Shown here: in pieces, positions 1 to 64,000 of the stretch
Position numbering within the stretch: the first letter of the stretch is position 1
Layout of the letters: each line of letters starts with the position of its first letter
NCBI GenBank assembly: GCA_903844735.1
Contig: CAIMUX010000002.1
Coordinates: 62,001 to 126,000, forward strand
Source of the DNA: Candidatus Eiseniibacteriota bacterium
GTDB taxonomy: Bacteria > Eisenbacteria > RBG-16-71-46 > CAIMUX01
Direction of reading: 5' to 3'
Length of the DNA: 64,000 nucleotides
The notes under the pieces: generated by a model
What the model was told of the DNA's origin: nothing
Database searches by the model: none
What the model saw: only the letters and a program-made list of their open reading frames with translations
Position numbers and translations under genes: made by a program

Positions 1-110
1 AGGTGCACCCGCGGGTGCTCGAGTCGTTGGGGCTGCAGAATCCGGTTGTCGTCGTCGAACTCGCCGTGCCGGGGCCGCAGGGCATGGTGGCGTGTCGGTC
101 GCTGGGCTGA
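1..110 (+). CDS. 3' end of an unidentified gene (PheT-like motif)
   Basis: An open frame enters from the left edge and stops with TGA at 108-110. The visible 35 residues contain V-H-P-R-V-L-E-S-L-G-L followed by P-V-V-V-V-E-L. That resembles the G-x-(L/V)-H-P ... V-x-E-L signature in the catalytic domain of phenylalanyl-tRNA synthetase beta. In PheT this motif is followed by more than 100 further residues, including an anticodon-binding domain, which are absent here. The piece is therefore either an unrelated C-terminus, a truncated paralogue or the result of a frameshift. It converges on the M28 peptidase gene, whose stop is only 5 bases away. Confidence 0.35.
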   Translation, partial: VHPRVLESLGLQNPVVVVELAVPGPQGMVACRSLG

Positions 111-115
111 CCCAA

Positions 116-3013
116 CTACTTCAGCAGCACAATCGGCACGCGCACGGCAACGCCGGGGCCGGTCCATGCAGCCCAGTAGATCCCCGCCGCGGCGACGCGA
201 CCGGCGGCGTCAAGCCCGTCCCAGCGCAGGGTGCGCTCTCCCGCTGGCATGCGACCTTCGGCGAGCACCGTGACGCGGCGCCCTGAAGCCTCGAAAACCT
301 CGCAGCGTCCGTTCGCCTCCATCGGCAAACGCATGATGATCCCGGCGGCCCCGTGCGCAGGATTCGGCACCACGCGCAGGGTCGCACCCGCCGCGGGAGC
401 GGCTCCCGCATCCGGGTCATCACCCGGCACACCAGTCGACGCAGGCTGCGCGACCAGCGACAGGTCATCGAGATACCAGCCGCGATCGACCACACCGGAG
501 TTGGCGCAGAAACGGAATCGTAGACGGACCCATTGCCCGATGTACGAGTCGAGGAGGAAGACCTTCTCCACCCAGCCGGATGAGATCCCTTGGAGTCCTT
601 GCTGCCCGGCCAAGATGTTGCAGCTCCCGGTGAGGTTCCCGCCGTAACCGCCGTTCGGCTGGATCACCGTCCAAGTCACGCCGCCGTCTGTGGAGACCTG
701 CAGATTTCCGCCGTCGTAGCCCGCCTCGGCGCGGTACCAGTTCCAGCAGCGAAGCGTGGCGCTCGTCATGTTCACGAGGCTGACGGGCGATATGTCGAGC
801 CGATAGTCGGCGCAGTTGGCGTAGTTCGCCCCGAGAACTGTGCCCCACACCTTGGTGCCGGAGTGCGCCCCGGAGGTCGCGTCTGCGCCCCAGGCCCACC
901 CGCCGCTCGCGGTGAACCCCTCGCCGTCTCCTTCGAAATCGTAGGCCGCCTTGAGCACGAAGTCGACGCCACCCAACGCCTGGCCTGAGATCACGGTCAC
1001 GACGTTTCCGCGCTCCGTCAGATTCGGGGCGGAGGCGCACACCGCCACCGATCCCGTCGGCACTCCGGTCACGCTGTAGTTACCGTCGGCAGCGGAGAAG
1101 GCGCTGCCGGTCATCCCTTCGACCTCGATGCGTGCGTCGGCGAGCGGTGCGCCCAGGGCATCGCGCACCACACCGCTGATGGAACCCGGCTGGATGGCTT
1201 GCAGGACAATGGATGGAGTGGCGCCGCCTCCGGCCGGGACGGTCACGGCCGCGGAATTGGGGACACAACCGGTCTTGGTGACCGCCACGGTGTAGTTGGC
1301 CGGAAGCAGGCCGGAAAAAGCGAACAGCCCGTCGACGTCCACGGTAACCGGGGTGGAGGAAGTCCCACAGAGTGAGACCACAGCCCCTGCAGGTGAGGCG
1401 CCTCCCGCGATGCTCACGCTGCCTTCGATCCACCCGAGCGGCGTGGTCACACCGGCCAGTTCCGCCGTCGTGACGAGGACCGCCCCGGCGATCTTCCGCA
1501 TGAGTCCCGCGTCCAGCTTGTCGACGGTGTCGCAGGTCCGGTGGTAGCAGGCATAGCCGTCGTACTCGTTTTCGATGGCCAGTACGGCCGGGAACGCGTG
1601 ATCGTGGAACGGGACATGATCCGAGCCGAACCCCTCCGATGGGTAGAGATAAGTAGTCAGGTCACAGTAGGTTCTGGCGTTAACATCAAGTTGATTCATG
1701 AGCCAGGCCGACGATGTCCCCAAGTGGAACCCCTCGATCCAGAGGTCGACACTGCCGGGGCCGTTGTACCCGATCATGTCCATGGTGAGCATGGCCCGGA
1801 TGTCCAGGTTCAGATTGTCGGCCTCCGTCGCGTAATGGGCGCTTCCGAGCAAGCCCTGCTCCTCTCCCGCGAAGAGAATGAAATGAATCGTCTTTTCGCA
1901 AGGGAGGTTGGCCAGCAACCGCGCCGCCTCGAGCACGGCGACGGAACCGGAGCCGTTGTCCTCTGCGCCGGGCGCCAACGTTGTCGGGCTCGGCGAGGTC
2001 GAGTCAAGGTGCGCGCTGATGATGACGATCTGCGACGGATACAACGTGCCGGTCTTCACGGCCACGACGTTGGTCATGGCGTGTCCGCTGCCGGTAAACG
2101 GATCCAGAGATGCCGAGAGCCCCAACGACTGGAAGACGCCGAGGGCGTACTGGCAGGCAGTGTCGAATTGCGGGGTCGTGGAGGAGCGGGTGTGCAGACC
2201 CGTGGAGAGAGTGTCGAGGTCGTGGAACATCCGGTCGGTGTTCACCGCGCGGGCTAGCGCGGTGAGAAGCGTCGGGTCGGACGCGCGCATCGGCGGGGAC
2301 TGCGTTGAACCATCGGTGATGGTGCCTGGGGCGAGCGACGACGACCCCGGCTCAGCTCCGTCATCCGCACTGATGGTAGGCGGTGCCGCCGGGTCGATTC
2401 GCTGGGCGCGACAGCCGGGCGTCTCTGCCACGACCGACAGCCACGAAGGGAGCCGCAAGAGCACGATCGCCCCGTCGGAGGCCAGGGTCGGGATGGCGCG
2501 CAGATCGGCGCGGGTCGGGTCAGACACCGCGCGGCCGGCATCCCGGGCGAACGCCAGAGCGGCGCTCCAGGCGGGCGGGAGGTCACCCCCGGCCACCATT
2601 GCGGCGGTGGACGGGGTCACCAGCAGCAACACTCCATCATCCGCGGCGCCCAGTACGCGGGTTCCCGAGGGCAGTCCGAGCGCCACAGCCTCGGCGGTCA
2701 GGAGCCCCACCGTCCCGGTTTCCATCCTGCGGAGCGGCACGAAGCCCGCTGGTGGTGCCGACGCCTCGGCCGCATGCCATGCGAGGAGTGTTCCCCGCGC
2801 CATTGCAGCCTCCGCCATCGCAGCCTCGGTCAGCGCGATCTCGGCGAGCACCGTGCCACCCGGCGCGGGGCCGGCCAGAGCGGGGCGTGTCAGTGCCGGA
2901 ATGATTGAGGCCGCCAGAATCGTGGCGACCAGGAACAGAACGAACAGATGGTTTGATACCGGACAAATTGCGCGGGCAGGGACGGTGCGGAGCAGTCCGC
3001 GGAGGGACGACAT
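116..3013 (-). CDS. secreted M28 family zinc metallopeptidase with C-terminal FlgD-like domain
   Basis: A 965-residue exported aminopeptidase-like protein. The chosen ATG at 3013 has an AAGGAG ribosome site and is followed by a signal peptide (about residues 18-48). The M28 domain spans about 260-525 and keeps all five zinc ligands: H335 (S-A-H-L-D), D351 (A-E-D-N-G-S-G), the G-E-E-Q-G glutamates near 383, D412 (M-D-M-I-G-Y) and H491 (C-Y-H-R-T-C). Two carboxypeptidase-regulatory-like beta folds follow (about 528-690). Next comes a jelly-roll-like region resembling those in immune-inhibitor-A peptidases (about 700-820), then a C-terminal FlgD-Ig-like domain of the kind that anchors or sorts secreted proteins in FCB-type bacteria. 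It probably digests peptides outside the cell. The N-terminal 200 residues after the signal are Ala-rich and unrecognised, possibly a propeptide. Confidence 0.88.
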   Translation of the reverse strand: MSSLRGLLRTVPARAICPVSNHLFVLFLVATILAASIIPALTRPALAGPAPGGTVLAEIALTEAAMAEAAMARGTLLAWHAAEASAPPAGFVPLRRMETGTVGLLTAEAVALGLPSGTRVLGAADDGVLLLVTPSTAAMVAGGDLPPAWSAALAFARDAGRAVSDPTRADLRAIPTLASDGAIVLLRLPSWLSVVAETPGCRAQRIDPAAPPTISADDGAEPGSSSLAPGTITDGSTQSPPMRASDPTLLTALARAVNTDRMFHDLDTLSTGLHTRSSTTPQFDTACQYALGVFQSLGLSASLDPFTGSGHAMTNVVAVKTGTLYPSQIVIISAHLDSTSPSPTTLAPGAEDNGSGSVAVLEAARLLANLPCEKTIHFILFAGEEQGLLGSAHYATEADNLNLDIRAMLTMDMIGYNGPGSVDLWIEGFHLGTSSAWLMNQLDVNARTYCDLTTYLYPSEGFGSDHVPFHDHAFPAVLAIENEYDGYACYHRTCDTVDKLDAGLMRKIAGAVLVTTAELAGVTTPLGWIEGSVSIAGGASPAGAVVSLCGTSSTPVTVDVDGLFAFSGLLPANYTVAVTKTGCVPNSAAVTVPAGGGATPSIVLQAIQPGSISGVVRDALGAPLADARIEVEGMTGSAFSAADGNYSVTGVPTGSVAVCASAPNLTERGNVVTVISGQALGGVDFVLKAAYDFEGDGEGFTASGGWAWGADATSGAHSGTKVWGTVLGANYANCADYRLDISPVSLVNMTSATLRCWNWYRAEAGYDGGNLQVSTDGGVTWTVIQPNGGYGGNLTGSCNILAGQQGLQGISSGWVEKVFLLDSYIGQWVRLRFRFCANSGVVDRGWYLDDLSLVAQPASTGVPGDDPDAGAAPAAGATLRVVPNPAHGAAGIIMRLPMEANGRCEVFEASGRRVTVLAEGRMPAGERTLRWDGLDAAGRVAAAGIYWAAWTGPGVAVRVPIVLLK

Positions 3014-3077
3014 CTGGCGGTCTCCTTGGTGGGGGCGTGAATGCGGCAGCGTCTCGTGATCGGAGGCGCCTACGATA

Positions 3078-3105
3078 ATTCTACCGCAAACGCAGGCTCT
3101 GTCGC
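3078..3105 (-). promoter_or_regulatory. probable sigma-70-type promoter of the M28 peptidase gene
   Basis: Read on the minus strand, GCGACA (3105-3100) and TAGAAT (3083-3078) are separated by 16 bases. They lie 65 bases upstream of the chosen ATG at 3013. The -10 matches the consensus at five of six positions and the -35 at four of six. Confidence 0.5.
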
Positions 3106-3225
3106 ATCGAATTGGCGGGATGCCGGAGTCTTTCCGCAAAGGCGGGACGTGGGGGCGGAGGCAAGGAGCCTCACGCCGGGCACGGGCAACAGGGACAGCC
3201 CGGAAGGGCAGCCGGAGGAACGGCC

Positions 3226-3456
3226 ATGCCGAATGGATCGGGAAAGCAGGTCAGCTTTGCCGTGCACGGGATGCATTGCGAGGGATGTGTGTCGTTGATT
3301 ACCAAGGCCTTGCAGGGGCGGGAAGGGGTCATGGCCAACCAAGTCAGCCTCGCCGACAGTGTTGTCTTGGTCACCTTTGATCCCCAAAAGGTGGCCCCGG
3401 CCGAACTGAAGGCGCTCATCGAGGACTTGGGCTACACTGTCGCGGAGAAGATCTAG
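3226..3456 (+). CDS. heavy-metal-associated (HMA) domain protein
   Basis: A 76-residue single-domain metallochaperone-like protein. The ferredoxin-like HMA fold carries the metal-binding motif G-M-H-C-E-G-C near residue 13-19, where the two cysteines would bind Cu(I) or a similar soft metal. The C-terminal part ends in E-D-L-G-Y-T-V, typical of CopZ/MerP-like proteins. The ATG at 3226 is preceded by GGAGGA; the frame is open further upstream but without a better start. No metal ATPase or regulator lies nearby, so the partner is unknown. Its stop codon overlaps the stop of the convergent murB gene. Confidence 0.85.
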   Translation: MPNGSGKQVSFAVHGMHCEGCVSLITKALQGREGVMANQVSLADSVVLVTFDPQKVAPAELKALIEDLGYTVAEKI

Positions 3457-4388
3457 CGCGGGAGAGACTCACCGAACCCCACGAGCCGCACTTCCAACTC
3501 TAGCGTCACCCCGAGCCGATCGAGGACCGTCCAGCGGATCCGTTCCACCAGCGCGAAGATGTCCCGCGCCGTGGCCCCGCCGCGGTTGATGATGTAATTG
3601 GCGTGGATCGGGGAGACGAGCGCCGCGCCCTCCTCCGCTCCCTTCAGCCCGACGGCCTCGATGAGCCGCCCCGCGTGGTCTCCCGGCGGGTTCTTGAAGA
3701 CCGATCCGCACGATGCCCCCGCGGGTGTGCGTGTGCGACGCTGAGCCGCGTACTCGCGCATCTTTGCTTGCAGCTCTCTCGCGTCGCCCGCGAGCAGGGC
3801 GAGCTCCACGGCGAGCAGGAACCGCGTGCCCGGGGGTGCATCGCGCAGCGCGCTGCCGCGGTAGCTGAAGCCGAGGTTCGCGGGCGAGAGCGTCTGCTCC
3901 CCGCAGACGAGGGAGTAGCCTGCCGCGCCCCGAAGCACAGCGGCGATCTCTCCGCCGAAGGCGCCGGCGTTGCCGACCACCGCCCCGCCGATCGTTCCGG
4001 GAATCCCTTCGGCCCACTCGAGGCCCGCCCAGCCCGCCAGGGCTGTGCCCCGCGCCACCGCGGCCAACGGCGCACGAGCCCCCGCCCGCAGGAGCGCGCC
4101 ATTCGGACCCGACCCAACGCTCCAGTTGCGCGTGCCGCAACGGACGACCAACCCGGGGAATCCCGTGTCGGCGACGAGCAGGTTGGTGCCGCCGCCCAGG
4201 GCGAGGACCGGCAATCGATGTCGGGTCGCGAAGGCGAGACACGATGCAAGGGCCACCGCATCGACGGGTGTGGCGAAGAAGGCGGCGGGGCCGCCGACCT
4301 TCCAGGTAGTGAGCGGCGCAAGGGGACGGTCCCGCGTGATTCCCGGCGGAAGCCGGCCGTTGGGCAAGGAAAGAGCCGCCGGGGTCAT
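3453..4388 (-). CDS. murB: UDP-N-acetylenolpyruvoylglucosamine reductase MurB
   Basis: MurB reduces UDP-GlcNAc-enolpyruvate to UDP-N-acetylmuramate with NADPH and bound FAD, an early cytoplasmic step of peptidoglycan synthesis. The 311-residue length fits the family. The FAD-binding type-4 fold shows L-G-G-G-T-N-L-L-V (64-72) and a glycine-rich G-I-P-G-T-I-G-G segment (128-135). The active-site loop C-G-S-V-F-K-N-P places the proton-donating serine at 229. Y-R-G-S near 176 and E-L-E-V near 297 complete the site, in a type II MurB layout. The ATG at 4388 has an AAGGAG site 8 bases upstream, and the tRNA-Leu gene lies 20 bases upstream on the same strand. Other mur genes are not adjacent. Confidence 0.95.
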   Translation of the reverse strand: MTPAALSLPNGRLPPGITRDRPLAPLTTWKVGGPAAFFATPVDAVALASCLAFATRHRLPVLALGGGTNLLVADTGFPGLVVRCGTRNWSVGSGPNGALLRAGARAPLAAVARGTALAGWAGLEWAEGIPGTIGGAVVGNAGAFGGEIAAVLRGAAGYSLVCGEQTLSPANLGFSYRGSALRDAPPGTRFLLAVELALLAGDARELQAKMREYAAQRRTRTPAGASCGSVFKNPPGDHAGRLIEAVGLKGAEEGAALVSPIHANYIINRGGATARDIFALVERIRWTVLDRLGVTLELEVRLVGFGESLPR

Positions 4389-4408
4389 CGGCGGCTCCTT
4401 AGAAAATG

Positions 4409-4493
4409 TGCCGAAGGTGGGACTCGAACCCACACGGGATCATCTCCCACTGGATTTTGAGTCCAGCGTGTCTGCCAATTTCACCACTTCGGC
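4409..4493 (-). tRNA. tRNA-Leu (anticodon CAA)
   Basis: An 85-base class II tRNA with a long variable arm. The acceptor stem is GCCGAAG/CTTCGGC with discriminator A at 4409. The anticodon stem CTGGA/TCCAG holds the loop CTCAAAA, giving anticodon CAA, which reads TTG. The T-arm has GTTCGAGTC. The CCA end is not encoded. It sits between a lipoprotein gene (18 bases upstream) and murB (20 bases downstream) on the same strand, so it may be cut from a longer transcript. Confidence 0.95.
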
Positions 4494-4511
4494 GCCATGA
4501 ACCGGATCTTA

Positions 4512-5102
4512 CTACAGTTCGGCTGTCACGACGACAACCGCGGTGAGCTTGTCGATCGTGATGTTGAAGTCCGACTCGTCCGCGATCCCATAGAGATAGA
4601 ATGTTCCATCCTTCACCGCATCATGAAGGACGCTCTGATTCACTTCCAGGGCGAGCGACGCGTCGTAGTCAATATTCGTGTAGCCCGATTGGAGCACCAG
4701 CCCCTCCAGGACCCTCGTGGCCGACGGCGAGGCCTGGATGGCCTCGGCTGTCAAGGGACGGATCGGGGTCTTGCTGATGTAGATCATTCCGTGAGCGGTG
4801 CTGTCCGGAACGGTGTCCCGGTTGTTCTGAGCGCGGAAAACAAACCCGACTTCGTCGACGCTCTTGATCTTGTCCTTGTTGTCCTTGAAATCGCTGTTCT
4901 TGTTCAGGTCAACGAACAGCTCGGCGACGAATTCGTCCTGAGACTGTTGCAGACCCTCCGGAAAGTCGCGTTCGATGCGCAAGGTTCCCGAGACCAGGGA
5001 GCATCCGGGGAGACATAGCGCGATAGCGGCGACCGCAAAAAAACCGAACGCCCAGATCAGGATTCCTGCCTTGATTCCGGATGACGAGTTGTGGACACGC
5101 AT
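4512..5102 (-). CDS. lipoprotein of unknown function
   Basis: A 196-residue predicted lipoprotein. A positively charged start is followed by a hydrophobic segment ending in the lipobox L-P-G-C, so the mature protein would begin at that cysteine. The rest is an acidic, beta-rich domain with no family I recognise. One stretch, V-D-L-N-K-N-S-D-F-K-D-N-K-D, looks like a calcium-binding loop. Two ATGs are possible: the one at 5108 is only 2 bases from the AGGAGG site, whereas 5102 has 8-base spacing and is preferred. It follows the beta-barrel gene by 12 bases and is probably co-transcribed with it. Confidence 0.8.
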   Translation of the reverse strand: MRVHNSSSGIKAGILIWAFGFFAVAAIALCLPGCSLVSGTLRIERDFPEGLQQSQDEFVAELFVDLNKNSDFKDNKDKIKSVDEVGFVFRAQNNRDTVPDSTAHGMIYISKTPIRPLTAEAIQASPSATRVLEGLVLQSGYTNIDYDASLALEVNQSVLHDAVKDGTFYLYGIADESDFNITIDKLTAVVVVTAEL

Positions 5103-5114
5103 CGGCATAGCCTC

Positions 5115-5690
5115 CTAGCGGAGAAAGTAGTAATTGACTCCGGCCTGCAGGGCGGCAAATTTGTGCGTCCCGCCGCTCTCGTAGGGCATGGCGTGCAGGC
5201 GTCCGCAGATGTCCACCGCGATTCCGCTGCTCGATCGGAACTCGACGCCGAGGCCACCGTTGTAGCCGATCCGGCTGATATCCTCCGCGAAATCCTTTGT
5301 CAGCGAGTAGGAGCCGATCCCGCCCAGCAGATAGACCCCAAGACCGGATGCTCCGGTGGTTTGCAGGATCAGGTCCGCAGCGATGACCGACTGGCTGAAT
5401 CCCTTGGTGGTTTGATCGACCCCTTGTGCCTTGAAGGTGATGTCGCCCGCCGGAAAACTGGTGAATGACAGCTCCGCTCCGAGGGGGCCAGCGAGGTCGG
5501 CGCGCGCTTTGAGGCCGTAAAGCGGTCCGGCCGCGACATTGTCCTGGATCACCGGTCTCCCGTAGATTCCGTAGACCCCGCCGCCGGCGCGAATTTTGTT
5601 CTGGGCCGCCGAGCCCGAAGCGGACAGGGCCAAGAGCCCGGGGAGCACGATCCCGACTATGAGGAACCTCATGCAAGTCCGTTGTTTCAT
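5115..5690 (-). CDS. outer-membrane beta-barrel protein, OmpW/Opa-like size
   Basis: A 191-residue protein with a signal peptide (hydrophobic stretch ending S-A-S-G-S-A-A-Q near residue 30). It continues with alternating polar/apolar beta strands and a C-terminal strand ending Y-Y-F-L-R, the aromatic ending typical of small outer-membrane barrels. The ATG at 5690 has a GGAGGT site 7 bases upstream. Its substrate or role is unknown. It is followed after 12 bases by the lipoprotein gene, suggesting a two-gene unit in the outer membrane. Confidence 0.75.
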   Translation of the reverse strand: MKQRTCMRFLIVGIVLPGLLALSASGSAAQNKIRAGGGVYGIYGRPVIQDNVAAGPLYGLKARADLAGPLGAELSFTSFPAGDITFKAQGVDQTTKGFSQSVIAADLILQTTGASGLGVYLLGGIGSYSLTKDFAEDISRIGYNGGLGVEFRSSSGIAVDICGRLHAMPYESGGTHKFAALQAGVNYYFLR

Positions 5691-5942
5691 TTGACCTCCG
5701 CGTGTTGACAATCCGGTCGCTTTGCCGTCCATTGCTTATGTGGCCGGGATCGGCCGGGAGAGCGTCTGGTTTCCTCGGTGCCAAGGCAACACCGATGGGA
5801 TGCTAACGATTGGATCGCCGGGATGCAAGGATCTCGATGGCATCCCGGTGGCGCTTTGGTTCGGGCGCTGGGTGGTGGTGGGGAACCGAACTCGGGCGGA
5901 ACAGGGTGTTCGGGCGGTGATCGGTTTTTCCAGAGACTCGCC

Positions 5943-5972
5943 TTGACGAGGACACGGAGAATCACGTACAGT
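5943..5972 (+). promoter_or_regulatory. promoter of tRNA-Ala
   Basis: TTGACG (5943-5948) and TACAGT (5967-5972) are separated by 18 bases. Transcription would begin about 5 bases before the mature tRNA at 5984, a normal arrangement for a tRNA gene. Confidence 0.6.
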
Positions 5973-5983
5973 TACCGGGCCAG

Positions 5984-6056
5984 GGGGCTGTAGCTCAGTT
6001 GGGAGAGCGCATGACTGGCAGTCATGAGGTCGTCAGTTCGATCCTGATCAGCTCCA
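5984..6056 (+). tRNA. tRNA-Ala (anticodon GGC)
   Basis: A 73-base tRNA. The acceptor stem GGGGCTG/CAGCTCC has one G-U pair, with discriminator A at 6056. The D-arm contains AGCTCAGTTGGGAGAGC. The anticodon loop CTGGCAG gives GGC, reading GCC. The T-arm has GTTCGATCC. CCA is not encoded. Confidence 0.95.
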
Positions 6057-6491
6057 ATAAGTTAGCGAAAGGGTGAGGCTCTGAGCTAAACCTCACGCTA
6101 AACGAGAGAGGGGGAGCCCGAAAGGGTTCCCCTTCGTGTATCTGCTGAGATCCGCATGGGTTAGCGTGGAGAATCGATGGGATTGATGCGAGGGTGACGT
6201 TTGTCTTCATGCCCGCATGCTCCGGGCCGGGGACACCGAGATTCCTGCCCGCGCTGGTTCGTCGAGTCGCGGGCGAGCCGGCCTTTCGCCAGCGTCAGCC
6301 TTCCCGGTGCCCGCCGCCGCCCGGGCGATGGCGCATCGATCGCCCGTCCCTGGAGCGTGTCCTCGTCCAGTCTTCTCAAGCAGGGGAGTGTTTCCGCTGT
6401 GGAGTAGAGGAATTGGTTTTCTTGTCTGAGCTCTTCCGCAATCCCCTGCGACGCCGAAACAGCTAGAATCGGCGCACGGGAGGTGGAGGGC
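6057..6491 (+). other. intergenic region before uvrC
   Basis: No gene is supported here. It contains a hairpin at 6073-6096 (GTGAGG/CCTCAC arms), the terminator at 6111-6132, and a TAGAAT box at 6464-6469 that could be a -10 for uvrC, though I see no matching -35. Short frames on both strands look like chance. Confidence 0.5.
6111..6132 (+). terminator. probable intrinsic terminator of tRNA-Ala
   Basis: GGGGAGCCC and GGGTTCCCC form a 9-base stem with one G-U pair around a GAAA tetraloop. It lies 55 bases after the tRNA. The T-tract after it is weak (TTCGTGT). Confidence 0.5.
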
Positions 6492-8768
6492 ATGGGCACG
6501 CGTAAGGGCAGTCGGTCGCGAGTGCCGATCCCGCCGCATCGCCGGCGCGATGAAGCCGGTCAGGATCCACCGCCCGCTGAAGGGATGTTCCGCGATGATG
6601 CCCTGGCGGTGATCCGGCGTGCTCCCCTCGACAAGGACGGGACGGACTCGAAGCGCGACGTGGACCTGCCTGGTAACCCGCACGCTTCCCGCGCTTCGCA
6701 ACGGACGGACCCGGACGGTTCCAGCGACTCCGCGCTGGTAGACGCGGTCAGTCCCGGGGATCTCGATCAAGCAGATCGTGTCCGTCCCGGCAACGCTCCG
6801 ATCTCCCCGGACTGGAGTACTGCCCTTTCCGAGCGTCTGCGCCTTCTGCCGCACCAGAGCGGCGTCTACCTCTTTCGCGACTCGCGCCGCCGCGTGATCT
6901 ATGTCGGCAAAGCGCGGCAGCTCCATCAGCGGGTGCCGAGCTACTTTCGCGCTCCCGTCCCCGACGACCCGCGATTGCGCGGCCTGCGCCGTCGGATCCG
7001 CCTCCTCGACTGGATCGTCACCGCTACCGAGGTGGAGGCGCTCATCCTCGAGGACAGCCTCATCAAGCAGTACGCTCCCCGTTACAACATCCGCCTCAAG
7101 GACGACAAGCGGTATCCGTATCTCCGTATCACCGCGGGCCATGCCTACCCGGCCATGGTGCTGACGCGACAGGTGGCGAGCGACGGGGCGCGCTATTTCG
7201 GGCCATTCACCCGGGTGAAGGATCTCCGCCATGTGATGCGGACGCTGCGCGCCGTCTTTCGTCTGCGCAACTGCGGCGACCGGCGCCTCGCCCGGGGCGG
7301 GCGCGAGTGCCTGCAGTACTTCATTCACCGCTGCAGCGCTCCGTGCACCGCGCGGGTGACAACAGTGGACTACGCGGCGCAAGTACAGCCCCTCCTCGAC
7401 CTACTCTCCGGAAAGGGGGAGGAGGTGCTGCGGGTTCTGGAGCGGCGGATGCGCGCGGCCGCCGATGAACTGCGCTTCGAAGAGAGCGCCCGGCTGCGCG
7501 ACGAAGTTGTGGTGCTGCGCGAACTCGTGCAGGAGCAAGGGCTCATCCCGCCGGCCGAGGCCGAGGCTGATGTGGTGGGACTGGCCGCTCGCGGCGACCA
7601 GGCGTGCGGTGTCTTCCTCCATGTGCGAGAGGGGAAGGTCCTGGGCAAGAGCAGCCGGCTCCTCACCGGCACTGCACGGACCGACACGGCCGCGCAGTTG
7701 CAGGTGCTACTCCTCGCCACTTTGCTGCAGGCTCCACGCGTACCCCGCCGGATCGTCACGGCGGTTCCCCCGGCTGAACCGGCCGTCCTGCGCTCGGCGC
7801 TGGAGCGCGCTGCAGGTCATCCGGTGATCCTCGAAGTTGCCGGGCGCGGTGGCCTGGCCCACCTACTCGAACTGGCCGCCCGCAACGCACACCTACTCCT
7901 CGAGGAGGAGGAGCTGCGGTCGGCCCAGAAGGAGTCCCGGGTTGACCGGGCTGTCTATGCTCTCCAGGAGGCGCTTCATCTGCCGTCGCCACCCTACCGG
8001 ATCGAGGGGTTCGACATCAGCAACATCCAGGGATCCCACCCGGTCGCCTCACAAGTCGTTTTCCGCGACGGCCTTGCCTGGAAAGGAGGCTACCGGCACT
8101 ACCGGATGCTCCACGGCCCCGGTCAGGACGACGTCGCTATGATGGCCGAGGTGCTGGCGCGGCGGCTGCGCCATCTGCGCGAGGAGGGTGGTCCGCGCCC
8201 TGACTTGGTCCTCGTGGATGGAGGTCCCGGGCAAGTCAGGGCGGCCGCCGAGGCGCTGCGCGCGGCTGGTTTCGCGGAGCTCCCGCTGGCCGGTCTGGCC
8301 AAGCGGGAAGAGGAAATCCACCTCTCGGGACGCCCGGATCCGCTGAGGCTGCCACGGAGCTCGCCGGCCCTCCAATTGCTGCAGCGCGTACGCGACGAGG
8401 CACATCGGTTCGCCGTGGAGTATCATCGCAACCTGAGGCGAAAGTCGCAGAAGATCTCGGGTCTCGACGGCATCCCCGGAATCGGGCCGGCCCGGCGGCG
8501 CGAACTGCTGCGAAGATTCGGAAGTCTGGCGGCCCTGCGACAAACGGGTCCGGAGGCCATCGCCCAAACGCCGGGGCTAGGGCCTCGCCTGGCTCGATTG
8601 GTGTGGGACGCGGTCGGGGACAAAGAAGCCGGCGTCGAAGACCGCCTGGCAGGTGCAGCAGATGCGGTCGAAGCAACGAGCACGAAAGGCGCGGCAAACG
8701 AGGCAAACGCGACCGGCGCGGCTAGCGCGGCAGGCGCGACAGGTCGCGGAGACGGGGAGGCGAGTTGA
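6492..8768 (+). CDS. uvrC: excinuclease ABC subunit C
   Basis: UvrC makes the two incisions around DNA damage once UvrB is loaded. The GIY-YIG nuclease domain starts near residue 118 (S-G-V-Y-L-F-R-D ... V-I-Y-V-G-K-A-R). The UVR motif that binds UvrB follows (E-L-R-F-E-E-S-A-R-L-R-D). The RNase-H-like C-terminal nuclease shows F-D-I-S-N-I-Q-G and L-V-L-V-D-G-G. The tandem helix-hairpin-helix ends with G-I-P-G-I-G-P and T-P-G-L-G-P. The protein (758 residues) is long because of about 115 extra polar N-terminal residues and a low-complexity Ala/Gly/Asn tail. The ATG at 6492 has GGAGG-like sequence, but a later start, for instance GTG near 6779, cannot be excluded. It runs directly into the Xer recombinase gene. 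Confidence 0.93.
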   Translation: MGTRKGSRSRVPIPPHRRRDEAGQDPPPAEGMFRDDALAVIRRAPLDKDGTDSKRDVDLPGNPHASRASQRTDPDGSSDSALVDAVSPGDLDQADRVRPGNAPISPDWSTALSERLRLLPHQSGVYLFRDSRRRVIYVGKARQLHQRVPSYFRAPVPDDPRLRGLRRRIRLLDWIVTATEVEALILEDSLIKQYAPRYNIRLKDDKRYPYLRITAGHAYPAMVLTRQVASDGARYFGPFTRVKDLRHVMRTLRAVFRLRNCGDRRLARGGRECLQYFIHRCSAPCTARVTTVDYAAQVQPLLDLLSGKGEEVLRVLERRMRAAADELRFEESARLRDEVVVLRELVQEQGLIPPAEAEADVVGLAARGDQACGVFLHVREGKVLGKSSRLLTGTARTDTAAQLQVLLLATLLQAPRVPRRIVTAVPPAEPAVLRSALERAAGHPVILEVAGRGGLAHLLELAARNAHLLLEEEELRSAQKESRVDRAVYALQEALHLPSPPYRIEGFDISNIQGSHPVASQVVFRDGLAWKGGYRHYRMLHGPGQDDVAMMAEVLARRLRHLREEGGPRPDLVLVDGGPGQVRAAAEALRAAGFAELPLAGLAKREEEIHLSGRPDPLRLPRSSPALQLLQRVRDEAHRFAVEYHRNLRRKSQKISGLDGIPGIGPARRRELLRRFGSLAALRQTGPEAIAQTPGLGPRLARLVWDAVGDKEAGVEDRLAGAADAVEATSTKGAANEANATGAASAAGATGRGDGEAS

Positions 8769-8772
8769 GGTC

Positions 8773-9726
8773 ATGGGAGCAAGCCAGGGGGACCGAGTGA
8801 TCACAGCGGCTGCGGAGAGTCTTCCCGACGCGCTGGATGCCGACCTCGCCTCCTGGGCCGGGCATCTTGCCTTCGAGCGCCGCCTTTCGCCCCACACTGT
8901 GAGCGCCTACCGTTCCGACCTCGCCGGACACTTTGCCTGGCTGCGGAAACGCGGGGTGGGGCGTGCCGAGCTGGTCACGGCCGCGATCGCGCGCGAATTC
9001 CTCGCCTGTCTCCACGATAGCGGGAGCGCTGCACGGAGCCGTCTGCGTGCCCGCTCTTCGCTGCGCGGTTTCTACCGCTGGCTGCTGCGCGAACGACGCC
9101 TGGAGCGCGACCCGATGGCGGACCTGGAGCGGCAGAGTGCGGCCCACGAGCTGCCGCGAGTGCTGGACGAGGAGGACATCGCGCGCCTGCTGGAGGCGTG
9201 CCGGGGGACCAAACCTCGGGACCGTCGCGACCTTGCATTAGTCGAGACTGCCTATGGTGCGGGACTGCGCGCCTCCGAGTTGGTAGGGCTCGGCTCAGAG
9301 GATGTCGATTTCCGCGAGCGTTGGCTGCGCGTCCGAGGCAAAGGAGACAAGGAACGGATGCTGCCGCTGGGGCAGCCGTCGGTGAGCGCGTTGCGGGATT
9401 GGTTCAACCTCGGGCGCGGCGAGCTGCTCGGACGCCGCCGCGATCCGGGGCGGGTATTCCTGAACGCGCGAGGCGGGCCGCTCACCCGGGTCGGGTTCTG
9501 GAAGATCCTGCGCCGACGGGCCGGAATCGCGGGGATCGACCCGACCGCGGTGCATCCGCACATTTTGCGTCACAGCTACGCCACCCATCTATTGCGTCGG
9601 GGGGCGCCGCTTCGCGTGGTGCAGGAACTGCTGGGCCACGCCAACCTGGCCACGACGGAGATCTACACCCAGCTCGATCGGAGCTATCTCCACCGCGTGC
9701 ACCACGAGTTTCATCCCAGGGGTTGA
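8773..9726 (+). CDS. XerC/XerD-type tyrosine recombinase
   Basis: A 317-residue site-specific recombinase of the size that resolves chromosome dimers at dif with FtsK. An N-terminal SAM-like core-binding domain (about 20-105) is followed by the catalytic domain with the full set R166, K190, H263, R266, H289 and Y298 in canonical spacing (H-P-H-I-L-R-H-S, L-L-G-H-A, I-Y-T-Q). I cannot tell XerC from XerD by eye. The ATG at 8773 is 4 bases past the uvrC stop; a GTG at 8797 is an alternative. The frame is open upstream inside uvrC, but that part is only basic low-complexity residues. Confidence 0.9.
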   Translation: MGASQGDRVITAAAESLPDALDADLASWAGHLAFERRLSPHTVSAYRSDLAGHFAWLRKRGVGRAELVTAAIAREFLACLHDSGSAARSRLRARSSLRGFYRWLLRERRLERDPMADLERQSAAHELPRVLDEEDIARLLEACRGTKPRDRRDLALVETAYGAGLRASELVGLGSEDVDFRERWLRVRGKGDKERMLPLGQPSVSALRDWFNLGRGELLGRRRDPGRVFLNARGGPLTRVGFWKILRRRAGIAGIDPTAVHPHILRHSYATHLLRRGAPLRVVQELLGHANLATTEIYTQLDRSYLHRVHHEFHPRG

Positions 9727-9740
9727 GAAAGGAGAACCGC

Positions 9741-10481
9741 GTGACCCGTCCTGTCGCACGATCGCACCGCCTATCCCGCGGGGGGTGGCGGAAGGTTCGG
9801 TCTGTCGGTGGCACTGTCTTTGGAACCGTTCTCGGCATCGCACTCGGTCTCGTCTTTCTGACGCCGGGTCCCGCCTGTGCCAATGAGCAGCGGCGTAACA
9901 CATGGAGTTTCGGGGTCCAGGGTGGCTATGGCGCCCTGAATGGCACCGGAGTATTCGAGTGGGAGGACAACGACCCGGAAGTCGCAAACAGGACACATTC
10001 CTACGAGAACTATCGCTATGGCGCGGCTCTAGGTTTTCGCATCCGCCGCAGTCTCGACCAGACCCACGCAGTCGGGATAAGCTTCGAGGATTTGCGTTAT
10101 GATCGGAAGACCTTCAAGGACGTAAAACCGGAGGAGCTGGCCTTAATAGCCAAGCAGCTCCAGGCGACGACCTACCTCATCAACTACTATCTCTACCTAA
10201 ACCGGCGCGCCCGGGCCACGCCCTACGTGCTGCTCGGGGGCGGTTTCCATCGGGACACCTTCCGGTTCGGGAAGCATGACTACGTCCCCACCGCGATCGG
10301 GCCGTGCGCGAACCTGGGGATGGGAGTAGAATATTTCGTCCGTCCGGCGTGGAGCCTTGACGCCACCCTGCGTGGGGCTTGGTTTGGGCAGCGAGACGGC
10401 GGCCAGTTGCAGTGGAAGGGGGGGGGCTCTCCGATGGCTGTTTCCGTGCAACTTGGGTTCCAGTACTACCTCATCAAATGA
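9741..10481 (+). CDS. outer-membrane beta-barrel protein
   Basis: A 246-residue protein starting at GTG 9741 with AAAGGAG 6 bases upstream. A basic N-terminus precedes a hydrophobic signal segment ending P-G-P-A-C-A. The mature part has repeated amphipathic strands rich in Tyr, Phe and Gly and ends L-G-F-Q-Y-Y-L-I-K, typical of a small barrel folded by BamA. The size suggests eight strands. It is 14 bases after the Xer gene and upstream of the SNF2 gene. The function is unknown. Confidence 0.75.
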   Translation: MTRPVARSHRLSRGGWRKVRSVGGTVFGTVLGIALGLVFLTPGPACANEQRRNTWSFGVQGGYGALNGTGVFEWEDNDPEVANRTHSYENYRYGAALGFRIRRSLDQTHAVGISFEDLRYDRKTFKDVKPEELALIAKQLQATTYLINYYLYLNRRARATPYVLLGGGFHRDTFRFGKHDYVPTAIGPCANLGMGVEYFVRPAWSLDATLRGAWFGQRDGGQLQWKGGGSPMAVSVQLGFQYYLIK

Positions 10482-10518
10482 CAGATCCCGGGGAATCGGG
10501 AGCACGGGGAGGATCCGT

Positions 10519-12849
10519 TTGACGGTGCGAAGGCGTGCGGAGGTGGGGGACGAGGTCCTTCACGAGGACTATGGCCGGGGAATGGTGGTCGAAGTTCGAC
10601 CCCGGCCATTCTTCGACATCCTGGAGGTGGCCTTCGCCGACGGGGTGCGCCGCCTGAACTCGAGCCATCCGAAGATCCTCGAGCTGGCCTCGCCCGCTGC
10701 CGGGACCACACCCGACCCAAAGGGGGCACGAGCGAAGGCCGTCCGCTCACAGGCGTCGGCGACCCAGGCGGCGGCGAAGAAAGCGGCATCCAAAGCGGTC
10801 GCCCCAGCCGGCGGTGCGCCGGTCCCAGCCAAGCGAAGCCGTGGGGCGAAGGCCAAGGCGAAGGCGATCCCGGCAGGCGCGACGGATACCACGCATGACG
10901 CAGCCGTTACGACCGCTCCTGCCGCTTCCGGCGGCAAGACGCGAGTCGCCCGCCGCGATTCAGTCACCCGAGTACCCGCGCAGGCGGATGCGGCTGCCGA
11001 GCCCAAGCCCGACCGCGCGACCGGGAAACCGGCCGGTTCCGACGCGAAGACCGGCGCCGCTGCCGCCCCCGAGGAACCGGCTTTCGCTTTCGAAGATGCG
11101 GAAACCCTTCACCTTGACTCGCCGTCGGTGGAGCGGCTCGTCAGTCTTGCTCGCCCCGCCGACGATGGCGGGCGCGGCTTTCTCTTCGGCCTTCAGGCCG
11201 GGCGCCTCTCGCTGACCCGAGGATTCGAAAACCTCCTCGCCTTGAACTCCGTGCACGATCTGGATCGCTACGACTACCAGCTTCAGGCCTGTTTTCGGGT
11301 GCTGCGCCAGCTTCGCGGCCGGGCCTTGCTTGCCGACGAGGTCGGACTCGGGAAGACCATCGAAGCCGGGCTCATTCTCAAGGAGTATGTGCTGCGCGGG
11401 CTGGTGCGACGTGCGCTGATCCTGACGCCGGTCTCGCTCATGTCGCAGTGGCGAGAGGAGCTCCGACACAAGTTCGATCTTCCGTTTGAGATCCGAACTC
11501 GCGGCGAGGGGTGGGACGCGCACCCGTTCCTGATTGCCTCGGTGGATACCGCCAAGACCGAACGAAACCGCGACGAGATCGGGAGCGCCGGCTACGACCT
11601 GCTCGTCGTGGACGAGGCGCACCGGCTGCGCAATCATCTCACGCAGGGCTGGCGTTTTGTGGACGCGCTCAGCCTGAAGTACCTGTTGTTGCTGACCGCC
11701 ACGCCCGTACAGAACGACCTGCGCGAGCTCTACAATCTGGTCACCCTCCTCAAGCCGGGGATGCTCGGCACCTACCGGAACTTCCGGCGCGAGTTCATGG
11801 TCCGCGGTGACAAGCGGCTGCCCAAGAATCCCCGCGGTCTGGCCAGCGTCCTCGCGCGGGTCATGGTCCGCACCAGTCGCAGCTCCACGTCGATCGTCTT
11901 TCCGCGGCGCGAGGTTCGCATGGTGCCCTTCGAGATGAGTCGCGACGAACGTAAGCTTTACGACGGTGTGGCGGAGTTTATCCGTGATGTGGCCGCCGAG
12001 AGCGAGCCGCGCGAGTATCCCCGATGGCACTTTCTTCTCCTCGTCCTGCAGAAAGAGATGGGCTCGAGCGCGCCGGCGGCCGCCCGCACCATCGAGCGCA
12101 GCAAGGGGGTCTTCGCGGGCACCCCCTTCGCCCGGCGCCTGCAGAAACTGGCCGTGCAGGCGCGGGGCATCCGCTCCCACGCCAAAGCCGACGGGCTGCT
12201 CCGGCTCCTGCGCGAGGAACCGGACGAGAAGTTCCTCATCTTCACGCAGTTCCGGCGCACCCAGGACTTCCTGGCCGCAGTTATGGAGCGCGAGGGGATC
12301 AAGCCGGCGCTCTTCCACGGTAGCCTTTCGCCCGTCGAGAAGGACCGGGCCATCGAGGCGTTCCGTGGGCCGCGTCCCGTTCTCCTCAGTACCGAAGCAG
12401 GGGGGGAGGGCCGGAACCTTCAGTTCTGCCGAACGCTGGTCAACTTCGATCTCCCGTGGAATCCGATGCGGATCGAGCAGCGGATCGGCCGCATTCATCG
12501 CCTCGGGCAGACGCGCGACACCCGGGTCTACAACTTCACCACCCGGGACACCGTGGAGGACCACGTCCTCAGGATTCTCGACCAGAAGATCAGGATGTTT
12601 GAACTCGTGGTCGGGGAGATGGACATGGTTCTGGGCCAGTGGAGTGAGCGCGAGAATTTCGAGCACGAAGTGTTCCGCATCTGGTCCGGGCACCGGGATG
12701 CGAAGGAACGGCAGGCCGCCTTCGAGGCGCTGGGAGAGCAGTTGGATCTGGCCCGCAAGCGGCATGAGCGGGTGAAGGAGTTCGACGAGGAAATCTTCTC
12801 ACGGCTCGGAGCTTCGGCCGGACCGTCTAGACCGGGGGAAGCGTCATGA
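10519..12849 (+). CDS. SNF2/RapA-type DEAD/DEAH helicase
   Basis: A 776-residue superfamily 2 ATPase of the SNF2 group, which translocates on double-stranded DNA and remodels protein-DNA complexes. After a short N-terminal module (about 1-60) comes an Ala/Lys/Thr-rich linker of roughly 120 residues. The ATPase core has Walker A D-E-V-G-L-G-K-T (about 273-280), V-D-E-A-H-R-L-R (about 363), L-L-T-A-T-P-V-Q-N-D, then the helicase C-domain with S-T-E-A-G-G-E-G-R-N-L-Q and Q-R-I-G-R-I-H-R-L-G-Q (about 653). No upstream ATG fits; the TTG at 10519 is 5 bases after GGGAGGA (a GTG at 10525 is possible). It overlaps the next gene by ATGA, so the two are translated together. The closest known group is RapA/HepA, which recycles RNA polymerase; that role is inferred. 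Confidence 0.88.
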   Translation: MTVRRRAEVGDEVLHEDYGRGMVVEVRPRPFFDILEVAFADGVRRLNSSHPKILELASPAAGTTPDPKGARAKAVRSQASATQAAAKKAASKAVAPAGGAPVPAKRSRGAKAKAKAIPAGATDTTHDAAVTTAPAASGGKTRVARRDSVTRVPAQADAAAEPKPDRATGKPAGSDAKTGAAAAPEEPAFAFEDAETLHLDSPSVERLVSLARPADDGGRGFLFGLQAGRLSLTRGFENLLALNSVHDLDRYDYQLQACFRVLRQLRGRALLADEVGLGKTIEAGLILKEYVLRGLVRRALILTPVSLMSQWREELRHKFDLPFEIRTRGEGWDAHPFLIASVDTAKTERNRDEIGSAGYDLLVVDEAHRLRNHLTQGWRFVDALSLKYLLLLTATPVQNDLRELYNLVTLLKPGMLGTYRNFRREFMVRGDKRLPKNPRGLASVLARVMVRTSRSSTSIVFPRREVRMVPFEMSRDERKLYDGVAEFIRDVAAESEPREYPRWHFLLLVLQKEMGSSAPAAARTIERSKGVFAGTPFARRLQKLAVQARGIRSHAKADGLLRLLREEPDEKFLIFTQFRRTQDFLAAVMEREGIKPALFHGSLSPVEKDRAIEAFRGPRPVLLSTEAGGEGRNLQFCRTLVNFDLPWNPMRIEQRIGRIHRLGQTRDTRVYNFTTRDTVEDHVLRILDQKIRMFELVVGEMDMVLGQWSERENFEHEVFRIWSGHRDAKERQAAFEALGEQLDLARKRHERVKEFDEEIFSRLGASAGPSRPGEAS

Positions 12850-13952
12850 AGACCCGGCACCTTCGCGGATTCCTCGATGAGTTCCTGACGTTCCGGGGTG
12901 CGGAGACGTCCCCGGCGGGGGAGCACCTGTTGCGCGTGAAACTGCCCAAATCTCTTGAGCCGGCTGTGGGCCGGCGCGACCTTGTCCTCGCCTTCAACCT
13001 GCGCGGGATCGAGGAAGATCCGGCCTCGGAGTTGGGCACCATGGGCAACCCGATCTTTGAGCGCATCCTCGGCCTCGCCCGCGATGGCGGTGTGGCCGGG
13101 GTGCGTTACCAGAAGGTGCCCCCTGCGGGCAAGGCGCTCGCGGCGGCCCCCAACCCGGCTGCGAAGCTGCGTCTGGCGCCTGGCTTGCGTGTCGATGCAC
13201 CGCGGGCCGTGCTCGCACCGCTCTGGCTGCTCATCTTTCGAGCCGAGTACTCGCTGGAGGAGCAGGCCGACGAACTGGAAATGGTCCCGCTCGACGGTAT
13301 CACCCACCAAGTGCTGGCCCAGACCCCGGAACTGGTGGACTATTGGGAAGCACTGTCGCCCAAGCCTCCGGCGGCTTGGGAATCGTCATCCCCCTTCCCC
13401 CTTCCGCGGCCGGTGGTTCTTGCGGCGCTGGCGGTCCTGGAGAAGCGGCTGCGCAAGCGGCTTGGCAAGATCCGCCGCGAGAGCGAGGGGCATCTCCAAA
13501 CGGAAACCGCGAGCATTGAGGCGTACTACCGTCAACTCATCGACGAGGTGCGCAATACCGGGCGAAGGTGGGCCCTGGCCCCCGCGCAGCGCGACGAAAA
13601 GATCCGCACGCTCCAGCTCGACTGGAAGCGGCGTTCGGACGATGCTCGCCGGTCGTGGGAGCCTCAGATCGAGGTTGCCTTGGCGGCGGCCGGTGCTGCC
13701 ATGCTAGCCCGAGTCTGTTGGACGCTTTCGTCTGCTGTTTCGCCCGTAGGGGGGCGTAGCCGGCGGCGCGCTCGCGCTCCCGAGGTGCAGATTTCGTGGG
13801 ATCCGGTGGCAAAGCAATTCCTCCTCCCGCCCTGTGCCACGTGTGGTCACCCTCCGGAGGGTGAGTTGTCGGTGGGGGAGGCCGGGTTGAGCGGCAGCGA
13901 GTGTCACCCCAGCGTCGAGCCGCCGGCCGCCCGGGGACATGCGACGCATTGA
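12846..13952 (+). CDS. SNF2-helicase partner protein of unknown function
   Basis: A 368-residue cytoplasmic protein, translationally coupled to the helicase by a 4-base ATGA overlap. It has no family I can name. The N-terminal half is mixed alpha/beta. The middle (about 200-290) is a highly charged helical stretch (K-R-L-R-K-R-L-G-K-I-R-R, then E-K-I-R-T-L-Q-L-D-W-K-R-R) that looks like a coiled coil. The C-terminus has a single C-A-T-C-G-H motif, half a zinc ribbon. The tight coupling implies it works in a complex with the SNF2 ATPase, for example as an accessory DNA- or polymerase-binding subunit. Transcription probably ends near here, because a promoter for the next gene overlaps its last codons. 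Confidence 0.7.
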   Translation: MKTRHLRGFLDEFLTFRGAETSPAGEHLLRVKLPKSLEPAVGRRDLVLAFNLRGIEEDPASELGTMGNPIFERILGLARDGGVAGVRYQKVPPAGKALAAAPNPAAKLRLAPGLRVDAPRAVLAPLWLLIFRAEYSLEEQADELEMVPLDGITHQVLAQTPELVDYWEALSPKPPAAWESSSPFPLPRPVVLAALAVLEKRLRKRLGKIRRESEGHLQTETASIEAYYRQLIDEVRNTGRRWALAPAQRDEKIRTLQLDWKRRSDDARRSWEPQIEVALAAAGAAMLARVCWTLSSAVSPVGGRSRRRARAPEVQISWDPVAKQFLLPPCATCGHPPEGELSVGEAGLSGSECHPSVEPPAARGHATH

Positions 13953-13977
13953 CGCGGCCGTAACGGTCCGGTAGACT
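13949..13977 (+). promoter_or_regulatory. sigma-70-type promoter of the TPR membrane protein gene
   Basis: TTGACG (13949-13954) and TAGACT (13972-13977) are separated by 17 bases. It lies 48 bases before the GTG start at 14025 and overlaps the stop of the preceding gene. It is one of the clearest promoters in the window. Confidence 0.65.
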
Positions 13978-14024
13978 GAAACTTTCCGTGGCTCGTTGAG
14001 ACCATTTTCCGGGGGAGGCCTGCC

Positions 14025-14699
14025 GTGTCCGACCGCTTGTCCAAAGAGGAGTTGAAGGAAGATAAGGTCGCCACCGTCGCTCTTGAGGCTGTGGACTACG
14101 CCCGGCGCAACGTGCGTTGGTTTGTGGGCGCCGCCGGGCTTGTGGTGGTGATCCTCGCCGTGACGCTGGTTCTCGTCCAGTCGCGAGCGAAAGCCGCGCG
14201 CGAAGCGTCTCTGGTGCTGATGCGGGCCCAGGCGCTGGCCATGAACGGGAGCTACGCCGAGGCGCTTCCGCAGTTAGAGACTCTCGCCGGGCGATTCGGA
14301 TCGACCCCCGCTGGCCGTGAGGGTCGTCTTTTTCTAGGGGCTGGGCAATTAGCCGCCGGGAATCCGGCCGCCGCCGAGCAGGCGTTTCGAAAGTTTCTGG
14401 CATCACGTCCCAGCGACCCGCTGACAGAGTCCGCCGCTCGCCGGGGACTGGCTGGCAGTCTCGCCGACCAGGGCAAACATGCCGAGGCTGCGGCTGAGTA
14501 TCAAAAGGCGGCTCGGATCGCTGGCAACCCATTGGCAGGTGACGACTGGCTGCAGGCCGGTCTCACGCTCCAACGGGCTGGCCAGCGTGACGCCGCCGCC
14601 CAGGCGTTCCAGGAGATCATCGCGAACCACCCTCGCAGTTCTGCTGCCGCTGAGGCCCGCGTTCGGCTTCGCGAGGCGCTCGCCGTTTCGGGCTCTTGA
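14025..14699 (+). CDS. membrane-anchored TPR protein, YfgM-like
   Basis: A 224-residue protein with a short cytoplasmic N-terminus, one transmembrane helix (about 32-54) and a periplasmic domain made of tetratricopeptide-like repeats (S-Y-A-E-A-L-P-Q-L, N-P-A-A-A-E-Q-A-F, K-H-A-E-A-A-A-E-Y, Q-R-D-A-A-A-Q-A-F). This layout matches YfgM, an ancillary factor of the SecYEG translocon, and related tol-pal or Bam-associated proteins. The GTG start at 14025 follows GGGGGAGG. It has its own promoter and a terminator 90 bases after its stop, so it is monocistronic. Confidence 0.75.
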   Translation: MSDRLSKEELKEDKVATVALEAVDYARRNVRWFVGAAGLVVVILAVTLVLVQSRAKAAREASLVLMRAQALAMNGSYAEALPQLETLAGRFGSTPAGREGRLFLGAGQLAAGNPAAAEQAFRKFLASRPSDPLTESAARRGLAGSLADQGKHAEAAAEYQKAARIAGNPLAGDDWLQAGLTLQRAGQRDAAAQAFQEIIANHPRSSAAAEARVRLREALAVSGS

Positions 14700-14789
14700 T
14701 CGAAACGCTTCTCTGTTCGACGCCTGTTCCTTGGTGGCGCCCAAGAGCGGCGGCGGACATCCAATGGTTGTGGGCGCAACGAAACACGA

Positions 14790-14817
14790 AAGCCTCGGAG
14801 CGTCGGCTTCGAGGCTT
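14790..14817 (+). terminator. intrinsic terminator after the TPR protein gene
   Basis: A perfect 8-base stem AAGCCTCG/CGAGGCTT with a 12-base loop, followed by CTTGTCATTT. It is roughly symmetric and could also act on the minus strand. Confidence 0.65.
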
Positions 14818-15699
14818 CTTGTCATTTGTCAGAACGTGAATTGCAGCCGAATCTTCCGGCAACTTTCGAATCGCGGAAGATGTGTGATGGTTTTACCCTT
14901 GTGACTTTCACAGCAATGGATTGTGGATAGCGTCGGCGTTTTGCCACTCTGCCATGTCCGCAAGTCTCGCCGAGGATCGTCCTCATTCTGACCCTTGAAT
15001 TCTGGATTCTGGCCGGTCGAGCAGCGACGAATCGCGAGCATTGGAGGCCGCATTGGACGGTGCCGCGCGACCAGCATTTGTCATATAACATGCATTATGT
15101 AAACCTGACAGTGCGTTCAGCCTGGCAATCGGCATGACGATGCGGCATTCTGCGGCTCGTGGGACTCCGAAGCCCGGACCAGCGGCGGTCTCATGGCCCC
15201 GCATTCCCCGTTGACGGACCCGCACGGATCGTTTTGTGGGTTCGGGGATGTCGCGGAACTCGTTGGAGCTTCGAATGCCGCCGGTAGTCGGATCTGCGTC
15301 CCGGCGCATCAGCGGAGTCTATCCAACGGATTCGCGAGGTGCACACGCACCGTGGCATGCTCCTTGCGCCTCAGGCCCGTGAAGAAGGCGAGGTCGGCAG
15401 TTCGCACCACACCAGGTCGCCTTCGGAAATGGGGAATCGCACTGGGGAGTTCGTGAGCTGTCTTAGGGTTCGCGGCCCACTTAAGTTGAGGGATTTCCGT
15501 CGGTCACCTTAGGCACGGCTCCCCGGTAGGTTCCCTCTCGATCGCCGGTTCGTCCGGTAGGACCAGGCCCCCGGCTACGGCCCTTGGGGCCTGGAACCGT
15601 TTTTGCCACGGAGCTTTCGCTGGCAGCCCCGCCGTGTTCTCGCGGGCAGGATGACCGAGTTTTCGCGGGTAGAACCAACGCAAGATCTGGCGGAGGGCG
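14818..15699. other. gene-poor 0.9 kb region with structured DNA
   Basis: No protein gene is convincing on either strand; the short frames are arginine-, serine- and proline-rich and lack ribosome sites. It includes an AT-rich patch near 15080-15105 (TCATATAACATGCATTATG) and a perfect hairpin with a T-tract at 15563-15604. The octamer CCTACCGG recurs on the minus strand close to that hairpin. It could hold an unannotated small RNA or a decayed gene. Confidence 0.5.
15563..15604 (+). terminator. orphan intrinsic terminator-like hairpin
   Basis: CCAGGCCCC and GGGGCCTGG form a perfect 9-base stem with a 14-base loop, followed by AACCGTTTTT. The T-tract gives it plus-strand polarity, yet no plus-strand gene precedes it for about 750 bases. 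The nearby minus-strand gene ends at 15700. Confidence 0.5.
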
Positions 15700-16599
15700 T
15701 CAGGTTCCCGCGGCCGCAAGCCGGATCCTGGCTTCCTCGGCAAACCAGGAGGCGGGCCGGAACTTCATAATTTCCAGGTAGCCTCTCCGAGCGTCCTTCT
15801 TCTTGCCGTCGCGCTCCTCGGCCAGAGCGAGAAAATAGAGTCCTTCCGCCCGGCGATCGTGATGCTTCCCCCGTTTCTTCACCCACGTCTCCAGGCCCTT
15901 GCGGACCTCCGACGTCCTTGGCTCTCCCCCGCTGCGGAGAAGGCAGATCCAACGATCCAATTCCGCGTTCAAGCGAGTCTCCTCGCGAATCCCGTCCAGG
16001 GAAAGGAGCGTGTCCAGTTGCGCGGTGGCGCCCCGGAAATCCCCGGTGCGAGCCAGAACTCGCGAGTAGTCCAGGCGCAACAGGCCGTCCCGGGGCGCGG
16101 CGCCCACCTGGCGCGAGATGGCGAAAAGCTCGGTGTCACTCTTCAGGACATCTTCCAGGATCGGCGAAAATACCTCGGGAGGCTGGAAGCCGGTGATTCG
16201 TCGGCGAAGAGAGCCGTCTGGGTTCAGAAAAACGATGGTGGGGTAGACCCGCACCGCGTACGTTGCCGCGACGCTCTTGTCGATCTCGGCATTGATCTTT
16301 ACGCTGACCATGCGGTCGGTGAGCGCCGTCACTCGCACGTCATTGTAGGTCTTCTGATCGAGCACCTTGCACCAGTGGCACCAGGAGGTGAAGAAATCGA
16401 CCATGACGTACTTCTGTTCGGATCGAGCCTGCTCCATGGCGGTGGGAAACGCGGAGGCCCAGCGGACCTCGGCGGCAGACGCTGCAGATCCCACGACGCC
16501 TACCAAGAACAGACTGGACAGGACCCCGGCGATGATCCGAGTCGGAGGGACACAGCCTGCTCCGCGCCCGACCTGGGGGACGTCTCGGGAGTCGATCAC
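15700..16599 (-). CDS. exported thioredoxin-fold protein with TPR-like C-terminus
   Basis: A 299-residue protein with an N-terminal hydrophobic segment (about 22-42) that should export or anchor it. A thioredoxin-like domain follows (about 45-155) with active site S-W-C-H-W-C-K and the cis-proline in V-Y-P-T-I. The remainder (about 160-299) is helical and repeat-like (D-F-R-G-A-T-A-Q-L ... K-D-A-R-R-G-Y-L-E-I). The C-H-W-C motif is typical of DsbD-gamma/DUF255-like reductants acting outside the cytoplasm. It starts at a GTG overlapping the trxA stop by 4 bases (GTGA), so the two are coupled. It may receive electrons or assist cytochrome or disulfide maturation; the substrate is unknown. Confidence 0.8.
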   Translation of the reverse strand: MIDSRDVPQVGRGAGCVPPTRIIAGVLSSLFLVGVVGSAASAAEVRWASAFPTAMEQARSEQKYVMVDFFTSWCHWCKVLDQKTYNDVRVTALTDRMVSVKINAEIDKSVAATYAVRVYPTIVFLNPDGSLRRRITGFQPPEVFSPILEDVLKSDTELFAISRQVGAAPRDGLLRLDYSRVLARTGDFRGATAQLDTLLSLDGIREETRLNAELDRWICLLRSGGEPRTSEVRKGLETWVKKRGKHHDRRAEGLYFLALAEERDGKKKDARRGYLEIMKFRPASWFAEEARIRLAAAGT

Positions 16600-16934
16600 G
16601 GTTGCACCCCCACGGCCCTCTCGATCTCCTCGAGCAGGGCTTCTTTGCTGCGGGGGCGACCGATGATCTGCCCTTTGGGCTCCCCTGCCTGGAAGAGGAT
16701 TAGCGTGGGAATGCTCTGGATCCCGAAGCGTCGAGCCGTGTCCTGGTTGGCGTCGACGTCAAGCTTGTAGACCACAAGTTTGCCGGCCAGTTCGCCCGCC
16801 ACCTGATCGATCATCGGGGCCAGGGCACGGCACGGCATGCACCAGTCAGCCCAGAAATCGACAAGGACCGGCACGGGGTTGTGCAGCACATCAGCGGCAA
16901 AAGTGGCGTCGGTCGTCTCCGGTGCTTTGGACAT
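16596..16934 (-). CDS. trxA: thioredoxin
   Basis: A 112-residue classical thioredoxin that reduces protein disulfides in the cytoplasm. The active site is W-C-M-P-C-R instead of the usual W-C-G-P-C-K, a variant known in other bacterial thioredoxins. The cis-proline lies in S-I-P-T-L, and the buried Asp in F-W-A-D-W. The start at 16934 is chosen because GGAGG lies 9 bases upstream; an in-frame ATG at 16949 would contain that site. It lies just after holA and is coupled to the exported thioredoxin-fold gene. Confidence 0.93.
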   Translation of the reverse strand: MSKAPETTDATFAADVLHNPVPVLVDFWADWCMPCRALAPMIDQVAGELAGKLVVYKLDVDANQDTARRFGIQSIPTLILFQAGEPKGQIIGRPRSKEALLEEIERAVGVQP

Positions 16935-16948
16935 CGGTGAATCCTCCA

Positions 16949-17944
16949 TTACGGCGCCGGTCGTACCGGCGCGCCGACCCTGGAAACAGCAGGGTCGGCG
17001 GATAGGACCGCGAGCTCGAGAGCCACGGTATCTTGCCGTCCCGGCACTAATCCTCCTTTGAGGGCGGACTCGATATCATGCGAGCGAAGCAAAAGGTCGC
17101 GCAAGTGCGGAACACTCGGCGGACCGGCCGCCGCAAGGGACACCCGCGCCTGTCGCTGGAGCAGCCACTGGGCGCGCAGCACCGTCTCCGTCGCGTGGAC
17201 GGCCTGCCAGAGCCGCAGTGCCTCGGAAGAGCGTCCCTCAACCACGGCAGAACAGAATTCCCAGGCGCTGCCGAGTGCGCCCCGGCGAACCAGGTGGCGG
17301 ACATCCTCCTCCCCGACTGCCGTCCCGGCCGGAAGGCCAATCTCGATCTTCTCCAGTTCCCGGGATAGTTCCTGCAGGTCAGGGCCCACCCGGGAGAGCA
17401 GAAAGCGCCCGGCTCGTGCGTCCAGACGAATCCCGCGGCGTTCCGATTCCGCTAGGAGCCAACGGAGGGCATCGACCGGACGCGGGTGGTCCAGTTCCAC
17501 CACGCGGCAAACGCGGAGAAGAGCTCGGGCGAACTCGTTCTTTCGTTCCAGCTCACCGACCGTGAGGGTGGAGAGGGCGACGAAACCGAAGCCGCCAAGA
17601 TCTCCCCCCTCCAGGCGCCGGAGTAGGCTCTTCCGCTCGGCTACCGGCCCGCGGGCGCATCGTTCCGCATCGTCCAGCACGGCCAACGTGGCGGAGGCGA
17701 AGAGTCCGGATCCGGCCAAGGCCCCGTTCAACTCGCCTAGCGGGGCCTCAGCACCGTAGAAGCGGCGATAGCCGAGACCGGGGTCATCGGGGCCGAGGAC
17801 ACGGGCGCGGATGCGGGCCAGCGCTTGGTCGCGCAGAAGAGTCTCCGGCCCGCAGAGAAAGTGGGCCGCCGGGGCGTCTCCTCCGTCGAAGCGGCGGATC
17901 CAGTCGGAGAAACGAAGGGATCGGGGTGTTTCCGAAGCCGCCAT
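16949..17944 (-). CDS. holA: DNA polymerase III subunit delta (HolA)
   Basis: The delta subunit opens the sliding clamp in the clamp-loader complex. The 331-residue protein begins with the typical L-C-G-P-E-T-L-L-R-D segment (loader domain I), followed by the A-V-L-D-D-A-E region and the conserved helix D-L-Q-E-L-S-R-E-L-E-K-I. The C-terminal collar domain contains E-F-C-S-A-V-V-E-G and the Q-W-L-L-Q-R-Q helix. Its ATG at 17944 overlaps the lptE stop (TGATG). The lptE-holA order is conserved in many Gram-negative bacteria and supports both calls. Confidence 0.87.
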   Translation of the reverse strand: MAASETPRSLRFSDWIRRFDGGDAPAAHFLCGPETLLRDQALARIRARVLGPDDPGLGYRRFYGAEAPLGELNGALAGSGLFASATLAVLDDAERCARGPVAERKSLLRRLEGGDLGGFGFVALSTLTVGELERKNEFARALLRVCRVVELDHPRPVDALRWLLAESERRGIRLDARAGRFLLSRVGPDLQELSRELEKIEIGLPAGTAVGEEDVRHLVRRGALGSAWEFCSAVVEGRSSEALRLWQAVHATETVLRAQWLLQRQARVSLAAAGPPSVPHLRDLLLRSHDIESALKGGLVPGRQDTVALELAVLSADPAVSRVGAPVRPAP

Positions 17945-18537
17945 CACCAAGGTTCCATGGTGCGCGTGATCATGTCGCTCGCCAGGGCTGAGTCCGCATA
18001 GGCTCGCGCATCCTGCTCCGAGCCAGGTCCGGTCACGGCCCCGGGGACGTAGATGGAGGTTCGCGTCAGGGAGTCGTCCTTCCACAGGTCCCGATTCTTT
18101 ACCATGTCCCTCAGCGTGACGGCGACGGTCACCACGACGATGTAGTCCCGCGGGCTCTCGTCGGGGGCGTAGTTGTTAACGCGGTTCTCGTACTTGACCA
18201 CGCGTCCAGAGAGCCGGCATGAGGCCTTGGCCTCCGATGCCAACTTCAATCTGCCGTCTTTGATGAACCGGTCAATGACCACGGTGGTGATTTCCTGATC
18301 GAGGCCGGGCTCGAGCGTTTCATTGCTGAAGTTGGGTATGGCGACGGTCTTGACATGGGCGGGCAGGTTCGAGCCGTTGAAGGAGTAGGTGCAGCCGCTG
18401 CCGAGCAGCAGGCCGGTGAGCGCCGGAACAGTCACGATCGCGATGGCGCGAAGACAGCCTGGTATTCCGCGACGCTGCCCGCGCGCCGGGCGGACCCGGC
18501 CCAGCCTCTCGTCCGCGTCTGCCTGGATTCTTGGCAC
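17944..18537 (-). CDS. lptE: LPS-assembly lipoprotein LptE
   Basis: LptE plugs the LptD barrel, which inserts lipopolysaccharide into the outer leaflet of the outer membrane. The 197-residue protein has a hydrophobic signal ending in the lipobox L-G-S-G-C (cysteine near residue 48). The family pattern follows: Y-S-F ... V-K-T-V-A-I-P-N-F-S-N, then T-T-V-V-I-D-R-F and L-S-G-R-V-V-K-Y. No ATG fits. The GTG at 18537, with GGGAGG 11 bases upstream, gives a slightly long basic leader. Its presence implies an LPS-type outer membrane. Confidence 0.82.
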   Translation of the reverse strand: MPRIQADADERLGRVRPARGQRRGIPGCLRAIAIVTVPALTGLLLGSGCTYSFNGSNLPAHVKTVAIPNFSNETLEPGLDQEITTVVIDRFIKDGRLKLASEAKASCRLSGRVVKYENRVNNYAPDESPRDYIVVVTVAVTLRDMVKNRDLWKDDSLTRTSIYVPGAVTGPGSEQDARAYADSALASDMITRTMEPW

Positions 18538-18626
18538 CGGCTGGGTTTCCTCCCGTGGAGAGTATAGGAGGCGGGTCCGTCTACGGCAATGGGAAGCCGC
18601 CTGCCCGCGGCGTTGCCCGATCCAGC

Positions 18627-20045
18627 TCAGGCCGCGAGGTCGGTCTCTTGTAGGTCGTGGTGTTTCATCCGATAGCGGAGCTTGTCGCGTTTGATGTGCA
18701 GGATTTCCGCGGTGCGGCTCTGGTTCCATCCGGCTGCTTCCGCGGCGCGCAGGATGAGTCCGCGCTCGACTCGGTCGAGAAGTTCCTCGAAGGCGATGCC
18801 CGATTCGTCCACCGCGCCCTCCGCGAGGAGACGGTGCAGGCTGTCGAGGAGCGACTCGGTACTGGAGACGCCGCTGGGTTTACCGAGGTGGAGATGCCGA
18901 GCTTCCAACACTTCGCCGTCCTCAAGAAGCACGGTCCGCTCCAGCACATTGCGCAACTCGCGGATATTCCCCGGCCAGGGGTAGGTCTGCAAGCGCCTCT
19001 CGGCCTCGGGTGCGAGGTTGCGGAAATGCTTTGAGAAAGAGTGGCTGTAAAGACGGAGGTAATGCTCCGCGATCAGCGGGATGTCCTCGCGTCGCTCCCG
19101 CAACGGCGGCATGTGGATCGGCACCACCATGAGCCGGTAGAAGAGATCCTCGCGGAACGTGCCCCCTCGTACGGCGGCCTCCAGGTCCTGGTTGGTAGCG
19201 CTGATCAACCGGACGCTGACCCGGATGTCGCGGGTGCCACCGACGCGACGAAAGGTCATGTTTTCGAGGACCTTCAGCACCTTGACCTGCAAGCTGGCCC
19301 CCATTTCCCCAACCTCATCGAGGAAGAGGGTTCCGCCACTGGCCAGTTCGAGCAGGCCCTGTTTCTGGGTTCGAGCGTCGGTGAAAGCACCGCGCTCATG
19401 TCCGAAGAGCTCGCTTTCCAACAGTTCTCTTGGGATGGCCGCGCAGTTGATTTCCAAGAAGGGTTTGAGGGCTCGCTGGCTCCGCTCGTGGATGAGGCCG
19501 GCCACGATCTGCTTGCCGGTGCCGCTCTCCCCCGTGATGAGGACACTGGTGGTGTCGCTCTGGGCAACTTTTTCCACGATCTCGTAGACGGCACGGATAG
19601 ACGGCGATATGCCGCGGACGAAGTTCTGAGTGAGCCGTTCGCGCTCGACACGCCGATGATGCTGCAGTTCCCGCCAGACCCGCACGGACTCCAGGGCCTT
19701 GGCGCCGACCAAGCGCAACTGATCGAGGTTGACCGGTTTCACGAGGTAGTCGAAAGCCCCTTGCTTCATCGCCTGCACCGCCGTCTCCACCTCGGCGTAG
19801 GCGGTCATCATGACCACCGGAATCTCGGGAACACGCTCCTTGAACAGGGTCAGGAGTTTCAGTCCGCTGGTGTCGGGCAGGCGGAGGTCAAGAATGACGA
19901 GGTCGGGCGCCTGCCGATCGAAGAGGGAGATCGCCGCACCTCCATCCGCCGCGCACCGCACCTCGTGCCCATCGGCGGAGAGGGCGCGTTCGATGAAGTG
20001 ACGGATCGATTCCTGGTCATCGACGATGAGAATGGACGACTGCAT
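18627..20045 (-). CDS. sigma-54-dependent response regulator, NtrC family
   Basis: A 472-residue enhancer-binding regulator. The receiver domain (1-120) has phosphoacceptor D53 (I-L-D-L-R-L-P-D) and K103. The AAA+ domain (about 145-375) has Walker A G-E-S-G-T-G-K-Q at 172-179 and F-L-D-E-V-G-E. The sigma-54-contacting loop reads G-A-F-T-D-A (219-224) rather than the usual G-A-F-T-G-A. The C-terminal Fis-type helix-turn-helix includes G-W-N-Q-S-R-T-A-E-I-L. The ATG at 20045 has AGGAG 7 bases upstream and lies inside the kinase gene (29-base overlap), so the pair is coupled. The target promoters are unknown. Confidence 0.93.
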   Translation of the reverse strand: MQSSILIVDDQESIRHFIERALSADGHEVRCAADGGAAISLFDRQAPDLVILDLRLPDTSGLKLLTLFKERVPEIPVVMMTAYAEVETAVQAMKQGAFDYLVKPVNLDQLRLVGAKALESVRVWRELQHHRRVERERLTQNFVRGISPSIRAVYEIVEKVAQSDTTSVLITGESGTGKQIVAGLIHERSQRALKPFLEINCAAIPRELLESELFGHERGAFTDARTQKQGLLELASGGTLFLDEVGEMGASLQVKVLKVLENMTFRRVGGTRDIRVSVRLISATNQDLEAAVRGGTFREDLFYRLMVVPIHMPPLRERREDIPLIAEHYLRLYSHSFSKHFRNLAPEAERRLQTYPWPGNIRELRNVLERTVLLEDGEVLEARHLHLGKPSGVSSTESLLDSLHRLLAEGAVDESGIAFEELLDRVERGLILRAAEAAGWNQSRTAEILHIKRDKLRYRMKHHDLQETDLAA

Positions 20046-21816
20046 CTGCTTGCTCCTCGGAGGCTCCGCCCGGGGGAATCTCGAGCAGAGCGACGGTGCC
20101 GCGGCCCGGCGCCTCGTCCAGCAAGAGGCGCCCACCGTGCTGGGTGGCGATGGCGTGGGAGAGGGAGAGTCCGAGACCGGTCCCCTCTCCTTTGGTAGTG
20201 AAGAAGGGCTCAAAGGCGCGGGCTCGCTGTTCGGGTGACATCCCGAGGCCTTGATCTTCCACCCGGAACAACACGCCCGGGAGGCCCGAAACAGTGGCCG
20301 ATGGACCGCGGTCTTCCCACGTCAGGCGCACGCACCCGCCCGGCGGCGACGCCTCTACCGCATTCTTTGCCAAGTTGAGCAGGACCTGCTCCAGGCGATC
20401 GGCGTCGACCCAGGCTTCGAGGTCGGGCGGCCCGTCGGGCTCGAACGTGACTTGCTGGCGCGAAAGGAGCGGGGCCAGCGCAAGCCGCACGCGCTCGACC
20501 AGTTCCTTGACCCGGACCGGCCCGGGTTCCAGTCGGCGCGGGTGGGTGTAGTCGAGCAGTTCGGCCACGATCCGGTCGAGGCGCGCGATCTCGGCTCGGA
20601 TGATGCGCAGGTCGTCTTGGTCAGACGGGTCGGGACCGAGCCGGCTCGCCAGGTACTCTACGCCCGCTCCGATCCCAGCCAGGGGGTTGCGGATCTCATG
20701 GGCAACCCCAGCGGCAAAACGGCCAATGGCCGCGAGCCGGTCGAGGTGTCGGATTTCCCGCTCCATGGTCCGGATCTCGGTTAGGTCGGCGAGGTTCACC
20801 ACCAGGCCACTAAAGCATCCGACCTCGTCACGGAGTCCGGAAACGGTAAGGCTCACCGGCACTGGGTCGGATTCGCCCAGGGCGAACTCTCGGGCGGGCG
20901 GGACCTCGCCGCTCGTCAGGGCATCACGGATGTGTTGCAGCAGTAGCGGCGAGGTGCGCTCCAGCATTTCCATGGTGATCTCTTGAGCGGTGGAGAAGTT
21001 CAGGAGCCGGGCCGCGGCGGCGTTTGCGGCGAGGAGTCTCCCGCTGCGGTCGAAGGCAAGGAGACCGTCGCCCATCGCTTCGATGAGCTGTCGCCGCAGG
21101 TTTCCTTCCGCCTCCATCACCTCGCGGTGCCACAGTGCCTCGAGGACCCCTTCGACGCTGCGCCCGATGTCATACGGACGCCAGCCGGCTTCCGGGCGGT
21201 CCGTCGCGGCCGGCGTGAAGCAGAGCAGGCCGATCGGGTCCCCCTCCGCCTCGTCCGACCCAGACGCCCGGGCGCGGTTGACCCCACGGCCTTTGAGCGG
21301 AACGACCACTTGGTACGCCGAAGGGTCGGCCGGGTCTTCTCGTGCCTGCTCCACTGGACTGGGGCAGACCTCGGTGGCATCGCGGGGGATGAGCAGCGGT
21401 TCCGCCCACTCCGGGCGCCAGCCCACCGCGCCAAGGTGCGTCGTGGCGGCGCGGCCGCGGGTGGCATAGTAGCCGACCCAGTTCGGGCTCCGCGGCAGGC
21501 GCCGCAAGATCAGAATCTCTTCTAGGTTGAAGACCTGCCGCAGGTACCGGGCCAAGGTCCCCAGAATGCGTGCGCCGTTCCGCTCTTGGAGCAGCGACTC
21601 GGTGATCTCCTGCAGGCTGGCAAAGCGGATCCGGTCCCGGATGCCGCGACGGCGCAGTTCCTCGATCGTGTCAGCCAGATGGGAGACCAGGCCTGGAGCG
21701 CTCGCCGGTTCCAGCGCCGGTAGGTCGGCGAGTTCAGGAGTGACCCCTTTGATCTCCTCCACTCGCGCCGCCGCCACGCGCCACGCCTCCAAATCCATCT
21801 GCAGTTTTCCGGACAT
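20017..21816 (-). CDS. soluble sensor histidine kinase (GAF-PAS-HisKA-HATPase)
   Basis: A 599-residue kinase with no transmembrane helix, so probably cytoplasmic. A GAF-like region (about 60-230) is followed by a PAS domain (about 240-345) and a short coiled linker. The dimerisation H-box V-A-H-E-I-R-N-P-L has the phosphorylated His at 373. The HATPase domain follows with N-L-A-K-N-A-V-E-A and G-E-G-T-G-L-G-L. It resembles NtrB-like and PrsK-like kinases that drive sigma-54 regulators, and its gene overlaps the regulator just downstream. The GAF domain suggests sensing a small intracellular ligand; which one is unknown. Confidence 0.92.
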   Translation of the reverse strand: MSGKLQMDLEAWRVAAARVEEIKGVTPELADLPALEPASAPGLVSHLADTIEELRRRGIRDRIRFASLQEITESLLQERNGARILGTLARYLRQVFNLEEILILRRLPRSPNWVGYYATRGRAATTHLGAVGWRPEWAEPLLIPRDATEVCPSPVEQAREDPADPSAYQVVVPLKGRGVNRARASGSDEAEGDPIGLLCFTPAATDRPEAGWRPYDIGRSVEGVLEALWHREVMEAEGNLRRQLIEAMGDGLLAFDRSGRLLAANAAAARLLNFSTAQEITMEMLERTSPLLLQHIRDALTSGEVPPAREFALGESDPVPVSLTVSGLRDEVGCFSGLVVNLADLTEIRTMEREIRHLDRLAAIGRFAAGVAHEIRNPLAGIGAGVEYLASRLGPDPSDQDDLRIIRAEIARLDRIVAELLDYTHPRRLEPGPVRVKELVERVRLALAPLLSRQQVTFEPDGPPDLEAWVDADRLEQVLLNLAKNAVEASPPGGCVRLTWEDRGPSATVSGLPGVLFRVEDQGLGMSPEQRARAFEPFFTTKGEGTGLGLSLSHAIATQHGGRLLLDEAPGRGTVALLEIPPGGASEEQADAVVHSHRR

Positions 21817-22047
21817 CTACCCCCCTGGGTGTTTTCACCCATCTTCCTTTTCGTGAGCATTCGCCCGCGGCTTGAGGGGTTTGCGCTGAGTGGCGGAGGC
21901 GTGGACGCGAGGGGCCCATCCGAGCAAGGAAAGAAGCCCTCGCTCTCACTCGGAAGGGCTCCCAGCCCGCACGACTCACGAGCACTCTGCGACGACATCG
22001 GATTCGCAGGCATCTTTGCTGTCTCGCCGAGAGCCCGATGGACAGTG

Positions 22048-23106
22048 CTAGGCGGTGCGGAGGTGCCGGAACAGCGGCTCGTGCGCCACGACCCAGTCGA
22101 ACAGGCGGTCAACTCCCTGCTGCGGAGTTACGGAAGGTGACCAGCCCAGCTCGGCGCCCACATGACGGATGTCGCTGACGTACACTTTTTGATCAGAGGG
22201 ACGCCAGGGCCCCGGCATTACCGGGACCGGGCGACCGAGCCTAGCCTCGATGTGTGCCAGGAGTTCGCGCAGCGACAGGGTGAGTTCCGGCCCGCCGCCC
22301 AGGTTGTAGACCCCCATGCGGGGACCGCGATCGAGAAAGGCTTCGTAGGCGCGCACGAGATCTTCCACCCAGAGCAGATCGCGAACCTGCTTCCCGTCGC
22401 CGTAGACGGTAAGTGGCGCGCCGTGGAGCGCGGCGATGACAAACCACGCGACCCATCCCTGGTCCTCCATCCCGAACTGGTGCGTGCCGTAGATGCAGGA
22501 CATGCGGAAGACGCCGGTACGCAGTCCGTAGAGGTGGCCGAAGTCCTGCACATAGACATCCCCGGTCAGCTTGGAGCAGCCGTACGGGGTGTGCTCGCAG
22601 AGATCCAGGCCGAATTCCTCTGGGATTCCCGCGCGGTACGGAGCGCCGAAGGCATAGCGCTCCTCTTCCTCTTCGAGTGGGACGGCATTGACGCGGGCAC
22701 CATAGACCTTATTGGTGGAGCAGAACAGAAACGCCGCTTTCCGCCCGGTGCGACGCACCGCGTCGAGAACACGGAACGTGCCGAGGGCGTTGGTCTCGAA
22801 GTCGGTGGCGGGGTCATCGGTGGAGACGGTCACGGCAGTCTGGGCGGCAGCGTGGAGCACGGCGTCGACGCCATCCACCGCGGCCTCGACGGCAGCGGTG
22901 TCCCTCACATCTCCCTTGATTCGCGTTATGCCGGGGATCTCCCCGAGGCGCTCCCAGTTGTGCCGCGCATTGGGATCCTCCCGACGCAGGAGGTGGCCGC
23001 GGGAGAGATTGTCTAGGATCCGCACCTCCCAGCCCCGCGACGCAAAGTGGAGGGCCGCGTGGGATCCTATGAACCCAGCTCCGCCGGTGACAAGCATCCG
23101 CGCCAT
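22048..23106 (-). CDS. NAD-dependent nucleotide-sugar epimerase, CDP-paratose 2-epimerase-like
   Basis: A 352-residue extended SDR enzyme. The Rossmann motif G-G-A-G-F-I-G-S-H lies at the N-terminus, with S-T-N-K-V-Y-G and the catalytic Y-x-x-x-K in Y-G-C-S-K. The stretch S-C-I-Y-G-T-H-Q-F-G-M-E-D-Q-G-W is characteristic of the CDP-paratose/tyvelose 2-epimerase branch. The product would be an activated sugar for LPS or glycan. The ATG at 23106 has AAGGAGG 8 bases upstream. It probably belongs to the sugar-precursor metabolism encoded at 32.8-38.9 kb; before the 25 kb element inserted, the two regions were closer. Confidence 0.85.
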   Translation of the reverse strand: MARMLVTGGAGFIGSHAALHFASRGWEVRILDNLSRGHLLRREDPNARHNWERLGEIPGITRIKGDVRDTAAVEAAVDGVDAVLHAAAQTAVTVSTDDPATDFETNALGTFRVLDAVRRTGRKAAFLFCSTNKVYGARVNAVPLEEEEERYAFGAPYRAGIPEEFGLDLCEHTPYGCSKLTGDVYVQDFGHLYGLRTGVFRMSCIYGTHQFGMEDQGWVAWFVIAALHGAPLTVYGDGKQVRDLLWVEDLVRAYEAFLDRGPRMGVYNLGGGPELTLSLRELLAHIEARLGRPVPVMPGPWRPSDQKVYVSDIRHVGAELGWSPSVTPQQGVDRLFDWVVAHEPLFRHLRTA

Positions 23107-23173
23107 CGTTTGTTCCTCCTTCGTCCCGGTCCGCGGGGCGATGGGGAACCGTATGCGGGCCCGCCGCGCCACT

Positions 23174-24562
23174 TCAAGGAGAATCGGGATTTCCGACGCG
23201 AGGCTCCGGTGCGAAGGCAGGTTCCGCGGTAGCGAGAATCGTCCATCCCCGCAGGCGCGACACTGCGCCTGCGGCATCTTCCGGCGTCCGGCACTCGAGG
23301 GCAAGCACGCGCCAATGCCCGTCTCCCTCGCCCACGATCCGGGCCGCGGGCATTCCCTTGGTGCGAAGGAGTGCCGCCTCGGCGCCGGCTGCCTCGGCCG
23401 TGCGGTAGCGGCCGCCGTAGACCGCCTGGCCGGGCGCGCTCATGCCGGATTCGACTGGAGGTGCTTGCTGGTAGGCGGGCGCCGGGTCCGAATTCCGCGG
23501 GTCCGGTAGAGTCGCCAGTTCCCCGAGTCTCCGCGAGCCCCGCCATCCCAAGCGGATCCCGATCAGGTGTGTGGAACCGAGCGCGTCTACCGATCGGAAC
23601 GCGTAGGAGACCGCGAGCGCGCCGTGATGAACGGTTGTTCCTGCAGACCAGCCCACCGGGGAATCCTCAACACCGCTTCCGCCCGCGAGAAGCCCGCCGA
23701 GCAGCTCAAGGGAGGCAGTCGGGCGAGCCACGACCCCGAAGGCGACACGCATGCCGCTGGAGCCATCCCCTTCGAACGAGATGGCAGCTAGTGCACCGCC
23801 GTCGCTCAGCTCCTGCTCGAATCCGGCACGCCAGCGAGTCGGCAACGTATACGCTCCCTGGCGGCCGCGGAGCGGCGCTCCGACGTCGGTCAGGGCGAGA
23901 CCGACGACGCGCGTGGCGCCGCGCATCCGCATCCCGAACGAGAGTCCTGCGCCGGTGAGCGGCTCCACCTCGTCCTCGAGGCGGAAGAGGCGCGCGCCCA
24001 CTCCAGCCGAAAGGCCGCGCCCGAGCATCCGAGCTCCATGCACACCCACATTCCATTCCGAGGCCCGGAAGGAACTGACAGGGTCGCCTTGGTCGTTGTA
24101 GCCGGGCAGTTCCGGGCCGCGGAGGATGCCGGCATCAACCGCGAGCGCGGTTCCGTGATCGAGCTCCCAGCCGGAACTTGCCCACTCCCGAGTGAGGCCG
24201 CCCGCCCATTGGAGATGGGAGCAGGCGGCGCTCCCCCCACTGAGGGAAGCGAGGGCCGCCGGATTGCCCACGGCCGCGGCCAGGCCGGGCCCGGTGGCGG
24301 CGCGGGCCCCTCGCGTCGCCTGCCACTCCGGATCCGGGGCCAACAGGTGCGAGGTAAACGCTGCCGGACCACTCCCGGCCGCGAGACTGCTGCCGAGAAC
24401 CGGCCAGACCAGGACGGTCAGAACGGCGACAGCTGCGCGCACGGAGTACCGGGCGGGGCGACTCGGGAAGCCAGGGAGCCCGACCAGAAAATGTCGCCAG
24501 CCGGGCGCGGGAGTAGTGTCGAAGCGATCCATCGAACAGAAGGTGGTCAAGGATCGTGCCAT
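23174..24562 (-). CDS. PorV-like outer-membrane protein with SPOR-like tail
   Basis: A 462-residue secreted protein. A signal segment (about 35-60, V-L-T-V-L-V-W-P-V-L-G) precedes a barrel of roughly 280 residues. The early N-P-A-A-L-A motif resembles the PorV/PorQ/UPF0164 barrels of FCB bacteria, which tether or shuttle secreted proteins. The last 80 residues (V-Y-G-G-R-Y-R-T-A-E-A-A ... W-R-V-L) look like a SPOR peptidoglycan-binding repeat. The start is uncertain: ATG 24562 has a GGAG four bases upstream, and a further ATG lies at 24532. The epimerase gene follows 67 bases downstream. Confidence 0.65.
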   Translation of the reverse strand: MARSLTTFCSMDRFDTTPAPGWRHFLVGLPGFPSRPARYSVRAAVAVLTVLVWPVLGSSLAAGSGPAAFTSHLLAPDPEWQATRGARAATGPGLAAAVGNPAALASLSGGSAACSHLQWAGGLTREWASSGWELDHGTALAVDAGILRGPELPGYNDQGDPVSSFRASEWNVGVHGARMLGRGLSAGVGARLFRLEDEVEPLTGAGLSFGMRMRGATRVVGLALTDVGAPLRGRQGAYTLPTRWRAGFEQELSDGGALAAISFEGDGSSGMRVAFGVVARPTASLELLGGLLAGGSGVEDSPVGWSAGTTVHHGALAVSYAFRSVDALGSTHLIGIRLGWRGSRRLGELATLPDPRNSDPAPAYQQAPPVESGMSAPGQAVYGGRYRTAEAAGAEAALLRTKGMPAARIVGEGDGHWRVLALECRTPEDAAGAVSRLRGWTILATAEPAFAPEPRVGNPDSP

Positions 24563-25034
24563 CGTCTCCACGTTCTCCGTCGTTCTGGAGGGGCGTCCCG
24601 TTCGATGATGCTGCAAGACGTTATCCTCATCACCCGTGTGGTTCGCGATGGACTCGTGGGTGCAGAACGCCCGTTCCTTCGTGCGTCCTGCAAGAGAAGA
24701 ACGTGCTGACTCCGCACTTTATCTGACGGTAGTAAGGAATCCGGGAATGGGGTCCGGGAGTATGGCCATCATCGAGAGGGGGCGGGCTCGCGCGACTAGT
24801 AGTTGGTCGGGTAGCCTGAAACGGAAAGAAAATCGAAGGAACTCAACGTCGCTCTCACATAACACACTGGCTATCGACAAGTTCCTGGCGCGAGATCGTC
24901 AAGATCACCCAGGACCGGGATGTGAAATGCAAAATCTGCATGCGGGGAAACAGATGTGGCGTCGTCCGGGATCCTCACACTTCGAGAGCCTCTGCTTCGG
25001 CGCGTCGAATGCGGGACAGGGCTACAGGGCGCGG
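24563..25034. other. intergenic region left of the integrated element
   Basis: I see no gene here. It separates the PorV-like gene from the displaced 3' end of the aminotransferase gene, so it is old chromosomal DNA that once lay downstream of that gene. It must hold the promoter of the PorV-like gene on the minus strand, but no box is convincing. Confidence 0.5.
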
Positions 25035-25097
25035 CTACGACCCCGCCACCCAGTTCCGGATTGTCTCGACCACGTATCCCTGCTGATCGGATGTCAG
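25035..25097 (-). pseudogene. displaced ancestral 3' end of the DegT aminotransferase gene
   Basis: On the minus strand this piece reads L-T-S-D-Q-Q-G-Y-V-V followed by E-T-I-R-N-W-V-A-G-S and a TAG stop at 25037-25035. The intact aminotransferase gene at 32798-33922 has the same L-T-S-D-Q-Q-G-Y-V-V-E-T-I and then L-N-W-C-H-D-N. This fragment is therefore the original end of that gene, cut off by insertion of the element. It has no start or ribosome site of its own. Confidence 0.88.
25063..25097 (+). repeat. attL core (35-bp direct repeat, left copy)
   Basis: Identical to 32826-32860. It begins GTCTCGACCACGTATCC and ends GGATGTCAG. Weaker similarity continues to the left (CCAGTT and GGAT shared with the right copy), reflecting mimicry of the host gene's last codons. 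Confidence 0.93.
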
Positions 25098-25220
25098 ATA
25101 CAAAGGCACTTCGGGCCGTTTCACTCCACCCCGCAGACGGCACGAAAGGCGTTGACACCCCGCATATTCGGCGGCATTCTGGCACCGGGACCTTTCACGG
25201 CGTTCCGTGGCAACCCGAAG

Positions 25221-25245
25221 CGGGATGCTAGCCCAGGACTAGCCC
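25221..25245 (+). repeat. left-arm repeat, candidate integrase arm-binding sites
   Basis: CGGGATGCTAGCCC at 25221-25234 recurs exactly at 32740-32753 near the other end, in the same orientation. CTAGCCC is repeated at 25228-25234 and 25239-25245. Such paired short repeats inside both ends of an integrated element fit arm-type integrase sites. They also sit just upstream of the integrase ribosome site, so binding could repress int. Confidence 0.5.
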
Positions 25246-25257
25246 AGGAGGACGGAA

Positions 25258-26487
25258 ATGGAAGGGGAGACGCGGCGGGTGCGGAAGTTCACCGACCCCT
25301 ACGTGCGGAACCGGAAGCCGGAGGAGCACGCCTACGTCGTGTGGGCTCCTGATGGTCTCGGCCTGCGAGTCCGACCGTCGGGGGTACGCTCGTGGATCTA
25401 TGCCTACCACCTGAACGGCCGATTCCGATGGATGACGCTGGGGCGCTATCCCGAGATGACCGTGGCCGCCGCCCATACGGCACACGACACGGCGATGCGG
25501 AACCGTGGCGCCGGCGTCGACCCTGCGACCCTTGCCGTGGCAGCCAACATCGCAGACCGGGCCGCCCCGACCGTGGCCGAGCTGGCCGATCAGTTCATCG
25601 AGCTGTACTCGAAGCCGCGGAAGAAGTCGGCATTCGAGGATGAGCGGCTGCTGCGTGTAGAGGTGCTCCCCCACCTTGGTACCGTGAAGGCCGCAAACGT
25701 GCGCAGGCGCGATGTCATGGCGCTTCTCGATGGGATTGTGGCTCGTGGTGCGGGAGTGACCGCCAATCGCGTGCTGGCGGTTCTGAGGAAGGCGTACAAC
25801 TGGGGCATCACCCGCGAGCTGGTGGAGTTCTCCCCTTGTGCGCAGGTCCCCCGCCCCGCGAAGGAGCACGAGCGGGAGCGGTTCCTATCGGCCGACGAGC
25901 TCAAGCGCTTCCTCGTCGGGATGGATCAGCCGGGTCTCTTCGAGTTCACGAAGACCACCAAGCACGCGCTGCGGTTCCAGCTTGCCACCGGAGCCCGGCC
26001 GGGGGAAACGGCTGGTGCGACGTGGCAGGAGTTCGACCTCCAGGCCGGCGTGTGGACGATGCCAGCGGAGCGGACGAAGACTCACCACGCGCATACGGTT
26101 CCGCTGAGTCAGTTCGCCCGACAGGTTCTTAGGGAAGTTCGCCTGCTGAATCCTCTCTCCATCTATCCGTTCCCCGGGCGTAAAGGCCCGATGCTGCCGG
26201 CCACGATGTCGGCCGCGATCAACGGCAACCTCGCGGCACTCGGCCTAGAGCGGTTCACCCCGCATGATCTCAGGCGCTCGTGTGCGACTCACCTTGCCAG
26301 CCTGGGGCACTCTCGCGTTGTGATCAGCCGGATCCTGGGGCACGCGCTGCCCGGGGTGACGAGGATTTACGACCGGCACGCCTACGCGGAGGAGATGCGA
26401 GCGGCCCTCGATGAATGGGGCGCCGTGCTGTACCGCCTCAGCAGGCCGGCGGGACCGGAGGCGGTCAAGAGGAGGGCGCGCCGATGA
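25258..26487 (+). CDS. int: P4-type tyrosine integrase
   Basis: A 409-residue integrase. The N-terminal DUF4102-type arm-binding domain (about 8-95, with W-I-Y-A-Y and L-G-R-Y-P) is followed by a SAM-like core-binding domain (about 105-195). The catalytic domain has R247 (T-G-A-R-P-G-E), K274, H336 and R339 (T-P-H-D-L-R-R), H362 (L-G-H) and nucleophile Y371. It should recombine the 35-bp core sites and lies 160 bases from attL, as expected. The ATG at 25258 follows AGGAGG. A TTGACA at 25152 with a poor -10 is a possible promoter. Its stop overlaps the next gene by ATGA. Confidence 0.95.
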   Translation: MEGETRRVRKFTDPYVRNRKPEEHAYVVWAPDGLGLRVRPSGVRSWIYAYHLNGRFRWMTLGRYPEMTVAAAHTAHDTAMRNRGAGVDPATLAVAANIADRAAPTVAELADQFIELYSKPRKKSAFEDERLLRVEVLPHLGTVKAANVRRRDVMALLDGIVARGAGVTANRVLAVLRKAYNWGITRELVEFSPCAQVPRPAKEHERERFLSADELKRFLVGMDQPGLFEFTKTTKHALRFQLATGARPGETAGATWQEFDLQAGVWTMPAERTKTHHAHTVPLSQFARQVLREVRLLNPLSIYPFPGRKGPMLPATMSAAINGNLAALGLERFTPHDLRRSCATHLASLGHSRVVISRILGHALPGVTRIYDRHAYAEEMRAALDEWGAVLYRLSRPAGPEAVKRRARR

Positions 26488-26990
26488 TCCCCGACGCTGC
26501 CCGCGACGAAATCGCACGCCTTGTCGGCGAGTTCCAAGCAACCCGCGACCCTGGCCACCTGCTCTTGGCGCTCGACTGCGCTTGCCGCTGGTGCGACGTA
26601 CCGGACGAGCTCGGCGAGCTCGTCAAGACGGCGTTCGACCGCTGGGCGGCCGGCCGGGTCGATCCGCTCGACGTCTCCTCTCTGCCATGCCGCGACCTCG
26701 ATGTAGCCTTCGGTGCGAAGCCCCGCGGGCCGAAGTTCAAGGCGCCAGTCGCCACACTCCGGGCGGCTGAGCTCGAAATGTCGATGGGCACTCTGGCCTT
26801 CTACGAGGTGGAGCGACAGCGGAAGCGCGGCCGCGGCACCGATCGGCGCCGGACCCCCAACGCTTTCAGCGAGGCGGCGAAGGTGCTGCCCAAGATCCGC
26901 GGCAAAGCCGCGTCTGCCGTCACTCTGGAGCGCGCTTGGTCGCGGGTGCGAAAGCTCTCCCGAGACCCCGACAGCCACACTCAGCAATGA
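26484..26990 (+). CDS. hypothetical element protein
   Basis: A 168-residue protein coupled to the integrase gene by a 4-base ATGA overlap, with GGAGGG upstream. I do not recognise a family. The N-terminal half is helical with a C-A-C-R-W-C motif. The C-terminal 60 residues are very basic (Q-R-K-R-G-R-G-T-D-R-R-R) and end in a helix pair (T-L-E-R-A-W-S-R-V-R-K-L-S-R) suggesting DNA binding. The position next to int suggests a recombination or regulatory accessory role, which is inference. Confidence 0.7.
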   Translation: MIPDAARDEIARLVGEFQATRDPGHLLLALDCACRWCDVPDELGELVKTAFDRWAAGRVDPLDVSSLPCRDLDVAFGAKPRGPKFKAPVATLRAAELEMSMGTLAFYEVERQRKRGRGTDRRRTPNAFSEAAKVLPKIRGKAASAVTLERAWSRVRKLSRDPDSHTQQ

Positions 26991-27086
26991 GCGCTTTCGT
27001 GAGTGTATGATCTTACGTAGCAATGCGTTATCGCCTTGAGCTAGAGTGATTCCTGCGGCATCGTGCCCCTCGAAGGGAGGCACGAA

Positions 27087-27308
27087 ATGCCACAGATCGA
27101 ACCAAAGGCCCCGCCCTCGAGACTGCTCCGGCGGCGCGACGTAACCGCCCGGACCGGACTCAGCTCAACCACCCTCTGGCGACTCGAAGGACTCGGCCAA
27201 TTCCCCAAGCGGCGCCAACTATCGGAGCGGCTGGTGGGCTGGCTGGAATCCGAAATCGACGAATGGATCTCGACGCGGACGGGGGCGGTTCCGGCGGTGA
27301 AGCCGTGA
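27087..27308 (+). CDS. AlpA-family transcriptional regulator / excisionase
   Basis: A 73-residue MerR-like winged-helix protein. It shows the AlpA pattern L-L-R-R-R-D-V-T-A-R-T-G-L-S, then T-T-L-W-R-L-E-G-L-G-Q-F-P-K and V-G-W-L-E-S-E-I-D-E-W. In P4 and PICIs such proteins switch the island on and direct excision. The ATG at 27087 has GGGAGG 6 bases upstream. The 96 bases before it contain TATGAT (27006-27011), a possible -10. It overlaps the next gene by GTGA. Confidence 0.88.
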   Translation: MPQIEPKAPPSRLLRRRDVTARTGLSSTTLWRLEGLGQFPKRRQLSERLVGWLESEIDEWISTRTGAVPAVKP

Positions 27309-27478
27309 CCGCCGTCGAGCAGACCGAGCTCGACGAGGCGCTGCGGGCCGTCAAGCGCATCGCATTGGACGCGACGGCGGGCGACGTCGACGCTGTTGCG
27401 GCCGCGGCGCTGAGGGCCCGGAGGGCGCTGCTCGTGCTCTATGCTGAGCTCAAGCAGGCCGAGCGGAACGCACGATGA
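27305..27478 (+). CDS. small helical protein of unknown function
   Basis: A 57-residue acidic/Ala-rich all-helical protein translated from a GTG that overlaps the alpA stop (GTGA). It overlaps the primase start in turn (ATGA). The double coupling argues it is real. There is no recognisable domain; it may be a coiled-coil accessory to the primase. Confidence 0.6.
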   Translation: MTAVEQTELDEALRAVKRIALDATAGDVDAVAAAALRARRALLVLYAELKQAERNAR

Positions 27479-29178
27479 CGACCGAGCTCAAGAACGTCCT
27501 CTCGCGTCTCGAGGGCGTGCGATCCGTCGAGGGCGGACACGAGGCGAGGTGCCCCGCCCACGAGGACGGTGTGCCAAGCCTCTCCGTCTCGCTCGGAGAC
27601 GATGGGCGCGTGCTCCTCAAGTGTCACGCAGGATGCAGCACGCAGGCCGTCGTTGCGGCCGCGGGGCTGGCCTTGACCGACTTGTTTCCCCCGCGGACGC
27701 AGTATGTCTACCGGGACGAGGCCGGGAAGTCTCTCTTCCGAGTCGTACGTGGTCCAGTCGTCGACGGGGAGAAAACGTTCTGGCAGAACCCGAGTGACGG
27801 CAACGGCGGCTGGCGGACGGGCAAGGGATGCATGCAGGGCGTCCGGCTCGTGCCGTTCCAACTTCCACAGCTCCTCGCGGCGGATCTCTCCAGGCCGTGC
27901 TACATCGTCGAGGGTGAGAAAGACGTCCTCTCGCTCGCTGCCATCGGTGCGGTGGCAACGACAAACCCCGGCGGCGCAGGTAAATGGCGACCCGAGTTCA
28001 ACGAGTTTCTACGCGGCCGCCTGTGCGTGCTCCTCCCCGACAACGACAAGCCCGGCCTGGATCATATGCGGACCGTCGCTCGCCACTTGCAGGACGTGGC
28101 CGAAGAGGCGCGCATCCTCACGCTGCCCGGGCTGCCGCCGAAAGGCGACGTCTCGGACTACCTGGCCAACGGTGGCACGCGCGAGACGTTGGACGAGCTG
28201 GCCGCCGCGGCTCCCGTGCTCAGCGAGACGGCGGACCTTTCGGACGATGCGCCGGCCTCGACGGACACTCCACCGGCCGGTGCGGCCCTTGTCTCTCTGA
28301 CCGCCGAAGAGATGCTGGCCATCCGGCGCCCACCGCGGGAGTTCATCCTCGAGCCGATTCTGCGCACGAAAGACCTCGCCATGCTGGTGGCCAAGCGCGG
28401 GGTCGGCAAGACGTGGATCTCCGTCGGCATGGCGAGCGCGACCGCGGCCGGCGGCGAGTTCCTTGTGTGGCGAGCTCCCAAGCCGCGCAGCGTCCTCTAC
28501 GTCGACGGCGAGCTCCCCTTCGAGACGGTACAGGAGCGGCTGGAGCTCACGCGGACGATGCACGGCCACGACTGGGGCGGACGACTGCGGATCCTCGCGG
28601 CGGACTACCAAGAGCGCAGCATCCCCAGCTTGAACCTCCCCGAGGGGCAACGGCTGGTAGAGGAGCACCTGGGCGAGGCGGAGATCCTCTTCCTCGACAA
28701 CCTGTCGGCACTGTGCACCGGCGGCGTGGAGAACGAGGCCGAGTCGTGGCAGCCGATGCAGGACTGGCTCCTCTCGCTCCGGCGCCGGGGGATAGCAGTC
28801 CTCTTCGATCACCACGCCGGCACCTCCGGCAACCAGCGCGGGACCAGCAAGCGCGAGGACGTGCTCGACCTGTCCATCAAGCTGGAGCACCCGGCCGACT
28901 ATGACTCGCGGGACGGCGCCCGGTTCGTCGTGACCTACACCAAGGCCCGGGGGATCCACGGCAAAGCCGCTGAGGCGTTCGAGGCGCGGCTCGGGACGGG
29001 AGACCTGTCCAGCTCCCGGTGGATCACCAAGACCTGCTCGGCCGCCACCAAGGAACGAGTCCTCAACCTGCACGAGAACGGACTCACCCAGGCCGAGATC
29101 GGCAAGGAGTTGGGCAAGGACAAGAGCACTGTTTCTCGCATCATCAAGCAGGCTCGGGAGTCGGGAGAGATCCAGTGA
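27475..29178 (+). CDS. replication protein: zinc-finger/Toprim primase fused to RecA-like helicase and HTH
   Basis: A 567-residue protein that should start replication of the excised element. Zinc-binding primase module: C26, H29, C50 and C54 (C-P-A-H ... C-H-A-G-C). Toprim-like fold: V-E-G-E-K-D (145-150) with P-D-N-D-K-P-G (188-194). AAA_25/RecA-like ATPase: Walker A A-K-R-G-V-G-K-T (306-313), Y-V-D-G-E and Walker B I-L-F-L-D-N (404-409). C-terminal helix-turn-helix (about 533-560): L-T-Q-A-E-I-G-K-E-L-G then S-T-V-S-R-I. The HTH could bind the GCAAC repeats immediately downstream. It is coupled to the upstream gene by ATGA. The RepA/primase order resembles P4 alpha but the domain set differs. 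Confidence 0.9.
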   Translation: MTTELKNVLSRLEGVRSVEGGHEARCPAHEDGVPSLSVSLGDDGRVLLKCHAGCSTQAVVAAAGLALTDLFPPRTQYVYRDEAGKSLFRVVRGPVVDGEKTFWQNPSDGNGGWRTGKGCMQGVRLVPFQLPQLLAADLSRPCYIVEGEKDVLSLAAIGAVATTNPGGAGKWRPEFNEFLRGRLCVLLPDNDKPGLDHMRTVARHLQDVAEEARILTLPGLPPKGDVSDYLANGGTRETLDELAAAAPVLSETADLSDDAPASTDTPPAGAALVSLTAEEMLAIRRPPREFILEPILRTKDLAMLVAKRGVGKTWISVGMASATAAGGEFLVWRAPKPRSVLYVDGELPFETVQERLELTRTMHGHDWGGRLRILAADYQERSIPSLNLPEGQRLVEEHLGEAEILFLDNLSALCTGGVENEAESWQPMQDWLLSLRRRGIAVLFDHHAGTSGNQRGTSKREDVLDLSIKLEHPADYDSRDGARFVVTYTKARGIHGKAAEAFEARLGTGDLSSSRWITKTCSAATKERVLNLHENGLTQAEIGKELGKDKSTVSRIIKQARESGEIQ

Positions 29179-29179
29179 A

Positions 29180-29409
29180 GTTGCCCCACTCTGACCAGTT
29201 GCATGTTGTGTTACTTAGTAACACGCAACACGCAACTTTGGTAGAGTCACGCGCAACACGCAACGCAACATGCCATGCAACTACTATTGCAGCGCAACGA
29301 GTTAGCACAGGTCAGACGCAACAACTCACGCAACAACCCGTGCAACTAGGTAGTTGCATGACCCCTGTTTTTGACCCCTCAAACGCGCACCCTATGCAAC
29401 TCGTGCAAC
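29180..29409. repeat. iteron-like GCAAC array, candidate replication origin
   Basis: Within 230 bases the pentamer GCAAC occurs twelve times on the plus strand (29225, 29232, 29253, 29260, 29265, 29277, 29294, 29318, 29330, 29342, 29396, 29405). It occurs three times inverted as GTTGC (29180, 29198, 29353). Chance would give about 0.5. Recurrent spacings are 7 and 12 bases, and the region is locally AT-richer than its surroundings. It directly follows the primase gene, where PICI-like elements place their origin. An open frame crosses it but has no recognisable protein. Confidence 0.75.
29208..29224. repeat. 17-bp perfect dyad at the edge of the iteron array
   Basis: GTGTTAC and GTAACAC flank TTA. 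It is AT-rich and abuts the first pair of GCAAC repeats, as an unwinding site or a dimer-binding site of an initiator would. Confidence 0.6.
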
Positions 29410-29704
29410 TCGGCCAGACCCCGCCGCGACCGACCACCCACCCCCTCGACACCAGCATCATCGGCCGCGACACCAGCGGCAGCCGTAAGTCGTTGCGTAT
29501 CAACGAGCGGGTCCTCCCTGGGGCGTTTCATGCGGGTAGCGCGGGGGCACGGAAAGCCTCTACGCTCTGGCTTCCAGGAAGTCCGAACGAACGACCGCCC
29601 GACGGTGCCGTCAACATATCTGCATCATTATCAGCCAGTTACACCACTGACCACGAGTCACCCCAATGACCCACACCGCCGGTACACCGGCACGGAGGAA
29701 CCCA

Positions 29705-29950
29705 ATGCTCACGAAAACCCTGACGATCTCAGCCTACGCCCGGTATCGACGCGAGCGTGGGCTGCCCGGCGGCGCCAAGTCGTCCGTACACGCGGCGCTG
29801 TTGGCAGGACGAATCTCAAGGTCGTGCCCGTCGCACCCCCGGCGCTGCCCGGCGGAGTGTCGCTGCGGGAAGATCGACCCCCACCGGGCCGATCTGGCCT
29901 GGCAGCGGTGGACCAACCCGGCGATGGTTCGGACGGGAGGTGCCCGGTGA
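29705..29950 (+). CDS. TerS-like / phage small DNA-binding protein
   Basis: An 81-residue protein with the pattern I-S-A-Y-A-R-Y-R ... V-H-A-A-L-L-A-G-R-I ... G-K-I-D-P-H-R-A-D-L-A-W. This is typical of short winged-HTH phage proteins often annotated as terminase small subunit or Nu1-like. A cysteine-rich insert (C-P-S-H-P-R-R-C-P-A-E-C-R-C) lies between the halves. The ATG at 29705 is 5 bases after GGAGGAA. It overlaps the next gene by GTGA. If it is a TerS it could redirect a helper's packaging motor to this element. Confidence 0.6.
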   Translation: MLTKTLTISAYARYRRERGLPGGAKSSVHAALLAGRISRSCPSHPRRCPAECRCGKIDPHRADLAWQRWTNPAMVRTGGAR

Positions 29951-30294
29951 CGTGGGAGCCCGACCACGAGCGGCCGCCCGTGCCGCCCCCGGCGCCGGCC
30001 GATCCGCCCCCGGGCCCGCCGCCGATGATCTGCCCCCAGTGTGGCGCCCACCAGATGCACCATCCGATGGACCAGGGCAAACAGAGCTTCTATTGCCCGC
30101 ACCTGAACGGCGGGACTTGGGCCGTGCGGCTCCCTGGAGACCGCTGGGCGATCAACACCGGGGTGACCCCTGCCGTGCATCGGAACCTGGTCGCCAGCTC
30201 CCTGGCCGGCGCCGTGCGGCTCTGCCAGGACATGGCCGCCGCATCCCGCCCGCGAACCTGGCGCGACCGGCTCCTCGGAAGGAAATCCCGTTGA
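29947..30294 (+). CDS. zinc-ribbon protein of unknown function
   Basis: A 115-residue protein started at GTG in a 4-base overlap with the TerS-like gene. A proline-rich N-terminus (about 8-28) is followed by a zinc-ribbon C-P-Q-C-G ... Y-C-P-H (about 32-52). A helical C-terminal part ends in basic residues. It has no known counterpart; the zinc ribbon suggests nucleic-acid binding. Confidence 0.65.
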   Translation: MTWEPDHERPPVPPPAPADPPPGPPPMICPQCGAHQMHHPMDQGKQSFYCPHLNGGTWAVRLPGDRWAINTGVTPAVHRNLVASSLAGAVRLCQDMAAASRPRTWRDRLLGRKSR

Positions 30295-30532
30295 CTCCGC
30301 GGCCGAATTGTGGTACCACTTACGCGAGTCGCCGATCTGCCGCTCTCCCCGAGCGCTCGGGCCGGCGACCCGAGACCCGCCCCGGCTCTGCCGCTGGCGG
30401 ACTCGCGCGGCTCGGAAGCTTCGGGTCTCACCCGACCAACCGCCCGCGGAACGCAGAAACAGCACAGGGCAATCAACGCCCCGTTTTGCGTTCGCCCATC
30501 GCACGGACCCCGGACCCGTGCAGGAGAATCCA

Positions 30533-32371
30533 TTGAATGTCCCCAAGATAGCTAGCAGGGAGCTGATCCCTGACCGCCACCGAGCGCAATCGGAAGACCT
30601 GACCATTCCTGCCAGCCTCAGCTCAGAAACGCCCGTGGAGCGGCTCTGGGGCGCGGAGATCCTCGAGCACTCGACCGCCGCGGTGGACTTGACCCGTGCC
30701 CGCGACGGACTCCCGTTGCTGGCCAGTCACGACACCCGCGAGATGCCGCCCGTCGGCAAGGTCGAAAACGTGCGGCTCTCTGGCAAGCAGTTGCGCGGCA
30801 CCTTGCGATTCGCGCCTACCGCTCGGGGGCGCGAGCTCTTCCAGGCGGTCCGCGACGGCTTCGCTGGCGCCATCAGCATCGGTTACGAAATCAAGAAAAT
30901 GGTCGAGGCCGGCACCGACCGTGCGACCGGACGCGGCGTTTACCGCGCGATCGACTGGGCGCCGTTTGAGTGCAGCCTCGTCAACGTTCCCGCAGACACC
31001 AGCGTCGGAGCCTATCGAAGCGCTCCGCAGAAGGAGCCTTGTATCATGGCAATCGAAGTCACCCCCGACCCGGCCGCCGAAGCCGAACGCTTCCGCGTCC
31101 ACAGCATCACCTCGCTAGGCGGCGCCTGGAAAGATCGCGGCGGTCCCGAGATGGCCCTGCGTGCCGTCGCCGAGGGCTCGAGCCTCGAGGACTTTCGTCG
31201 GACGCTGGTGGAGCGGCTCGCATCGCAGTCCAGCCCGGCGATCCGTGCCTGCGCCGGCCCCGAGATCGGCGAGAGTGCCGACTACCGCAGGGAGCTGGAA
31301 CGCTACTCACTCTGCAAGGCGATCCTCGCGTTGACCTCCGGTGACTGGCGCGAGGCCGGCCGGGAGCGCGAGATCGGCGAGGACTACGGCCGCCGCACCG
31401 GCGTGCGGTCCGAGGGGATCGTCATTCCCCTGCAAGCGCTCGTGCCCCGACACTCGCGCGCACTTTCGCAGGGCAGCAGCGCTGCGGGTGGATACCTCGT
31501 GCAGACCGACCTTCTGGCCAACCAGTTCATCGACGTGCTGCGCGCGAAATCGCAGGTAGTCGCGGCCGGGGCTACGACCTTGCCCGGTCTGACTGGCAAC
31601 GTCGCCATTCCGAGGAAGGCTTCGGGATCTACCGCCTACTGGCTCGCCAGCGAGACGAGCGACATCACCCCGGCTGATCCGGCGTTTGCGCAAATGTCGC
31701 TCTCGCCGAAGACCGTGGGTGCGCTGACCGAGTTCAGCCGGAAGCTTCTGCTTCAGGCCACCCCGGAAATCGAGATGCTCGTGCAGCAGGAGCTGGTCGA
31801 CGTGATCGGGACCGCGATTGACGCGGCCGTGATCGCAGGGACCGGGTCGGGTGGCCAGCCTTCGGGGATCACCACCATGCCGGCCGGCATCGGTGCGGTC
31901 GTCATGGGCGCGGCCGGCGCGGCGCTGACCCATGCGAAGGTCGTCGAGCACTTGGCGGACGTGGCTGTCGCCAACGCGGACTCCGGCTCCCTGGCGTGGA
32001 TCGTCAACGCCAAGACGCAGGCCAAGCTCATGGTCACGCTCCGGGATGCCAGCTACGGAGTCGGGTACCTCTGGGGCGACGCTCCGGCCGGCGCGGCGTA
32101 CCAGGGAGTGATCGCAGGTAAGCCGGCGTTCGTCTCCAACAACGTGCCGAGCAACCTCGTCAAGGGCGGCTCCGGTGCGGTCTGCTCGGCGACGATCTAC
32201 GGCAACTGGGCCGATGTGATCGTCGGGCTGTGGGGCGGTCTCGAGCTCCTCGCCGATCCGTACACGAAGTTCGCATCCGGCGCGGTCCGGGTTCGTGCGA
32301 TGGCCAGCATCGACACCGGGCTTCGGCATCCCGAGTCGTTTGCTGTCTCTCTGGATGTCCTGACGGCGTAG
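30533..32371 (+). CDS. HK97-type prohead protease fused to major capsid protein
   Basis: A 612-residue fusion. The N-terminal domain (1-165) is a U35/S78-type prohead protease with H66 (L-L-A-S-H-D), S115 (A-I-S-I-G-Y) and E146 (W-A-P-F-E-C-S-L-V), nearly the same positions as in HK97 gp4. A scaffold-like linker (about 172-285) is followed by an HK97-fold capsid protein: G-G-Y-L-V near 320, V-G-A-L-T-E-F-S-R-K-L-L, G-T-G-S-G-G-Q-P-S-G-I and A-Y-Q-G-V-I-A-G-K-P at its core. No ATG precedes the protease; a TTG at 30533 lies 6 bases after AGGAG. An internal ATG with its own strong ribosome site (31046) could yield free capsid protein. It is the only structural gene in the element. Confidence 0.92.
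   Translation: MNVPKIASRELIPDRHRAQSEDLTIPASLSSETPVERLWGAEILEHSTAAVDLTRARDGLPLLASHDTREMPPVGKVENVRLSGKQLRGTLRFAPTARGRELFQAVRDGFAGAISIGYEIKKMVEAGTDRATGRGVYRAIDWAPFECSLVNVPADTSVGAYRSAPQKEPCIMAIEVTPDPAAEAERFRVHSITSLGGAWKDRGGPEMALRAVAEGSSLEDFRRTLVERLASQSSPAIRACAGPEIGESADYRRELERYSLCKAILALTSGDWREAGREREIGEDYGRRTGVRSEGIVIPLQALVPRHSRALSQGSSAAGGYLVQTDLLANQFIDVLRAKSQVVAAGATTLPGLTGNVAIPRKASGSTAYWLASETSDITPADPAFAQMSLSPKTVGALTEFSRKLLLQATPEIEMLVQQELVDVIGTAIDAAVIAGTGSGGQPSGITTMPAGIGAVVMGAAGAALTHAKVVEHLADVAVANADSGSLAWIVNAKTQAKLMVTLRDASYGVGYLWGDAPAGAAYQGVIAGKPAFVSNNVPSNLVKGGSGAVCSATIYGNWADVIVGLWGGLELLADPYTKFASGAVRVRAMASIDTGLRHPESFAVSLDVLTA
31031..31048 (+). promoter_or_regulatory. internal ribosome site and ATG for a separate capsid protein
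   Basis: AAGGAG (31031-31036) is followed after 9 bases by an in-frame ATG (31046-31048) at codon 172, exactly where the protease domain ends. Translation here would give a 441-residue scaffold-capsid protein without protease. Confidence 0.6.
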
Positions 32372-32797
32372 CACCGTGGCGGGCCGTCTGGGCTGCTCCC
32401 CACCGGCAGCCTGGGCGGTCCGCTCCCCCGATGCCGCGTGGGGTTTCCTTTCCCCCTCGCGGCGGTCCGTCGGCTGGTGTGGGCACGCTGGCCGGCGGAC
32501 CATTCTGTAGGTCTGCGGGGATCGGCGAGACCGACCAGGCGACGCTACCCCTCGAAGGCCGACCACGACGCTCCGGCTGCAAAGCTGGTGCGTTTGTGCA
32601 TCCAGGCGACGCTGTAGGGACGCGCAGGAGCGACGATCTCGACCGCATCCGAGTGTGGACACGGGAGACGCGGAGAACGGGCGGCTGGGGCGATGCGGGG
32701 CGCGATAGACTCTGACTGCGGATCAGCGTGCCGGGATCCCGGGATGCTAGCCCGACCGCTAGCCCGCGCTCTGCGAGCTCCACCGCGTTGCGGTCAA
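32372..32797. other. non-coding right end of the element
   Basis: No convincing gene follows the capsid gene. A weak CCCC/GGGG hairpin with a T-rich tail lies at 32425-32450 and might end the capsid transcript. The right-arm repeat is near the end. The last part also contains the downstream flank of the aminotransferase gene. Confidence 0.5.
32740..32765 (+). repeat. right-arm repeat, candidate integrase arm-binding sites
   Basis: CGGGATGCTAGCCC at 32740-32753 matches 25221-25234. CTAGCCC recurs at 32747-32753 and 32759-32765. It lies 60-85 bases inside attR, in direct orientation relative to the left copy. Confidence 0.5.
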
Positions 32798-33922
32798 CTA
32801 GTTATCGTGACACCAGTTAAGGATGGTCTCGACCACGTATCCCTGCTGATCGGATGTCAGCTCCGGATAGACGGGGATCGACAGGCTTTCACGGGTCGCA
32901 GCTTCGGAGACCGGCAGGCTTCCCTTCCGGTAGCCCAGGTCCGCGAAACACTCCTGCAGGTGGAGCGGGATCGGATAGTAGACATCGCTGCCGATCCCCT
33001 TCTCCGAGAGATGACTGCGCAGCCCGTCACGCGATCCGCGCCGCACCCGAAGGGTGTACTGGTTCCAAACATGCTTCCCCCGTCCGGCGTCAATCGGCGT
33101 GATGAGGCCGTCGAGATCCGCGAACGCTTGGGTGTAGGCGCTGGCGTGCGAGGCCCGCGCGGCGGTCCAGGAATCGAGATGCGCGAGCTTCACCCCGAGT
33201 ATCGCCGCCTGCACAGAGTCGAGGCGACTGTTGAAGCCGACCCGCTCGTGTTTGTACCTCTCGCGGGAGCCGTGCGTGCGCAGCATCCGGACGCGATCGG
33301 CGAGGTCGTCGCGCCGGGTGGTGATGAGGCCGCCATCGCCCGCTCCACCTAGATTTTTCGATGGGTAGAACGAGAAACAACCAAGGTCTCCCACCCCTCC
33401 TACCGGGATGTCGCGCCAGGTTGCGCCGATAGCCTGGGCCGCATCCTCGATGACGGGAATGCCGCGCTTTCCGCAACAGTCCATGATTGGCGCCATGTCA
33501 GCCGATTGGCCGAATAGATGCACAGGCATGACCGCCCGTGTCCGCGGGGTGATGACTTGTTCCAGCGCGTTCGGGTTGAGGTTGAAGGTTGCCTCCTCGA
33601 TATCGACGAAGACCGGCCGCGCCCCGTTGTTGCTGATGGCGCCGGCCGTGGCGAAGAAACTGTAGGCCGGGCAGATCACTTCGGTCCCCGGGCCGCAGTC
33701 CAGGGCCCGCAGCGCCACGAGGAGGGCGTCGGTGCCCGACGCGACGCCTACCGCGTGCGGCACGGCGAGGTAGCGGGCCAGTCGCTCCTCCAGGTCTCGC
33801 ACGGCGGGACCGAGGATCCACTGTCCACTGGCGAGAACTGATTCCACGGCCTGGAGCAAGGGTTCGCGAATGGTGGCGTACTGAGCCTTTACATCGAGGA
33901 GGGGGACGCGCATCTCAGCCAA
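32798..33922 (-). CDS. DegT/DnrJ/EryC1-family sugar aminotransferase (element-restored C-terminus)
   Basis: A 374-residue PLP-dependent enzyme that aminates a keto-sugar nucleotide. The PLP lysine is K189 in F-Y-P-S-K-N-L-G-G-A-G. S-G-T-D-A-L near 62 and V-I-E-D-A-A-Q near 157 are also canonical. In this operon it could be the WbpE-like step giving a UDP-3-amino-uronic acid. The TTG at 33922 is favoured by AAAGGAG at 6-base spacing; ATG 33913 is the alternative. The last codons (L-N-W-C-H-D-N) come from the integrated element; the original ending (R-N-W-V-A-G-S) lies at 25035-25062. The encoded length is unchanged (20 codons from L-T-S-D to stop on both sides). Confidence 0.92.
   Translation of the reverse strand: MAEMRVPLLDVKAQYATIREPLLQAVESVLASGQWILGPAVRDLEERLARYLAVPHAVGVASGTDALLVALRALDCGPGTEVICPAYSFFATAGAISNNGARPVFVDIEEATFNLNPNALEQVITPRTRAVMPVHLFGQSADMAPIMDCCGKRGIPVIEDAAQAIGATWRDIPVGGVGDLGCFSFYPSKNLGGAGDGGLITTRRDDLADRVRMLRTHGSRERYKHERVGFNSRLDSVQAAILGVKLAHLDSWTAARASHASAYTQAFADLDGLITPIDAGRGKHVWNQYTLRVRRGSRDGLRSHLSEKGIGSDVYYPIPLHLQECFADLGYRKGSLPVSEAATRESLSIPVYPELTSDQQGYVVETILNWCHDN
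32826..32860 (+). repeat. attR core (35-bp direct repeat, right copy)
   Basis: Identical to 25063-25097. It lies inside the 3' end of the aminotransferase gene and encodes its L-T-S-D-Q-Q-G-Y-V-V segment on the minus strand. Confidence 0.93.
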
Positions 33923-33985
33923 GGGGAACTCCTTTCCTGGGCGCAGTGCGCGTCTGCCGAGGGGCAAGAATCGCGCGTCGGCCGG

Positions 33986-34744
33986 CTACTCCGGCCAGTC
34001 TTGGTTCTCGAGCAACTGCTCCTCGGGAACGGGTCGCCAAGGGCGCGCCGGGCTGCCCATCACGATCATCCTGGATGGCACATCCCGGGTCACCACCGAA
34101 CCGGCGGCCACCAGGGCGTCGGCGCCGATTTCGAGCCCCGGCAGTACCACCGAGCCCGCACCCACGCGGCCGCCGCGCCGCACAGTGATTCCCCGGAAAT
34201 GCCGGAACCGTTCGGCGGTCCGCCCGATGAACCGGTCGTTGGTTGTCGTGACCTGCGGGGCGAGAAAGACGCGATCCTCGAGCACAGAGTACGCCGTGAC
34301 GTACGCCTCGGTCTCGATCTTGCAGTAACGACCCACAGTGCAGTCGTTCTCCACGGTGACGCCGCGGCCCACGATGGTGAAGTCGCCGACCGTGGCTCGC
34401 TCGCGCACCGTCGCCTGGTCGGCCACCAGGCAGCTCTGCCCCAGGGTCGCCCCGCGGTAAACGCTAGCCCCGGTGCCGAGAAGACAGCCGTCACCGATCC
34501 GGGCAGGGTCGATCTCCGCCGTCGGTTGCAGGATGCTGTTGACCGCTCGCAGAGGCCATTTCCCCACACTCGCGAATTCGTCGATCCGCACTCCGTCACC
34601 CACGATCGTCCCGGCATGCAGAACCACGAAGTGGCCGATCCGGCAATGGCGGCCGAGCACGACGCCTTCCTCGATCACCGCCCCCCGGCCGATCTCCGTT
34701 CCCTCGCCGATCACTGCTTCGGGCGCGATCCATCTCTCGATCAT
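33986..34744 (-). CDS. left-handed beta-helix sugar N-acetyltransferase (WbpD-like)
   Basis: A 252-residue protein made almost entirely of hexapeptide repeats ([LIV]-G-x4: V-I-G-E-G-T-E-I-G-R-G-A-V-I-E-E-G-V), forming a trimeric left-handed beta helix. A loop with Q-V-T-T-T-N-D-R-F precedes the late coils, and the end G-S-P-A-R-P-W is typical of acyl-CoA-dependent sugar acetyltransferases. It probably acetylates the amino group added by the adjacent aminotransferase. The ATG at 34744 follows a purine-rich GGGAGAGGGG. The gene lies 63 bases before the aminotransferase in the same operon. Confidence 0.85.
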   Translation of the reverse strand: MIERWIAPEAVIGEGTEIGRGAVIEEGVVLGRHCRIGHFVVLHAGTIVGDGVRIDEFASVGKWPLRAVNSILQPTAEIDPARIGDGCLLGTGASVYRGATLGQSCLVADQATVRERATVGDFTIVGRGVTVENDCTVGRYCKIETEAYVTAYSVLEDRVFLAPQVTTTNDRFIGRTAERFRHFRGITVRRGGRVGAGSVVLPGLEIGADALVAAGSVVTRDVPSRMIVMGSPARPWRPVPEEQLLENQDWPE

Positions 34745-34766
34745 GGCCGTCCCCTCTCCCCCGCAC

Positions 34767-35738
34767 TCAGAGCGCGAGCCGCGCCCTGGTCCACGCCATG
34801 GTGCGCCGCAGTCCCTCCTCCAGGTCCACCACTGGCCGGAAGCCAAGGCGTTGCTCCGCCTCCTCCACCGCGGCCTGCGAGTCACGCACATCGCCGGCGC
34901 GAGCGGCCTCGAACACCGGCGTCACGGGTCGCTCCGCCAGACGGGAGAGGATAGTCAGCAGATCGAGAAGCGAGGTGCGGTCGCCGCACGCGATATTGAG
35001 CACCGCCCCGCCTACGCGTGCCGGGTCGGCCTCCAGGGCGAGCAGGTTCGCCTCGACCACGTTGTCGATGTACGTGAAGTCGCGGGTCTGCCCGCCATCC
35101 CCATGGACATGCGGAGACTCGCCGGTGAGTGCGGCGCGGATGAAAAGAGGAATGACAGCGGCATACAGGGAGTCCGGATTTTGCCGCGGGCCGAAGACAT
35201 TGAAGTAGCGCAGGGTTACCGTGGCAAGACCGAAGAGCTCGTAGTACTGGGTGCAGTAGATTTCCCCCGCGAGCTTGGTCAGGGCATAGGGTGACTTAGG
35301 CCGGGGAGCCATGCTCTCGCGTTTCGGCAGCTCAGGTTGGTCGCCGTAGACGGAAGAAGAACCGGCATAGACGAAACGCCGCACCCCCTGCCGCCGTGCC
35401 TCCTCGAGGAGGTGGAGCGTGCCGTTGATGCCGACCTCAGTGGAGCGCACGGGATCCTCCACCGATCGCTGCACGCTGGCGAGGGCCGCCTGGTGGACGA
35501 TGTGGGTGATCCCAACGCACGCGCGTTGAACCGTTTCCCGATTGCGGATGTCCCCCTCGAAGACCTCGAGGCGGGCGTCGTGGAGATCGCGCAACTCCGC
35601 CGCGGTGGAGCGGCTGCCGGTAGAGAAGTCGTCGAGGATGCGCACGCGGGCGCCGTCGCGCGCGAGACGATCCGCGAGATGTGAGCCGATGAAGCCGGCC
35701 CCGCCCGTCACGAGTACGTGCGCCGATGAATCGAGCAT
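34767..35738 (-). CDS. UDP-sugar 4-epimerase (WbpP/GalE-like SDR)
   Basis: A 323-residue extended SDR. It has the NAD motif G-G-A-G-F-I-G-S-H, then S-S-S-V-Y-G-D and Y-A-L-T-K with catalytic Tyr and Lys. A-S-V-Q-R-S-V-E-D-P and F-N-V-F-G-P-R-Q-N-P resemble WbpP/VipB, the UDP-GlcNAc(A) 4-epimerases of O-antigen pathways. The ATG at 35738 has GGGAGG 6 bases upstream. It sits between the UDP-sugar dehydrogenase and the acetyltransferase, consistent with interconversion of UDP-GlcNAc/GalNAc or their uronic acids. Confidence 0.87.
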   Translation of the reverse strand: MLDSSAHVLVTGGAGFIGSHLADRLARDGARVRILDDFSTGSRSTAAELRDLHDARLEVFEGDIRNRETVQRACVGITHIVHQAALASVQRSVEDPVRSTEVGINGTLHLLEEARRQGVRRFVYAGSSSVYGDQPELPKRESMAPRPKSPYALTKLAGEIYCTQYYELFGLATVTLRYFNVFGPRQNPDSLYAAVIPLFIRAALTGESPHVHGDGGQTRDFTYIDNVVEANLLALEADPARVGGAVLNIACGDRTSLLDLLTILSRLAERPVTPVFEAARAGDVRDSQAAVEEAEQRLGFRPVVDLEEGLRRTMAWTRARLAL

Positions 35739-35784
35739 GCCATGCCTCCCTCGGGACCGTCGGGTCCCACGTCGAGCCGATGTA

Positions 35785-37080
35785 CTAGAGCCGGAAAAGC
35801 TTCGGGTCCTGCACGCCGGGGAGGCAATTCCGCGTGTCCACCAGGAGCGGCACAGCGTCGAGAATGGCCCGGTAGTCGATTTCCCGGTGCGCGGTGACTA
35901 CCACGGCGCAGTCGGCCTCGCGCAATTCCGCCGCTTCCAGCGGCACGGTGTGAAGCGTCCCGGAGTCAAAGTTGATCGCTGTCACCAATGGGTCGTGGAA
36001 GCGGACATCCGCCCCTCGGCGCAGGAGCTGCTCGATGATGTCAAGGGCGGGCGATTCGCGAACGTCGTCGATGTTCTCCTTGTACGCGACACCGAGGACC
36101 AGGATGCGGCTTCCCTTCACAGATCGCCCTCGGGAGTTCAGGGCGTCGGCCACGAGGTCGACAATGTGGCGCGGCATGGAGGCGTTGACCGCGGAGGCGA
36201 GGTCGATGAAGCGGGCCTCGAAGCCGGCGGCGCGGGCTTTCCACGAAAGGTAGACAGGATCGATCGGGATGCAGTGTCCGCCCAGGCCGGGGCCGGGGTA
36301 GAACGGCATGAAGCCGAACGGCTTGGTCGCCGCTCCGCGGATCACCTCCCAAACATCAATGTTCATCTTCCGGCACATGAGGGCGAGCTCGTTGACAAGC
36401 CCGATATTCACGCTGCGAAATGTGTTTTCGAGAAGCTTGACCATTTCGGCCACGCGGGTCGAGCCCACTTCCACCACGGTTTCCAGGGTCTGGCGATAAA
36501 GCGTGGCGGCGGCGAGGGTGCAGCGTGGCGTGACGCCGCCCACCACCTTCGGGATGTTACGCGTGTTGTAGCGGGCGTTGCCAGGGTCGACCCGCTCGGG
36601 TGAGAACGCGAGGAAGAAGTCCTCCCCAACCTTGAGACCGGTCTCCTCCAACATGGGCAAGATCAGCTCGTCGGTGGTGCCGGGATAGGTGGTGCTCTCC
36701 AGGATGATGAGCTGCGTGCGGTGCAGCGTTTCGCGGATTCGCTCCACGGCGGTGACGATGAAGGAGACATCGGGGTCCTTGGTCTTTCGCAAAGGGGTCG
36801 GGACGCAGATGTTTACGGTATCGGTCTCACGCAAGAGTGAAAAGTCGGTGGAGGGGCGGAAGCGACCCAACGCGACCAGGGGTGCTAACTCGTCGGAGGG
36901 GACATCAATGATGTAGGACCTACCCTCGCGCAGTTGGGCCACCCGCTCTTCGTTGATGTCGATGCCGGTCACGGTGAAGCCCGCCTTGCAGCACTCTACG
37001 GCGAGGGGCAGACCCACATAGCCAAGCCCGATGACCCCGAGGTGAGCTTCATGCGAACGGATCTTCTCCAGCAGGTCCAT
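35785..37080 (-). CDS. UDP-sugar 6-dehydrogenase (WbpA/UDP-GlcNAc dehydrogenase-like)
   Basis: A 431-residue NAD-dependent oxidoreductase that oxidises a UDP-hexose to a uronic acid in two steps. The N-terminal G-L-G-Y-V-G-L-P-L binds NAD, K215 sits in the helix M-V-K-L-L-E-N-T, and catalytic C270 lies in G-G-H-C-I-P-I-D-P. The E-S-T-T-Y-P-G-T-T-D and F-S-P-E-R-V-D-P-G-N motifs fit the WbpA/TviB branch. The ATG at 37080 follows GGGAGGGG. It provides the entry reaction for the acylated amino-uronate made by its neighbours. Confidence 0.92.
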   Translation of the reverse strand: MDLLEKIRSHEAHLGVIGLGYVGLPLAVECCKAGFTVTGIDINEERVAQLREGRSYIIDVPSDELAPLVALGRFRPSTDFSLLRETDTVNICVPTPLRKTKDPDVSFIVTAVERIRETLHRTQLIILESTTYPGTTDELILPMLEETGLKVGEDFFLAFSPERVDPGNARYNTRNIPKVVGGVTPRCTLAAATLYRQTLETVVEVGSTRVAEMVKLLENTFRSVNIGLVNELALMCRKMNIDVWEVIRGAATKPFGFMPFYPGPGLGGHCIPIDPVYLSWKARAAGFEARFIDLASAVNASMPRHIVDLVADALNSRGRSVKGSRILVLGVAYKENIDDVRESPALDIIEQLLRRGADVRFHDPLVTAINFDSGTLHTVPLEAAELREADCAVVVTAHREIDYRAILDAVPLLVDTRNCLPGVQDPKLFRL

Positions 37081-37115
37081 ATCCCCTCCCTCATTTCCCC
37101 GCACCCGGGATCCGA

Positions 37116-37877
37116 TCAGAATAGCGCGGCTCCGGCGGCGGCGAGGGCCGCACCGACGGCAGTGTTTGCGAAGTTCAACCAGCCGTGCGGAAACGTCCGT
37201 CGGCCCCATGACCCGGTCAGACTCTCCAGCACGTTGCCAAGGAACCCCGCCAACGCTACGGCAACCCATCCGGGGCCGTCAACCAAACGCACCGCGAAGG
37301 CAAGACCTCCGATCAGGATGGCGGCGGCGAGTCCCGCGAGTAGACCCTCCACAGAAACGGCCCCTTCGGTCCCCACCGGCACCGGTCGCAGCGTGCGCGG
37401 CGACACCGGGTGCCGCCCGAGCAGTTGACCGATCTCCGAACTGGAGGTGTCGGACGCAGCCGCGGCGAAGCTCCCGACAAATGCCGCCCAGAGCAGCCCC
37501 ACCGCGTCCCCCGCAGGCGACGCCCCTAGTCGCACGGCGATATCCCGAATCAGCAGCAGAAGGAGTCCCGCGGCACAGTTGGCAGCGACGTGACTGGCCC
37601 CCCGCCTACCGCCCATGGGTTCGGCCACACCCCGCGCCTCCTTTACCGTGTAGCCGAGACGCGTGAGAATCGTGCCCAGCAGAAAGAAGGCCAACAGCAC
37701 AGCGAAGCCGGAAAGCCCTCCCAGGCGCGCCACGAGGATGCCGAGGGGCACTCCGGCTAGAAATGCCGAGCGGCGGACAGCTCGTAGGCTCCAAGCGGCC
37801 AGGCCGATCGCCAGCGGGACACCCAGCGCCCACGGCCATCCCGCGGGCGGCCCGAGCGGCGGAATCAATTCTTCCAT
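37116..37877 (-). CDS. DUF92 family membrane protein
   Basis: A 253-residue polytopic membrane protein with about six hydrophobic helices. It has the DUF92/TMEM19 hallmarks G-T-I-L-T-R-L-G-Y, G-S-F-A-A-A-A-S-D-T-S-S-S-E-I-G and G-F-L-G-N-V-L-E-S-L-T-G. Plant and cyanobacterial relatives phosphorylate phytol phosphate; bacterial ones are mostly uncharacterised prenyl-phosphate kinases. The start is unclear: ATG 37877 lies inside the preceding gene (13-base overlap), and TTG 37868 is possible. In this glycan operon a role in polyprenyl-phosphate supply is plausible but unproven. Confidence 0.78.
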   Translation of the reverse strand: MEELIPPLGPPAGWPWALGVPLAIGLAAWSLRAVRRSAFLAGVPLGILVARLGGLSGFAVLLAFFLLGTILTRLGYTVKEARGVAEPMGGRRGASHVAANCAAGLLLLLIRDIAVRLGASPAGDAVGLLWAAFVGSFAAAASDTSSSEIGQLLGRHPVSPRTLRPVPVGTEGAVSVEGLLAGLAAAILIGGLAFAVRLVDGPGWVAVALAGFLGNVLESLTGSWGRRTFPHGWLNFANTAVGAALAAAGAALF

Positions 37878-38860
37878 TCCTTGAGTTCCCGGGCCCACTG
37901 CACCGTGACGTCGAGAGCCTCAGCAAACGGCGTGCGTCGGTAGCCGAGCGTTTTCTCGGCCTGCGAAGAATCGTAAGACCAATTCTGCCGGTACACGGCG
38001 GCCACGCCGCGCGTGAGATCGGGAGCCGCACCTGTGCGGCTCGCTCGCTTCTCCATCCATCCGCCCAACCACTCCGCGATCCCTACCGGGATACGCGGAA
38101 CCCTCGAAGAGCGCCCGAGAAGCCGGGCCACCCGAGCCACCAGATCGCCGAGGGGGATATTCTCACCACCCAGAATGAAAGACGATCCCGGAAGCCCGCG
38201 CTCCAGCGCGAGGCAATGTCCTTGGGCCACGTCCGGCAGGTAGGCAAGGTTCCAGACCTGCTTTCCGGACCCAATGATCCCGGGAAACTTCCCCCGGGCC
38301 AACAGCCAGATCATTTTCCCGACGAGGTTTCCGTCGCCACACGAACCTGGTCCGTAGATCACGCCGGGATAGACGGTGACGACGGGGGCGCCGCGGGCGA
38401 TCCAACGGTCGGTCACCTGATCGGCGAGGTACTTGGTCCGTTCGTAATCGGTGCGAAAGTCATCGCGCGGGCGGCGTTCGCCTTCCCGAAGCGGCTGTGG
38501 ACCGGGCGAAGGGCCGAGGCTTATGAAGCTGGATGTGTGGATGATCTTCTGCACGCCCGCGTGCGTGGCAGCGAAGAGCAGCTTGTCCCAGGCGTCGACA
38601 TTGATGCGGTCGAACTCGGAGGGATCCGGGGCCCAGGTCTTGACCAGGGCTGCAGCATGGATCACCGCCCGGTGTCGCATGAGAAGGTCTACCGGCGGCG
38701 CCCCGTCACGCAGATCCCCCCGGATCCATTCCTCCCGGCTGTCCTTCTCCCCCTCCGGGTCCCGACGCGCCCAGACGGTCACTTGGTGCCCGGATTCGAG
38801 GAGGGCGGCCCGAAGAGCGCCCCCTAGGTACCCCGTTCCGCCGGTGAGAAAGACCTTCAT
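37865..38860 (-). CDS. NAD-dependent epimerase/dehydratase family protein
   Basis: A 331-residue SDR with G-G-T-G-Y-L-G at the N-terminus, H-T-S-S-F near 113 and catalytic Y-E-R-T-K near 150. Y-P-G-V-I-Y-G-P-G and the following N-L-A-Y-L-P-D-V place it near dihydroflavonol-reductase/HpnA-like SDRs, so a hopanoid or sugar substrate is possible. The ATG at 38860 is the first gene after a promoter candidate at 38907-38935, which heads the sugar operon. Its 3' end overlaps the DUF92 gene. Confidence 0.8.
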   Translation of the reverse strand: MKVFLTGGTGYLGGALRAALLESGHQVTVWARRDPEGEKDSREEWIRGDLRDGAPPVDLLMRHRAVIHAAALVKTWAPDPSEFDRINVDAWDKLLFAATHAGVQKIIHTSSFISLGPSPGPQPLREGERRPRDDFRTDYERTKYLADQVTDRWIARGAPVVTVYPGVIYGPGSCGDGNLVGKMIWLLARGKFPGIIGSGKQVWNLAYLPDVAQGHCLALERGLPGSSFILGGENIPLGDLVARVARLLGRSSRVPRIPVGIAEWLGGWMEKRASRTGAAPDLTRGVAAVYRQNWSYDSSQAEKTLGYRRTPFAEALDVTVQWARELKEWKN

Positions 38861-38906
38861 TCCACCCATCCCTTCCCGTCTGTCCTTGGGGAAACCAACC
38901 CGGGTG

Positions 38907-38935
38907 ACGATAACGTATGGGGGACCGGGCTGCAA
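38907..38935 (-). promoter_or_regulatory. promoter candidate for the nucleotide-sugar operon
   Basis: On the minus strand TTGCAG (38935-38930) and TATCGT (38912-38907) are 17 bases apart, 47 bases upstream of the ATG at 38860. It is back to back with the plus-strand candidate at 38967-38995. Confidence 0.42.
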
Positions 38936-38966
38936 CGTGGCCGGGAACGCCGAAACGTTTCCGAGG

Positions 38967-38995
38967 TTCTACACATCGCCGGCCCGTGCTAGATT
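38967..38995 (+). promoter_or_regulatory. promoter candidate for the S41 protease gene
   Basis: TTCTAC and TAGATT are 17 bases apart. The -10 is good and the -35 poor. It lies 67 bases before the ATG at 39063. Confidence 0.4.
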
Positions 38996-39062
38996 CGGGC
39001 TGGACGGTCGTTCCCGGGTGGCGGGAGCGGCCGCGGGCCTATGGACCCAACCGGGAGATGTC

Positions 39063-40697
39063 ATGACCAGGACCAAGTTCATCCTCACCACGGCCGGCGT
39101 CGTCCTCGTCTTCGTGTTGCTCACGGGGGCCTCTTTCCTTGGCAACGTTCTCGCCTCGTCCGGCTCCCCTTACGGGCCGTACGACACCTTCACCCGCGTT
39201 CTGCGCTTCGTGAAGGACAACTACGTGGAGGAAGTTGACGACACCAAGCTGATGGACGGTGCCATTGTCGGGATGCTGGAGAAGCTCGATCCACACTCCA
39301 CCTACTTGGATTCCGACAGGAACAAGAAGATGCAGGAGCGGAATCGCGGCAACTTCGACGGCATCGGCATCTCGTTCGCGATTGTCGACGGAAGCCTTAC
39401 GGTCATCTCTCCTATTGAAGGAACGCCCTCCTGGCGGCTCGGCCTTCGCCCGGGCGACATCATCGCCAAGATCGACGGGGTCTCCGCCCGCGGCATAAAG
39501 GAGGACGAGGTCTTCGACAAGTTGCGCGGCCCTCGCGGCAGCTCCGTCCACATCACCCTCGTCCGCGAGGGGGAGAAGGAACCTCTGGAGTACGACATCA
39601 TCCGGGAGCAGATCCCGATCTTCAGTGTTCCTTATGCTTTCATGCTTCGCCCGGAGGTCGGCTATGTGCGCATGACCCGATTCTCCGCCACCACCAGCGA
39701 CGAACTGGCGAAGGCTCTGCAGAAGCTGGGAGAGCAGGGGATGAAGAAACTTGTCCTCGACTTGCGCGGCAACGCCGGCGGTTACCTCAACGAGGCGATC
39801 GCTGTCTCCGACAAGTTCCTTCCTGCCGGCAAGAAGATCGTCTACACCGTCGGCCGGCTCCAGGATTCTAACGAGGAGTACTCCTCGACCGGCCGCGGCG
39901 ACGAAACCACCTGCCCGCTGGTGGTAATGGTCGATCATGGGAGCGCATCCGCCTCTGAGATTGTCTCCGGCGCCATGCAGGACTGGGATCGGGGCCTCGT
40001 TGTCGGCGAAACCACGTTTGGCAAGGGGCTTGTGCAGAGGCAGTACCAGCTACCCAACAGCGGTGCGCTCCTCCTCACGGTGGCGCGTTACTTCACGCCG
40101 TCGGGGCGGCTCATCCAGCGTGACTATGCCGACCGCGACAAGTATCTCATGGAGGATGTGGAGACGATTGAGCAGGAGTCGGCGAAGGCCGATTCGGCGG
40201 CCGAGCGGCCGGAGTTCCACACCGGACTCGGGCGCATCGTCTACGGCGGGGGTGGGATCACTCCCGACCACAAGATCTCTAAGCGCTACCTCTACCCGCG
40301 TCTGCAGCAGGACCTCGATCGCAATCGGGCCTACTTCGAGTTCGCGGCACACTACCTTACAGGCAAGGACCTGGCGTACCCGGCCTTCGACACTTTCGAT
40401 CGCGAGTTCAAGATCGACGCTACGGTCGTCTCCGACTTCCGAGCGTTTCTCGACCGGAAGAAGATCGCCTATCATGCCGACTCCCTAGCCGCGCAGGACG
40501 AGATGGTCCGACGCGGGATCAAGGCCGAGATCGCCCGCACGCTGTTCGGTGATAACGAACGGTACCGGGTCATTATCGACGCGGATCCCGCCTTGACCGA
40601 GGCGCTCACATACCTACCGGAGGCCGAGAAGATGCTCAAGCAAAGCCTCTCAGTCAGCGGTGAAGCGAGAGACAAGCAGGGGAAGGCGCGACGGTAG
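39063..40697 (+). CDS. C-terminal processing peptidase, S41 family
   Basis: A 544-residue periplasmic or membrane-anchored serine protease. A signal/anchor helix (about 8-30) is followed by the N-terminal helical region with L-D-P-H-S-T-Y-L-D, then a PDZ domain (about 95-175, W-R-L-G-L-R-P-G-D-I-I). The catalytic domain has D-L-R-G-N-A-G-G, D-H-G-S-A-S-A-S-E-I-V-S-G-A (catalytic Ser within 294-298) and G-E-T-T-F-G-K-G with catalytic K321. An extra C-terminal helical extension of about 150 residues follows. It trims C-terminal tails or degrades misfolded envelope proteins. The ATG at 39063 follows GGGAG. Confidence 0.93.
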   Translation: MTRTKFILTTAGVVLVFVLLTGASFLGNVLASSGSPYGPYDTFTRVLRFVKDNYVEEVDDTKLMDGAIVGMLEKLDPHSTYLDSDRNKKMQERNRGNFDGIGISFAIVDGSLTVISPIEGTPSWRLGLRPGDIIAKIDGVSARGIKEDEVFDKLRGPRGSSVHITLVREGEKEPLEYDIIREQIPIFSVPYAFMLRPEVGYVRMTRFSATTSDELAKALQKLGEQGMKKLVLDLRGNAGGYLNEAIAVSDKFLPAGKKIVYTVGRLQDSNEEYSSTGRGDETTCPLVVMVDHGSASASEIVSGAMQDWDRGLVVGETTFGKGLVQRQYQLPNSGALLLTVARYFTPSGRLIQRDYADRDKYLMEDVETIEQESAKADSAAERPEFHTGLGRIVYGGGGITPDHKISKRYLYPRLQQDLDRNRAYFEFAAHYLTGKDLAYPAFDTFDREFKIDATVVSDFRAFLDRKKIAYHADSLAAQDEMVRRGIKAEIARTLFGDNERYRVIIDADPALTEALTYLPEAEKMLKQSLSVSGEARDKQGKARR

Positions 40698-41048
40698 AGT
40701 AGAAGTGCGTCAATCCTCGCGCCGTCGAGTGGGATGAGGCCCTCGATGAGTCTCTGACGGCGCGCGATCAGGCTCGGGCTCGGATGAGTGATCACCGCCG
40801 CGGTGATCACTTTGCGGTAGGCGTGTCCGAATACCCGCTGCGAGGCCGGCCTCAGTCGGGGATACGAACTGCGTGGCGATCCAACGCGGGCGAGTCTCCG
40901 GCACTCCTCCGATCCGATCACGTGCGGCTCGACGAACACATCACCCGCCGCTTCGCAACTCAACTTGTGGGCATCGAGCCAGGCGCGCGAGATCTCACGC
41001 CCCCGCGCTCGTCTGCCTCCACCCCTGTGGCCTTGGTCTCGATACCGG
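40698..41048 (-). pseudogene. possible decayed gene fragment
   Basis: Between the protease gene and the fibronectin protein gene, the minus strand has an open stretch (about 41000-40700). It reads R-E-I-S-R-A-W-L-D-A-H-K-L-S then C-E-A-A-G-D-V-F-V-E-P-H-V-I-G, and ends with H-P-S-P-S-L-I-A-R-R-Q-R-L. E-A-x-D followed later by H-P-S-x-x-x-R resembles the end of M48/Ste24-like peptidases, but the order is imperfect and V-E-A-D-E-R-G continues upstream only in another frame. No start or ribosome site is visible. It may be a broken gene or just coincidence; nothing else is seen in the gap. Confidence 0.28.
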
Positions 41049-43535
41049 TTAGTTTGTCAGGATCCGGGCGCTCACCACGTTGGAGTCGGTGGATCTTCCC
41101 ACCGTGGTCGAACCCAGCTCCTTGTCGTCGACGACCACCTTGAAGAAGTACCGCGTGGTGTCGGAATCGGCGACGAATAACGTGTGACTCACCCGCTCCT
41201 TCTCCAAGATTTCGGTCTCCGTAGTCGGGAAGGCCGTGCTCGTCGTTCCCTTAAGCAGCCGGTACCTCCTGAAATCGTGGTTGTCATTCCGAGTCCAGCT
41301 CAAGGAAATGCTGTTCGTGGTGGTCCCGCTCACGCTGAGCGTGACCGGGGTGGGAGGCCGGTTCGCCGTAATCACCGATTGTTCGTTGGAGCCGGCCTTG
41401 CCGCCGGCGTCGTCCCGCACAAATACCCGATAGTAGTAGCGCGTGTTGTCAACGAGTTTGTCTTCGCTATAGCTGGTGACCGCCGAGTCCGCAATGGTGC
41501 GGACGAGAGTCGAGCTCTCCCCTACCGCTGGGGCGGTGTCGCGGTAAAGCCGGTATTCGGAAAAATCATGGGCAAGAGACACAGCCCAGGTGGTTATGAC
41601 CGAGGGCGTGAAGGCGTCCGCTACCTCGATCGGCAGGGATAGCGCGACCGGGTCCGGGTCGGCATTCGCCGTCGTCACCTTCAGCTCGTTGCTGCCCGTG
41701 CGGTAGTCGCCCTTGTCGACCACGAAAACGCGGTAGAAATAATCCGTGTTCTCAGTCAAAAGGGAATCGAGATAGCTCACCTTCTCTTTCTGATCGAGAA
41801 AACCCAGCAGAGTCGCGCCCGGTCCCACCCCGGCAAGGGAGGAACGGCGAACTTCGTAGCGGCGGAAGTCGCGAATATCGCTCTGGCCCCAGGAAAGAAG
41901 CACCGCCGTTTCGCCGGTCGAGGTCGGAGTGTTGAGTGTCACCGCGGCGGGCGGCAGGTCGCGGATGGTGGCACTCACCGTGTTGCTCGGCGAAGCGGTG
42001 CCATTCCCGTCCATCACGTCAACGCGGTAGTAGTAGGTCATCCTCTGCTCGAGCTCAGTGCGATCGTCGTAGGTGGTGGTCCCGGCTGCGGTGAGAGTTG
42101 TGAGGAGGCGGCGTTTGGGGTCGGTGTTCAGGTCGGCCTGCTCGCCCCGGATGACGCGGTATTGGGCGAAGGTCGGCGCCAGACAGCGGCTGAAGGAGAG
42201 AGACACCGAGGTTTCCGTGACGTTCGAGGGCACATCCAGTGTCACCGGATCGGGCGCCGGGGCGAGTCGGGGCCTACCCGCCTCCTCGTTGCTCGAACTC
42301 GTGCGGCCGTTGAGGTCGACCACGGTCACGCGGTAGTAGTAGGTCCGGTTCGGGTCGAGGTTGGTGTCTGTGTAGGTGGTGCTGCTCCGAGCGGTGATCT
42401 CGCGGACCTGTACCCGGGCACTGCTGGTGTCGACACCCGGCTCCTCGGCGCGAAACAGTCGGTAGGCGAAAAACCGGCCTGCGTCGGAAGCCGCGCTCCA
42501 ACTCAGCGCGAGCTCACCGGCCGCCGGCGAAACGATCGGGTCGAGAGTGACCGCCGGTGGGTCGTTGCGGACTGTCAGCCGAACGGGGGCGGGGAGCGAC
42601 GGCGCGGCGTTGCCGGCCTCGTCGGTGAAGTCGCCGGTGACCAAGACGTCCACCAGCGCGAGGTCCTGCGGTACGGTGTAATCCAGAGCGTAGATGCCGT
42701 CATCAGCGGCGGCGTCACCGGCGAAACCGTCGTCACGCAAGTCAAGCCGCCTGCCTCCGGTTCCCAACGATACGCCGGCCTGCCCGTGGGGTTCGCCCGC
42801 GTCGAGCCGAAAGTGGAGATGGTCACCCGGCGCCGCCTGGGCGGGGTCGAATGTGAGGCTCTCGATGTCGGCTCGCGTGTCGAGTCGGATCCTGTCTGAG
42901 ACCGACAACGAGAGGTTTCCTTCCGCGTCAATGAAGCGGGCGAAGATCTCTTTCTCGCCGTCGCCTGGCGGAATCTGCCAAGCCAGCGCAGGAACGAAAG
43001 GCTGGATCGGCGCGGCATCCAGGCCGTGTCCATTCGCGACCTGCATGCCCCGGGTCCCATCGGGCACCAGCATGGCCAAGCGAACTGAGAGGCCGCGGGT
43101 TGTCTCACGGCCATCATCCACCTGCATCCCGAAGACTCCCGAGACGACCGTCAGAGACGCTGATCGCTTCCCTTCGAGACCGTTCGAGAGTACGGAGGCG
43201 ACCGACACGAGGTATTCCGTCCCGTTCACCAGGCCGGAGAGGCTCACCGGCGAGTGGGACGTGGAGTCGGCAAGCACCGGTGTCGCATCGTGCTCGGCGC
43301 GATAGATGCGATACACGCTGACAGACTCGACGCCGGAGGAGTCCGATAGGCTCCAGGAGAGCTCCACGCTGCGGTTGCTGACGCGCGCCTGCAACGATGT
43401 CGGCACCGGCGGCCGAACGCCGGTATGATCCGGATCTCGCGGATTGACCGCGGTCTCGAGGGAGTGATCCTTGCTGCACGCGGCGCTGAGGCCGAGGCAG
43501 ACGGTGGCAAGGACGGCGATCGCACGCATTCGCAT
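41049..43535 (-). CDS. fibronectin type III repeat lipoprotein
   Basis: An 828-residue surface lipoprotein with lipobox L-S-A-A-C near residue 20. It contains about six fibronectin type III modules, recognisable by recurring Y-Y-Y-R-V and S-L-S-W/L-L-S-W pairs. A chi-like insert (about 200-320) rich in Asp and Gly (D-D-G-F-A-G-D-A-A-A-D-D-G) may bind calcium. The ATG at 43535 is 6 bases after AGGAG; the ATG at 43541 is too close. It follows the PEGA gene by 9 bases. It is probably an adhesin or scaffold in the cell-surface layer served by the glycan/exosortase operon. Confidence 0.82.
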   Translation of the reverse strand: MRMRAIAVLATVCLGLSAACSKDHSLETAVNPRDPDHTGVRPPVPTSLQARVSNRSVELSWSLSDSSGVESVSVYRIYRAEHDATPVLADSTSHSPVSLSGLVNGTEYLVSVASVLSNGLEGKRSASLTVVSGVFGMQVDDGRETTRGLSVRLAMLVPDGTRGMQVANGHGLDAAPIQPFVPALAWQIPPGDGEKEIFARFIDAEGNLSLSVSDRIRLDTRADIESLTFDPAQAAPGDHLHFRLDAGEPHGQAGVSLGTGGRRLDLRDDGFAGDAAADDGIYALDYTVPQDLALVDVLVTGDFTDEAGNAAPSLPAPVRLTVRNDPPAVTLDPIVSPAAGELALSWSAASDAGRFFAYRLFRAEEPGVDTSSARVQVREITARSSTTYTDTNLDPNRTYYYRVTVVDLNGRTSSSNEEAGRPRLAPAPDPVTLDVPSNVTETSVSLSFSRCLAPTFAQYRVIRGEQADLNTDPKRRLLTTLTAAGTTTYDDRTELEQRMTYYYRVDVMDGNGTASPSNTVSATIRDLPPAAVTLNTPTSTGETAVLLSWGQSDIRDFRRYEVRRSSLAGVGPGATLLGFLDQKEKVSYLDSLLTENTDYFYRVFVVDKGDYRTGSNELKVTTANADPDPVALSLPIEVADAFTPSVITTWAVSLAHDFSEYRLYRDTAPAVGESSTLVRTIADSAVTSYSEDKLVDNTRYYYRVFVRDDAGGKAGSNEQSVITANRPPTPVTLSVSGTTTNSISLSWTRNDNHDFRRYRLLKGTTSTAFPTTETEILEKERVSHTLFVADSDTTRYFFKVVVDDKELGSTTVGRSTDSNVVSARILTN

Positions 43536-43544
43536 GATCATCTC

Positions 43545-44369
43545 CTAATTCCAGCGCAGGCGCAAGCCGCCCCGCAAACTGCCCGCGGGCGAGACGTCCG
43601 CGAGCCAACCGATCATTCCGCGATCGTTGCCGACCGGCAAATCCGCGCGGCTCGTCATTCCGGAGGAGAGAACCTCGCCCGTCGGGGCAAAGAAAAGGGT
43701 GTCGAGCACGTTCACGGCATAGATCCCGCCCAGCCCGAACAGGGCGACGCGGCGCCGGTCGTAGCTCCGATCTGCCTTCTCGGATGCGCGGCGCACGACC
43801 TCTAAGCCGGCCCGCAAGTCTCCCTCGACTCTTATATCTTCGTACACCCGCCTGGCCGCGTCGAAGTCGTCGACGTCGTCGCGGTAGGCCTCGTGCGTCC
43901 AAACGACACAGCCCGCGGCCACGGCGCTCCCAAGAACCAAGAGCGTCCCTTTCGACTTCTGGCCGCGATAAAGCTGACCCCAGCCCGGGACCACCACGCT
44001 TCGCAGGAGGCTCTTCTCGACGGTTTTCTTTCCCAGCTTGACTTGAAGTTGACCGATGCCGCCGGGCCCCAGCACGATCTCCCCGGTCCAAGCCTCGTAC
44101 CCGGGCAGGCGGATTTCGACCCGATACAGGCCGCTCACCTCACGGTAGAGACGCCACGGTGTGAGCCCGGTCCACTCGTACGCCCCGCGCAGGATCACCA
44201 CGGCTCCGGGGGGGGCGCTGTCCACGACCAGAGTCGGGGTGGCGCCGATGCCACCGGGCGGAGTCGCGACGGGCGGATCCTGCGCCGCGGCCGAGGCCGC
44301 CACAAGAGCGAGGAGTAGGACGCCTATCCCGGCGGGGACCGCCCCGCCACGTTGCCGAATCCCGTTCAT
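43545..44369 (-). CDS. PEGA-domain protein with DUF5683-like membrane domain
   Basis: A 274-residue exported protein. A signal peptide (about 10-30) is followed by a PEGA beta-sandwich (about 45-110, V-D-S-A-P-P-G-A-V-V ... G-Y-E-A-W-T-G-E-I). The segment L-R-S-V-V-V-P-G-W-G-Q-L-Y-R-G-Q-K-S-K-G is the signature of DUF5683-like proteins, with one or two membrane helices after it. The ATG at 44369 has GGAGG upstream. It lies between the polysaccharide polymerase gene and the fibronectin protein gene; PEGA domains are common in surface-layer associated proteins. Confidence 0.72.
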   Translation of the reverse strand: MNGIRQRGGAVPAGIGVLLLALVAASAAAQDPPVATPPGGIGATPTLVVDSAPPGAVVILRGAYEWTGLTPWRLYREVSGLYRVEIRLPGYEAWTGEIVLGPGGIGQLQVKLGKKTVEKSLLRSVVVPGWGQLYRGQKSKGTLLVLGSAVAAGCVVWTHEAYRDDVDDFDAARRVYEDIRVEGDLRAGLEVVRRASEKADRSYDRRRVALFGLGGIYAVNVLDTLFFAPTGEVLSSGMTSRADLPVGNDRGMIGWLADVSPAGSLRGGLRLRWN

Positions 44370-44434
44370 CCCTGGGTTCCTCCGTTTCCGCGTCGCATTG
44401 GGCGCGGAGCCGCATTACGCGCCGATTTCATCCG

Positions 44435-46027
44435 TCACCGAGCATTGGCCATGATGACCGAAGCCCCTGGGTCGTTCAAGCGTTTCCGATCCGCTTCGTC
44501 CGCCTCGGAGATTCCCGCCGCCAGCAGGGCGCGAGCGCGAAAGACCAAAGCGGTGAGCAGCGAGATCATCCCCGCCATGTTGAAGGCGTAGAACCTGCCC
44601 CCGAAAATGTTCGACACCATGAACACCACGATCGCCGACTGGTAGGCAAGCCCAAGCGACCGGGGAAAACCGGGGGCGCGCAGAAGCGCGGAAGCCCCGC
44701 TCAAACCAGCGAAGAAGAGGCTGAGCAACAGAAGCAAACCCGGTATGCCGGTCTCCGCCGCCGTCTCCAGGTAGAGATTATGGGCCGGCCGCACGCGCCC
44801 GATCCGCTTTCCGATTTCCGTCGAGATATTGGCATAGCCTACCCCGACGATCGGATTTCCGGCGATGATCTCAAGCGAGGCCCGCCACAACTCAAGGCGG
44901 CCTCCCGAATCCTTGTTGAGCGCGTCACCGCGGCTGGATTCGTCAGTGGCGGCCTGCTCCGTGCTCATCACTCGCTGCCTGGCGTAGTCCGGAGCCCACA
45001 AGAAGAATGTCCCAACCAGGACAGAAAGCACGACGACCCAGACGATCCCAAGGCGAAAGGCGGCCAGCAACAGGCCGACGATGAAGCCGACATAGGCGCC
45101 GCGCGACGCGGGGATGATCATCCCCACGGCCAATGCCAGGGCCGAGCCCAGAAGCAACATCCGTTTCCGCATGTCATGGTAGCCCGCCTGGAGCAGACCG
45201 AGAGTGAAAGCTGTCGCGGTGGCGAAATAGGCGGCCGCCTCATTAATCGCCCCGATGCCGCCGCCCACACGGCGCTGCCATCCGCTCCCCGCGGCCCCGT
45301 GGACGAGGCCGAAGAGTCCCAATGCCGAGCCGATACAGAACAGAAGAGCCAGGACCCGAATCTGCTTCCAGGTTTGTACAAAGTTGTATATCGGCACAAA
45401 GAGAATGAGCCCGCACAGAGCTCCCCACAGCCCGGGTATGAATGCCAGGAATAGTCGGAATCCTCCTTCGCTCATGACTACCGAACGGAGGGCGGCGAAA
45501 CAGTACCAAGCAAGGAAGAGCAGCAGAGGAAGGCCCCACGGGGACGCTGTGGTACCGACCCGTCGATGGGAGATGCTGTTGCCCGCCCAGCCCAGAAAGA
45601 TCGACGCGATGAGGAGGTTCATCCCGTTCACCATCGGGAGCGGCGAGACCGGCATGTAGTCGAGGTAGACCCAGGCCAGGGGCAGCAGGCCCAGCGCCCA
45701 CGCCGGACGGGCGAGAATGATCAGTGCCAATGCGGCGCCGGCGACGATCTTCAAAATCCGGTGCGGTGCTTGGCCCATGTTGTAGTGGAGGTACGATACG
45801 GCGAGGGCACACGCGATCGCCAGTGCTCCCAATAGGAGCAGAAAGAGCTTGTTCCGGTACCGGCCAAGAATCGTCGGATCGGGCTGACCGAACCCGGCGA
45901 AGCCCGGCGGAGGCTGCACCCCTCCAGACGGCGCCCACCCGGGCGGTTCGCCGGGAGGCACGAAAGGCCGGCGATCGACCGGCGGGTTGCCGGCTCCGGT
46001 CGGCGTGCCCGCGTCCGATGCAATCAT
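44435..46027 (-). CDS. O-antigen ligase / polysaccharide polymerase (Wzy_C family)
   Basis: A 530-residue integral membrane protein with about 12 helices after a proline-rich cytoplasmic N-terminus of 55 residues. The large periplasmic loop contains R-L-E-L-W-R-A-S-L-E-I-I and N-P-I-V-G-V-G-Y-A-N followed by A-H-N-L-Y-L-E, the Wzy_C/WaaL ligase signature with the functional His. It joins or polymerises undecaprenyl-linked oligosaccharides. Its start overlaps the upstream stop by ATGA, placing it in the exosortase/polysaccharide operon. Confidence 0.87.
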   Translation of the reverse strand: MIASDAGTPTGAGNPPVDRRPFVPPGEPPGWAPSGGVQPPPGFAGFGQPDPTILGRYRNKLFLLLLGALAIACALAVSYLHYNMGQAPHRILKIVAGAALALIILARPAWALGLLPLAWVYLDYMPVSPLPMVNGMNLLIASIFLGWAGNSISHRRVGTTASPWGLPLLLFLAWYCFAALRSVVMSEGGFRLFLAFIPGLWGALCGLILFVPIYNFVQTWKQIRVLALLFCIGSALGLFGLVHGAAGSGWQRRVGGGIGAINEAAAYFATATAFTLGLLQAGYHDMRKRMLLLGSALALAVGMIIPASRGAYVGFIVGLLLAAFRLGIVWVVVLSVLVGTFFLWAPDYARQRVMSTEQAATDESSRGDALNKDSGGRLELWRASLEIIAGNPIVGVGYANISTEIGKRIGRVRPAHNLYLETAAETGIPGLLLLLSLFFAGLSGASALLRAPGFPRSLGLAYQSAIVVFMVSNIFGGRFYAFNMAGMISLLTALVFRARALLAAGISEADEADRKRLNDPGASVIMANAR

Positions 46028-47673
46028 GGGCGGACCTCAGTTGGGTTCCCGGGTTCGGCACCCGCGCGCCTCGGCCTTAGTGATACCCGCCCAACGGCGA
46101 GCCCCGCGCGTTCGGTGGAGGTCTCGGCGCATGCGGTGGCCCAGGCGGCGAGGCGTTCTCCCACGCTGCGGTCCGGCAACGCGGCTCTTGTCTCCTCGGC
46201 CGTGCGGTGGAGCAGAGCGGCAGCCCGCAGCCAGGATTCCGCCGATATCGACGACTCCTCGGCGGTCGCCGTGAGCAGCGCGCCCCAGATCACCGCGGCC
46301 AGAGGTCTGGCCGAGAGCTCGAGCGCCCGGGCAGCGGAATCGTCGGTCCGCAACCCACGCGGCGCGAATGCCACGATGCCGAACACTTCCGGGCCGGATG
46401 ACAGCGCCACGAAGAGCCGAAATCCCTGGCGCTCCACCAGTTCGAAGTTCTCGACATAGGCGGCCATGCGGGCAATGCTTGCAGGAGGGGTGGTGAGATC
46501 CACGACAGGTGCCCAGGGGCGGAACAGGTCCGGAAGTGGATTGTCGAGATGAAGGAACGGCAGCGGGGAGTCATGGGTGGACCACGGTTCGTATCCCGGC
46601 GGATCGTCGCACCGAATCCACAGTGCCGAGCTCGCGTAAGCAAGGTTTTCCTCAAAGAGGCCGACGGTGGATCTGAGCACGGCCCCTGTTGCGGGGCGCG
46701 GGCAGGCCGAGGTACGCAGGGGCCGCCAATCCCAGTCGTAGCGGGCCGGCAGCACCGGCACACGGAACCAAGCCCGGGCCCGTCCTCGCAGTCCAGGGGC
46801 GAGCCAAAACGTCGCGAAGCCGCCGACAAGGATGGCCCCCCCCCAGTGAAACCAGAGGAGCCTTCCCTCCGGCACGACCTTCTCGATGGTCTCGCCGATC
46901 ACAGCCAGCGCGATCAGAAAGACGCCCAGCCCCACTAGCGCGCCCGAGGAGATGCCGCAGCGTGCGTGATCGGGCAACGTCAGGTCGTCCGTCTCCCGCG
47001 AGAGGAAGGTCGGCAGGGCCGTCAGGGCAGCGGGGAGCGCGCCGAGGGTAGCCAGCGAGAGGACGTGGAGCGCGGCGCCGCCGTAGAGCAGCGTCTGCCC
47101 GGTCACGAGGAAGATCGCGAGTGAAGTGAGAAGAAATCCGGCTGCCGCACGACGGAGGCGCGGCTTCCTTGCACGCCGGGCGGATTCCCAGAAGGACTGG
47201 AAGAGAACGACGCTTACAGCCCCGACAAGCAGGAGTTCCCCAAGCAGAGCGCGAGCGGCCAGGTTACCGATTTCGAAAGAAGGGCTCTGCCCCTGGAGTG
47301 CAATGCGGGCAGCCCCGACACCGAAGGCGCCCGCGAGGAGAAGCACGAGGCTTGTGCCGGCCGCTAGCGCAACCCAAGGCACCCCGAACCGCCCCCACCC
47401 CCCTCTTTCGCGTCCGAAGCGAAACGCCAGAACGAGAACGAGGGCCGGAAATGCAACCAGCCCGAGGCTCGCCCCGGCGGCCAGAAACTGCGTCAGAACC
47501 GCCCTCGGCCGCAACTGCGCGGCGGCGAGAAAACTCACTGGCAACAGCACGGCCACCGCAAACAGCGCAAAAGCAGTTCTCCCGGCGGGAGGACCCCTCC
47601 GGTGCAGCGCCGCGATCGTCGCCAACAAGAGCGCGGCGATCGCTGGGACGGGTATGAGCGCCCAAGGATTCAT
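46024..47673 (-). CDS. membrane sensor-like protein resembling the N-terminus of PrsK
   Basis: A 549-residue protein with about eight membrane helices (1-290) and then a cytoplasmic GAF-like domain (about 330-500, with F-V-A-L-S-S-G and G-I-V-A-F-A-P-R). This is the front half of PrsK histidine kinases linked to PEP-CTERM/exosortase loci, but the H-box and ATPase domains are missing. It starts 11 bases after the TPR lipoprotein gene, without a clear ribosome site, and is coupled to the polymerase gene by ATGA. It may sense a signal and pass it to a separate kinase such as the one at 20-21.8 kb, which is speculation. Confidence 0.68.
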   Translation of the reverse strand: MNPWALIPVPAIAALLLATIAALHRRGPPAGRTAFALFAVAVLLPVSFLAAAQLRPRAVLTQFLAAGASLGLVAFPALVLVLAFRFGRERGGWGRFGVPWVALAAGTSLVLLLAGAFGVGAARIALQGQSPSFEIGNLAARALLGELLLVGAVSVVLFQSFWESARRARKPRLRRAAAGFLLTSLAIFLVTGQTLLYGGAALHVLSLATLGALPAALTALPTFLSRETDDLTLPDHARCGISSGALVGLGVFLIALAVIGETIEKVVPEGRLLWFHWGGAILVGGFATFWLAPGLRGRARAWFRVPVLPARYDWDWRPLRTSACPRPATGAVLRSTVGLFEENLAYASSALWIRCDDPPGYEPWSTHDSPLPFLHLDNPLPDLFRPWAPVVDLTTPPASIARMAAYVENFELVERQGFRLFVALSSGPEVFGIVAFAPRGLRTDDSAARALELSARPLAAVIWGALLTATAEESSISAESWLRAAALLHRTAEETRAALPDRSVGERLAAWATACAETSTERAGLAVGRVSLRPRRAGAEPGNPTEVRP

Positions 47674-47684
47674 GGAGGTCGGCT

Positions 47685-49235
47685 CTAGGAGCCGCTGCTC
47701 CCACCCGATCGGGTTACTCTGTCCCTGGCTGCCTTCGCCAGTGGATGAGTGGGGTACTTCGAGATCAGAGCCTGTAGCACGCGAATGCTCCCCTGCCGAT
47801 CACCAAGTTTCCCGTCCAAGATCTGGGCCGCTTCCACCAATGCCGAAGGAGATCGTTGGTCGCGCGGAAACGCGTTGGCTCGGTCCTCTAGCAACCGCGC
47901 TAGCCGCGTCCAGTCACGAAGTCGAAGGCGTGCATCCAGGAGCCGATCGATGGCCATCATGACGAGCGGTCCTTGCGCCGGATCGGATCGCAGATCGGCA
48001 ATGAGCAGTTCATACCCTTGCTCGGCCTCCTGGAGGGTGGCCCGCATCGCCAGGCTGTCGTTACCGGCCCGGTAGTATTCCGCTACTTGGATGGGTGCCA
48101 AGAGCCCCGCCCGCGTGCGCGGGAAGTCGGTGGCCACGGCGCGCAGCTCGCGGATCGCATCGGACTTCCGTCCGCTGGCAGCAAGAACCAGTCCCTTCTG
48201 GAACCGAGCCTGGGCGGCGTTCTCGGGGTCACGCGGACTGTCGAGGCCGACGCGATCAAGGACGGCAAGCGCTGAGTCAGGCTGACCGGCCGAGGCCAGC
48301 ATCACGGCCAGGCGAATTCCAGCCTGCAAGCCGGCCGATTTGCCGGGAAAGTCCCGGAAGACCTCGCGATAGACCCGGACGGCGGCCCCGGGGGTATCCG
48401 GCAGTTGCTCCAAGAGCTGACCAAGGAGAAAGCCTATTCCTGGAGCGAGCTCGCCGGCGGTCGGGAGGGACCGAGCCTGTTCCAGAACCGCCACGGCCTC
48501 AGGTACCCGGCGGTTTCGAGCCAGAAGATCGGCCTTCAGAGTGAGGGCTACCACCTCGGTCGCGGTGGCGGGGTGTTCCTGGGTCACGCGATCGTAGTAG
48601 GACAGGGCGTCGGCTATGGCCGCCTCCGCTTCCCCCGATCGCCCGGCCGAGGCGTAGGCGCTGATGCGCGCCATCGGGGCCTGGAGCACCGGCAGGAAGG
48701 GGCTTCCGTCCGTCTGCGCGGGCGGTAGTTTCGTGTACATCTCGCGACAGACGTCCGCCAGAGAGTCCGCACTACCCGCGAGGGCCATGGTCTGGAGCAG
48801 ATCGCCGAAGAACTCGACCGCCATCGCCGGATCACCCACGGCCTCGTTCCGGAGATCCCACAGGACCTGCCCGGCCTGTGCCCGCTGACCCGCCGCGAGG
48901 CGCAGACCCGCTAGGCGTCGAGCGGCCAGAATCCGGGAGCGCGTCAAAGATCGGCGCAGATCTGGGTCCCTTCCGGCCGCGGCCAGAGGATAGCGAGCAA
49001 GGACCTGCTCATACGCCCGCATCGCCGGACGCATGGCGTCAATTCCTGCCTGAGGGCGCAGGCCGAGCCGCTGTTCCATCCGGCCCGCCTTCCAGCAGGC
49101 CCGCTCCGCTTCGTAGCTCGACCCCATAGGCCCGCCGCTGCAGCCCGACAGCAACCCCAATATGCAGCCGCCGAATAGGAGGCCGGCAAGCAGGCTCGTT
49201 GAACGACTGCTTGATCTTCGTGCGTCGTCCATCAT
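47685..49235 (-). CDS. TPR-repeat lipoprotein
   Basis: A 516-residue lipoprotein. The hydrophobic signal ends in L-L-S-G-C (lipidated Cys near 32). The rest is all-helical tetratricopeptide-like repeats (A-A-A-I-A-D-A-L-S-Y-Y-D ... A-V-R-V-Y-R-E-V-F-R-D-F-P), similar to PrsT/PEP-CTERM-associated TPR lipoproteins that assist export of polysaccharide. The ATG at 49235 has AAGGAGG 6 bases upstream and overlaps the previous stop by ATGA. The open frame continues upstream into other genes but without coding character. Confidence 0.78.
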   Translation of the reverse strand: MMDDARRSSSRSTSLLAGLLFGGCILGLLSGCSGGPMGSSYEAERACWKAGRMEQRLGLRPQAGIDAMRPAMRAYEQVLARYPLAAAGRDPDLRRSLTRSRILAARRLAGLRLAAGQRAQAGQVLWDLRNEAVGDPAMAVEFFGDLLQTMALAGSADSLADVCREMYTKLPPAQTDGSPFLPVLQAPMARISAYASAGRSGEAEAAIADALSYYDRVTQEHPATATEVVALTLKADLLARNRRVPEAVAVLEQARSLPTAGELAPGIGFLLGQLLEQLPDTPGAAVRVYREVFRDFPGKSAGLQAGIRLAVMLASAGQPDSALAVLDRVGLDSPRDPENAAQARFQKGLVLAASGRKSDAIRELRAVATDFPRTRAGLLAPIQVAEYYRAGNDSLAMRATLQEAEQGYELLIADLRSDPAQGPLVMMAIDRLLDARLRLRDWTRLARLLEDRANAFPRDQRSPSALVEAAQILDGKLGDRQGSIRVLQALISKYPTHPLAKAARDRVTRSGGSSGS

Positions 49236-50080
49236 CCGCGGCCTCCTTCCAGGCCCACACCGCGAGCGCCCCAGATCCGCACCCCCGCGGTGATGACAAA
49301 GAAGGCCGCGAAGGCGTAGATCGCGATCGCGGTGAGAACGACCAAGCCCATCAGTTCCGGGGTCATCCTCAGCACGATCGCCTCTCGATGGCGCACGGCG
49401 TAGTCGACGAGGAGGTTCAGGAAGTTGGGCACGAGAACCACGAGAACAACCGCTAGCGGCGCCCGGCCCAGCATGCGGAACGTGTCCGCGAACGCACCTT
49501 TCAGTGAACGCTTCCCAAGCAAGAGCGCTGCGGGACCGAAAAGGAACGCCGACTCGATCAGAACCCCGGCCAGAAACACGCCTCCCCGCTGGAAGCGCTG
49601 CGCCACTGGCCCAAGGCTCCCGTCCGCACGCACCGGCAGCACCATAGGCAGAAGGAAGGCCACGAGAAGCGGCAGGACGGAAACCGGCAGACGCAGAACG
49701 AGGAGCTTGACATAGGCCCGGCCGGCCTCGCCCCGGCTCCCCTGAGGATCGAGGCCCATGGCAAGTCTCCAGGCAATGAGCCATGCCGTTCCAAAGATCC
49801 ACGCACCGAGGACGACGTCGAAAAAGACATTGAACCAACTGAAGAGCCCCGGTAGGCCGAGATAGAAACCCGGGTAGTGCAGCGCGCCCGGACCGCCCAA
49901 ACCGCGCAGTAACGGCACCAGAAACCAGGCCACCAGGGGCCGATGGAACTGCGTGAGCAGAAGCAGGCACAGGCCGTTGACAGAGAACAAGAGGAGAAAC
50001 GGCGACCACAGAGCTCTCCTTCCCTGCCCACGAAAGCTCTCGATGACGGCCCAGAGGGCCAGGTTCAACTGCCCGATCAT
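49232..50080 (-). CDS. polytopic membrane protein of unknown function
   Basis: A 282-residue protein with about six transmembrane helices. There is no motif I can assign; the fold of evenly spaced helices with small loops recalls YIP1- or DUF4013-like proteins. It is coupled on both sides by ATGA overlaps to EpsI and the TPR lipoprotein, so it very likely works with the exosortase/polysaccharide export system. Confidence 0.7.
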   Translation of the reverse strand: MIGQLNLALWAVIESFRGQGRRALWSPFLLLFSVNGLCLLLLTQFHRPLVAWFLVPLLRGLGGPGALHYPGFYLGLPGLFSWFNVFFDVVLGAWIFGTAWLIAWRLAMGLDPQGSRGEAGRAYVKLLVLRLPVSVLPLLVAFLLPMVLPVRADGSLGPVAQRFQRGGVFLAGVLIESAFLFGPAALLLGKRSLKGAFADTFRMLGRAPLAVVLVVLVPNFLNLLVDYAVRHREAIVLRMTPELMGLVVLTAIAIYAFAAFFVITAGVRIWGARGVGLEGGRG

Positions 50081-50724
50081 GGTATCGCCTCCTGCCGCGC
50101 ACCTTCCTCCGGGAAAAATCCCGGCAGGTGCGGGGCCAGGTCGCGCGTGATGTCCGCGATGGTGCGCTCCGCGGCGCCCATGTCACCCGTGTCCATCGTG
50201 GAGATGCGTACGAATGCTCCGAAAGAACGGTTGTTCCGCAGGCCCTGGAAGAACATCCTATCCCTCCATCCCTTGACGTCCGCGAGGGGGCCTCCCGCGG
50301 TGAACCAGAAACACCGCACCACTTCGCGGTGCGGGCCCTGCACCGCCACGAAGGTGCGGTACGGGAACGGCCCGATAGCGGTAGCGACGCTCCCCGGCGG
50401 CAGCTCCTGCACCTGATATCCCTGGGATCGGTAACAAATCTGCGGGTCGTGCGCACCCAACCTCGCGTTCTGGAAATAGGCGATCACGAGCCAGACCGGG
50501 ATTCCGTCCGCCCGCGTGTACTGTCGGATAAGGTAGTCGTCCGGGTCGAGGTCGTCCAGCACCGCCTGATCGAGCGTGAGTTTCGTGCCGGGCATCCCCG
50601 CCAGCTCCATCGGGCAGGCTTCCAGACGGGTTCCCTCGAGCGTCAGCGGGCGGAAGGCGATTACGTATCCGGCGAGCAGAGCAAGCATGGCCAGGGAAGT
50701 CAGGACCCTTGCGTTTCTCAGCAT
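50077..50724 (-). CDS. epsI: exosortase-associated EpsI protein
   Basis: A 215-residue EpsI-family protein with one N-terminal membrane helix (about 6-26). The conserved motif H-D-P-Q-I-C-Y contains H92 and C97, and R-C-F-W-F-T is also present. EpsI occurs with, or fused to, exosortases in exopolysaccharide loci; its exact reaction is not known. The ATG at 50724 overlaps the exosortase stop by 7 bases. Confidence 0.87.
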   Translation of the reverse strand: MLRNARVLTSLAMLALLAGYVIAFRPLTLEGTRLEACPMELAGMPGTKLTLDQAVLDDLDPDDYLIRQYTRADGIPVWLVIAYFQNARLGAHDPQICYRSQGYQVQELPPGSVATAIGPFPYRTFVAVQGPHREVVRCFWFTAGGPLADVKGWRDRMFFQGLRNNRSFGAFVRISTMDTGDMGAAERTIADITRDLAPHLPGFFPEEGARQEAIP

Positions 50725-51581
50725 CGCAGCAGCCTCTTCAACAGCACCATGGCCAGGAGCGCGAATCCGAACAGGACAAACCCGCCGATGTTGTGAAAGA
50801 GCCCGGTGGCCCGGGTCGTGTCGGTCAGACCCGCGTAGACGCAGAGCGACGTCAGCCGGACGATGTTTCCCGCCAGCGCCACCGGAACGGAGCAGGCGAA
50901 GAGCAGCCAGCGCCGCCAAGCCGCGCCGGTCCCCAGGTGGGCGAACAGTGCCCCCAGGGCCGTGAGAGCGATAAGCGAATTCAAACCACTACACGCCCCC
51001 TCGATGGTCATGACCCCGGTCGGCAAATAGAGATCCATCCCCTGAAGGCTCACCGAGATGCCGATCAACTGGGCCAGTGAGACCGAACCCAGGGCGGCGA
51101 CCGACTTCAGGCGGAAGCTCAACTGGTTGACGATGACCGGAAACGTGGGGGCCCCGAACAGCAGGAAGGCGATCGGAAACGCCAGGCGACGCAAGACACC
51201 GGGACCAAACCATGTCCAAGTCAGCCCGGCGACGAGAAGAATCAACGAGTAGGCCTGAAACATGGTCACATCGCCGCGGATCCCGGCAATCTGCAGAAGC
51301 ACGGCGAGCGCCACCACCGGCAGGCCGGCCCAGGTCGGCATGGCGGGCACCTGGCGAAGCTGCCGGCGTAGGTTCCAGCCGAGGACGAGCGAAATCGGCC
51401 CGATGAGAAAGCCGTGCGAGTACGTGTCATTGTGGGACCACATGCGCCACAGCGTGGCCGCGGTCCGTCCGTAGGCGAGCGCGATCAGAGCCAGAGCTGA
51501 GAGAACGGCGCCCAAGACACCGGCCCGGTCCCGGATCCACGAGCGGGGACCGGGCGCCGACGCCACGATTCCCTCAGGCAC
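50718..51581 (-). CDS. exosortase
   Basis: A 287-residue eight-helix membrane protease/transpeptidase that cleaves C-terminal sorting tails of exported proteins. The catalytic triad is present: C197 (E-G-A-C-S-G-L-N-S), R242 (G-N-I-V-R-L) and H263 (L-F-H-N-I-G-G). Y-S-H-G-F-L at 54-59 is the typical N-terminal motif. It starts at GTG 51581, overlapping the chain-length protein gene by 8 bases. No protein in the window ends in a recognisable PEP-CTERM tail. Confidence 0.92.
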   Translation of the reverse strand: MPEGIVASAPGPRSWIRDRAGVLGAVLSALALIALAYGRTAATLWRMWSHNDTYSHGFLIGPISLVLGWNLRRQLRQVPAMPTWAGLPVVALAVLLQIAGIRGDVTMFQAYSLILLVAGLTWTWFGPGVLRRLAFPIAFLLFGAPTFPVIVNQLSFRLKSVAALGSVSLAQLIGISVSLQGMDLYLPTGVMTIEGACSGLNSLIALTALGALFAHLGTGAAWRRWLLFACSVPVALAGNIVRLTSLCVYAGLTDTTRATGLFHNIGGFVLFGFALLAMVLLKRLLRC

Positions 51582-53808
51582 GGCGGCCGCCCCGCAAGTC
51601 GTACTGGGCCTGGGCGTGGTGGTGCGGAAGCACCCTCGCGCTGTCGTTCAGGAGGATCCCGACGATGTTATCACCAAACCTCTGTTGGAGCTCGAGCCCC
51701 AAACGCACCGTCTCGCGAGGCGTTTCCCCCGCCTTGACCACAAAGATCACGGCATCAACCTCCGGCCCGATGATGATGGAATCGGGCACCGGCAGGTTCG
51801 GCGGAGAGTCGATGATGACACGGTCGGCCACCTCACCCAGCTTGGCCAACAACCAGCGTACGCTGTCCACCGTCACCACGTCCCGCCCCGAACTCTCCGG
51901 ATCCGAGGGAACGAGAAGCTTCAGGTTCGGCAGGAGCAGCGGGGATAGCGGGTCACCTTCCCACTCCTGCGACCCGAGAATGAGCTTTCCCACCGCCTCA
52001 TCGCCATTCAACCCGAAGAGCGGGCCCAGGCCAGGCCGGCGGGTGTCCAGATCGACGAGGACCACGCGCTCCGCCGGGAGCTCCCGAGCCAACGCGAGCG
52101 CGAGACAGGCGGACGTGACCGACTTCCCCTCGTCTCGCCCCGCGCTCGTCAGCATGATTCTCCGCGATTCAAGCCCGCCGGAACGGAGCAGCCCGAGAAC
52201 AAGCTTGCGGAATTCCTGGTAGCCGGGCGAGTTATCGAGAAATCTCGTCATCACCCGTTCCGCTCGAGCGACTCGCACCGCCCGCTCATCTTGAGAACGG
52301 GGCACGCCACGCGTCAGCTTTCCGAACGCGGCCATGTTGGGGATCGTCCCCAGAACCTGCAATCCGAAGCGCCGCTCGATCTCCCGCACATCACGAAACG
52401 ACGGATCGACCTTTTCGAGAAAGGTCACGCCGCCGATTCCCAGCCCCAGCCCCGCGAGCACCGCGAGGAGAATGATCGGTGTTCGCTTCGGCCAGACCGG
52501 ATCGAGGGGGCGCTGGGCCGGAACGAGGACACTGATCTTCTCGCCGGCCTTGCTCGATCCGTACGCCGCGGAGATCTGCGAAGCGACCATCTGCGTCTCA
52601 AACGCGGTGAGAATCGACCGGTTTGATGCTACCTCCTGTTGGAGGCGTTGGAGTTGAAGGTCAGCCTCGGGCACGGCGGAGACGCGGCCCCGGTACTGCC
52701 CGATCGCTTCGTCCAGCGCCGTGATGCGGGTCTGCAAGAGATCCCGGCGCATCAGGGCACTGAGATACTGTGCCGCGCGGTCCGTCCCCTCGGGCTTGAT
52801 GCCGACGGACGTCAGAGCCGCCCGTCCGGCCTGCACGACATCCTCGGTTTTCCTGGATGACTGAATGGCGGTCCCCTGCGCGGTGCCCTCGCTGCCCAGT
52901 AACTGCCGGATGTAGGCTCCCTCCAAGGTCCGTGCATCGGCAAGGCCGGGCGCCGTTTCCGGTGCGGATAGGACGCGCTCCGCGGCACCCGGATCGATGC
53001 CTTCCTGGCGCAGATTTCGCGCGAGCCGATCCACCTCCCCCTCCTGCGTCGCCAGATCAGCGGCGGCGCCGTCTCGGAGTTGCTGGGCCATCCCCACATT
53101 GGTCGCCCCGACCAAGCCGGGCGCCGCCTGAAGACTCGCGTTTTGACGCAGGAAATCCTCAAGCTCCTTCTCGGCTTTGTCCAGGCGGGTCCGGAACTCC
53201 TGCCGCTGGACTTCGCTGAAGGCGGACGTCCACTGAAACTCCGCGGAAAGATCGGACTTGCCGGCATCGATGACCGAACGGGTGATATTGTTGACCAGCG
53301 CGAAGACCTGATCAGGATCCGGCATCTGCAGGGCGATCGTGACCTGGTTGACCGGACCGCTGCGCTCCCCCGAGGCGCTTGCGATAACGCTTCGGCGGAG
53401 AAACTCCTTGGCGCGCAGGTCGACGAGTTGGTCCTCGGTCATCCCCTCGTATCGTGACCGGTTCTTCCGCGCCCACACCCGAAACGGACCCGCTTCGCGT
53501 AAGCGGGTCTGCGTGATCACCCTGTCGAGGAACTCGTTGGAGCGGATCTGGCTCTGGATGCGAATGATCTGCTCCGTTTGGCTCGGATTGACCACGATGC
53601 CGGCGAGTTGGAAGGAGAGTTGCGGAGGGGGCTGCACCAGAAGAATGCTCTGGCACTGGTACTGTGGCTTCATGATCTGCGGCAAAGTCACGATCCACGC
53701 CGTGATTGCGGCCAGCGCCACCGGCACCAGCATCACAAATTTCCGGCGCCAAGCCGTAGCGAGAAGGGTCTCCAGATCGACCGTTTCCCTCATCGGCAAC
53801 TGTTCCAT
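51574..53808 (-). CDS. polysaccharide chain-length determinant with tyrosine-kinase-like ATPase domain
   Basis: A 744-residue fusion of a Wzz-type membrane protein and a CpsD/BY-kinase-like ATPase. Helix one lies near 27-47, a long periplasmic coiled coil follows (about 60-420), helix two lies near 460. The cytoplasmic ATPase has Walker A S-A-G-R-D-E-G-K-S (about 555-563), Walker A' V-V-L-V-D-L-D-T-R-R-P and Walker B V-I-I-D-S-P-P. The C-terminal tail has only one tyrosine instead of the usual cluster, so autophosphorylation may be reduced or absent. It controls glycan length and export together with the Wza-like protein. The ATG at 53808 has GGAGGA upstream. Confidence 0.88.
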   Translation of the reverse strand: MEQLPMRETVDLETLLATAWRRKFVMLVPVALAAITAWIVTLPQIMKPQYQCQSILLVQPPPQLSFQLAGIVVNPSQTEQIIRIQSQIRSNEFLDRVITQTRLREAGPFRVWARKNRSRYEGMTEDQLVDLRAKEFLRRSVIASASGERSGPVNQVTIALQMPDPDQVFALVNNITRSVIDAGKSDLSAEFQWTSAFSEVQRQEFRTRLDKAEKELEDFLRQNASLQAAPGLVGATNVGMAQQLRDGAAADLATQEGEVDRLARNLRQEGIDPGAAERVLSAPETAPGLADARTLEGAYIRQLLGSEGTAQGTAIQSSRKTEDVVQAGRAALTSVGIKPEGTDRAAQYLSALMRRDLLQTRITALDEAIGQYRGRVSAVPEADLQLQRLQQEVASNRSILTAFETQMVASQISAAYGSSKAGEKISVLVPAQRPLDPVWPKRTPIILLAVLAGLGLGIGGVTFLEKVDPSFRDVREIERRFGLQVLGTIPNMAAFGKLTRGVPRSQDERAVRVARAERVMTRFLDNSPGYQEFRKLVLGLLRSGGLESRRIMLTSAGRDEGKSVTSACLALALARELPAERVVLVDLDTRRPGLGPLFGLNGDEAVGKLILGSQEWEGDPLSPLLLPNLKLLVPSDPESSGRDVVTVDSVRWLLAKLGEVADRVIIDSPPNLPVPDSIIIGPEVDAVIFVVKAGETPRETVRLGLELQQRFGDNIVGILLNDSARVLPHHHAQAQYDLRGGRRA

Positions 53809-53843
53809 GCGCTCCTCCGGATTCCGTTGCGCGCCGTCGGGCC

Positions 53844-54821
53844 TCAGTTGGTCCCCCTGCGGTTCACGATGGAATCCCTGATCAGGAAGAGGTTCAGAAT
53901 ATCTCTGGAAGCCGCGAGCGTTTCGCGAGTCAGGCTCCATGCGAGGGCGGCCGGTCCCGCCTCGAGCGAAGCCACGATCACCGTGTCGCCGAGCCGGACC
54001 TCGGGGCCGCGGCCGCCGGTCTCCATCTCCCGGCGCAGGTCGACCTTGACCCGGAAGGGTCCGCCGGTCGGGTCGGCGCCGAAGATCAGGATCTGCGAGA
54101 GATCGGCTCGGGGGGCGAGCCCACCCGCGATGGCCAGGAGCTGCATCAGGTTCATCCCCGCCAGCAGGCTATAGGCGCCTGGACGCGCCACTTCACCCAT
54201 GACGTAAATGCCGCCGCCCCCCCCCACCGGTCCGGCGCCACCGACAGCCGCCGCGGGAACATAGACAACATCCCCCGACTCAAGCTTGGGCACGGCACTA
54301 AGGTCGCCCGTCTGGACCGCCGCGGAGAGGTCGACGGTCAGCGTCTCGGGCCCACCGCTCGGCCTCCGGCGCAGAATGCGCACCGCCGAGAGATCGGCCG
54401 TGGCGTTGAGACCACCTGCGGATCCGAGCAAGTCCACCAGCCCCGGCATCTCCTCGAAGCCAAAGCGCCCTGGGGTGGTCACCTGACCGGAGAGATAGAT
54501 CTTGCGGCTGTTGAAGGCGACGACAGAGACCGTCGCCTGGGTGGTGATGCGCAAAGTGCTGTAGATGCGCGCCTCGATCGTGCGTGCCAGCTCGGCCGTG
54601 GGCTTGCCGGCTGCCGGGATATCACCCAGCGGCGGCAAGGTAATCGTGCCGTCAGCCCTCACCGCGACGGTGCGGCTCAGCTCCGGATGCTCCCATACGG
54701 TGAGAGACAGGACATCCTCGGCCCCGATGAGGTAGCCCTCCGTGGCGCGTGCCGACCCCGGACCTGCTACCATGACAACCACGGTTGCCAGGATGACACC
54801 GAGAATCCATCCTTGTCGCAT
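53844..54821 (-). CDS. polysaccharide export protein, Wza-like
   Basis: A 325-residue protein with a signal peptide (1-26), then a polysaccharide-export (Poly_export) domain (Y-L-I-G-A-E-D-V-L-S-L-T-V-W), then two SLBB domains (Y-L-S-G-Q-V-T-T-P-G-R-F and Y-V-M-G-E-V-A-R-P-G-A-Y). Unlike Wza it has no lipobox cysteine. The C-terminal helix (A-A-L-A-W-S-L-T-R-E-T-L) may be the outer-membrane-spanning one. It lies between the CapD-fusion gene (5 bases upstream) and the Wzz-kinase gene. Confidence 0.9.
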   Translation of the reverse strand: MRQGWILGVILATVVVMVAGPGSARATEGYLIGAEDVLSLTVWEHPELSRTVAVRADGTITLPPLGDIPAAGKPTAELARTIEARIYSTLRITTQATVSVVAFNSRKIYLSGQVTTPGRFGFEEMPGLVDLLGSAGGLNATADLSAVRILRRRPSGGPETLTVDLSAAVQTGDLSAVPKLESGDVVYVPAAAVGGAGPVGGGGGIYVMGEVARPGAYSLLAGMNLMQLLAIAGGLAPRADLSQILIFGADPTGGPFRVKVDLRREMETGGRGPEVRLGDTVIVASLEAGPAALAWSLTRETLAASRDILNLFLIRDSIVNRRGTN

Positions 54822-54826
54822 CGGTC

Positions 54827-57421
54827 TTATCCCTTCCGGGCGGAAGCAATCCCTCTTCCACCCTCGAACGCCTGTTGATCGTCTTCGTTCCCCGAGACAC
54901 GGTTCTCCCCCCGAAGCAGGCCGCCTGCCGCGCGAAGAAGTGTCTCGAGATCCAGCCGCGCTCCACCGTAGCGGGCGTAGAACCCATCATAGAGATCGGC
55001 CCGGGAGCGGTCGAATCGCGGTCCGGCGAGAACCCCGCCGGGGCCGGTCAGGCCCGGTCGCCGTGCGAAGATCCAGGCCGAAGTCCAGTCCTGGCGGAAA
55101 CTCGTCTCCGTGGCGAGCCGAGCCGATGGACCCACCAGGCTCATCTCGCCACGGAGTACGCTCCACAGCCAAAGCACCCGATCGAGGCGGTATCGCCCCA
55201 GAAACCACGCCACCCCACGCTGTGGCCAGCTCTGCCTCCGGCGAGCGAACTCAAGATGGTAGGAGATGAACGGCTGTCCCGGCAATGGGCGGATGCGCCG
55301 TTCGTTGTAGCGACGGTCGATGGGGACCCCGTTTCCGGTGTGACGTCGATCGCGGCTCCGCCGGTTCTGCCCGATCCGCTCCTCACGGACAAATCGTACC
55401 TGGGCCGGACCGCTCAGCCGGTAAAGCACCAGAAGAAGGCCGACCAGCGGCGCCAGCAGCGCAAGAAAAATCCCGGCGGCAGCCGCTTCGAGCGGACGAC
55501 GGGCTTGGCTCTCGCGCCTTGGTGCGGCCGGCGCGATCGGCTCTGCGACCGCGCGATGCCCCATCTCCGGCTCCGGTATCGGCAGCGGCTCAGGCGCGAA
55601 GGTGTGATACTCGGGGACGAGTGTCGCCAGTGCGGCGCGGATCAGCTCCGGCGTCCCGGTATGGGACAGGCGCTCCAGCTCCTCGACGCGGGCGGCGACG
55701 ATCGCCGGGTCGACCGGGTCCAGCTCGAGCCGGAAGATCTTCCGGTGCTCGGTGAGACGCGTCCGCTCCGAGTCGGTGAGTAGTTCCTCTTCCAGCTTCT
55801 CACCGGGACGCAGCCCGACGAAACGAATGGAGACATCGATCCCGGGCCGTAGCCCGGACAGGCGAATCAGTTGCTCCGCCACATCGAGAATCCGCACCTG
55901 CTCGCCCATGTCTAGGACAAAAACGTCACCGCTGTTCCCGAAAAGTGCGGCCTGAATGACGAGCCGCGAGGCCTCGGGGATGGTCATGAAGTAGCGTCGC
56001 ACCTCCGGGTGGGTCACGGTGAGTGGTCCGCCCCTGGCGATCTGGCGTTGGAAGATCGGTATGACGCTTCCGTCGCTGCCGAGAACATTGCCGAAACGAA
56101 CGGCGACAAACCGGGTCCGGGTTCCTGGACCAGACATCGCCTGGAGCAGGATCTCACAGGCCCGCTTCGAGGCCCCCATGACACTGGAGGGGTTCACCGC
56201 TTTGTCGGTCGAGATGAACACGAAGGTATCCACCTCCGTCTCGGTGGCGGCGCGGGCAAGGCTTCGGGTGCCGAGGATGTTGTTCAGCACAGCCTCCCGC
56301 GGGGTTCGCTCGAGGAAGTGGACATGCTTGTGGGCCGCAGCGTGGAAGACGATGTCGGGCCGGTAGAGGCGGAACAGATCGAGCACTCCGCCCGCGTCGC
56401 GGATATCCCCCACTACCTGGGTCAGGGCCAGATCAGGAAAGCTTTCGCCGAGCTCGATTCCCAGGAAACAGAGTCGGTTCTCGCCATGGTCGAGGGCCAC
56501 CAGCCGGGCCGGGGCGAAACGGGCGAGTTGTCGGCAGAGTTCCGAGCCGATGGAACCGCCTGCGCCGGTGACCAGCACCGTGCGGCCTCGGACACGCCCG
56601 GCGATTCCTTCGAAATCGATGAGCACCGGCTCTCGTCCGAGCAGGTCTTCGATGCGCACCTCGCGGACCTGGCCCAGGGCGCCTTTTCCCGCGATGAAAT
56701 CGGAGATGGCGGGAATCGTGCGGCACTCGACACCCGCCTCCTGGCAGAACTGCACCACTTGGCGCACGAGCCGGGACGGGGCCGTGGGCGCTGCGATCAG
56801 GACCTGCCGGATCCGTTTCTCCGCGAGGAGTCGCGGAATATCGAACGTTGTTCCGAGCACCGGGAGGTCTTCGATCCGCCTTCCGAGCTTCCCGGGGTCA
56901 TCGTCGACGAACCCGACCGGCTCGCCGATCTCACGGCTACCCCGCCGCATCTCTCGTGCCAACATCGCCCCGACGTCGCCCGCCCCGACGACCAGAATCC
57001 GCTTGCCGGCCGCGTGCGTCCCGCGAAGGCGCGGGGGCCGCACTTGCTTCCAGGCGAGGCGGCTGGCGACGATCGCTCCGGTGGCGAGGATCCATGAAAG
57101 GATCACCACACTCGCCGGGAAGAGTCGAACCTGCGGAACCAAGTTCACGACGAAAAGCGCGGCGAAGCCCAGAAACACCGTCCGGACCAGCACCAGGATG
57201 GTCGGAACTCCGGCGTAGCGCCATATGGAGCGGTTCACCCCGGTGATGTTGAGGAGGAGCAACATGGCGACCGTATAGAAGACCGCGCTGCGAGCGAACG
57301 ATTGGAGAAATCGCGTCGGGATCTCTCCTTCGAACCGGAGGGCTAGCGCACACAACACCGCGGCGTTGAGGAGCACGGCGTCCGCGAAGTTGATGAGGAT
57401 GAGCTTGAGGTTGAGGCGCAC
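54827..57421 (-). CDS. fused CapD-like sugar-nucleotide dehydratase and initiating sugar transferase
   Basis: An 864-residue fusion. Four N-terminal helices (about 5-115) are followed by a CoA-binding-like Rossmann domain (G-A-G-D-V-G-A-M-L-A) and a CapD/FlaA1-type 4,6-dehydratase: G-A-G-G-S-I-G-S-E-L, S-T-D-K-A-V-N-P-S-S-V-M-G-A-S-K-R. The last about 200 residues form a WcaJ/PglC-type phosphoglycosyl transferase (membrane helix, V-L-R-G-E-M-S-L-V-G-P), but with an insertion of basic residues where K-F-R-T-M is normally found. GTG 57421 after GAGGG fits the family start; ATG 57478 is possible. It would make and then load the first sugar on undecaprenyl phosphate. Confidence 0.87.
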   Translation of the reverse strand: MRLNLKLILINFADAVLLNAAVLCALALRFEGEIPTRFLQSFARSAVFYTVAMLLLLNITGVNRSIWRYAGVPTILVLVRTVFLGFAALFVVNLVPQVRLFPASVVILSWILATGAIVASRLAWKQVRPPRLRGTHAAGKRILVVGAGDVGAMLAREMRRGSREIGEPVGFVDDDPGKLGRRIEDLPVLGTTFDIPRLLAEKRIRQVLIAAPTAPSRLVRQVVQFCQEAGVECRTIPAISDFIAGKGALGQVREVRIEDLLGREPVLIDFEGIAGRVRGRTVLVTGAGGSIGSELCRQLARFAPARLVALDHGENRLCFLGIELGESFPDLALTQVVGDIRDAGGVLDLFRLYRPDIVFHAAAHKHVHFLERTPREAVLNNILGTRSLARAATETEVDTFVFISTDKAVNPSSVMGASKRACEILLQAMSGPGTRTRFVAVRFGNVLGSDGSVIPIFQRQIARGGPLTVTHPEVRRYFMTIPEASRLVIQAALFGNSGDVFVLDMGEQVRILDVAEQLIRLSGLRPGIDVSIRFVGLRPGEKLEEELLTDSERTRLTEHRKIFRLELDPVDPAIVAARVEELERLSHTGTPELIRAALATLVPEYHTFAPEPLPIPEPEMGHRAVAEPIAPAAPRRESQARRPLEAAAAGIFLALLAPLVGLLLVLYRLSGPAQVRFVREERIGQNRRSRDRRHTGNGVPIDRRYNERRIRPLPGQPFISYHLEFARRRQSWPQRGVAWFLGRYRLDRVLWLWSVLRGEMSLVGPSARLATETSFRQDWTSAWIFARRPGLTGPGGVLAGPRFDRSRADLYDGFYARYGGARLDLETLLRAAGGLLRGENRVSGNEDDQQAFEGGRGIASARKG

Positions 57422-57881
57422 GGATCGATCCCTCGGGGACACTCCTGTTTGCGTGGCCAATGCCGATGGCGGGCCCATCCTTACATCGGCATCGGCGATT
57501 TGCAGCACCAGAATATTCGGCGCGCGGCCGACTCCAAGAGAGGGTAGGACTTCGCCCCCCCCGAGAATAGAAGACAAGATCCGCCCCGGCGGCGGAACGG
57601 ATCCCATCCGCGAACTGGCTGCGCCAACACGGTCACCGTTCCCACTCGAGCGGAGGGCACGGAGAGGCAGAAGTAGCCGCCGAAGTCCAAGAATCCTGTC
57701 TACCTGAATAGCAACGAGGAAGACGTTTCACCACTCAGAACCGCCTAACCCGCCCGAGTCTTTTCCATCGAGCTGGGAGCATCTTCCTCGCCGCGGGCTT
57801 GGTGATGGTCTCCGGCGATTGACATTCCCATCGCTCCCCCCCAAACTGGGGCCTCAGCCACACGATCGGCAAGGAGGTCGC
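57422..57881. other. intergenic region between divergent genes
   Basis: No gene is supported. It must carry the promoter of the long minus-strand polysaccharide operon and one for the YIP1 gene. A TTGACA at 57819-57824 is on the YIP1 side but the matching -10 (CAAACT) is poor. I looked for a -24/-12 sigma-54 site on the operon side and found none that is convincing. Confidence 0.5.
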
Positions 57882-58625
57882 ATGTCTCAACCGATGGATG
57901 GAGCCGGACCACCCTACACTGGGCTTCCGTCACCCTCGGCGCCACCTCCGACCGGCGTGGCGGTCGAACTCATGAGGCGTTTTCGGCGCATGATTTCTTC
58001 TCCCACCGACGCTTTCCAGGCACCGCTATCGAGGTGGGTCTGGCTGGCACCCCTGATCCTGCTGTCGGTGGCGGCGTTCGCACAGGCCATTCTCTCCGCG
58101 GACCTCTGGTTTGCCGAAGGCCTGGCCGCAAACCCGGACGCGGCCGCCGCGATCGAGCAACTGCCGACCGACAAACTGACCGGGATACGGGTCGCCATGG
58201 GCATCTTCGGCCTGGCCATGACCTGGGTCGGATACCTGGTTCCCGCACTTGTTTTCTGGTTCGGATTGAGTTTTGTCCTCGGCGGTCGCGTCGGCTTCGG
58301 AGCGGTTCTCGCGGTCACGGCGTTCACGGGGCTTGTGATGCTTCCACGCGATATCTTGCTCACCGTGCTGCGAGTGCGCGCCGGCACGATCCATATCTAC
58401 ACCAGTCCGGCGGTTCTTGTGGAGCCGGATCAGAAAGTGCTCATCGCTCTGGCGGAGCACCTCGACATCTTTGCGGTCTATCGCCTGGTTCTGCTGGGAC
58501 TTGGTTTTCGGTCCATATCCGGGCTGAGAGGAAAGCAGACCGGCTGGCTGGTAGGCGTGCTCTGGGTGCTGGGTGCCGGGCTCGCGGCGGGGATGGCACT
58601 CATCGGGCAGAAGTTCGGTAAGTAG
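57882..58625 (+). CDS. YIP1 family membrane protein
   Basis: A 247-residue protein. A proline-rich cytoplasmic N-terminus (1-35) is followed by an R-R-F-R-R-M-I-S-S-P-T-D-A-F amphipathic stretch typical of bacterial YIP1-domain proteins, then about five transmembrane helices. The ATG at 57882 follows AAGGAGGT. The function of bacterial YIP1 proteins is unknown. It is transcribed away from the polysaccharide operon. Confidence 0.78.
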   Translation: MSQPMDGAGPPYTGLPSPSAPPPTGVAVELMRRFRRMISSPTDAFQAPLSRWVWLAPLILLSVAAFAQAILSADLWFAEGLAANPDAAAAIEQLPTDKLTGIRVAMGIFGLAMTWVGYLVPALVFWFGLSFVLGGRVGFGAVLAVTAFTGLVMLPRDILLTVLRVRAGTIHIYTSPAVLVEPDQKVLIALAEHLDIFAVYRLVLLGLGFRSISGLRGKQTGWLVGVLWVLGAGLAAGMALIGQKFGK

Positions 58626-58796
58626 CTGCCGGGCGACTGGGCGGGGCGGCGCGCGGGTGGCCTGGCCTGGGTGGACTGGCTTGGAACACCCGCCCGCAGA
58701 GGCCCGCCCCGGGACGGAACGGCATGCGGCGGATCACCCCGCAGCAGTCCGCGCCGTGGTGGCTCGCTTCGACCGTAGTTGCTCCGAGGGGCAAAC

Positions 58797-59333
58797 CTAC
58801 CCCGAGGAGGCCGCAAGCAAATGAAGGAAGGTCTCGTGCAGGAGAGCCTTTTCGTCGGCACCCTGGTACAGGACGGAGATCGTCTTGATCCCGGAGACGT
58901 CCCCCAACCCGTCGAGGATTCCGGCCAGCATCTCGCGGGCAGGCACCTCGTGGCGCCCGTGGACCCCTCGATAGAGTGGATAGACCACGACGGCAGCGGC
59001 AGAAGATCGCCTGGCGATGCCGATCGATTCCCGCGCAGCGGCGCGCCCCGCCCCTTCGACCCATGCCATGTCCTTGCCCATCACCACCGCGTGATGAAGC
59101 CAGCGATAGCCGCAGAGCGCGCCCGGCGTGACCGCGACCCGGCCCGCCTCCAAAGGCCCCTGCCGCACCGCCTCGATCTCGATCTCCTTGCCGTGTGCCT
59201 TCTTGAGGTCCAACCCGGGCCCGGAGAGCATCCAGAGGTGGTCGTTGGCCGGAATGACGAGCACATCACCGGCGGGGGGCCTCTCTCCCTCGGCAAGCCA
59301 AACTACGCGGGTTCCCAGGATCCGGAATGCCAT
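58797..59333 (-). CDS. macro-domain-like protein
   Basis: A 178-residue cytoplasmic protein. The fold order suggests a macro domain: an early G-D-V-L-V-I-P-A-N-D-H-L-W-M in place of D-A-I-V-N-A-A-N, a middle V-T-P-G-A-L-C-G-Y-R-W-L-H-H-A-V and a late S-V-L-Y-Q-G. Such domains bind ADP-ribose or related nucleotides. The binding Asn is kept (P-A-N), but other catalytic residues are unclear, so binding rather than hydrolysis is more likely. ATG 59333 is preferred (GGGAGG 5 bases upstream). It is divergent from the PerM gene. Confidence 0.65.
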   Translation of the reverse strand: MAFRILGTRVVWLAEGERPPAGDVLVIPANDHLWMLSGPGLDLKKAHGKEIEIEAVRQGPLEAGRVAVTPGALCGYRWLHHAVVMGKDMAWVEGAGRAAARESIGIARRSSAAAVVVYPLYRGVHGRHEVPAREMLAGILDGLGDVSGIKTISVLYQGADEKALLHETFLHLLAASSG

Positions 59334-59397
59334 CACACCCTCCCCTTACCATGCCGCAGTTCGCGGTGCCCATCCGATGTCCCGCAGAGGAGCCTTC

Positions 59398-60804
59398 ATG
59401 AACACGCATCGTCATGACTCGGACGACCTCACGCGGCCCGGGGCCTACCTGCCCGCGCCGGCCGTACTCCGTCTGCCCATCGCGGCCGGCCTCTGCCTGG
59501 CTGCCTTCCTCGCGCTGCTTGGCTGGGCCGTGCTGCGGTCGCTAGGGCCCATGGCCATCGCCATCGGCGCCTGGTTCCTTGCGGCGGCGCTCCCCAGAGC
59601 GCGCGAACGCCGCGACGTTCGTAGCCTGCTCATCCTGCTCGGGACCTTGTGGATTGTCCACGCGGCGCGGTGGGTTGTCTATCCTCTCCTCGCGGGAATC
59701 CTGGCCGCGTTGCTGCTTGCGCCTGTGGTGGCATGGCTGGAGTCGAAGCGCGTCCGCCGCCCCTTGGCTGCGGTGCTGGTGCTGCTGCCGATCGGACTTC
59801 TGGTAGCCCTCGCCCTTTCGATCCTCGTGCCGGCCATCACGCGGCAAGCTCAGCTCATCTTGCAGAAACTCCCTGATGCGTACGCCTACCTGGCCGAACA
59901 TGGAAGGGGGTTGCTGCGGCTGGTCGGCCAGGAAACCGTGCCGGCTCCTGTCTCCGTCTCTGCCCCGGTCCCGTTTCCTGCCGTGACCGATTCGCTGGCG
60001 TTGACCGTTCGGAATTCGACCGGAGCGCCTGCGGCGGTCGTTCCTCTCACGGAGGCTGTCGGATTGGCCGGCGGCGATTGGCTGGGGAGGTTGACCGCTC
60101 ATGCTGAAAGCCTTCTGCGCGCGGCGTTCGGCGGGGTCTCAGGGATCGGCAAGGGATTGGGCCGCGCGGCCCAGTACCTTGGTCTCTTTTTTCTCACCCC
60201 CGTGGTTGCCTATCACCTGCTGGTCGGTCGAGAGCAATTCCGCGCCGCTGCGTTGCGCTGGATGCCCGCCCGCTGGCACGAGCACGCGCTGCGGGTAACC
60301 GGTGACATCGCCAGTTCGCTGCAGGTCTACCTGCGCGGGCAGTTCCTGGTGGCGGGGCTCGAGGCGGTCCTCTTCTCGATTGTCTTCGCCGTAGCGGGCC
60401 TGCCTCAGCCGGTGGCCCTGGGCGTCATCGCCGGGCTGCTCTCGCTGGTACCGATGCTCGGATTCTGGCTCACGATCCTGCTTGTTGTGTTGAACGCCGT
60501 CACCGGACCCGCGCCCGGGGCGACGCTGCTCAAGGCGGGCGTAGGAATCCTGATCATTAACCTCATCGAGGGGCAGATCCTCGTTCCGCGCATCCAGGGC
60601 TCAGGACTGGGGCTTCATCCGTTGGCAGTGCTCTTCGGCGTGTTGCTTTTCGGGACCATCTTCGGTTTCACGGGTGTGCTGCTGGCCATTCCGGCCATGG
60701 GGGTGATCCGCGCAGCCGTGCCCCGAATCGAAGAGGCTTGGGTGCGGAGCCGGGTCTATCGGGGGGGCGATCGTCAGACCGACTCGCCGGGCTTGGAGGA
60801 CTGA
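59398..60804 (+). CDS. AI-2E family transporter (PerM-like)
   Basis: A 468-residue polytopic membrane protein of the AI-2E/PerM exporter family (about eight helices). Conserved features are the P-L-L-A-G-I-L-A-A-L-L-L-A-P-V region, the large central soluble loop (about 150-260), F-L-T-P-V-V-A-Y-H-L-L near 262, and the late N-L-I-E-G-Q-I-L-V-P-R-I-Q-G. Members export diverse substrates, including sodium or signalling molecules. The ATG at 59398 has AGAGGAG upstream; the frame is open upstream inside the divergent gene. Its end overlaps convergent cvpA by 31 bases. Confidence 0.88.
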   Translation: MNTHRHDSDDLTRPGAYLPAPAVLRLPIAAGLCLAAFLALLGWAVLRSLGPMAIAIGAWFLAAALPRARERRDVRSLLILLGTLWIVHAARWVVYPLLAGILAALLLAPVVAWLESKRVRRPLAAVLVLLPIGLLVALALSILVPAITRQAQLILQKLPDAYAYLAEHGRGLLRLVGQETVPAPVSVSAPVPFPAVTDSLALTVRNSTGAPAAVVPLTEAVGLAGGDWLGRLTAHAESLLRAAFGGVSGIGKGLGRAAQYLGLFFLTPVVAYHLLVGREQFRAAALRWMPARWHEHALRVTGDIASSLQVYLRGQFLVAGLEAVLFSIVFAVAGLPQPVALGVIAGLLSLVPMLGFWLTILLVVLNAVTGPAPGATLLKAGVGILIINLIEGQILVPRIQGSGLGLHPLAVLFGVLLFGTIFGFTGVLLAIPAMGVIRAAVPRIEEAWVRSRVYRGGDRQTDSPGLED

Positions 60805-61340
60805 GCTGCCGGCGCGATGGTCTTGCGGAACGGCAGCCGATCCCAGCGGCCGAGAACCTTGGCCTGCGCGAGCGGGGGCAGCGCAAGCCGCGCGGCAGTC
60901 CGCACGGCGGGGTCGAGCCGTGGCAACACACGGGAACGGGCCAACGGCGCGCGATCCGGCGGCCCCAGCATCACCATGGCAGCGGCCAGAAAGAGCACCA
61001 GAGTAAACCCACGCACCCCGCCGAGGACGAGGCCAAGCAGCCGGCTCAGCCCAGTCGGTTTCTTCCCTTCCCAGGCCACAGCCAGTGCGCGGCCGGTCAG
61101 GGCCAGCGCTACGTACACCGCAGTGAAAACCAGGGCGAAGAGCAGTCCCCACGCCAAGCCCGACTTGCGCAGCCACACCGGGGCCTTGTCGAGGATCGGG
61201 GTCGCTAGGTGCAGCCCCGCGAGCATCCCTGCGGCCAATCCGCCGAGGGAGAAGAGCTCACGAAAAAATCCGTTTCGCAGCCCGGCCAGAGCCGTGAGAA
61301 CGAAACAGGCGACGAGCATGATATCGATGAAGAGATCCAT
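60774..61340 (-). CDS. cvpA: CvpA family protein
   Basis: A 188-residue inner-membrane protein with four helices in the first 130 residues. It shows the CvpA pattern A-G-L-R-N-G-F-F-R-E-L-F-S-L-G-G and L-S-R-L-L-G-L-V-L-G-G-V-R-G. The C-terminal cytoplasmic tail is basic. CvpA proteins are linked to colicin V production and envelope homeostasis. It converges on the PerM gene with a 31-base overlap. Confidence 0.85.
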   Translation of the reverse strand: MDLFIDIMLVACFVLTALAGLRNGFFRELFSLGGLAAGMLAGLHLATPILDKAPVWLRKSGLAWGLLFALVFTAVYVALALTGRALAVAWEGKKPTGLSRLLGLVLGGVRGFTLVLFLAAAMVMLGPPDRAPLARSRVLPRLDPAVRTAARLALPPLAQAKVLGRWDRLPFRKTIAPAAQSSKPGESV

Positions 61341-61434
61341 CTCTACCCGGCGGCTCCAGGCCGTACCGAGCTCCTCCTCTCCTGCGTGCGCCGCCTCCCT
61401 GCGGCATGGTCAGCTCACTGCCTCGGTGCCGGCT

Positions 61435-62859
61435 CTAACGAACGCGAACTATGCGACCGCCTGCCTTCCATCCGCGAGGTCCGTCCGCCCGGAAGAAGTA
61501 CATCCCCGGCGGTACGGTGCGGCCCGAGTCGTCTCGCCCATCCCAGCTCCAGACAGCGCCATCCACTCCCATCGTGGCATCGAGCCCGCGAACGAGTCGC
61601 CCCGCCGGATCCAGAACACGAAGGCTGAACGCCCCACCGATGCCGGCGTCCACCGTGCGATCGCCGGTGAGGAGCCGAATCGCTGTCGCGGTCGTGAAGG
61701 GATCAGGCGCGGCTCTGAGAACCCCCGGCCGTCCGGTCACCATCGGAGAGACACCAACCGGATCGATGTGCGCTTGAACCCAGATGGGCGAGGACCACGC
61801 ATGGTCACCGTCCAACTGGTTAGCCCGGGCGTAGTAGTAGTGCGTCTCCCCCTCGGCGAGCGCCTCGTAGTACTCGTAGGAGACTTGAGTTCCGAGAATC
61901 GCTTGCGAATTCAACAGCACGCCGTCCCGGTAGAGGTCTACCCGGGAGAAGAGGCCGGCCCCGTTTACGGAGCGCGCCTCCACCGTGAAGTGGGGGCAGA
62001 TGCCGACGGTAATCTCGGATCCCATGGGCTGTCCATCGATGCGGAAGTCCAGCTCTATCCGGTCAGAAGCAGGAAAGACCTCCATGGCAAAGAAGCGGCG
62101 CGCGCGCAGTGCGTCCGTGACCTGGTCATGCGTCAGGCTGTCGGCGAGGATTCCGGTGAGAAGGATCCGCCCGGCGTTGTTCAATTGATCGCCCCAGTGG
62201 CCCTCGTGGTTGTCCTGGTTGGCGACCGGCCCGATCCTCCAGCCGTTGGCCAGGGCCTGGTGAAACTGGACCTGGTAGTCACCGGAGTAGTACCCGTTGC
62301 GGATCTCCATCATCTTCATGGCGTTGGCGTACTCGGGATAGAATGCCAGGTTGTTGAAGAAGGTCCCGTACGTCGGGTTCGGATGATTGAAGGCGCCGAA
62401 GGCGTTGACCTGCTGGATGAAGGCATAGGTGCCTGCCAGATTCTCGGTCGAACCCGGGTTGAGGAACGCCGAGTCGTCGATGTTGATGTGACCGAAATCA
62501 GCCAGAACTCCGAACTCCTGCGAGGCGAGTGCGACGAAGATCCCCGATTGCGTCGCCACCGTGGCGGCGTTGCGCAATTGCGTCCACTCGGTTGAAGTCA
62601 GGTAGTGCGTGTGGTCGGTGATTGCCAGGACGTCGATATTCGCCACGTCGCGCGCGTAGGCGTACGCCTCCTGCGGCGTGCCGATCCCGTCGGAAAGCGC
62701 CGTGTGGGAGTGCAGGTTCGCATAGTAGACGTTGTAGGCGCGTCCGGGCGAGGCGATCAGGAGCAGGGCCGGCAGGGCCAGGACGGCCCACGCGGAGAAC
62801 GTGCGGCTCGTCGTGGCGCCGCCAGCCCGGCGGCTGCGGGCGAGCTTCAATCCAATCAC
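61435..62859 (-). CDS. secreted PHP-domain phosphoesterase-like protein with FlgD-like tail
   Basis: A 474-residue exported protein started at GTG 62859. After a signal peptide (about 20-43) comes a PHP-type metal-binding domain: N-L-H-S-H-T-A-L-S-D, then I-T-D-H-T-H-Y, and H-P-N-P-T-Y and Q-D-N-H-E-G-H later. These conserve the His/Asp clusters of PHP/CehA-like phosphoesterases, which cleave phosphate esters. A beta-sandwich follows (about 310-385), then a C-terminal FlgD-Ig-like domain (L-R-V-L-D-P-A-G-R ... W-D-G-R-D-D-S-G-R). The same tail type ends the M28 peptidase at the other side of the window. Confidence 0.83.
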   Translation of the reverse strand: MIGLKLARSRRAGGATTSRTFSAWAVLALPALLLIASPGRAYNVYYANLHSHTALSDGIGTPQEAYAYARDVANIDVLAITDHTHYLTSTEWTQLRNAATVATQSGIFVALASQEFGVLADFGHINIDDSAFLNPGSTENLAGTYAFIQQVNAFGAFNHPNPTYGTFFNNLAFYPEYANAMKMMEIRNGYYSGDYQVQFHQALANGWRIGPVANQDNHEGHWGDQLNNAGRILLTGILADSLTHDQVTDALRARRFFAMEVFPASDRIELDFRIDGQPMGSEITVGICPHFTVEARSVNGAGLFSRVDLYRDGVLLNSQAILGTQVSYEYYEALAEGETHYYYARANQLDGDHAWSSPIWVQAHIDPVGVSPMVTGRPGVLRAAPDPFTTATAIRLLTGDRTVDAGIGGAFSLRVLDPAGRLVRGLDATMGVDGAVWSWDGRDDSGRTVPPGMYFFRADGPRGWKAGGRIVRVR

Positions 62860-63001
62860 GGAACCCCCGGACGACCGCGAACCATGCCCATGAGCACGGA
62901 TGTGGCCACCTCCACACGGAACGCGGCCACCGGCGCCCGGCGGCAGCGGGCGTCTCCTGATTCCATGATAGCACAAATGGCCGGTCATTCGACCAGCAAA
63001 G

Positions 63002-63817
63002 TCAGCGAGGCCGCGGCAATTCCTCGATCTCCACGAGAACCGTGTCGCCCTTGCCGGCCCCGACACGGCGCTCCGCCCGCCCTTCGGCAACGGCAATTTC
63101 CAAAAGGTCGCTGCTCCCGAAGATGGCCAGGGTCCGGCCCCGCTCCTGGTCGGCATAGGTGCGGTGAATCCGGTCGATGATCTTTCCGTTGATAAGGATG
63201 CGGAAACGTCTCACCCCAACTGCCCGCTCGAAATCGGCGCGGGCGATGTTGCTCACGATGTTCCCGAAGCTGTCGATGTGAACCACTTCGCCGCGGATCT
63301 GGTCGCCCCAGATGCGCGGGACCGGAAGGGAGAGCCGGCACGGATCGGTGACCGGCGGGCCGAACTCCTCCGGGGCGACGCCGCGCGAAAGGAATGCCGC
63401 CACCGGAGCGAAGACGTCGCGTCCGTGGAAGGTGTCGCTCATGTCCGGGAGCAGAAAACACCGCTCCACAATTTCGAAGGCGCGGGCGGACGGATCTCCC
63501 TCGATGATGCCGGTGAAGGTGCCGTTGTCGGGCCCGACGAAGAAGTGCTCGTTCCCTGCTACGAGGATGGGGCGCCGCCCGCTTCCGACCCCGGGATCCA
63601 CGACCACGAGATGGACGGTTCCTGCGGGGAAATACCGGTACCCGCTGTCGAGGACGAGGGAAGCCTCCAGAACGTCCTGCGCCGTAATTTGGTGCGTGAC
63701 GTCGATGAGCCGAGCTTCGGGGTGAATCCGAAGCATCACGCCCTTCATCGTCCCGACATAATGGTCGCGAAGGCCGAAATCGGAGGTCAGCGTGATGACG
63801 CCGCAAGCTGGAACCAT
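63002..63817 (-). CDS. SAM hydroxide adenosyltransferase (DUF62)
   Basis: A 271-residue enzyme of the SAM hydrolase/fluorinase fold that splits S-adenosylmethionine into adenosine and methionine using hydroxide. The motifs L-T-S-D-F-G-L-R-D-H-Y-V-G, V-V-D-P-G-V-G, F-F-V-G-P-D-N-G-T-F and H-I-D-S-F-G-N are typical. The start at 63817 has GGGGAG 4 bases upstream; the ATG at 63832 lacks a ribosome site. It has its own promoter and is probably monocistronic. Confidence 0.9.
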   Translation of the reverse strand: MVPACGVITLTSDFGLRDHYVGTMKGVMLRIHPEARLIDVTHQITAQDVLEASLVLDSGYRYFPAGTVHLVVVDPGVGSGRRPILVAGNEHFFVGPDNGTFTGIIEGDPSARAFEIVERCFLLPDMSDTFHGRDVFAPVAAFLSRGVAPEEFGPPVTDPCRLSLPVPRIWGDQIRGEVVHIDSFGNIVSNIARADFERAVGVRRFRILINGKIIDRIHRTYADQERGRTLAIFGSSDLLEIAVAEGRAERRVGAGKGDTVLVEIEELPRPR

Positions 63818-63909
63818 CTCGCTCCCCTTCATGAACGTGCCTGCTCAACTCGCCCAGCCAACCGCAGACGCTGTCCAACCATGGCCGGAGCGTCTCTCCC
63901 CGCGGGCGG

Positions 63910-63938
63910 AGACTAGGCGCAAACCGAGGTCCGGTCAA
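63910..63938 (-). promoter_or_regulatory. promoter of the SAM hydroxide adenosyltransferase gene
   Basis: On the minus strand TTGACC (63938-63933) and TAGTCT (63915-63910) are 17 bases apart, 93 bases before the chosen start. It closely resembles the TTGACG-17-TAGACT promoter at 13949. Confidence 0.6.
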
Positions 63939-64000
63939 CACTGACTGACGCTCGGAAGCCCTGAGATTCGAGGTAGACAGCCTTCGGGCTTCAGGCTTCC

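Follow-up and report, generated by a model that had tools for sequence, protein, structure and literature searches.

What is the role of a dense cluster of one short word, GCAAC or its complement GTTGC, that begins at the stop codon of a primase gene? We addressed this question in a stretch of 64,000 nucleotides from Candidatus Eiseniibacteriota bacterium (hereafter, the window). The array is a real feature. Between 29180 and 29409 there are 12 GCAAC and 3 GTTGC words (15 in all), while the rest of the window predicts 0.44 per 230 bp, and the first word starts 2 nt after the TGA of the primase-helicase gene (27475-29178). These counts reproduce the first-pass annotation, which had reported 15 pentamers in 230 bases against about 0.5 expected, beginning at the primase stop. 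One further word, the 16th, is found at 29492, and the runner-up clustered 5-mers, which are G+C-rich, reach only 10 copies per 230 bp. Each array was scored by its best 5-7-mer within the 300 nt that follow the stop codon, and the best window was compared locus-wide. Our array scored 15.4, against a maximum of 6.6 in shuffles of the same 300 nt and of 5.6 in all other 300-nt windows within 4.5 kb. A three-word pattern search of the 5.4-Mb genome gave no second GCAAC array; the remaining clusters were at the control level, which led us to reject a host-wide word bias.

We propose, with a probability of about 0.83, that an integrated element of 7.8 kb, which resembles a phage satellite and encodes a capsid, uses this array as its replication origin, and that the words are read by the C-terminal helix-turn-helix (HTH) of the primase-helicase. 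The perfect 17-bp dyad that had been noted beside the first word pair is indeed exact. It sits precisely between two reverse words, one at 29198 and the other a degenerate GTTGT, and the forward pair at 29225 and 29232, and is the centre of a core in which inverted word pairs flank it (Table 1), though the dyad is weak as stand-alone evidence because 7-bp arms occur by chance. The GC content is 42% at 29200-29249 versus 66% in the window, with no pronounced AT block.

Table 1. Coordinates of the element, the putative origin and adjacent features in the window.
Feature	Position	Strand	Basis
attL-like 48-bp direct repeat	25050..25097	.	94% identical to 32813-32860
Tyrosine integrase	25258..26487	+	Pfam Phage_integrase E=2.9e-24, Arm-DNA-bind_3
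AlpA-type regulator/excisionase	27087..27308	+	Pfam Phage_AlpA E=8.8e-19
Primase-helicase initiator	27475..29178	+	CHC2-like zinc ligands, Toprim_2, AAA_25, C-terminal HTH (Pfam; ligands by inspection)
C-terminal HTH domain, proposed word reader	29047..29169	+	HTH_23 E=1.1e-6; model pLDDT ~95
GCAAC/GTTGC array, proposed origin	29180..29409	.	Word counts and comparison with relatives
Core GTTGC-at-GTTGt -- gttacTTAgtaac -- acGCAAC-ac-GCAAC, inverted word pairs around palindrome	29198..29236	.	
Perfect 17-nt dyad GTGTTAC-TTA-GTAACAC (7-3-7)	29208..29224	.	Exact
Possible small gene, overlaps last two pentamers	29358..29669	+	Open frame, ATGA overlap with next ORF; not conserved
Prohead protease-major capsid fusion	30308..32371	+	Phage_capsid E=2.8e-39; PHROG 617 major head protein E=5.8e-106
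DegT/DnrJ aminotransferase gene	32798-33967	minus	
attR-like repeat, 3' end of DegT/DnrJ aminotransferase gene	32813..32860	.	Repeat match

The array is located within an element that is bounded by a direct repeat, the sole long one between 23 and 41 kb, and spans 7.76 kb between the two copies, in the order int, AlpA, primase-helicase, array, small ORFs and capsid protein. The DNA to the right of the second copy (aminotransferase, then polysaccharide genes) is host DNA. No terminase, portal or tail gene was recognised in the 7.8 kb from 25050 to 32860, which by its gene content is a minimal capsid-carrying element of a PICI-like kind. A related capsid gene is found 0.4-1.6 kb past the array in eight IMG/VR loci (L051, L056, L058, L059, L060, L065, L091 and L128).

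The initiator combines CHC2-like zinc ligands (C26, H29, C50 and C54, by inspection) with Toprim_2 (aa 143-230), AAA_25 (aa 274-451) and HTH (aa 525-565) domains found with Pfam. A helicase-HTH profile matched the hexameric helicase RepA of RSF1010 (1g8y, E=1.8e-8). A single-sequence structure model (pLDDT 38) was set aside for an AlphaFold2 model from an alignment of 30 relatives (pLDDT 91.7), whose nearest solved structure is again RSF1010 RepA (1nlf; Foldseek E=1.1e-13, TM 0.63/0.73). According to the profile and the model, the helicase is a RecA-like hexameric core related to RSF1010 RepA (DnaB-like).

To which part of this protein might the words belong? The first-pass annotation had named the HTH or the zinc domain of the primase. 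The HTH is the likely reader, judging from the relatives, and the zinc domain was rejected, since arrays also follow helicase-HTH genes without the primase/zinc part (e.g. L057 and L091, ~353 aa) and are absent after HTH-less relatives. Because single-protein scans of viral and genome collections gave almost nothing close, relatives were collected with profiles (A2, A3 and A4) from IMG/VR, and from whole genomes and a Nitrobacter plasmid fragment (54% identical), giving 54 non-redundant HTH-bearing and 7 HTH-less relatives. In 41 of the 54 HTH-bearing relatives, but in none of the 7 HTH-less ones, the top-scoring short-word array anywhere in the locus immediately follows the stop, and the score in this position exceeds 6 in 40/54 versus 0/7 (Fisher p=2.7e-4; Mann-Whitney p=2e-4 for the scores of the two groups). 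On the seven tail-less relatives, the HTH profile gave less than 2 bits or no match. As positive controls, the same score was 14 for phage P4 crr (GGTGAA, 10 copies) and 17 for the PICI-like island of CFT073 (int-AlpA-primase-capsid; GGTAGA, 11 copies). Position, comparative anatomy and these controls give good support to the array as the putative origin of the excised element, as the first-pass annotation had suggested.

About one quarter of the HTH-bearing relatives have no array directly after the stop, and displaced arrays 0.1-1.1 kb downstream of it were found in the HTH-bearing L125, L131, L135, L140 and L141. The arrays of L125 and L131 lie ~777 and ~1074 nt past the stop, as though an insertion of genes had separated the array from the initiator; both loci have related HTH tails ([NS]R[FY]xxxR) and the same word, CCGCAC/CGCACA, which also occurs in L066. 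In L084, a CGGGACA array (10 copies, ~4800-5050) is inside an open frame (4000-5404) that encodes a winged-helix-like region, then the translated repeat (GQAGQAGQA...) and then another C-terminal domain, so that here the putative origin may lie within the initiator gene itself. On plasmid 2 of Nitrobacter hamburgensis (L041, 5037-5760), a truncated helicase-HTH gene, 54% identical to that of the window, is located beside CBASS defence genes and still followed by a small GTGGGACA array; these are probably the remains of a satellite adjoining a defence locus.

The word itself differs among relatives. GCAAC is found in the window, L050, L051, L052, L057, L091 and L128, and GGGACA in L054, L062, L110, L111 and Nitrobacter, while others carry GGACCA, GCACCA, GTGACA, GTAAAC, GGAAAC, TGAAACA, GTATAC, GTGTACA and further words. 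Among 42 arrays, word similarity correlated with similarity of the C-terminal tail (r=0.50), also with the helicase held constant (partial r=0.34, p<1/2000), whereas the correlation with the helicase was 0.05 (p=0.14) when the tail was held. Residues 1-8 of the recognition helix gave a partial r of 0.23 given the helicase and the rest of the HTH (p<1/2000), though Mantel permutations overstate all such significance because the loci are related by descent. With the recognition helix (helix 3) alone, the helicase retained a signal of 0.29, and among distant helicases the helix-word correlation was only 0.08. All four GGAAAC members (L067, L077, L105 and L087) have the helix motif [KR]Gx[VI]SK, including L077 and L105, whose helicases are distant (similarity 0.18); the GTAAAC members L007 and L072 have KGxVS[RQ], and the GCAAC members mostly [KR]SxxxR. 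In these sequences, the co-variation of word and tail is real but phylogenetically confounded support for the HTH as the reader.

Other functions can be imagined for such an array. The array separates the primase from the late genes, the initiator HTH weakly matches repressor-type PHROGs and origins can serve as operators too, so an operator might be considered, at which the HTH tail or another regulator of the element controls the downstream small genes and the capsid gene, or the primase. We regard this as unlikely: 8-16 copies over 200 bp are far above the need of an operator, arrays of known replication function look alike, and the region upstream of the initiator gene shows no excess of words (8 seen versus 7.5 expected), for which reason an operator at the initiator's own promoter was also rejected. 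A site for partition, packaging or recombination (integrase arms) instead of an origin is a slim prospect. Short-word clusters are known from such sites too and the integrase of the element has an arm-binding domain, but the array is 4 kb away from attL, whereas P4 arm sites adjoin attP, and a word that co-varies with the helicase HTH tail is unexpected for an integrase or terminase site.

It is very improbable that the array is part of a coding sequence, although an ORF (29019-29669) is open across it. In the window and in several GCAAC relatives, one reading frame crosses the array without interruption and terminates 440-524 nt past the initiator stop, and the next ORF begins at an ATGA overlap with that frame. 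The GCAAC/GTTGC word itself is incapable of forming stop codons. Stops are present in all three forward frames in 21 of 40 arrays, the words occur in all codon phases, and the translated array of the window with the part behind it has no conserved counterpart, its matches being word-driven only and occurring also between different frames. The first-pass annotation had set against an origin the case of a conserved frame with the pentamers destroyed; between elements, we found the pentamers kept and the open frame across them not conserved, and rejected the coding explanation. In L052, L053 and L068, a conserved gene for a small zinc-ribbon-like protein (~70% identity) is located 200-510 nt past the stop and overlaps the distal part of the array, where pentamers are fewer. 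A structured RNA or terminator has next to no probability, for although the perfect dyad could form a hairpin, there was no Rfam match even at E<=1, no T-run follows the dyad, and the words are found in either strand and differ from one HTH to another.

The best reading of the array is an origin of the PICI/P4 kind that would work with a different helicase and DNA-binding module. The first-pass annotation regarded such short, irregularly spaced words as unlike those of known islands. This does not hold, because origins of PICI, P4 and SCC elements also have words of 5-10 bp that immediately follow the initiator gene, and those of SaPI are likewise short. Gram-negative PICIs (EcCICFT073 type) share with our element the int-alpA-primase order, with the three genes codirectional and enclosed by direct repeats at the end of a host gene, and the short-iteron origin directly 3' of the primase gene (pri), often with a capsid gene after it (PMC6092414; PMC10111431), as in the GGTAGACA array of the CFT073 island. 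The pri-ori function was tested in an E. coli PICI of the same type, not necessarily the island read here (PMC6092414). On the other hand, these PICIs are 10-20 kb in size, above our 7.8 kb, and their origins have a clear AT-rich segment, in place of which our core has inverted word pairs around a short palindrome. Their primases are of the D5_N/DUF5906/Pox_D5 type (that of the CFT073 island has a D5-type helicase and a Pox_D5 tail), while our protein has Toprim_2, AAA_25 (RepA-like) and an HTH_23-like tail. Since PICI primases are defined by the Pox_D5, D5_N, DUF927, Prim-Pol and Zn-ribbon families (PMC10111431), we file the element as PICI-like rather than as a PICI. PICMI primases are defined by DUF3987/DUF5906 (PMC10803314), and thus there is some precedent for small satellites with other primase families. 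Our search of the literature accessible without subscription found no paper describing initiators of the RepA/AAA_25 type with such origins.

In SaPI, the C-terminal domain of Rep reads short repeats directly downstream, and SCCmec Cch2 reads 5-nt AAGTG words (PMC7581432). These self-loading helicases resemble our proposal in that a C-terminal domain reads short iterons just downstream, but they are AAA+/D5-type enzymes with a separate primase or polymerase and are unrelated in sequence. The alpha protein of phage P4 has the same plan as ours, namely a zinc and Toprim primase joined in one protein with a helicase and, at the C-terminus, a DNA-binding domain, and type I iterons of crr/ori are likewise short words that form inverted pairs immediately 3' of the gene. 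The modules differ, because P4 alpha has an SF3-type D5 helicase and a Pox_D5 winged helix where our protein has AAA_25 and HTH; moreover, P4 has a second site (ori) elsewhere and uses the GGTGAA word. RepA of RSF1010 (IncQ) shares the hexameric helicase fold, but in RSF1010 iterons of 20 bp are read by a separate RepC and priming is done by a separate RepB', whereas here helicase, HTH and primase are in one protein and the words are 5-7 bp.

In many arrays, the stop-proximal words are arranged as reverse-reverse-spacer-forward-forward, with a word spacing of 7-11 nt and a spacer of 10-16 nt that is centred on CTAG, CTTAG, CCTAAGG or CTATAG (e.g. GTTGCatGTTGCgtctcCTAGggaatGCAACacGCAAC in L057 and TGTCCCACTGTCCCACCCCCCTAGAGCGTGGGACAGTGGGACA in L110). 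Two pairs of opposite orientation (RRFF or FFRR) make up the first four words in 12/40 arrays versus ~5 expected by chance, and an inverted four-word core is present in 24/40 under loose criteria. The mean GC is 47% in arrays versus 53% in genes. L091 has two full inverted four-word cores (4100-4138 and 4306-4345, ~200 bp apart) in one array, centred on CCTATA and CCTAAGG. Four words in two inverted pairs around a palindrome can be likened to the layout of the SV40 core origin. We infer that, after excision of the element, which may depend on a helper, the C-terminal HTH of the adjacent primase-helicase would bind the GCAAC words, and that the core may be a loading site for a double hexamer, where the two word pairs, inverted on either side of the TTA palindrome, probably place RepA-type hexamers in opposite directions. 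Additional words would increase the local protein concentration; the helicase would then open the DNA, and the fused Toprim primase would prime replication.

More tentatively, RepA-type primase-helicase initiators might form a broad class, present in satellites and phages, whose members self-load at four-word inverted-pair cores around a CCTA..TAGG- or CTAG-like palindrome, with specificity given by a readable helix/word code, such as [KR]GxVSK with GGAAAC and KSxxSR with GCAAC. If this doubtful generalisation is true, origin words should be predictable from the protein sequence.

Finally, satellite searches rely on primases of the D5/AEP type, and the elements described here form, alongside those, a second group of small elements that carry a capsid gene but use another type of initiator. 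Their signature, a short-word array right after an HTH-tailed helicase gene, would allow origins to be found from raw sequence. The naturally diversified pairs of HTH and word should be a useful data set for how a self-loading helicase chooses its origin, and may also bear on the rise of new origin specificities and hence of compatibility groups.
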